The notes below the pieces were generated by a model. That model saw nothing but the letters and a program-made list of their open reading frames with translations, did not search any database and had not been told where the DNA came from. A program made the position numbers and the translations under genes. A DNA stretch of 24,336 bases from a virus: positions 1 to 24,336 of the IMG/VR virus record IMGVR_UViG_3300044966_000310; one strand, written 5' to 3'. This document shows, one piece after another, positions 1-24,336 of this stretch; the first letter of the stretch is position 1; each line of letters begins with the position of its first letter.

Positions 1-1
1 A

Positions 2-61
2 CTTAGAGTTGTAAAAGAGAATGGTTTTACGTCGTACGATACAGATTTAGAAATACGATAA
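2..61 (+). CDS. C-terminal end of an upstream gene (partial)
   Basis: An open frame enters from the left edge and stops with TAA at 59-61, leaving 19 codons (ending ...TDLEIR). A hairpin follows at once and the next gene starts at 129, which fits the end of a real rightward gene. Too short to identify; it could be a chance open frame. Confidence 0.4.
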   Translation, partial: LRVVKENGFTSYDTDLEIR

Positions 62-65
62 ATGT

Positions 66-91
66 ATGCCACTTTATTTTTAGAGTGGCAT
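66..91 (+). terminator. Stem-loop after the upstream gene
   Basis: Perfect 8-bp inverted repeat, ATGCCACT (66-73) and AGTGGCAT (84-91), around a 10-base T-rich loop, five bases after the stop codon at 59-61. There is no T run after the stem, so it may be a 3'-end stabilising hairpin and not a classic intrinsic terminator. Confidence 0.4.
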
Positions 92-102
92 TCTCACGAC
101 TA

Positions 103-110
103 ATAAATAG
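103..110 (+). promoter_or_regulatory. T4-type late promoter box AATAAATA
   Basis: Seven of eight bases match the T4 late -10 box TATAAATA. By T4 geometry transcription would start near 116, giving a 13-base leader to the ATG at 129 that includes GGAA. Weak alone, but the same kind of box recurs before other genes here. Confidence 0.4.
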
Positions 111-128
111 TTATTATATGGAATTATT

Positions 129-452
129 ATGTTACCAAATGAAGAATTACACGACGAAATAATGAATGCGTTTAATGAATACTTTAAAGCACATCAACGT
201 TGGGTTACTATACAAAACTCATCAACTGTTGTAGATTTACGTAAAGAATTAATGGCTATGAGAAAACTTAGTATTAAGTTAAGAAAGTATTGTGAAGATC
301 AACGTAATGTTGTACAAGATTGGCGTTACTTTCACTTTTCTCCTAAACAACCTAGTAAACGCGCTAAAGCATTGATAGCAGAGCGTGATCAAAAAATAAA
401 AGATGGCACTGCAGATCCGATAACTAAAATAAAGATCAAACACAGACACTAA
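129..452 (+). CDS. Small basic helical protein, unknown function
   Basis: A 107-residue protein with no signal peptide or membrane segment. The middle (about residues 8-65) looks alpha-helical and charged (ELMAMRKLSIKLRKYCEDQR), and the C-terminus is strongly basic, ending KIKIKHRH, so nucleic-acid binding is possible. I do not recognise the family with certainty; there is a loose resemblance in layout to small 'histone-like' proteins annotated in T4-like cyanophages, which I would not rely on. The start is supported by GGAA just upstream. It is eight bases ahead of the nuclease gene at 461 and is probably co-transcribed with it. Confidence 0.7.
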   Translation: MLPNEELHDEIMNAFNEYFKAHQRWVTIQNSSTVVDLRKELMAMRKLSIKLRKYCEDQRNVVQDWRYFHFSPKQPSKRAKALIAERDQKIKDGTADPITKIKIKHRH

Positions 453-460
453 GGAACAGT

Positions 461-979
461 ATGCCAAGCAAATCTAAAACAAAAGGGAACAGTTGGGAAA
501 ATACAGTATCAAAACATTTAAGCTCACTGTATAATGCATCTTTCATGCGGGTGCCAGGAAGTGGTGCTTATATCGGAGGTAAGAATTCAGTGCGCAAAGA
601 CTTATTACATGAAGGACAAATTCGTGCGATGAAAGGTGATATTGTACCGCCATTAAATTGGAAACACTTTAATGCTGAATGTAAATCTTATGCTGATTTT
701 CCATTTCATCAATTGTTTACTGCAGGTGAAATTAAGATTTTAGATACTTGGATTGAGCAAACTTTAGAAGTTGCTGATGCGGATGATTTTAATATCATTA
801 TGATGAAGTTTAATCGCAAAGGCTCTTATGTTGCGTTTGAACATAAACATATCAAAAAATTCAAACTACAAAAAAGTGTAGACTATTACTCCAAAAAGAA
901 CGGTAAATGGGTGTTTACTGATTACGATTCTTTTTGGAGTGAAAATAAAGATGTTGTTGAAAAACTTTCTAAAGTGTAA
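461..979 (+). CDS. PD-(D/E)XK superfamily nuclease (resolvase-like)
   Basis: A 172-residue protein with a recognisable PD-(D/E)XK catalytic pattern: an early glutamate in GNSWE (E13), an aspartate in KGDIVPP (D60), then the E-x-K pair in AECKSY (E73, K75), about the spacing seen in phage Holliday-junction-resolvase-like and other small nucleases. A conserved-looking RVPGSGAYIGGKN stretch precedes the catalytic Asp. Expected role: metal-dependent cleavage of DNA in recombination or repair, or branch removal before packaging; the exact substrate cannot be read from sequence. AAGGA lies just before the start at 461. Its 3' end overlaps by 11 bases the 3' end of the convergent HNH-like gene (stop at 969-971). 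Confidence 0.7.
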   Translation: MPSKSKTKGNSWENTVSKHLSSLYNASFMRVPGSGAYIGGKNSVRKDLLHEGQIRAMKGDIVPPLNWKHFNAECKSYADFPFHQLFTAGEIKILDTWIEQTLEVADADDFNIIMMKFNRKGSYVAFEHKHIKKFKLQKSVDYYSKKNGKWVFTDYDSFWSENKDVVEKLSKV

Positions 980-1955
980 GATCCGAATCTGGGTTAATAG
1001 GTTGATCTAATGCAGATATAATTTGATTAACATCTAAGAGTTTTATATTATAACGTGTTATTGAATAGTTAGCAATATCACTACACAGACTAATAAATTC
1101 ACTATAACTAGTTGTCCATTTCATCATATTCATTCTAACTAATACAAACTCAACATTACCTTTATGATATCCTTTAGAAGGATCTATACGATCCGGGCTT
1201 GATTTAAGTCCAGATAATCTGCCGTTATCTAATGATGTTTTTCCTTCATGAAATGGTATATGTGTAAATGCGCACTTCCAATCTTGGGTATTAATTAGAT
1301 CCCATAAATCTTGATATGACATAGATACTGTAAATTTTTCGCCTAACTGTTCTCCATCTTTAAGTTTTCCTATATTTTTAATTAATCGGTCATAAATGCT
1401 AGTTGACGCTACAAACCACATGTAATGTTTTTTATTATTCCTGTCGTAGTCGGCTGGTAAAGGCCCTTGAATATTGTTTACATACTCATAGGTCGCTAAT
1501 GATTTTTTATATCGTAATTTAAGTGGTTCTAACTTATCTTTATAGCTGTTATCCGATGCTATTATTGAATCTACATTATAATTAAATTCTTTACTAGATG
1601 ATCTAGTGTATAAACTTTGTCTCCATACTCTGTTAGCTTTAAATTCAATAGGAGTAATAGTCGGTTCTTTTTCTAATGCAGATTTTATATGTTTAACCCT
1701 TTGAGCAGTATTTGCAAGTATTGTAGCTGCACGAGATGAATACATATCAAACATTTGATCGGTAATCTCGACTGGTTTGCGAGGATTAAGTAATATTGCA
1801 AGATCAGATTGTAAATTAATTAATAAATCTAATTCAGATTGTTGCATATAATTAACAATATGCATTAGTCCGGTACGTGTAGGTGGGGCTAGCATTTTAT
1901 TAAGTTTGTTAAGAATTATATCTAATTTTCTAATATAATATGCTTGTGCTTTCAT
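969..1955 (-). CDS. HNH-like nuclease, paralogue B (downstream of the pair)
   Basis: The C-terminal third carries an HNH-fold signature: WKCAF (C228), then SSPDRIDPSKGYHKGNVEF and NMMK (N276). The first catalytic His of canonical HNH enzymes (DHI) is replaced by Arg (DRID, residues 255-258), a form common in phage 'HNH' proteins whose activity is uncertain. The N-terminal 200 residues are charged and unrecognised. I place the start at 1955 (MKAQAYY) and not at 1970: GGAAG sits eight bases before the inner ATG, while the outer ATG has no ribosome binding site and would overlap the preceding gene. With this start the gene begins one base after the stop of the other HNH-like gene, so the two are probably translationally coupled. 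Confidence 0.65.
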   Translation of the reverse strand: MKAQAYYIRKLDIILNKLNKMLAPPTRTGLMHIVNYMQQSELDLLINLQSDLAILLNPRKPVEITDQMFDMYSSRAATILANTAQRVKHIKSALEKEPTITPIEFKANRVWRQSLYTRSSSKEFNYNVDSIIASDNSYKDKLEPLKLRYKKSLATYEYVNNIQGPLPADYDRNNKKHYMWFVASTSIYDRLIKNIGKLKDGEQLGEKFTVSMSYQDLWDLINTQDWKCAFTHIPFHEGKTSLDNGRLSGLKSSPDRIDPSKGYHKGNVEFVLVRMNMMKWTTSYSEFISLCSDIANYSITRYNIKLLDVNQIISALDQPINPDSDLTL

Positions 1956-1956
1956 T

Positions 1957-2733
1957 TTAAATACTTCCATTTGTTTTATTTACTGTATTCTTATCATGTA
2001 TAAATTTACATAATGATACTACCTGTGGAACTGTTAATTGATTTTTCATAACGTTAACTGCATGTGTAGTAAACCAAAGATTTCCAACTTCATACCGTTT
2101 ATCCGAATCAATTCGATCAAAACTTAACCGATTATTTGTTTCATTAAATTCTCTATTAGATAACGCACATCGCCATTGTTGTTTTTTTATTATATCCCAC
2201 ATCTCTAAAGTAGTTATCGTGCAATCTCTCCGCAATACTACATCTTTTGCAATTCTTTTCCATTGCTCGTGTAATGGATTAGTTAGGTCGAGATCAGGCG
2301 GCATTGGATTATTTAACAGTATGTCTTTAGGTTGTCTTTTAACTTTAGGTGGTTGATTTATAGCATCACGGTCTTTAAGGAACCGATTAAAAATATCAAT
2401 TTTTCGCCTTGCCTTTGCATCAGATACTATTGGTTTAGTTTCTATAAAACTTGTTAAAAAATTGTAATCTTCAGGTGTTACATGTTCTCTATAATATGAA
2501 TAGTTCGGATCTAATTGTATATTTTTATCTGAATTAAGAAACTTATTAATGTTAGTTACTATCTTTTTATATTTTAATATATTGGTACTTTGTAAAGAGG
2601 CAACATTACTAGTTTGCTGAGGTAACACATCTTTGTCTGTTTGCGCAATATCAGCCTTTACGTTTATATTTTGTTGGTTAATTGCACGGGTAGGGGTAGG
2701 TTCAGTTTCTTTTAAAATATCTATAACTCTCAT
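1957..2733 (-). CDS. HNH-like nuclease, paralogue A, with capsid-targeting-like N-terminus
   Basis: A 258-residue protein. The C-terminal domain matches its downstream neighbour motif for motif: WRCAL (C189), SFDRIDSDKRYEVGNLWF (DRID 206-209, N218) and NVMK (N227), so they are diverged paralogues. Both carry Arg at the usual first His of the HNH motif. The N-terminus MRVIDILKETEPTPTR resembles the short capsid-targeting signals of T4 internal proteins, with an LKE triplet (7-9) fitting the (L/I)xE rule of the T4 gp21 protease; that is inference. Ribosome binding site AAAGGAA lies seven bases before the ATG. The pair is leftward between two rightward blocks. It could be a free-standing homing-type nuclease, but neither gene interrupts a recognisable conserved gene. 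Confidence 0.65.
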   Translation of the reverse strand: MRVIDILKETEPTPTRAINQQNINVKADIAQTDKDVLPQQTSNVASLQSTNILKYKKIVTNINKFLNSDKNIQLDPNYSYYREHVTPEDYNFLTSFIETKPIVSDAKARRKIDIFNRFLKDRDAINQPPKVKRQPKDILLNNPMPPDLDLTNPLHEQWKRIAKDVVLRRDCTITTLEMWDIIKKQQWRCALSNREFNETNNRLSFDRIDSDKRYEVGNLWFTTHAVNVMKNQLTVPQVVSLCKFIHDKNTVNKTNGSI

Positions 2734-2774
2734 GTGTGTTCCTTTTGTTTATTTACCTTTGGCAATCATTGCAT

Positions 2775-2803
2775 TTGACTTTTGATACTAAAGGCTGTAT
2801 AAT
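2775..2803 (+). promoter_or_regulatory. Near-consensus sigma70 promoter upstream of rnhA
   Basis: TTGACT (2775-2780), a 17-base spacer and a perfect TATAAT (2798-2803): five of six and six of six matches at optimal spacing. Transcription would start near 2810, giving a leader of about 70 bases that contains a small AACAA/TTGTT stem (2811-2830). This looks like an early promoter read by unmodified host polymerase and is the best host-type promoter in the window. Confidence 0.7.
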
Positions 2804-2832
2804 CAGTTCTAACAAGGTGGAGAAGTTGTTCA

Positions 2833-2840
2833 GATAAATA
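2833..2840 (+). promoter_or_regulatory. T4-type late promoter box GATAAATA
   Basis: Seven of eight matches to TATAAATA, inside the leader produced by the sigma70 promoter at 2775-2803. A late start near 2846 would give rnhA a second transcript. The early-then-late arrangement is plausible for T4-like phages; no experimental support is visible. Confidence 0.35.
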
Positions 2841-2881
2841 TTTGTTTAAAAATACTAAACCTATATATCTAACAAAACACT

Positions 2882-3301
2882 ATGGAAGAACTTGTAATAA
2901 TTTATACAGACGGCGCATGTGTACCAAATCCAGGTAAAGGCGGATGGGGTGCTACTATGCAATACAGAGACGTCATTAAAGAATTTTCTGGAACAGAACC
3001 ACAAACTACTAACAACCGTATGGAAATGCAAGCTGCTATTGAAGCACTATCGCGTTTAAAAAGACCATGCAAAGTTAGGATTTATTCTGATTCAAAATAT
3101 CTTGTTGATGGTTTTACACAATGGTTTCCTAATTGGAAAAAGAAAGGGCGTACTGATTACTTAAATCGTGATCTATGGCTTAAATTAGAAACTGTTGCTG
3201 CTGCACACACTATAGATTGGCAATGGGTTAAAGCCCATGCAGGTAATCCAGGTAACGAACGCGCTAATGATTTAGCAGAAGCTGCTGCTCGTAACAACTA
3301 A
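2882..3301 (+). CDS. rnhA: Ribonuclease HI
   Basis: A 139-residue cellular-type RNase HI that hydrolyses the RNA strand of RNA-DNA hybrids, expected to remove primers or R-loops during phage replication. All catalytic residues are present at near E. coli positions: D10 (YTDGAC), E48 (NNRMEMQA), D70 (YSDSKYL), the loop His H119 (VKAHAGNPGNERAN) and D130. The basic-protrusion region (WFPNWKKKGRTDYLNRDLW, 81-99) is kept, and the length is close to the family norm. It is not related to the T4 rnh product, which is a FEN-type nuclease. The start has only a weak ribosome binding site, but the N-terminus aligns correctly with the family. A strong sigma70 promoter and a late box lie upstream. Confidence 0.95.
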   Translation: MEELVIIYTDGACVPNPGKGGWGATMQYRDVIKEFSGTEPQTTNNRMEMQAAIEALSRLKRPCKVRIYSDSKYLVDGFTQWFPNWKKKGRTDYLNRDLWLKLETVAAAHTIDWQWVKAHAGNPGNERANDLAEAAARNN

Positions 3302-3321
3302 CCACTTTTAACCCCTTGTTT

Positions 3322-3365
3322 AAAACACTTTTGTAAATACTAGACAAAACACACAAAACACTTTT
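3322..3365 (+). repeat. Pair of 11-bp direct repeats 33 bp apart
   Basis: AAAACACTTTT occurs at 3322-3332 and again at 3355-3365, start to start 33 bp, about three helical turns. The second copy overlaps the proposed -10 region of the RNA promoter. It could be a two-site operator; it could also be chance in AT-rich DNA. Confidence 0.4.
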
Positions 3366-3368
3366 AAT
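3341..3368 (+). promoter_or_regulatory. Sigma70-like promoter for the structured RNA
   Basis: TAGACA (3341-3346), 16 bases, TTTAAT (3363-3368). Four to five matches in each hexamer at acceptable spacing. The predicted start near 3375 lies ten bases before the first strand of the long-range helix that encloses the RNA domain (3385), which is what an RNA-specific promoter should look like. Confidence 0.45.
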
Positions 3369-3374
3369 TCACAC

Positions 3375-3845
3375 TAACATAAGGTTGGCAGGCCGGATTG
3401 TAATACTGCTGAGACAAGTTCTGGAAACGAGAACCGCTGCTCAAATCGTTGATTGTGCAACGACTTTTAAACACTACCCTCTCGCAAGAGGATGCCAAAA
3501 GCAACGTCCATTGATGTCAATGCTTTGTTTAATCGGAATGGTGGTCTAGCTGTATTTGAAAAAGAATACATAGGCTTTAAATCTGTAGAATACTAGTAAT
3601 AGTAACAATTTTGTAATGATATACGAAGCACCTGAAAGTTATATCTTAAAAATACCTGTAAGTGTCGGTCCGGAGGTAGCCAATAGCAAAAGTCTACAGT
3701 CATATAAATTCTTACTGCAAATTCCATGGCGATGGGGTGAAATCATGCATCTATTTTTATTAGGGTGCATCTGACTTCAAAAGTGATATCTCTTTATTAA
3801 AATAATTAAATTATATTAATTCATTTATAATTTAATTGTTTTTTT
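3375..3845 (+). ncRNA. Candidate large structured phage noncoding RNA
   Basis: No open frame of useful length exists from 3302 to 3990, and composition between about 3385 and 3775 is richer in G and C than the flanks. A long-range helix closes the core: TTGGC (3385-3389) with GCCAA (3679-3683), and CCGGA (3393-3397) with TCCGG (3669-3673). Inside lie GTTCTG-GAAA-C-G-AGAAC (3418-3434, GNRA loop), TCGTTG/CAACGA (3446-3463), CCTCT-CGCA-AGAGG (3478-3491), AAAGCA-ACGTC/GATGT-TGCTTT (3498-3526), TGTATT/AATACA (3551-3570) and GATATA/TATATC (3618-3645). TACCT (3653-3657) can pair with AGGTA (3674-3678) as a pseudoknot. A further hairpin ATGCATCTA/TAGGgTGCAT (3745-3770) precedes the terminator-like stem. 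I cannot match it to tmRNA, RNase P RNA, a group I intron or SRP RNA. GOLLD and ROOL are known large RNAs of phages and should be tested. Confidence 0.55.
3804..3845 (+). terminator. AT-only stem-loop with T7 tract
   Basis: Perfect 12-bp inverted repeat, AATTAAATTATA (3804-3815) and TATAATTTAATT (3826-3837), ten-base loop, then G and seven T (3839-3845). The stem is all A/T, so it is weaker than a usual intrinsic terminator, but it is well placed to end the structured RNA. Confidence 0.45.
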
Positions 3846-3891
3846 CATTATTGCTGTTAGAGAGAATAGTATTGAGCGATAGCGAAAATAC

Positions 3892-3914
3892 AGATGAACG
3901 TTAGTTCATCTTTT
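3892..3914 (+). terminator. Intrinsic terminator-like hairpin
   Basis: AGATGAAC (3892-3899), GTTA loop, GTTCATCT (3904-3911), followed by TTT (3912-3914). An 8-bp stem with a tetraloop and short T tract, about 80 bases before the next gene. It may back up the AT-only stem at 3804-3845. Confidence 0.5.
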
Positions 3915-3933
3915 AATATGAAATATAATTTTT

Positions 3934-3941
3934 AATAAATA
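3934..3941 (+). promoter_or_regulatory. T4-type late promoter box AATAAATA
   Basis: Seven of eight matches to TATAAATA, 49 bases before the ATG at 3991. It sits in the loop of a 9-bp inverted repeat (TAATATGAA 3914-3922, TTCATATTA 3942-3950). The leader would also carry GATAATG/CATTATC (3958-3977) directly before AAGGA (3981-3985). Confidence 0.4.
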
Positions 3942-3990
3942 TTCATATTATATAAGGGATAATGTTTTCACATTATCATTAAGGACAATT

Positions 3991-4857
3991 ATGAAAATTT
4001 ACGAGATTACAAGCAGAACGCCGAATGAACAGTTAATTAATGAAGAATTAAAAAAATTATCTGAAGCAATTAGCAGATTTCAACCTATTAATGAATCTAC
4101 AACTGCACCTGTTAGTGCTGCTCCCGGGTTCTTTTCTAAATCAATGTCTGCTGTTTTAAAATTTTTAAAAGGAGTTAGCTTGTTTTATCTAGCTAAACCG
4201 TTTTATAAATGCTATACTAACATGCAAACTGCTGAAGAAAATTTAAAAGATGATAAATCACCAGATGCTGAAAAACGATATAATGAAGAATTGGTTATTC
4301 AAGTTGGATTATTAGTTGCCGGTATTGCTAGTGCGTTGTTAACCATGGGTGTATTTAAAACAGCAACTGCATTTTTAGGATTTATAAGATATGTTCCATT
4401 TGTAGGACCTATTATTGCAAACATTATTAATTTGTTATCTGCTAGCGCACAAGTTTACGTATTGAGTGAGTTATCTTCTGTAGAAGGAAGAAATAAACTT
4501 GCAAAGTTACTTACTGGAACAATATTAGGTAATGGTGTTAAAGGTTTAGGTACAGGGGTAGTTGAAGCATACAAATATATTGCCGATGTAGTTAACTCTG
4601 CACTAGACGAAGAAGCTAAAACAACTGCTACTGAAAAACCAGCTGATAATTCTAATGAAAAACCAGCTGATAAATCTGCAGAAACTCCTGCAGCTGCAGT
4701 TAGTCCATCTAACAATGAACCAAAAACTACAGACACTCCACCTGAAACTGTTAAGAAAAATCCAAATGCATTAGATTGGACTAAAGACGACGGACAACCT
4801 AAATACACACAAGATAGAATGGGCAGAGATGCTAAATCTGGTAGACAAACGCTATAA
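3991..4857 (+). CDS. Membrane protein with capsid-targeting-like N-terminus
   Basis: A 288-residue protein I cannot assign to a family. Residues 1-20 (MKIYEITSRTPNEQLINEEL) resemble the capsid-targeting sequence of T4 internal proteins, and INE triplets at 16-18 and 33-35 fit the gp21 protease rule (L/I)xE. Two hydrophobic stretches follow at about 104-155 (LLVAGIASALLTMGVF and FVGPIIANIINLL), with a shorter one near 55-70. The last third is hydrophilic, rich in Pro, Ala, Thr and Lys, with a short repeat (EKPADNSN, EKPADKSA). The start has AAGGA six bases upstream. The stop abuts the stop of the convergent gp51-like frame with no gap. A packaged protein that acts at the host membrane during DNA delivery fits the features, but it is inference. 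Confidence 0.75.
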   Translation: MKIYEITSRTPNEQLINEELKKLSEAISRFQPINESTTAPVSAAPGFFSKSMSAVLKFLKGVSLFYLAKPFYKCYTNMQTAEENLKDDKSPDAEKRYNEELVIQVGLLVAGIASALLTMGVFKTATAFLGFIRYVPFVGPIIANIINLLSASAQVYVLSELSSVEGRNKLAKLLTGTILGNGVKGLGTGVVEAYKYIADVVNSALDEEAKTTATEKPADNSNEKPADKSAETPAAAVSPSNNEPKTTDTPPETVKKNPNALDWTKDDGQPKYTQDRMGRDAKSGRQTL

Positions 4858-5091
4858 TTAAAGAAGTGGCATTCTAGATTCTTTAGTCATTTCAATATTT
4901 TCATTAATTACATTATACATCACTAAACGATCTTCATACCCTAAGATGTAGAGGAGGTCGTTTATACTAACTCCTCCTCTCATATACCAACTTAGTTTAA
5001 ATAACTCATGTTTAAATTGTTTACTTTCGTTGTCAAGCCTAATTAGGTATGTTTCGACTTCTTTTCTCGATAACCCAATTAGGCGGGAGCG
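4858..5091 (-). CDS. 51: gp51-like domain without a start codon (-1 frameshift product of gp26)
   Basis: This 77-codon frame lies directly downstream of the gp26-like gene, in the -1 frame relative to it. It contains the pattern WYMRGGVSINDLLYILGYED and ends ESRMPLL, which I recognise from the small protein encoded after gp26 in T4-like phages (T4 gp51 position, baseplate hub assembly). No ATG, GTG or TTG occurs before the conserved part; the first in-frame ATG is inside it. The frame is open back through the T6 run near the gp26 stop. The simplest reading is a gp26-gp51 fusion of about 349 residues made by -1 slippage at 5097-5091. An ATT start at 5079-5077 is the main alternative. The frame stops at 4858-4860, abutting the convergent gene. 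Confidence 0.75.
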   Translation of the reverse strand, partial: RSRLIGLSRKEVETYLIRLDNESKQFKHELFKLSWYMRGGVSINDLLYILGYEDRLVMYNVINENIEMTKESRMPLL

Positions 5092-5097
5092 AAAAAA
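5037..5097 (-). promoter_or_regulatory. Programmed -1 frameshift site: slippery heptamer plus downstream stem
   Basis: Read on the minus strand, gp26 codons TCT TTT TTC contain the heptamer T TTT TTC (5097-5091), which fits the X XXY YYZ rule. Six bases later GCCTAATT (5084-5077) can pair perfectly with AATTAGGC (5044-5037), an 8-bp stem at normal stimulator distance. A short CCC/GGG pairing (5087-5085 with 5076-5074) could add a pseudoknot. The gp26 stop (5081-5079) lies between. Confidence 0.7.
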
Positions 5098-5906
5098 GAT
5101 GATTGATCTAAATCAATTGATAATTTAGATTCATATTTACAATTAGCACCACTACAAACGACATCAACTTCTGGAATTTTCCAAATGTCTTTATTTTTAT
5201 TAAACTGAGTGCGCAGTTCATTGATTATATCTCTATCACAATTTTCAATCCATTCGCGAATGAAATGCGATTCTGTTACTACTGCAGTTCCGGTATCAAT
5301 TGACTCAATGCTTGCTGAATAAATTTCAGTTTGTAATACACCTAGTTCTATAAACAATTGGCTTACTGTTGATTTATGATCATCAGCATCACTATCTGAT
5401 GCAGCCAATCGTTGTTGTAGTTTAAAATTTACTAATGAAAAATTAGTTGATTGCTTATAAGTTAAAGGTTGCAACTTAATAATTAATCCATGAGTTTCGA
5501 CTGTATTTTCAAAGTTGCAAGTTGCAAAATGATCAATTACTGTTCCTAAATCAACGTCATAATCATTTTGTGATCCGCACTGCGGGCATCTGTGTGTAAT
5601 TTCTAACACATTACCAAATGTTGCAATTCGAATTGCAACTAATAACAAATCTGTATCTAACGAAGTAACTTCCCAACCGTCTTTAATTCCTGGACAGCAA
5701 CTTTCAAATAATTTAGCAGTACTTTCTCCAGCTAGTAATGCATCAGGAGTTTTCATTAGAATTTCATCCATACCTGTCATACTATAAATTGATAAATGAG
5801 TAGGGTCACCACTAATTGACCCTAATTTATTATAAATTCCTTTTGACGGTAATGGAATGTAAATTTTTGGTTGTCTATAAAATTGTTGTAAAGGGTTATT
5901 TGCCAT
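5079..5906 (-). CDS. 26: T4 gp26-like baseplate/tail assembly protein
   Basis: A 275-residue member of the T4 gp26 baseplate family (T4 gp26 has about 208 residues). It shows the family layout: a YIPLPSKG segment near residue 15-23, the central DTDLLLVAIRIATFGN helix, then CPQCG (C107, C110) and a second cysteine pair (C251, C256) that together suggest a zinc ribbon. In T4, gp26 and gp51 act in assembly of the baseplate hub. The start has GGAG eight bases upstream. A perfect minus-strand TATAAATA (5938-5945) is 32 bases before the ATG. The last codons carry a slippery site that should fuse a fraction of the product to the gp51-like domain, as in the gpG/gpGT tail chaperones of lambda; the adjacent probable tape measure gene supports that analogy. 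Confidence 0.8.
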   Translation of the reverse strand: MANNPLQQFYRQPKIYIPLPSKGIYNKLGSISGDPTHLSIYSMTGMDEILMKTPDALLAGESTAKLFESCCPGIKDGWEVTSLDTDLLLVAIRIATFGNVLEITHRCPQCGSQNDYDVDLGTVIDHFATCNFENTVETHGLIIKLQPLTYKQSTNFSLVNFKLQQRLAASDSDADDHKSTVSQLFIELGVLQTEIYSASIESIDTGTAVVTESHFIREWIENCDRDIINELRTQFNKNKDIWKIPEVDVVCSGANCKYESKLSIDLDQSSFFAPA

Positions 5907-5917
5907 GCTTATCTCCG

Positions 5918-5925
5918 CATAAATA
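5918..5925 (+). promoter_or_regulatory. T4-type late promoter box CATAAATA
   Basis: Seven of eight matches to TATAAATA. Predicted start near 5931, 40 bases before the ATG at 5971. It faces the minus-strand box at 5938-5945, with only 12 bases between the two. Confidence 0.55.
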
Positions 5926-5937
5926 TATTATTAACCG

Positions 5938-5945
5938 TATTTATA
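5938..5945 (-). promoter_or_regulatory. Perfect T4 late promoter box TATAAATA (minus strand)
   Basis: The plus-strand TATTTATA is an exact TATAAATA on the minus strand. Predicted start near 5932, giving a 26-base leader to the gp26-like ATG at 5906. It is the only exact match I found in an intergenic position. Confidence 0.7.
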
Positions 5946-5970
5946 TACAAGAAATTATAGGATTTTTAAA

Positions 5971-8900
5971 ATGAGTGATAGCGATAGCGATAAACTTGGT
6001 GAAATTAGAGATTTATTAAAAAAACAAGTTAGCATGTTGGGCGGCGGCGGTGGCCGAGGAAGCTATGGCGGCGACGCTGCACCAACGCGAGGCGCCGGCG
6101 GAGGTAGTGGATTTGGCGGAGCTGCAGAATCTGCTAATAAATTAACTGGCGGGTTAGACGCATTATGGCGAGGTACTATTAATGTGTCAACTGGATTTGA
6201 CACGTTAACTACTGCACTTGGTAACTCAACTGGTACTCTTGGCAAAGCATTTACTGACATGTCAAACAAAATAGGTCATACGATACTAGATACTAATGAC
6301 CAATTAAACATATCTGCCAAATATGGTGCTAATCACAATAATAACTTATCAGAATACGATAAGTTAATTAAAGGCGCACGGATGACGCATGAAGAATACA
6401 ACGACATGCTTAAGAAAGGCGCCGAAGAGATGCGAGGGCTAGGTTCAAACATAAATTTAGCTCAGAAAAATCTATTATTAATGTCTAAAGAGGTACAAGA
6501 AGGTAAAGTTGGATCTAGTTTAAGAGAAATTGGTTTAGGTGCCAACGATCTTAACGAAGTATTACAAGGTGCAATGACTAATCGCCGCGGTATGGACATG
6601 TCAGACCCTGCTGCTAAAAAAGCAGCCATCGAATCAGCTGAAAGAATGACAGTTGCTATGGAAGAAACTGCCCGAATTACAGGTGAAAGCAGAAAAGACC
6701 AAGTTGAAGAATTAAAAAAGAAATCTGAAGATGCTCGTGTCCAAATGAAGCTGTCAATGATGGACAAACAAGCTAAAGAACGATACGAAGCAGGTATGCA
6801 GCAAATGCATCAACTAGGACCTGCAGCTGAAAAACTATATAGAGATCAATTCCTAGGAAAAATTACAAAAGACGGATCAAATGCTATCGCAGCACTTGGT
6901 ACATCAGCAGCCGACATTAGTCGTTATGCATTAGCTCAAAAAGATGGATCAGAAGAAGGCATGGCTCGTGCTAAAGAGCTTGGTAAGACTGCAGTTGCAA
7001 GTAATGTTGAATGGCAAAACAGTACCGGTGCTAAAAACTTTGGTATATACGGCGAAGGCGCTGCTGCAGACATGGTTGGTGAATCGTGGACTAAAAATAA
7101 AGTCCGTGAGCCAATAAATGCTAAAATTGATGAAGTAAAAAATCAAACAGGTCAAACAATTGATGCTGCTACTGCTATGGAACAAATGAAAGATGTTGTT
7201 CATAACAGTATGCAACAAAAAAATGCAGACGGAACCCCAAATACTGACCCAGGAACAGCAACTGCAATTACAATTAATAAAGGAAATCGCGCGATTTCTG
7301 ATTTAACTGCTGGCGCATCGATTGGTTTTGGAAAACTTAATGACAAATTAGGTGAATCAATCCAACAATTAGGCGGTTTTAACGAAGCATTAAAACCACG
7401 TACACAAGAAGAAGCTAGTCCACTTGTTAAACTTCAAGAAGCTGCGGATTTTGTATCTCCTAAAGGTCTTAGAGATGCATTTAATGAAAGTAGAGCCGAT
7501 CAAACCCATGAAAAAACAACTCCTGATGCAATGGGTGCAGATGTAAAACGAGTGCATCGTAAAGACGGGTCTCCATCGTTTGATAATTTCCTCAATGGCG
7601 GCAGCTTTAGCAGCATGTTTGAACAATTTGATCCAGCTGGTACTCCTGCAGAACTACACGGTGAAGAAGCAGTAGTTACACGGAAACAAATGGAATCGTT
7701 ATTTACAAAAATAACTCCATTACTGTCATCGGTAGCACAACCTACTCAAAAAACTGCAGAGTTGCCGGCGATACCGCCAGTTGACTTAAAAAATGAATCT
7801 AAAACTCCAGATCAAAAATCCTCAGTTACTGATGCTACTACTGTTGCAACAGAGACTGCAAGTAAAGTCCTTTCTCAGTCGTTAAATGTTGCATCTGAAC
7901 GAATAAAAGACTTAACTGCTGCATTACATGATTTTAAACCGTTAGATCATGTAAACAAAGTTGTTGAAAAGGTTACTGCAGCTCAAAAACCAATAACTTC
8001 ACCTGCACCTGCACCTGCACCTGCTACAACACCTGTAGTTGCACCAGCAGTGTCATCAAATCCTGAACTTAGGAAAATTGCCGATCAAATTAATTCTGAC
8101 AAGGCTAAAGAAGAGAAAAAAGAACAAAAACCAGCAGAAATTAAAAAAGAAGAACCTAAACTACTTAATCTAGGTATTAAAACTGCTGAAGATTTAAATA
8201 AGTTTATTTTTGGTGGCGCAACTCCACCAAAAGACCAATCTGCACTTGACAAAGAAAAAGCAAAAGAAGAAGGACAGACTGCTAAATCGCAATTTCAAGC
8301 AGATCCCGGTAATATTGCAAAACAATTGCAATCTAAATTTGCTGAGATTATGCCAAACCCGTTTGACAAAATAAATGTTCCTAAAATCGATGAATCTCAA
8401 ATTGCAGCAGCATTGTCACAAAAACAACCAATGGATAAACACATTGATGAACTTAGTAAATCAGTTTCAAGCTCGATTGCAAATAAATCTCCAATAAAAC
8501 ATGAAGAACCTAAAAAATCAACTACAGTTGAGCAAAAACCTAAAGCACCAGATGTATCAAGTTTAGATGCAAGTCTTTTAAACTTAGCAAAATTTAATAA
8601 AGCGTTAACTTCTGGTGATATTTCTAAAATTGGCATGTCTCAAATGGATCTTAGCGACTCAGGAAAATCAGCTGAATCAAAATTAGGTCCAACTACTGCT
8701 AGAGTTGAACTACAAAAGAAAAGAGAAGCATTAGAAAATGCATCATTTGATTTTGAACAAATGAAAGCAGCTAATACTAAGCCTTCTGCAGAAGCTGCTG
8801 AACGATTAGCTAAGAAAAAAGAAGAAGTTTCTAAATTAGCAGTGTCATATGAAGAAGATTTAATTAAAACAAAAGGTAAATTAAAATTACATGCTAATGA

Positions 8901-9804
8901 AGAAGTTAAACATGCAGAAATAAAAAATAAACACAATGAAGTTGAAAAATCACAGCAAGTTGCAAAAGCATTAGCTGATGAAAAGAAGTTTATGAAAGAA
9001 CACGGGCCAGAAGCTAACGATAAAGCTAAAGCCCAATTAAAAACCGATGCTGATAAAACTGTTGATAACTTTAATGCTACTAACTTTAAATTATACGATG
9101 AAGATGAAGCAAGTGTACGTAAAAGACAAGAAGAACAAGCAGAATCAAAAGATAAATCTCCTGGAATATTTGATAGTATTTCAAATTTATTTACAAGTAG
9201 CAGCAAACCGGCATTTGCAAGTGGTAATGTAAAATACGAAGAAATTCCTCAAGCAGAAATTGATGCTAAGAATAAACGTATGCAAGAATCGATTGGTAAA
9301 GTTGATAATAGTTCAGAAGCAATTGCAGCACAACAAGCAGAGCTTAATAGACAGAAATACTCTGGTATGTATAAACAACCAGAAACTAAAATTAACGATG
9401 TTAAAAAGCCTGCAGAAACTAAAGAAGATGCGCATGTTAAAGAAATGTACAAAAAATACGGTCTTGAAACATTTAAAGATTACAATTCTAGAGTATCGGC
9501 CGAAGTAAAAGATTCTCATGCACAAATTAAGAATATTTCAAGCAACAAGAAAGATTTTACTGCTGCTGATGTTGCCCCTAAACCTATAGATAAGCCTAAA
9601 CCGGTAGAACAACAACCACCTGCACCAGTTGCACAACCACCAATGCATGTTGTTGAAAAGGAAATAACATTAAAAGATATTCACGAAACCTTAATAAAGT
9701 TAAATAAAACAATGGCTGAAGTTGCACACCACTCTGAACAAACTGTTAAAGTTGGTCATAAGCAAGTTAGCGAAACTAAAAAAAGCTCTGGTAGCAGATG
9801 GTAA
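5971..9804 (+). CDS. Probable tail tape measure protein
   Basis: A 1277-residue, mostly hydrophilic and helical protein. Order: a Gly-rich N-terminus (residues about 24-55), helical segments to about 520, a GTPAELHGEEAVV motif near 556-570 like that near the C-terminal part of many tape measure proteins, then a long region rich in Lys, Glu, Ala, Pro and Gln with Pro-Ala runs (around 670-690) and predicted coiled coil, ending in a basic Ser-rich tail. Size, composition and position beside the gp26/gp51 assembly genes and just before the portal gene support a tape measure; T4 gp29 (590 residues) would be the functional equivalent. Start chosen from AGGA 11 bases upstream. Alternative: another large internal virion or tail protein. 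The minus-strand open frames inside are shadows. Confidence 0.6.
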   Translation: MSDSDSDKLGEIRDLLKKQVSMLGGGGGRGSYGGDAAPTRGAGGGSGFGGAAESANKLTGGLDALWRGTINVSTGFDTLTTALGNSTGTLGKAFTDMSNKIGHTILDTNDQLNISAKYGANHNNNLSEYDKLIKGARMTHEEYNDMLKKGAEEMRGLGSNINLAQKNLLLMSKEVQEGKVGSSLREIGLGANDLNEVLQGAMTNRRGMDMSDPAAKKAAIESAERMTVAMEETARITGESRKDQVEELKKKSEDARVQMKLSMMDKQAKERYEAGMQQMHQLGPAAEKLYRDQFLGKITKDGSNAIAALGTSAADISRYALAQKDGSEEGMARAKELGKTAVASNVEWQNSTGAKNFGIYGEGAAADMVGESWTKNKVREPINAKIDEVKNQTGQTIDAATAMEQMKDVVHNSMQQKNADGTPNTDPGTATAITINKGNRAISDLTAGASIGFGKLNDKLGESIQQLGGFNEALKPRTQEEASPLVKLQEAADFVSPKGLRDAFNESRADQTHEKTTPDAMGADVKRVHRKDGSPSFDNFLNGGSFSSMFEQFDPAGTPAELHGEEAVVTRKQMESLFTKITPLLSSVAQPTQKTAELPAIPPVDLKNESKTPDQKSSVTDATTVATETASKVLSQSLNVASERIKDLTAALHDFKPLDHVNKVVEKVTAAQKPITSPAPAPAPATTPVVAPAVSSNPELRKIADQINSDKAKEEKKEQKPAEIKKEEPKLLNLGIKTAEDLNKFIFGGATPPKDQSALDKEKAKEEGQTAKSQFQADPGNIAKQLQSKFAEIMPNPFDKINVPKIDESQIAAALSQKQPMDKHIDELSKSVSSSIANKSPIKHEEPKKSTTVEQKPKAPDVSSLDASLLNLAKFNKALTSGDISKIGMSQMDLSDSGKSAESKLGPTTARVELQKKREALENASFDFEQMKAANTKPSAEAAERLAKKKEEVSKLAVSYEEDLIKTKGKLKLHANEEVKHAEIKNKHNEVEKSQQVAKALADEKKFMKEHGPEANDKAKAQLKTDADKTVDNFNATNFKLYDEDEASVRKRQEEQAESKDKSPGIFDSISNLFTSSSKPAFASGNVKYEEIPQAEIDAKNKRMQESIGKVDNSSEAIAAQQAELNRQKYSGMYKQPETKINDVKKPAETKEDAHVKEMYKKYGLETFKDYNSRVSAEVKDSHAQIKNISSNKKDFTAADVAPKPIDKPKPVEQQPPAPVAQPPMHVVEKEITLKDIHETLIKLNKTMAEVAHHSEQTVKVGHKQVSETKKSSGSRW

Positions 9805-9822
9805 TAATAAAGGAATTAAAAT

Positions 9823-11571
9823 ATGGCATGGCGAAAACATTTTTCACCAGTTGAAACAACATACGATGCTCGATCTGTAAATAATAATCAAAATTCTAAA
9901 GCAGGACCTGCTAGAACAAACTATTCTAGCTACTTGCCAGACGTTTATACAGGTAGTCCTAATCGAGTTGAACGTTATCAACAATACGAAGTTATGGATA
10001 GTGATCCAGAAATTAATGCAGCACTTGATATTCTTGCTGAATTTTGTACACAAAAGCTAAAAGACGGTAAAAGTCCATTTTCTGTACGATGGAATAGTAA
10101 AGGTACTAACTCAGAAATACGAATTTTAGGTGAATATTTACAACAATGGAACAAATTACAACAATTTGATACTAAAATATTCCGTATTGTGCGTAATGTA
10201 TTCAAATATGGTGATGCTTTCTTTATTAGAGATCCAGAAACTCAGAAGTGGAGTTGGATTGATCCTAGTAAGATTGTAAAAATTATCGTAAATGAAAGCG
10301 ATGGAAAGAAGCCTGAACAATATATTATTAAAGATCTAGCTCCTAACTTTGAAACTTTAGTTGCTACGCAGATCACACCTAACATTAATCCTAGACAATC
10401 CGGTGGTGGAATGACATCCGGTGCAGGATATATGGGGTCACAAAGCGCACAACGAGGTGCATCCGGTCCGTACCCTAGTGCAAGTTCTGGTTCTAGATTT
10501 GGTTTAGCTGAAACTGAACTTGCAATTAACGCTGAACATGTTGTTCATTTGTCATTATCAGAAGGATTAGACAACAATTATCCATTTGGTAACAGCTTAT
10601 TAGAGAATATTTTTAAAGTTTATAAGCAAAAAGAGCTTTTAGAAGATGCTATTTTGATATATCGCATACAAAGAGCTCCAGAAAGACGAGTATTTCATAT
10701 CGATGTAGGTAATATGCCCAGTCATTTAGCAATGGCGTTCGTAGAACGAGTTAAAAATGAGATACATCAACGTAGAATACCAAGCCAAAGTGGTGGCGGA
10801 CAGAACGTAATTGACAGTGCATACAACCCGTTATCAATAAATGAAGACTATTTCTTTCCGCAAACTGCAGAAGGTCGTGGTTCTAAAGTTGACACATTAC
10901 CAGGTGGAACTAATTTAGGCGAAATTGACGACTTAAAGTTCTTTACAAATAAATTATTTCGTGGTTTACGCATTCCAAGTAGCTACTTACCAACTGGTGC
11001 AGACGATTCACAAGCAAGTTTTAATGACGGACGTGTGGGTACAGCATACATTCAAGAGCTACGCTTTAACAAATATTGCGAAAGACTACAAAGTTTAATT
11101 ACAGAAGTGTTTACAAATGAATTTAAAATGTATATGTATTCAAGAGGAATGAACATTGATGCTAACTTATTTGAATTAGCATTTAATCCTCCAATGAACT
11201 TTGCTAGTGCGCGTCAAGCAGGGCTAGATTCAGAAAGAATTAACACGTTTAATACAATCCAAGCAGTACCTTACATGAGTAAACGATTTGCTCTTAAACG
11301 ATTTTTAGGATTAAATGAAGATGAAATGGCAGAAAATGAAAGACTATGGGGTGAAGAGCAAGGTAAAGGCCAACCTACACATACAGATGCCGCAGGAGAA
11401 CTACGTAGTGCAGGTTTATCCGCAGCAGGTATGGAAGGAGACATTGGAATGGCAGGAAATCTATCTGCTCCTGCTGATATGGGAATGGGTATGGATGCAG
11501 GAATGGGCGGTATGGGTGCTGGCATGCCCCCAGCAGCACCAATGGCTGGCGCTGCGCCCCCAATGGGATAA
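9823..11571 (+). CDS. 20: Portal vertex protein gp20
   Basis: A 582-residue T4-type portal protein, forming the dodecameric ring at the head vertex through which DNA is packaged and to which the tail joins. Recognisable family segments: DPEINAALDILAEFC near residue 63, KYGDAFFIRDPE near 128, the block RIQRAPERRVFHIDVGNMP near 282-300, VKNEIHQRRI, and TNLGEIDDLKFFTNKLFRGL followed by RIPSSYLP. It is longer than T4 gp20 (524), mostly because of a Gly/Ser-rich insertion near 185-225 and a C-terminal tail of about 45 residues almost entirely Met, Gly, Ala and Pro. AAGGA precedes the ATG. The stop codon overlaps the late promoter box used by the next gene. Confidence 0.95.
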   Translation: MAWRKHFSPVETTYDARSVNNNQNSKAGPARTNYSSYLPDVYTGSPNRVERYQQYEVMDSDPEINAALDILAEFCTQKLKDGKSPFSVRWNSKGTNSEIRILGEYLQQWNKLQQFDTKIFRIVRNVFKYGDAFFIRDPETQKWSWIDPSKIVKIIVNESDGKKPEQYIIKDLAPNFETLVATQITPNINPRQSGGGMTSGAGYMGSQSAQRGASGPYPSASSGSRFGLAETELAINAEHVVHLSLSEGLDNNYPFGNSLLENIFKVYKQKELLEDAILIYRIQRAPERRVFHIDVGNMPSHLAMAFVERVKNEIHQRRIPSQSGGGQNVIDSAYNPLSINEDYFFPQTAEGRGSKVDTLPGGTNLGEIDDLKFFTNKLFRGLRIPSSYLPTGADDSQASFNDGRVGTAYIQELRFNKYCERLQSLITEVFTNEFKMYMYSRGMNIDANLFELAFNPPMNFASARQAGLDSERINTFNTIQAVPYMSKRFALKRFLGLNEDEMAENERLWGEEQGKGQPTHTDAAGELRSAGLSAAGMEGDIGMAGNLSAPADMGMGMDAGMGGMGAGMPPAAPMAGAAPPMG

Positions 11572-11574
11572 ATA
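11567..11574 (+). promoter_or_regulatory. Late promoter box GATAAATA directly before an ATG
   Basis: Seven of eight matches to TATAAATA, overlapping the portal stop codon (11569-11571). By T4 spacing the start would fall at about 11580, which is the A of the next ATG, so a leaderless mRNA is expected if this box is used. Confidence 0.5.
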
Positions 11575-11579
11575 GATAT

Positions 11580-11816
11580 ATGATACTTAGAGAACTTTTT
11601 TACATTGACCCTGACACAAGACATGTTGCAAGTGATATGCGGTACAATCCTGATGAAGATAAATCGATAATGCAACGTTCTAATACACGCAAAACTCGTC
11701 TATCGCTCAAGCAGATTAACGAATTACGTAAGAGCAGTGAAGCTCATATTTTAGAACAAGAAGTTGAATTATCGTTTGTTCATTCAATGTATTCAACCCC
11801 TGCTCCGGCGGCTTAA
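11580..11816 (+). CDS. Small conserved protein of the portal-protease interval
   Basis: A 78-residue basic, helical protein (RKTRLSLKQINELRK near residues 37-51) ending in STPAPAA. Small proteins of this pattern (a KxRLxLxxxNxLR segment and a Met-Tyr near the end) follow the portal gene in T4-like cyanophages, so I regard it as a conserved head-module gene; in T4 this interval holds the small core proteins gp67 and gp68. The N-terminus MILRELFY could be another short core signal. There is no ribosome binding site before the ATG at 11580, only a late promoter box ending five bases upstream, so it may be translated from a leaderless transcript or by coupling to gp20. Confidence 0.7.
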   Translation: MILRELFYIDPDTRHVASDMRYNPDEDKSIMQRSNTRKTRLSLKQINELRKSSEAHILEQEVELSFVHSMYSTPAPAA

Positions 11817-11846
11817 ATAATTCTAAAATATTAAAAAACCACCGGT

Positions 11847-11877
11847 TTGACCCTATATTTACGATCTTTTTTATAAG
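11847..11877 (+). promoter_or_regulatory. Weak sigma70-like promoter before the gp67-like gene
   Basis: TTGACC (11847-11852), 19 bases, TATAAG (11872-11877), in the 113-base gap before 11930. The spacing is long. A second AT-rich box TATAAAATA (11902-11910) resembles the late box with one extra A. A short AAACC/GGTTT stem (11836-11848) lies just upstream. Confidence 0.3.
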
Positions 11878-11929
11878 TAGTGTAAATATAAGACAGCCTT
11901 GTATAAAATAATTATCACAGGAGATTAAC

Positions 11930-12769
11930 ATGACTGACCGTAACAAATTTGAAGCCATGCTTGAGGCATTGATCAACGAGGATCATGAAGCAGCGAAAGA
12001 TATTTTTCATAATATCGTAGTAGGTAAATCGCGTGAGATTTACGAAAAATTATTAGCAGAAGAATTTGAAGAAGATGATTCTGAAGATGACGCATTCGGC
12101 GCTGATGATGAAGAAGAAGGCGATGACGACGATATGTTCGGCGCTGATGATGAAGAAGACGGCGATGACGACGATATGTTCGGCGCTGATGATGAAGAAG
12201 GCGACGATGACGAATTTGGAGATGACGAATTTGGAGATGAAGAAGGCGACGAAGGTTTAGAAGACCGCGTTCTTGATTTAGAAGATGCATTAGACGAATT
12301 AAAATCAGAATTTGAACAATTATTAGCTGGTGAAGAAGATGAACCAGAACATGATGACATGTTTGGCGGCGATGACGACATGATGGGCAATGACGACATG
12401 ATGGGCGGCGATGAGTTTGGCGCAGGCGAAGAAGAAAATGAATTCCAAAGCATGTTTGAATACGTAAACAAAGTTGCATTACCTGTACGCGGTAACGATG
12501 GTGATAACAACAAAAGTATTTTTAACAAACCTAAATACAACGACATGGGCGGCACTGTAAATAAATTTGGCGGTACAGCTACTGGTGAAGGCACACAAGG
12601 CGGATTGTTAAATCCAAAAACATCTAAATTAGACGGCGGCAACCAAAATGTTCCAGGAAATTCAAAAGCACCTAAGTTGAAACCAGTTCCAAAAGCGCAC
12701 GGTGCAGAGAAAAAATCAACCGGTGACAATGGAACTAACAAAAGAAGTTTAATTCCAGGTAGAAAGTAA
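11930..12769 (+). CDS. 67: Prohead core protein gp67-like, with acidic repeats
   Basis: A 279-residue protein. The first 50 residues (FEAMLEALINEDHEAAKDIF... KLLAEEFEEDD) have the same layout as T4 gp67: a helical segment followed by an Asp/Glu tract. T4 gp67 is only about 80 residues, so this version is greatly extended. Order: helix (1-45), acidic region with a 14-residue repeat FGADDEEEGDDDDM (about 56-105), a coiled-coil-like stretch LEDRVLDLEDALDELKSEF (105-125), a Met/Asp/Gly region (140-165), and a basic C-terminal third rich in Gly, Asn and Lys. T4 gp67 is needed for the prohead core and is cut by gp21. CAGGAG precedes the ATG. It is three bases from gp21. Confidence 0.75.
   Translation: MTDRNKFEAMLEALINEDHEAAKDIFHNIVVGKSREIYEKLLAEEFEEDDSEDDAFGADDEEEGDDDDMFGADDEEDGDDDDMFGADDEEGDDDEFGDDEFGDEEGDEGLEDRVLDLEDALDELKSEFEQLLAGEEDEPEHDDMFGGDDDMMGNDDMMGGDEFGAGEEENEFQSMFEYVNKVALPVRGNDGDNNKSIFNKPKYNDMGGTVNKFGGTATGEGTQGGLLNPKTSKLDGGNQNVPGNSKAPKLKPVPKAHGAEKKSTGDNGTNKRSLIPGRK
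12095..12208 (+). repeat. 42-bp in-frame tandem repeat in the gp67-like gene
   Basis: Copies begin at 12095, 12137 and 12179 with TTCGGCGCTGATGATGAAG; the first two are almost identical over 42 bp, and the third diverges near 12201. Each encodes 14 acidic residues. A 15-bp repeat GAATTTGGAGATGA follows at 12211-12240. The unit length keeps the frame, so copy number can change without breaking the gene. Confidence 0.85.
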
Positions 12770-12772
12770 TAT

Positions 12773-13399
12773 ATGTTACATCTCCGAGAAAACCTTAGCT
12801 TCAACGAAGCGCAAATGATCGTTGAATCTGACGATAAGGAAGGAAAGACCTTGCATATGAGTGGTATATGTATACAAGGTGGTATCCGTAACGCAAATCA
12901 ACGTGTGTATCCTGTGAGTGAGATTAGCAAGGCTGTTAAGACCCTCAACGATCAAATTCAAAATGGTTATTCTGTGCTTGGAGAAGTAGATCACCCAGAT
13001 GATCTAAAAATTAATTTAGACCGAGTTTCGCATATGATAACTAACATGTGGATGGAAGGTCCAAACGGATACGGTAAACTTAAAATTTTACCTACTCCTA
13101 TGGGTCAACTTATTAAAACAATGTTAGAAAGCGGAGTGAAACTTGGTGTTAGTTCACGCGGATCTGGTAATGTTAGCGATAACGGATCCGGTGAAGTTTC
13201 AGATTTTGAGATTATCACAGTTGATATGGTAGCTCAACCATCTGCGCCAGGAGCTTACCCTACACCAATTTACGAACACTTAATGAATACAAAGGGTGGA
13301 CTTAAATCTTTTCGCATAGCGGAAGAAGTTAGAGGAGATCCTAAAGCGCAAAAATACCTTAAAGAAAGTTTATTAAATATAATAAACGGACTCCAATAG
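12773..13399 (+). CDS. 21: Prohead core protease gp21
   Basis: A 208-residue protease of the T4 gp21 type (peptidase family S77), which degrades the scaffold and trims capsid and core proteins after prohead assembly, cutting after (L/I)xE. Candidate triad residues sit in the expected motifs: His in GEVDHP (H74), Ser in LGVSSRGSG (S127 or S128) and Asp in VDMVAQPSAPGA (D151). The N-terminal half has the typical GGIRNANQRVYP segment. Length agrees with T4 gp21 (212). The ATG is three bases after the gp67-like stop and has AGGT upstream, so translation is probably coupled. In the T4 scheme the enzyme is built into the core and also processes itself. Confidence 0.93.
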   Translation: MLHLRENLSFNEAQMIVESDDKEGKTLHMSGICIQGGIRNANQRVYPVSEISKAVKTLNDQIQNGYSVLGEVDHPDDLKINLDRVSHMITNMWMEGPNGYGKLKILPTPMGQLIKTMLESGVKLGVSSRGSGNVSDNGSGEVSDFEIITVDMVAQPSAPGAYPTPIYEHLMNTKGGLKSFRIAEEVRGDPKAQKYLKESLLNIINGLQ

Positions 13400-13413
13400 T
13401 AAAGGAGAATCAC

Positions 13414-14505
13414 ATGTTGGATGCATTAAAAACTTTATTTGAAAACAATGTGGTTTCGGCAGAGATCAAAGAGTCTATTGAGCAAGCATGGGAACAACGC
13501 ATTGTAGAAAATCGTAACCAAGTTGCTCATCAATTACGCGAAGAATTTGCTCAAAAGTATGAGCATGATAAAAACACTATGGTTGAAGCAGTTGATCGTA
13601 TGATCTCTGAACAACTAGAAAGTGAACTTAGTGAATTTGTTGATGATCGTAGACAACTAGCAGAAATGAAAGTTAAATTTGCTAGAAAACTTTCCGAAAG
13701 CGCAACAACTGTTAACAAATTTGTTACACGTCAGTTAGCACAAGAAGTTAAAGAATTACACGAAGATCAAATGTCAATGGCAAATAAATTTGGCACATTA
13801 GAACACTTCGTAGTAGAAGCTCTTGCACAAGAAATTGCAGAGTTCTACAAAGATAAAAAAGACGTAGCCGAATCAAAAGTTCGTCTGATTCGTGAAGGTC
13901 GTCAAGAAATCAAACGAGTAAAACAAGAATTTGTAAAACGTGCAGCAACAATGGTTGAAAGTGTTGTAGGTCAAACATTAAATGCTGAAATCACTTCATT
14001 AAAAGAAGATATTGAATCAGCTCGTCGTACAGATTTTGGTCGTAAATTATTCGAAGCGTTTGCTGCTGAATATCAATCGAGCTACTTGAATGAAAAATCC
14101 GAAACTGCAAAATTGCTCAAAGTCATAGACATGAAAAATTTAGCCATCAATGAAGCTGCTAACGCGGTTGTCAGAGCTGACCAAATATTAGAAAGCAAAC
14201 AAGCAGAAATCGTTGCGTTGAAAGAGTCGCAAGAAAGAAAAGCAATTATGAGCGAATTGTTAGCTCCTCTGAACGCTGAACAACGCTCTATTATGGGCGA
14301 ATTGATGACGAGTGTGAAAACTTCAAAACTTAACGAAAGCTTTGAAAAATATTTACCAGCAGTAATATCTGGTAAACAAGCACCACAAAAAAGACAAGCT
14401 CTTGTAGAAGCTAAAGAAATAACAGGAAACAAAGTTTCCACAACCACCCGTAGCAGCGAAGATGAATCAAACATTATTGATATCCGCCGCCTCGCTGGTC
14501 TATAA
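13414..14505 (+). CDS. 22: Prohead scaffold (core) protein gp22
   Basis: A 363-residue, almost wholly alpha-helical protein rich in Glu, Lys, Gln and Ala, longer than T4 gp22 (269). It is the main scaffold, assembling inside the shell and later cut to peptides by gp21. Segments typical of T4-like gp22 are visible, such as FVDDRRQLAEMKVKFARKL and EVKELHEDQ, with the basic KVRLIREGRQEIKRVK stretch in the middle. Possible (L/I)xE sites are scattered through it. The start has AAAGGAG eight bases upstream. It lies between gp21 and gp23, as in T4. Confidence 0.92.
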   Translation: MLDALKTLFENNVVSAEIKESIEQAWEQRIVENRNQVAHQLREEFAQKYEHDKNTMVEAVDRMISEQLESELSEFVDDRRQLAEMKVKFARKLSESATTVNKFVTRQLAQEVKELHEDQMSMANKFGTLEHFVVEALAQEIAEFYKDKKDVAESKVRLIREGRQEIKRVKQEFVKRAATMVESVVGQTLNAEITSLKEDIESARRTDFGRKLFEAFAAEYQSSYLNEKSETAKLLKVIDMKNLAINEAANAVVRADQILESKQAEIVALKESQERKAIMSELLAPLNAEQRSIMGELMTSVKTSKLNESFEKYLPAVISGKQAPQKRQALVEAKEITGNKVSTTTRSSEDESNIIDIRRLAGL

Positions 14506-14523
14506 AAATTTAGGAGAATTTAA

Positions 14524-15696
14524 ATGTCAGAACTACTTAATGGCCGTTGGGCAGAAACAAAACAAGCACTTTTAGAAGGCTTGTCAGGTACAAAAAAATC
14601 AGTAATGGGCGTAACACTTGAAAATACACGTAGATATTTGATAGAAAGTCCTACTGCTGGTGCTACTTCTGCTGGCAACGTTGCAACTTTAAACCGCGTG
14701 ATTTTACCAGTAATCCGTCGTGTAATGCCAACCGTTATTGCTAACGAATTAGTTGGTGTTCAACCAATGACTGGTCCAGTTGGTCAAATCCACACATTGC
14801 GTGTTCGTTATGCTGATTCTAGCACAGGTGCTGGTGTTGTAGCAGGCGAAGAAGCATTGAGCCCATTCAAAATTGCAGAAAGCTATTCAGGTAATGAATC
14901 AGCTACAGCGAAAGCTGCGTCAACTGCAACTTTAGAAGGACAAGCAGGCAAAAAAATGAGCATTCAAATCTTGAAACAAACAGTTGAAGCTAAAACACGT
15001 AAGTTGTCAGCTCGCTGGACATTTGAATCTGCTCAAGACGCTCAATCACAACAAGGTATTGATGTTGAAGCAGAAATTATGGCTGCATTGGCTCAAGAAA
15101 TTACTGCTGAGATTGATCAAGAAATTATCGCTTCATTATTAAACTTAGCTGGTTCAGATGTTGAAACTTATAACCAAGCTAACGTTTCTGGTACAGCTAC
15201 ATTCGTAGGTGACGAACACGCTGCTTTAGCTGTTCAAATTAACCGCGTAAGCAACTTGATTGCACAACGTACACGTCGTGGCGCTGGTAACTATGCTGTT
15301 GTTTCACCATTTGCTTTAACTATTTTACAATCAGCTACTACTTCAGCTTTTGCTCGTACTACTGAAGGTACCTTTGAAGCTCCAACTAACACTAAATTTG
15401 TTGGTACATTAAACAATTCATTGAAAGTTTATGTTAACAGTTATGCTGCTGACAACACTTCAATCTTAATTGGTTACAAAGGTGGTTCAGAATCAGACGC
15501 TCCTGCGTTTTATTGCCCTTACATTCCTTTGATGTCATCAGGTGTTGTTTTAGATCCATCAACATTTGAACCAGTTGTATCGTTCATGACACGTTATGGT
15601 TATGTTGAACTTTCTAACACTGCGTCATCTTTGGGTAACGCTGCTGACTATTTAGGTCGTGTTGGTATCACATACGCAAACGTTAAATTTAGCTAA
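14524..15696 (+). CDS. 23: Major capsid protein gp23
   Basis: A 390-residue gp23-type capsid protein with the HK97 fold expected of the family. Strong family block at residues 56-90 (LNRVILPVIRRVMPTVIANE, LVGVQPMTGPVGQI), then the ARWTFESAQDAQ segment and the C-terminal FMTRYGYVELSN. It is much shorter than T4 gp23 (521), as in several environmental T4-like phages. The triplet LIE at 39-41 (RRYLIE, then SPTAG) fits gp21 cleavage and would give a mature chain starting at S42. AGGAG is a strong ribosome binding site. A strong terminator follows at 15722-15746. No separate gp24 vertex gene is seen downstream. Confidence 0.96.
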   Translation: MSELLNGRWAETKQALLEGLSGTKKSVMGVTLENTRRYLIESPTAGATSAGNVATLNRVILPVIRRVMPTVIANELVGVQPMTGPVGQIHTLRVRYADSSTGAGVVAGEEALSPFKIAESYSGNESATAKAASTATLEGQAGKKMSIQILKQTVEAKTRKLSARWTFESAQDAQSQQGIDVEAEIMAALAQEITAEIDQEIIASLLNLAGSDVETYNQANVSGTATFVGDEHAALAVQINRVSNLIAQRTRRGAGNYAVVSPFALTILQSATTSAFARTTEGTFEAPTNTKFVGTLNNSLKVYVNSYAADNTSILIGYKGGSESDAPAFYCPYIPLMSSGVVLDPSTFEPVVSFMTRYGYVELSNTASSLGNAADYLGRVGITYANVKFS

Positions 15697-15721
15697 GGTT
15701 TACTTAACTACTTTACCTACT

Positions 15722-15746
15722 AAAGGGCTCTTAGGAGCCCTTTTTT
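15722..15746 (+). terminator. Strong intrinsic terminator after gp23
   Basis: AAAGGGCTC (15722-15730), TTAG loop, GAGCCCTTT (15735-15743) running into a T6 tract (15741-15746). Stable GC-rich core and T run; it ends the head operon. Confidence 0.9.
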
Positions 15747-15748
15747 AT

Positions 15749-15756
15749 GATAAATA
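15749..15756 (+). promoter_or_regulatory. Late promoter box GATAAATA directly before an ATG
   Basis: Seven of eight matches, three bases after the gp23 terminator and four bases before the ATG at 15761. T4 geometry puts the start at about 15761-15762, so the mRNA would be leaderless or nearly so. Confidence 0.55.
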
Positions 15757-15760
15757 CTTT

Positions 15761-16336
15761 ATGAACACACAATTTTACAATCCTACTGTTATAATTGAAC
15801 ACACAATCTTTAATGAGGTTACTGGTCATGATTCAATTGGATGGGACGTTGGTAATGCAATATCTCAAAACAATTATGCTACTAGCAAGCAACCATTGTA
15901 CACTATTAGTGGGCTATGGATGGAAAAATTTCTTAGTAATACTAGCGAGTTATGGTGTACTAACCTTAATATTCCAGATAACAACTTGCCTGTTACTGGA
16001 ATTCAATTCTTTTTGGACATGCATCGATTTTCAAGAATAGAAGATTTACGCATACAACTTATACTTAATAACGAGTTAATAGGAGATAATCAAGCTAGTC
16101 CAGTTGATCCAGTGCAAAGCAATATGTACACAGGCGATAATAGTCCGTTATTACCAATTATAGGTGATGCAAATCTATACGGTGAGGTTAATAATATGTG
16201 GGGAACTTCATTAACTAGTGAAGATATTGCAAATCCTTCATTTGGTATTGCAATTAGTTTTAGAAGCAATCAAGTTTATCCGCATCGTGATTTAGTAATT
16301 GTAAATCAGATAGGCGTAAGCATCACCTACGGATAA
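15761..16336 (+). CDS. Beta-rich probable virion protein, unknown
   Basis: A 191-residue protein, no signal peptide or membrane segment, rich in Asn, Ser, Ile and aromatic residues, with a pattern of alternating hydrophobics that suggests a beta sandwich (for example LRIQLILNNELI and FGIAISFRSNQVYP). I do not recognise the family. The frame is open back to 15659, but the upstream part overlaps gp23 and the terminator, so I use the ATG at 15761, the first after the terminator. No ribosome binding site is seen; a late promoter box ends four bases before the ATG. Its place right after gp23 and before fibre-like genes suggests a head decoration, neck or fibre component. Confidence 0.65.
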   Translation: MNTQFYNPTVIIEHTIFNEVTGHDSIGWDVGNAISQNNYATSKQPLYTISGLWMEKFLSNTSELWCTNLNIPDNNLPVTGIQFFLDMHRFSRIEDLRIQLILNNELIGDNQASPVDPVQSNMYTGDNSPLLPIIGDANLYGEVNNMWGTSLTSEDIANPSFGIAISFRSNQVYPHRDLVIVNQIGVSITYG

Positions 16337-16339
16337 ATA
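16332..16339 (+). promoter_or_regulatory. T4-type late promoter box GATAAATA
   Basis: Seven of eight matches, overlapping the stop of the preceding gene (16334-16336). Predicted start near 16345, leaving a 75-base leader that holds two hairpins before the ATG at 16420. Confidence 0.5.
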
Positions 16340-16350
16340 CTTTGTCAACT

Positions 16351-16389
16351 AAGTGCCGCATATGCGGACTTATGCAGTGACCCACTGTG
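16351..16389 (+). promoter_or_regulatory. Two tandem hairpins in the leader of the 16420 gene
   Basis: First: AAGT-G-CCGCATATGCGG-ACTT (16351-16371), a 12-base palindrome flanked by matching arms. Second: CAGTG (16375-16379), ACC loop, CACTG (16383-16387), extendable by G-T pairs. They fill the leader between the late start and the ribosome binding site AAAGGAG (16406-16412). Confidence 0.5.
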
Positions 16390-16419
16390 TATGACATAAA
16401 ACGTCAAAGGAGAGATCAA

Positions 16420-17367
16420 ATGGGACGTCCATTAAATAAAAAATATTTTGGTAACCGTAACACCGGTTCAACAACTACAGCTGCAGATAACGGCATCGGC
16501 GGTAAAGGTGTAGCCAGCGTACCAGTAACAACTGCTGGTTCGTATACCGTTCGCCCTGTTGTTACATTAACAGGTGCACCTAACTTGTTAAGCGGAGTAG
16601 CTGCTACTGCAACAATTACATCACAAGTTAATATAATTAGTTCATTTGTAGGCGGTACTAACTATACTACAGGTGATACATTTACTATCGGTAACGGCAC
16701 TGTATTTACAGTTGGTACAGTTAACGGTTCTGGTGTAATTCAAACAATTACTACTACTGAACGTGGTTCATTCCCATATGCAGACGGTGCGTTAACAACT
16801 GGTGCTCGTACAACTACTATTATTAGTGCTACTAATCCACTAGCTGCTGGCGCAACCGTAACATTAACATATAACGCTAAAGAAGTGTTAATTACTGATG
16901 CAGGTTCTGGGTATACAACAACTGTACCTACTGCAAGTTCAACACAATCAGTAACACTTGGAACCGTTGTAATGACAACACCTGTCGCAAATACTACAGC
17001 AGTTGGTTCAGGCACTAACCCAGAACCTGCAATTATTGCTCAGGCATATACCGGTTCAGGTGTTAAACAAGCTGATATTGTTAAACAAGTAGCAAGAGAT
17101 CGTTATAAAATTAACACATCTGATACTAGCGGAACACCTATTGTTGCAACATTAAAATCTAGTATTGCTACACAAGTTGGCGACATGACTATTAACGCTA
17201 CTGACAGTTCAACTGGCACATACTGGGTTACTAAATTAACTGCTCATAAAGCAACTATAGTTCCTAATACTGGTACATTATTTCCATTAATTAACGGTAA
17301 AGCTCAACAAGTTCCATGGTCGTTTAGTGCTGCAACTAACAGCACTGTACAAATTGATAACGGTTAA
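16420..17367 (+). CDS. Beta-rich virion protein beginning MGRPLNKKYFGN
   Basis: A 315-residue protein, very rich in Thr, Gly, Val and Ala. The N-terminus MGRPLNKKYFGNRNTG is a pattern I associate with structural proteins of T4-like aquatic phages whose function is not known. The body has repeated short beta segments of the type VTTAGSYTVRPVVTLTG and SGYTTTVPTA, typical of fibre, spike or decoration proteins; the C-terminal 80 residues (QVARDRYKINTSDTSG, then LTAHKATIVPNTG) look like a separate domain. A GTG at 16387 would add 11 residues, but the strong site AAAGGAG lies eight bases before the ATG at 16420, so I use that. A terminator-like hairpin follows. Confidence 0.75.
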   Translation: MGRPLNKKYFGNRNTGSTTTAADNGIGGKGVASVPVTTAGSYTVRPVVTLTGAPNLLSGVAATATITSQVNIISSFVGGTNYTTGDTFTIGNGTVFTVGTVNGSGVIQTITTTERGSFPYADGALTTGARTTTIISATNPLAAGATVTLTYNAKEVLITDAGSGYTTTVPTASSTQSVTLGTVVMTTPVANTTAVGSGTNPEPAIIAQAYTGSGVKQADIVKQVARDRYKINTSDTSGTPIVATLKSSIATQVGDMTINATDSSTGTYWVTKLTAHKATIVPNTGTLFPLINGKAQQVPWSFSAATNSTVQIDNG

Positions 17368-17380
17368 TAAAACAATTGGC

Positions 17381-17402
17381 AAGGGCCGTAAGGCCCTTTC
17401 TT
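17381..17402 (+). terminator. Terminator-like hairpin before the 17415 gene
   Basis: AAGGGCC (17381-17387), GTAA loop, GGCCCTT (17392-17398) then TCTT. Stable stem but a short, broken T tract, so partial termination is likely. Confidence 0.65.
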
Positions 17403-17414
17403 AAAGGAATATAA

Positions 17415-18455
17415 ATGTCAAAAATATTAAAAATTAATCAAGGCGATTATGTAGTTCAGGTGGAGCCTGGTAAAAATATTATTTTAGATGCAGGGGAATC
17501 AGGCGGTGTAAAAGGAACTATTACTCTTAAAGGCAATCTAATTCAGCAAGGTACCTCTAGCATAATAGAAGCAGTTAACACTGTTATAAACGATAATATT
17601 TTTGTTATAAATAGAGGCGAACTTGGTCCAGGAATTAATGTACCTATTAACAATGGTCTTTCAGGTTTTAAAATTGACCGCGGTACTACTGACGGGTCAA
17701 CAGTAACTACCGTTAACGGAGTGACTGTTACTACGCCTATAGGAGATGCATTATCAGCACAAGTGGTGTTTAGTGAAACTGACACTGCATACGTGCCGTC
17801 TACTGGATTAAGAGCTGACGGGTCGTTTGTATTACAGACTTCTACTGGAGCAACTGATGTACTGTCAAATTTAAAACTAACAGCTATTGAATTAAGATCA
17901 ATATCATCTAATGGTACTAATGATATTGTAGTTGATTTAAGAAATTCTGCATCTGTGGTTAAATTAGTTAATTCAACAGATGCTTTAGATAACAAATATC
18001 ACGAACGGGTTGTTGACGACGATTGTTTAGTGACCAAAAAGTTTGTTTCTACATACATTGCATCCGGTACAGTAACGCCAGGTATGGCCGATGTTGATAA
18101 AATTTACAAACTTAATTCAGATAATACAGTTGCATCAAAAGTATTAGCAACACTAACTTCATTAGATATGATAATTGGAACACCGATTGGTAGTACTACT
18201 ATTATAGCCAATGTAACTGCTAGCGGATTAAATGTTAATACTATTAACTCGTATGCCGGTTTGGTAGTTACTGTAGGACCGATATTAGGTTTACCAGATC
18301 AATCGTCAACACCGACTGCAATTTCGGGTAAATCGCAATTATATTCAAAAGCTACAGTAGGTTCGGGTAACAGTGGATTATTTTTTAAAAATAGCACAAC
18401 TGAGGATGAATTAGTAGCTACAAACAGAGCATTATTATTTAGTATGCTTTTTTAA
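17415..18455 (+). CDS. Tail-fibre-like structural protein
   Basis: A 346-residue protein. The N-terminal part (residues 1-70) has ILDAGESGGVKGTITLKGNL, a beta-strand pattern seen at the base of phage fibre proteins. The C-terminus, QLYSKATVGSGNSGLFFKNS followed by TEDELVATNRALLFSMLF, is a recurrent ending in fibre-like proteins of T4-like aquatic phages (YSK...G.GLYF.N...DELVS...AL..S..F). The middle is Thr/Asn/Val-rich beta. AAAGGA precedes the ATG. It opens a four-gene run of fibre-like proteins that are closely spaced (9, 1 and 41 bases). Which fibre or spike it belongs to cannot be told from sequence. Confidence 0.75.
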   Translation: MSKILKINQGDYVVQVEPGKNIILDAGESGGVKGTITLKGNLIQQGTSSIIEAVNTVINDNIFVINRGELGPGINVPINNGLSGFKIDRGTTDGSTVTTVNGVTVTTPIGDALSAQVVFSETDTAYVPSTGLRADGSFVLQTSTGATDVLSNLKLTAIELRSISSNGTNDIVVDLRNSASVVKLVNSTDALDNKYHERVVDDDCLVTKKFVSTYIASGTVTPGMADVDKIYKLNSDNTVASKVLATLTSLDMIIGTPIGSTTIIANVTASGLNVNTINSYAGLVVTVGPILGLPDQSSTPTAISGKSQLYSKATVGSGNSGLFFKNSTTEDELVATNRALLFSMLF

Positions 18456-18464
18456 GGATAACAT

Positions 18465-18809
18465 ATGGCAATTTCAAACACACAAGTAACATCGGCAAAC
18501 ACCCTAATCTATACTAGCTCCGGTAATACTGCAATTACTACTATTATTTTTTGTAATACTACTGCATATAATTCAGAAAATCCTGAAGCTAACCAGTCAT
18601 TATTATACGTATACGCAGTACCAAATGTAGGCGGCATTGCAGGAACTGCATCAACTAGTAATATAATTATAAATGGATTGCCGATCCCTGCAGGCGAAAC
18701 TGTTTCATTAGATCAAGAAAAATTAGTATTATCGTTAGGTGATACGTTAGTTGCTAAAACAGATTCGTTAAGTAACATTACAGCTACAGTAAGCTCGTTG
18801 GCGGTATAA
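18465..18809 (+). CDS. Small beta-sandwich virion protein
   Basis: A 114-residue protein with the pattern TLIYTSSGNTAITTIIFCNT... GLPIPAGETVSLDQEKLVLS, then LGDTLVAKT, a small family common among structural genes of T4-like and other environmental phages (strand, Asn-rich turn, PAGET segment, then KLVL-GD). No cleavage signal or membrane segment. AAGGA lies seven bases before the ATG, and its stop is one base from the next ATG at 18811. It is probably a fibre-associated or neck component; the specific role is unknown. Confidence 0.75.
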   Translation: MAISNTQVTSANTLIYTSSGNTAITTIIFCNTTAYNSENPEANQSLLYVYAVPNVGGIAGTASTSNIIINGLPIPAGETVSLDQEKLVLSLGDTLVAKTDSLSNITATVSSLAV

Positions 18810-18810
18810 T

Positions 18811-19860
18811 ATGCGATATTTAAGAAAACAAGTTCTTAATCGTAGAGCGCCCTATGATCAACGACTTTATGTTGATATTGACAATTCTATTGTTATGCGT
18901 ACTCCAAAACATTTAAGATTACCGTCCGGCGATACTAGTAATCGACCTGTTTTACCAATAAATGGTATGATACGATACAATACTGAGTTAAATGAAATTG
19001 AAGTATATCAAGCTAGTACATGGCGTAGTTTAAGATTTAAAGAGCCAACAAAAATTACACAACAAAATTTAGGTGCAGGCGACAGCAACAACGTATTTTT
19101 TGGCCCATTAGATCCATCGCCTGCAGGTACTGTCCAAAGTGGCATTACTTGGGATACTACACAAATGGCTAAAAACATGTTAGTTATAGTTGAAAATGTT
19201 ATACAGATTTCTCAAACTAACTATACAGTTGTTCAAAATCCTAATATTCCAGCTGAGATATATGACGGGAAAACTAGCACCGACTCTGCAAGCGGATCAC
19301 AAATTATAACAATAAATTCGCATGTAATTGCAACCGGAGTATCTTCTGCAGTTGTTAGTTTAATAAGATATGCTACTATTACATTTGCAAGCGTAACTAA
19401 TGCAGTAGTTGCTCCGTTTGCAGTAGGATCATTAATTATAGTTTCAGGATTTAGACCATCAGGATACAATGGGACTTATACAGTTACTGGATGCACTACT
19501 ACATCTGTAACATACGCTAACGTAACAACTGATACTATGACAGTTGCGGGTGACGTAGTATCAACTGTTGCAATTTATCCGTCGGTTAATATCAATAACG
19601 CAGTAGTTACCGATCCAGTTAATGGCACAACTTATATTGACACTGACACACGAGTTCAAAGTTATATAACACATCCTATTACAAATGCGTTGCTTAAGAT
19701 TACATTAACTAAACCATTAAAATTACTTATGGTGCATAATTCATCAATTACAATAACAGATGCAAGTAATGCAATAACCTCCGGAGATTATTATCTACAA
19801 TTCGGAGATCCAGTACCATATGGAAAACCGGTAACAGTGTTACACGGTTTTGACAAGTAA
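18811..19860 (+). CDS. Tail-fibre-associated structural protein
   Basis: A 349-residue protein. Residues about 50-75 carry PINGMIRYNTELNEIEVYQA and STWRSL, the GxIRYNTxxxxxExY...W motif found in many fibre and baseplate-wedge-associated phage proteins (it also occurs in the giant fibre that follows). The middle contains an inserted beta domain (SGFRPSGYNGTYTVTG) resembling Ig-like fibre domains, and the C-terminus is ITSGDYYLQFGDPVPYGKPV followed by TVLHGFDK. The ATG is one base after the previous stop and has only GGCGGT upstream, so coupling is likely. Expected to be a virion protein; exact place unknown. Confidence 0.75.
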   Translation: MRYLRKQVLNRRAPYDQRLYVDIDNSIVMRTPKHLRLPSGDTSNRPVLPINGMIRYNTELNEIEVYQASTWRSLRFKEPTKITQQNLGAGDSNNVFFGPLDPSPAGTVQSGITWDTTQMAKNMLVIVENVIQISQTNYTVVQNPNIPAEIYDGKTSTDSASGSQIITINSHVIATGVSSAVVSLIRYATITFASVTNAVVAPFAVGSLIIVSGFRPSGYNGTYTVTGCTTTSVTYANVTTDTMTVAGDVVSTVAIYPSVNINNAVVTDPVNGTTYIDTDTRVQSYITHPITNALLKITLTKPLKLLMVHNSSITITDASNAITSGDYYLQFGDPVPYGKPVTVLHGFDK

Positions 19861-19874
19861 CAACAATTAAGGAA

Positions 19875-19888
19875 ACCGTATATACGGT
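19875..19888 (+). promoter_or_regulatory. Perfect 14-bp palindrome before the giant fibre gene
   Basis: ACCGTATATACGGT, in the 41-base gap before the ATG at 19902, just upstream of AAGGAG (19891-19896). It shares the form CCGYATATRCGG with the palindrome at 16356-16367, also in a leader. Confidence 0.6.
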
Positions 19889-19901
19889 ATAAGGAGATAA
19901 C

Positions 19902-22900
19902 ATGGCTGTTGGGCATATTTCAGGACCACTTTTAACTGCAAACTTGTTGAGGAATGGCAGGGATCTAGCATTTGAAACTGATCTATTATTCTTAAACGTG
20001 TCTGATCCTGACCCTCTAAATTTTAAAGTTGGTATTGGTACTAGTTCACCTGCATATTTACTAGACATTAACGGCACTAGTAGATCAACTAACATTAAAA
20101 GTACTGAAGTTGATATTGGCAATATTAATATTAAACTTAATACAATTAAATCTAGTGTTGGCAATTTAACACTTCAAGCTGCAACCAATACTGATAACAT
20201 AATAATTTCATCAAAAGTAGAAAGTCAGTATCTAGTAACCTTATCGGGCGAAATTGCAGTTAATACTGCTACAAATAATCAATCATATACTACTACAGGT
20301 ACTGGTGTTATTACAATTGCATCCGGCACAACTGGCTCTATTAACAACATAACGATTGGTAATACTACTCCGTCGACTGGTAATTTTACAGTAGTAACAG
20401 TAGGTGCTAGTGCAAATACCACTAGGTTTCCAAATGCAAAACTTATAATTTCAGATACTGCTACTAGTATTCAACAGAACGAAATTGGTAATATTGGTAT
20501 TATTGCCGAAGCTGTAGGTGCGGGTGCAACTAGAAACGCAGGTGTGTATGGTGTCGGTTATACTGCCGGTGCGTTTACTGGTCAAGGGGTTGTTGGTGAA
20601 TCTCATGTATCAGCAGCAGATGACACTGCGCCAGCAGTTGGTGTACGCGGTTATGCAAATGACATTCGTACTGTAGGAAATAACGTTGGCTTATACGGTG
20701 ATGCATCTAGTGGTATTGCTAACTATTCGTTGTATTTAAACAGTGGGGATATCTATACTGCCGGTGCTAAAACGTGGTACTTAACTGGTAATTTAACATT
20801 TAATGGTGCCTACAGTATTACTATACCTACACTTGCATTAACAAATGCATTGCCTGTTACTTCAGGTGGTACCGGAGTTACAACATCGACCGGTACTACT
20901 AATGCAGTATTATCAAATACTCCAACGTTAGTTACACCAGTATTAGGTGATGCAACTGCTACTACAATTAACAAAGTTACAATAACACAGCCAAGTGCTA
21001 GTGCAACATTAACTATCTCAAATTCTAAAACGTTAACAGTTAACAACTCTGTAACATTTACCGGTACTGACAATTCTACATTAACTTACGGAACAGGCGG
21101 CACTGTTGCATATACAGAAAATAAATTAAGTGCATTTGCAGCTACAACATCAGCTGAACTAGCAGGTAATATCACTGATGAAACAGGTACTGGATCATTA
21201 GTTTTTGCAAATACCCCAACGTTAGTTACACCGGTATTAGGTGATGCAACTGCTACTACAATTAACAAAGTTACTATTTCGCAACCTTCAACCGGTGCAA
21301 CGTTAACAATTGCCGATGGAAAAACTTTTACTGTTAGCAATAAATTAACATTTACTGGTACTGATAATTCTTCAGCTTCATTTGGAACAGGCGGTACTGT
21401 TGCATATACAGAAAATAAATTAAGTGCATTTGCAGCTACAACATCAGCTGAACTAGCAGATAATATCACTGATGAAACAGGTACTGGATCATTAGTTTTT
21501 GCAAATACCCCAACGTTAGTTACACCAGTATTAGGAGTTGCAGCTGCAACTAGTATTAACAAATTAACTATTACTGCACCGACTACTAGTTCAACATTAA
21601 CTGTAGTTGACGGATCGTCGTTGATTACAAGTGGTGCGCATTCGTTAACATTAACTACTACTGCTGATACAAATGTTACGTTTCCCACAACTGGCACATT
21701 AGTTAACTCAGATGTTCAAACATTATCGTCATTATCTAGTGTTGGCACAATTACAACAGGTACATGGTCAGGGTTATTTGGCTCAGTATCAGGTGCAAAT
21801 TTAACAAATTTAACTGCAGGAAATTTAACTGGAACTATTCCATCTACTGTACTAGGTAATTCTTCAATATATATTGGGACTACTCAAATAAATCTTAATA
21901 GAGCATCCGGTAGTTTAACACTAGCTGATGTAAATTTTGGTACTACTGATGTAACGACTTCGTTTACTATTCCAAATGGTAATACAGTTTCGAGACCAAG
22001 TACTCCTGCTGCAGGTAACATAAGATATAATACAGATACTACTAATTATGAAGGTTATAACGGCACTGATTGGAGTAAAATGGGGTCAGGATTAACACCT
22101 ACTCCTGTAAAAACAGCTTCATATACTGCAACAGAAGCACAACTAGTTAGATGTGATTCAACTGCAAGTTCATTTAGTGTGTTCTTGCCGTCATCACCTG
22201 TTGATGGAAATGTAGTTGGAATTATTGACATTGCTACAGCTGGATCATTTTATTTGCATCCAGTTTCTGTAGTACCTTCTGCAGGAAATACGATTGAAGG
22301 CGCATCAGATTTAGTTATGTTAGATATTAATAATGCATACATTACATTTGTTTATGTGTCGTCAACAAACAATTGGAAAATGCAAGAAACACCAAACATG
22401 TTGTCTGATTATACATTACAAGTTGCAAGTACAACTGTAGCCGGTGCTGTTAAAGTAGACGGTACTACTATTGTTATTAATAACCAGGGTGTAATTAGTG
22501 CTATAGGTGGCGGAGGCGGAGGCGGAAGTACATTACTTTCAGTAATCGGCTCTGCACCTATTATTTCTAGTGGTGGTACTACTCCTACTATTAGTATTTC
22601 ACAAGCAACTGCATCTACTGACGGATACTTAAGCCTTACTGATTGGAATACGTTTAATAATAAATTAAGTTCAATTCCGATAGCATCTGCGTATGCATTA
22701 GGCGGTATTAAAATAGGAACAGGTTTAACTATTGACGGATCAGGTACTGTAAATGTTACAGGATCAGTGCTACCTGCAGCAACAACTGAAGTAATAGGTG
22801 GTATTATAGTTGGTTCTGGATTATCAATTGATATTGATGGAATATTAAGCACTTCTGACTTTGTAACTAGTGTATCAGGAACATCACCAATTACTGTATC

Positions 22901-24336
22901 ATCGGGTTCAAGCCCAACAGTAAGTATTGCAAAAGCAACTAGTTCAGTTAACGGTTATTTAAGTTCAACTGATTGGACTACGTTTAATAATAAGTTAAGT
23001 GCAGTACCAATGGCGTCTGCTAGTGTGTTAGGCGGAATTAAAATAGGACCTGGATTATCAATTGATAACTCTGGAATAGTTACTGCATCGTCATCATATT
23101 CTTTGCCAATTGCAACTGCTATTTCTATAGGAGGTGTTAAAGTTGACGGCACTTCGATTATGATTGATAGTGCCGGAACAATTAGTGCATCCATGACGTA
23201 TGCAATGCCGGTTGCTACTACTGAAATGGTAGGCGGCGTGATGATAGGCACTGGTCTTGCAATTGACTCTAATGGGTTTTTAGTAGCAACTGGTAATGCA
23301 GTAGTTACATCTCTGTCAAATATAGCAGGTGGTGATACTAATAGAATTCCGTACCAAACTTCTACAGATACTACCGGATTTATTGTCGCTGCAACTAATG
23401 GATATTTACGGTTCAATGGATCTACCTTTTCATGGGAGTTGACTGGTACTGTTACAAGTGTATCTGCGTTATCTATTACTACATCAGGCACTGATATAAC
23501 ATCAAGTGTTGCAACAGGAACAACTACGCCTGTTATTACTTTAAATATTCCAACTGCTAGTGCGACTAACAGAGGTGCATTAAGTAGTACTGATTGGAAT
23601 GCGTTTAATTCAAAAGCATCAACTGCAGTTGCTTCTACTATTTTAAATGGCCTAATGAGTTCAGGTGATAAAACAAAACTTGATGGAATTGCTACTGGTG
23701 CTACTGCTAATACAGGTACAGTTACTGGTGTATCTGCATTGACTATCGGAACAGCAGGTACTGATATTGTATCAACTGTTACAACGGGAACAACTACACC
23801 AGTTATTACTTTAAACATTCCAACTGCTAGTGCAACTAACAGAGGTGCGTTAAGTAGTGCCGATTGGTCTACATTTAACGGAAAACAAGCTGCACTGAGT
23901 ACAGCAAGTGCAATTGTTAGTGGTATTTTAAGTAGTACTGATTGGTCTATATTCAATAATAAAGCATCAACTTTAGTTGCTACTACAACTGAAAACGGAT
24001 TAATGAGTTCAGGTGATAAAACAAAACTTAACGGAGTTGCATCTGGTGCTACTGCTAATACAGGTACAGTTACTGGTGTATCTGCATTGACTATCGGAAC
24101 AGCAGGTACTGATATTGCATCAACTGTTGCAACTGGAACAACTACACCAGTTATTACTTTAAACATTCCAACTGCTAGTGCAACTAACAGAGGTGCGTTA
24201 AGTAGTGCCGATTGGTCTACATTTAACGGAAAACAGGCTGCACTGAGTACGGCAAGTGCAAGCGTTAGTGGTATTTTAAGTAGTACTGATTGGACTACGT
24301 TTAATGGAAAAGCATCAACAACAACTGCTACTACTT
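19902..24336 (+). CDS. Giant repetitive tail fibre protein (3' end beyond the window)
   Basis: An open frame of at least 1478 codons runs from an ATG with AAGGAG upstream to the window edge without a stop. It starts MAVGHISGPLLTANLLRNG, with a VGIGTSSPAYLLDINGT segment near residue 47, a motif typical of phage fibre N-terminal regions. Next come two to three 98-residue repeats (about 340-545), a second GNIRYNTDTTNYEGYNGTDW motif near 705-722, a Gly8 linker near 870, then repeats of GYLSxTDWxTFNNKLS with LGGIKIGxGL (about 905-1060), and MSSGDKTKLDGIATGATANT blocks (about 1250-1400). All are known fibre motifs. Expected role: trimeric receptor-binding fibre. The C-terminal tip, and any chaperone domain, is outside the window. 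Long minus-strand frames here are shadows. Confidence 0.88.
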   Translation, partial: MAVGHISGPLLTANLLRNGRDLAFETDLLFLNVSDPDPLNFKVGIGTSSPAYLLDINGTSRSTNIKSTEVDIGNINIKLNTIKSSVGNLTLQAATNTDNIIISSKVESQYLVTLSGEIAVNTATNNQSYTTTGTGVITIASGTTGSINNITIGNTTPSTGNFTVVTVGASANTTRFPNAKLIISDTATSIQQNEIGNIGIIAEAVGAGATRNAGVYGVGYTAGAFTGQGVVGESHVSAADDTAPAVGVRGYANDIRTVGNNVGLYGDASSGIANYSLYLNSGDIYTAGAKTWYLTGNLTFNGAYSITIPTLALTNALPVTSGGTGVTTSTGTTNAVLSNTPTLVTPVLGDATATTINKVTITQPSASATLTISNSKTLTVNNSVTFTGTDNSTLTYGTGGTVAYTENKLSAFAATTSAELAGNITDETGTGSLVFANTPTLVTPVLGDATATTINKVTISQPSTGATLTIADGKTFTVSNKLTFTGTDNSSASFGTGGTVAYTENKLSAFAATTSAELADNITDETGTGSLVFANTPTLVTPVLGVAAATSINKLTITAPTTSSTLTVVDGSSLITSGAHSLTLTTTADTNVTFPTTGTLVNSDVQTLSSLSSVGTITTGTWSGLFGSVSGANLTNLTAGNLTGTIPSTVLGNSSIYIGTTQINLNRASGSLTLADVNFGTTDVTTSFTIPNGNTVSRPSTPAAGNIRYNTDTTNYEGYNGTDWSKMGSGLTPTPVKTASYTATEAQLVRCDSTASSFSVFLPSSPVDGNVVGIIDIATAGSFYLHPVSVVPSAGNTIEGASDLVMLDINNAYITFVYVSSTNNWKMQETPNMLSDYTLQVASTTVAGAVKVDGTTIVINNQGVISAIGGGGGGGSTLLSVIGSAPIISSGGTTPTISISQATASTDGYLSLTDWNTFNNKLSSIPIASAYALGGIKIGTGLTIDGSGTVNVTGSVLPAATTEVIGGIIVGSGLSIDIDGILSTSDFVTSVSGTSPITVSSGSSPTVSIAKATSSVNGYLSSTDWTTFNNKLSAVPMASASVLGGIKIGPGLSIDNSGIVTASSSYSLPIATAISIGGVKVDGTSIMIDSAGTISASMTYAMPVATTEMVGGVMIGTGLAIDSNGFLVATGNAVVTSLSNIAGGDTNRIPYQTSTDTTGFIVAATNGYLRFNGSTFSWELTGTVTSVSALSITTSGTDITSSVATGTTTPVITLNIPTASATNRGALSSTDWNAFNSKASTAVASTILNGLMSSGDKTKLDGIATGATANTGTVTGVSALTIGTAGTDIVSTVTTGTTTPVITLNIPTASATNRGALSSADWSTFNGKQAALSTASAIVSGILSSTDWSIFNNKASTLVATTTENGLMSSGDKTKLNGVASGATANTGTVTGVSALTIGTAGTDIASTVATGTTTPVITLNIPTASATNRGALSSADWSTFNGKQAALSTASASVSGILSSTDWTTFNGKASTTTATT
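20922..21535 (+). repeat. 294-bp in-frame tandem repeat in the fibre gene
   Basis: The sequence CCAACGTTAGTTACACC begins at 20922, 21216 and 21510, exactly 294 bp (98 codons) apart. A long block from about 21117 is nearly identical to that from 21411 (one visible change, GGT to GAT, in AELAGN/AELADN). The third unit diverges soon after 21535. The near-identity of the copies suggests recent duplication or gene conversion. Confidence 0.9.
23460..24336 (+). repeat. Second fibre repeat array, units of 270 and 348 bp
   Basis: GTATCTGC within TVTGVSAL-type segments occurs at 23460, 23730 and 24078, spacing 270 then 348 bp. The longer unit has an extra 78 bp (26 codons) that repeats the SSTDWS module. 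Blocks such as AACATTCCAACTGCTAGTGC recur. The array continues to the window edge. Confidence 0.85.

Follow-up and report, generated by a model that had tools for sequence, protein, structure and literature searches.

A minus-strand gene in DNA from an uncultured virus very probably encodes two forms of a PF12322-family tail assembly chaperone, a 275-residue short form and a 349-residue long form that would arise by a −1 ribosomal frameshift, like G and GT of phage lambda. We put the probability of this reading at about 0.9. The analysed stretch of DNA, referred to as the window, comprises 24,336 nt and corresponds to positions 1 to 24,336 of the IMG/VR virus record IMGVR_UViG_3300044966_000310. 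The group to which the window belongs is uncultured and stands closest to the jumbo phages. Its gp26 protein shares about 30% identity with those of the closest isolates.

In the proposed mechanism, most ribosomes would terminate at the stop codon at 5081–5079 and release the short form (TAC-N). A minority would pause at a 12-bp RNA stem, and the two tRNAs on TTT TTC would slip one base back to TTT TTT. Translation would then continue in the −1 frame and yield the long form (TAC-NC). As in the lambda gpG/gpGT system, the tape measure protein would be coated by a mixture of many short and few long copies, and the extension would serve to recruit tail tube subunits. The frameshifting itself, its rate and the chaperone role are what we infer. 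A preliminary description of this DNA had also read the locus as a programmed −1 frameshift, and the conservation of the site, the covarying stem and the lack of usable starts support that reading. The features of the locus are listed in Table 1.

Table 1. Features of the chaperone locus in window coordinates.
Feature	Position	Strand	Basis
gp26-like tail assembly chaperone, short form (TAC-N)	5079..5906	−	PF12322, phrog_150, AlphaFold2 model
Slippery heptamer T TTT TTC (zero-frame codons TTT TTC)	5091..5097	−	Sequence and presence in relatives
6-nt spacer, heptamer to stem	5085..5090	−	Sequence and fold; spacing constant across the 35-sequence alignment
5′ arm of 12-bp RNA stem, GCCUAAUUGGGU	5073..5084	−	MFE, covariation
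3′ arm of 12-bp RNA stem, ACCUAAUUAGGC	5037..5048	−	MFE, covariation
−1 frame C-terminal extension (TAC-C), 77 codons, CGC 5091 to 4861, stop 4860–4858	4858..5091	−	Open frame without a start
Divergent neighbour, 1277 residues, candidate tape measure protein	5971..9804	+	Position, homologues; presumed identity

The short form and its family

The zero frame, read from the sequence, runs on the minus strand from ATG at 5906 to TAA at 5081–5079 and encodes 275 residues. In profile searches, residues 60–272 match PF12322 (T4_baseplate) with an E-value of 8.5e-14 and a score of 52.2 bits, which exceeds the curated cut-off of 24.5 bits for this family. The protein also matches phrog_150, 'baseplate hub', with an E-value of 7e-15.

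The AlphaFold2 model of the short form has a pLDDT of 90. In a fold search, the model resembles other viral proteins named baseplate hub, including that of phage SP-15. A Foldseek search of the model against the PDB returned no match with an E-value under 0.1, and a profile search against the sequences of solved structures gave weak, unrelated matches only. HK97 gp13 (2ob9) can be superimposed on the model with a Z score of 5.2 and an rmsd of 5.2 over 86 of 107 residues, values that fall within the background of unrelated entries.

The weaker fold matches include uncharacterised proteins of 380–690 residues from the large Ralstonia and Erwinia phages phiRSL1, RP12, RSF1 and phiEaH2. As judged from the modelled fold, these proteins may hide a chaperone of the PF12322 family.

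The slippery heptamer and the −1 frame

The gp26-like gene ends with the codons TCA TCT TTT TTC GCT CCC GCC TAA. The heptamer T TTT TTC at 5097–5091 is in the correct phase for a −1 slip and is followed by three sense codons and the TAA stop. In about 7,585 codons of window genes, T TTT TTC occurs in phase a single time, at the slip site.

The −1 frame stays open from 5112 until it terminates at 4860–4858. It contains no ATG, GTG or TTG before the ATG inside the WYMRGG motif. The preliminary description had placed the heptamer at the same bases, in a gp26 frame ending TCT TTT TTC, and had called the frame at 4858–5091 start-less before WYMRGG; both statements hold on re-reading of the sequence. 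The long form predicted after a −1 slip has 349 residues (272 + 77).

Conservation of the heptamer and the −1 frame

A scan of IMG/VR with the window gp26 protein yielded 76 relatives, and the gp26 stop could be located in 74 of them. All 74 window-type loci contain T TTT TTC in phase near the gp26 stop and an open −1 frame, which extends for 79–83 codons counted from the heptamer. A further scan, in which a cyanophage gp26 served as query, yielded 80 loci, 79 of which cover the gene stop. The in-phase heptamer with an open −1 frame is present in 79/79 of these cyanophage-type loci; the frame runs for 62–70 codons to a stop in 75 loci and is open to the contig edge in four.

The heptamer and an open −1 frame are also found in the isolates Phosso, Atu_ph07, PAC2, XaC1, RaK2, 121Q, GAP32, CBB, Vibrio 2.275.O, SCTP-2, XbC2, Hallingskeid, Munch, S-RIM50, KVP40, S13 and Milchi. 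The slip site reads T TTT TTT or T TTT TTG in XacN1, RAS14 and RL38J1. Relatives with a normal start codon and no slippery run, the counter-case named in the preliminary description, were not found, and the heptamer occurs in all relatives. A mistake in sequencing, or a chance frameshift that splits a decayed gene, would account for the broken frame and for nothing beyond it. This explanation is refuted by the conservation, since the same arrangement recurs in all 74 window-type loci, all 79 cyanophage-type loci and sequenced isolates, and its probability is practically nil.

Codon usage at the slip site is fixed. The two FF codons are TTT TTC in 52/52 distinct window-type genes and in 64/64 distinct cyanophage-type genes, and the share of TTT among Phe codons elsewhere in the same genes is 0.85 and 0.76, respectively. 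The codon before TTT TTC always ends in T, though it encodes N, S, D or A. Probabilities calculated from codon choice count related genes as independent and therefore overstate the significance; the fixation itself is the evidence.

Starts for the −1 frame are scarce. No ATG, GTG or TTG precedes the MRG motif in 26 of 45 distinct window-type relatives, and a start with a Shine–Dalgarno-like sequence is found in 0/45. These counts bear on an alternative in which the C-terminal domain is a separate small protein, made after the gp26 stop by translational coupling or from a non-AUG start such as an AUU near 5079. The annotation of T4 gene 26 includes an internal product, 26′, which starts at AUU, an in-frame ATG lies over the gp26 stop in Phosso and Atu_ph07, and the C-terminal part is often an ORF of its own in public records. 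Yet separate initiation leaves unexplained the fixed T TTT TTC, the synonymous constraint and the covarying stem at slip-site spacing. In addition, conservation of the −1 frame begins at FF, ahead of any start, and the T4 long form is a single polypeptide. Most window-type relatives lack a start and none has a Shine–Dalgarno-like sequence, so we rejected separate initiation of the C-terminal domain as very unlikely and favour −1 frameshifting at the heptamer.

In Phosso (3834) and Atu_ph07 (around 3828), where the −1-frame ATG overlapping the gp26 stop is present besides the heptamer, a separate C-domain protein could additionally arise. In phage CBA120 (around 3328), a C-domain-like peptide follows gp26 in the −1 frame without a canonical heptamer (GAG ATT TTC ATT TAA).

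The RNA stem

Six bases past the heptamer, bases 5084–5073 pair with bases 5048–5037 to form a stem of 12 bp with one G·U pair. The stem has a minimum free energy of −20.2 kcal/mol and a z score of −4.8 relative to dinucleotide shuffles. The preliminary description had given an 8-bp stem at this distance; that stem is real, but it is the first part of the 12-bp helix.

Among 35 distinct window-type sequences, which were chosen for a shared stem position and give a gap-free alignment across heptamer, spacer and stem, standard pairs occupy 92% of the cells of the 12-bp helix. In all 35 sequences, the nine pairs closest to the slip site are intact, and two-sided, compensatory changes occur at five pairs. 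The covariation score is 0.317, compared with 0.184 ± 0.015 for shuffles; with the partner arm slid along the sequence, the score does not exceed 0.089. RNAalifold independently recovers the same helix from the alignment, with ten pairs. Conservation of the heptamer and stem in relatives, with compensatory changes, had been proposed as a check in the preliminary description and is borne out.

The stem is absent in some other relatives (loci L057, L061, L062, L066, L067 and L071), and a subgroup (L063, L065, L069 and L078) contains a different, longer stem in the same place. Among isolates, the structure is strong in Atu_ph07, XacN1 and Milchi and weak in others, including several jumbo isolates. 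The Atu_ph07 stem is long, encloses an inner hairpin and lies 6 nt past the heptamer; its z score of −6.7 is the strongest among isolates. The cyanophage loci have a mean z score near −2, and no shared helix was seen in the folds inspected. In the window clade, selection seems to act on the stem as an RNA structure; across the family, the stem is variable. We regard the 12-bp stem as a putative frameshift stimulator, and downstream structure as a common feature of the family that does not define it.

The stem also bears on RNA polymerase slippage on the T6 run, which would generate a mixed mRNA population. The site is indeed a run of six T, and the run is lost in T4-type genes along with the need for it. 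However, efficient transcriptional slippage usually requires longer runs, and the codon phase, the final C and the stem would all be unnecessary for it, yet all are conserved. Slippage by the polymerase is exceedingly unlikely, and slippage by the ribosome is the preferred explanation.

Neighbouring gene and genomic setting

The plus-strand gene at 5971–9804 has a divergently adjacent homologue in 49 related loci, with 20–36% identity. At the corresponding place, RaK2 has a gene whose annotation notes similarity to a tape measure protein. Profile searches with the product of the window gene gave no match to a tape-measure family, and because no family model recognises the product, we only infer that it is a tape measure protein. 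The preliminary description called the next gene the probable tape measure. An adjacent candidate does exist, but it is a divergent plus-strand gene and does not lie downstream as it does in lambda.

The chaperone pair of SP-15, LIS04, Streptomyces phages and KVP40 is flanked on one side by the tail tube gene and on the other by a long gene of tape-measure or tape-measure-like type. An annotated tape measure gene directly follows the pair in SP-15 and LIS04, and the layout in SP-15, LIS04 and the Streptomyces phages is that of lambda G–GT–H. The Konradin record annotates both proteins as tape measure protein assembly chaperones.

The frameshift could be real and the protein a structural part of the hub rather than a chaperone of the tape measure protein. 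The family is named 'baseplate hub' in databases, and a review (PMC3004832) cites genetic work that assigns T4 gp26 to the hub. However, the same review tabulates both gp26 and gp51 as hub assembly chaperones and reports gp51 to be missing from the finished particle (PMC3004832). The gene order in SP-15, LIS04, Streptomyces phages and KVP40 and the names in the Konradin record also argue against a structural role, which we consider unlikely; a chaperone that acts on the tape measure protein is the favoured assignment.

Elsewhere in the window, two adjacent, overlapping minus-strand genes at 969–1970 and 1957–2733 both match endonuclease VII/HNH families and are possibly a duplicated pair. Tandem repeats of 294 and 348 bp are present at 20914–21601 and 23580–24334, both within a long fibre-like frame that continues past the end of the window.

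Relationship to T4 gp26 and gp51

T4 gp26 (208 residues) and gp51 (249 residues) match PF12322 in profile searches with E-values of 9e-64 and 4e-52, respectively. Residues 147–246 of gp51 match phrog_634, 'baseplate hub assembly catalyst'. Because gp51 combines a PF12322 match with a C-terminal phrog_634 match, its sequence identifies it as a gp26-like domain followed by a C-terminal extension, that is, a long form encoded by one gene. T4 gene 26 (locus L092, 7803–8429, minus strand) ends with GLKEFFELL, in which FF is kept as TTC TTT and the heptamer is lost. In records that may be incomplete, PF12322 is present in one copy in each of six window-type records (79–223 kb) and two cyanophage records, and in two copies in a T4-type record. 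T4 encodes the short and long forms in two paralogous genes, and the window phage would make both from one frameshifting gene. The earlier idea that T4 gp26 and gp51 can work as a frameshift pair is supported in this sense, with the correction that gp51 corresponds to the whole fusion product and possesses its own gp26-like domain.

A −1-frame extension lies behind T TTT TTC in cyanophages, KVP40, S13 and Milchi. The cyanophage −1 peptides align with the C-terminus of T4 gp51 with an HHalign probability of 89–91 and an E-value of 1–2e-6. The −1 peptide of the window has no match to phrog_634 in a profile search, and HHalign comparison of the window extension with the cyanophage/T4 gp51 C-terminus gives a probability of about 4 and an E-value of 0.01, which is not significant. 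Homology of the window C-terminal domain to T4 gp51 is not demonstrable by sequence, even with jumbo isolates added. The label 'gp51-like' in the preliminary description is justified for the cyanophage version, which is homologous to T4 gp51. For the window version the label is less certain and refers to its position, the shared FF anchor and the general pattern.

Many genomes misreport the chaperone protein, because in the public records looked at the C-terminal part is annotated as its own or a truncated ORF, or not at all. This also explains why 'gp51' of cyanophages had seemed to amount to only about 20% of its T4 counterpart (PMC3037559).

A proposed common FF site in related phages

Six phages of Gram-positive hosts, SP-15, LIS04, GXN1, BRock, GiJojo and LuckySocke, have the C-terminal domain in the +1 frame, again at the FF/LF position. 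The sites in these phages read TTT TTT C/A, TTC TTT C and CTG TTT C. A +1 slip at TTT followed by C or A is probable in all six; in SP-15, a −2 slip is a possible way to the same frame. These observations suggest one homologous FF site at which the long form is made by a −1 slip (window phage, jumbo phages, cyanophages and KVP40), by a probable +1 slip, or through duplication with loss of the heptamer, a proposal for which we see about even odds. If it is true, the recoding signal switched direction and was replaced by duplication, while the protein remained unchanged.

Comparison with known systems

As far as the citing papers convey, the idea of frameshifting in T4-like phages is already published in outline. 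The study in question reportedly names T4 genes 26 and 51 and describes conserved frameshifting in several T4-like groups. According to a 2016 review, long-tailed phages widely share the G–T frameshift, 'except T4' (PMC5009743). Vladimirov, Gautam and Davidson (2022, Virology 566:9–15) found, as cited in the PRFect paper (PMC10885494), that some T4-like phages have two genes for the short and long forms, and, as cited in PMC12846349, poly-T slippery sequences in the TAC-N genes of T4-like phages. Our literature search for gp26, gp51 and frameshifting together found no direct report. As represented in the citing papers, the 2022 resolution of the T4 exception agrees with our data, which extend the evidence to the uncultured group and to jumbo phages. 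What is added here is the evidence for the uncultured, jumbo-related group and the covarying stem.

The T4-like TAC-N/TAC-NC genes, so far as they are described in the citing papers, appear to belong to the same protein family as the window gene and to encode a short and a long chaperone. Relative to that description, the window group adds a 12-bp stem that covaries and a neighbouring gene that is divergent. T4 gp26 and gp51 and the window protein are all PF12322 members, and gp51 corresponds to the long form. However, T4 employs two genes on opposite strands without a heptamer, whereas the window contains one gene with a heptamer.

The two lambda forms are synthesised in a ratio of about 30:1; the short one attaches to the tape measure protein, and tube subunits are bound by the extension (PMC5009743). 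By analogy, lambda gpG/gpGT and the window gene would share a short form, a minority −1 product made at a heptamer near the end of the first frame, and a proposed role with the tape measure protein. The lambda system differs in using another heptamer and a smaller protein, for which no similarity to the window protein was detected. Moreover, the lambda G–T unit immediately precedes the tape measure gene, with both on one strand, whereas in the window the tape measure candidate is divergent.
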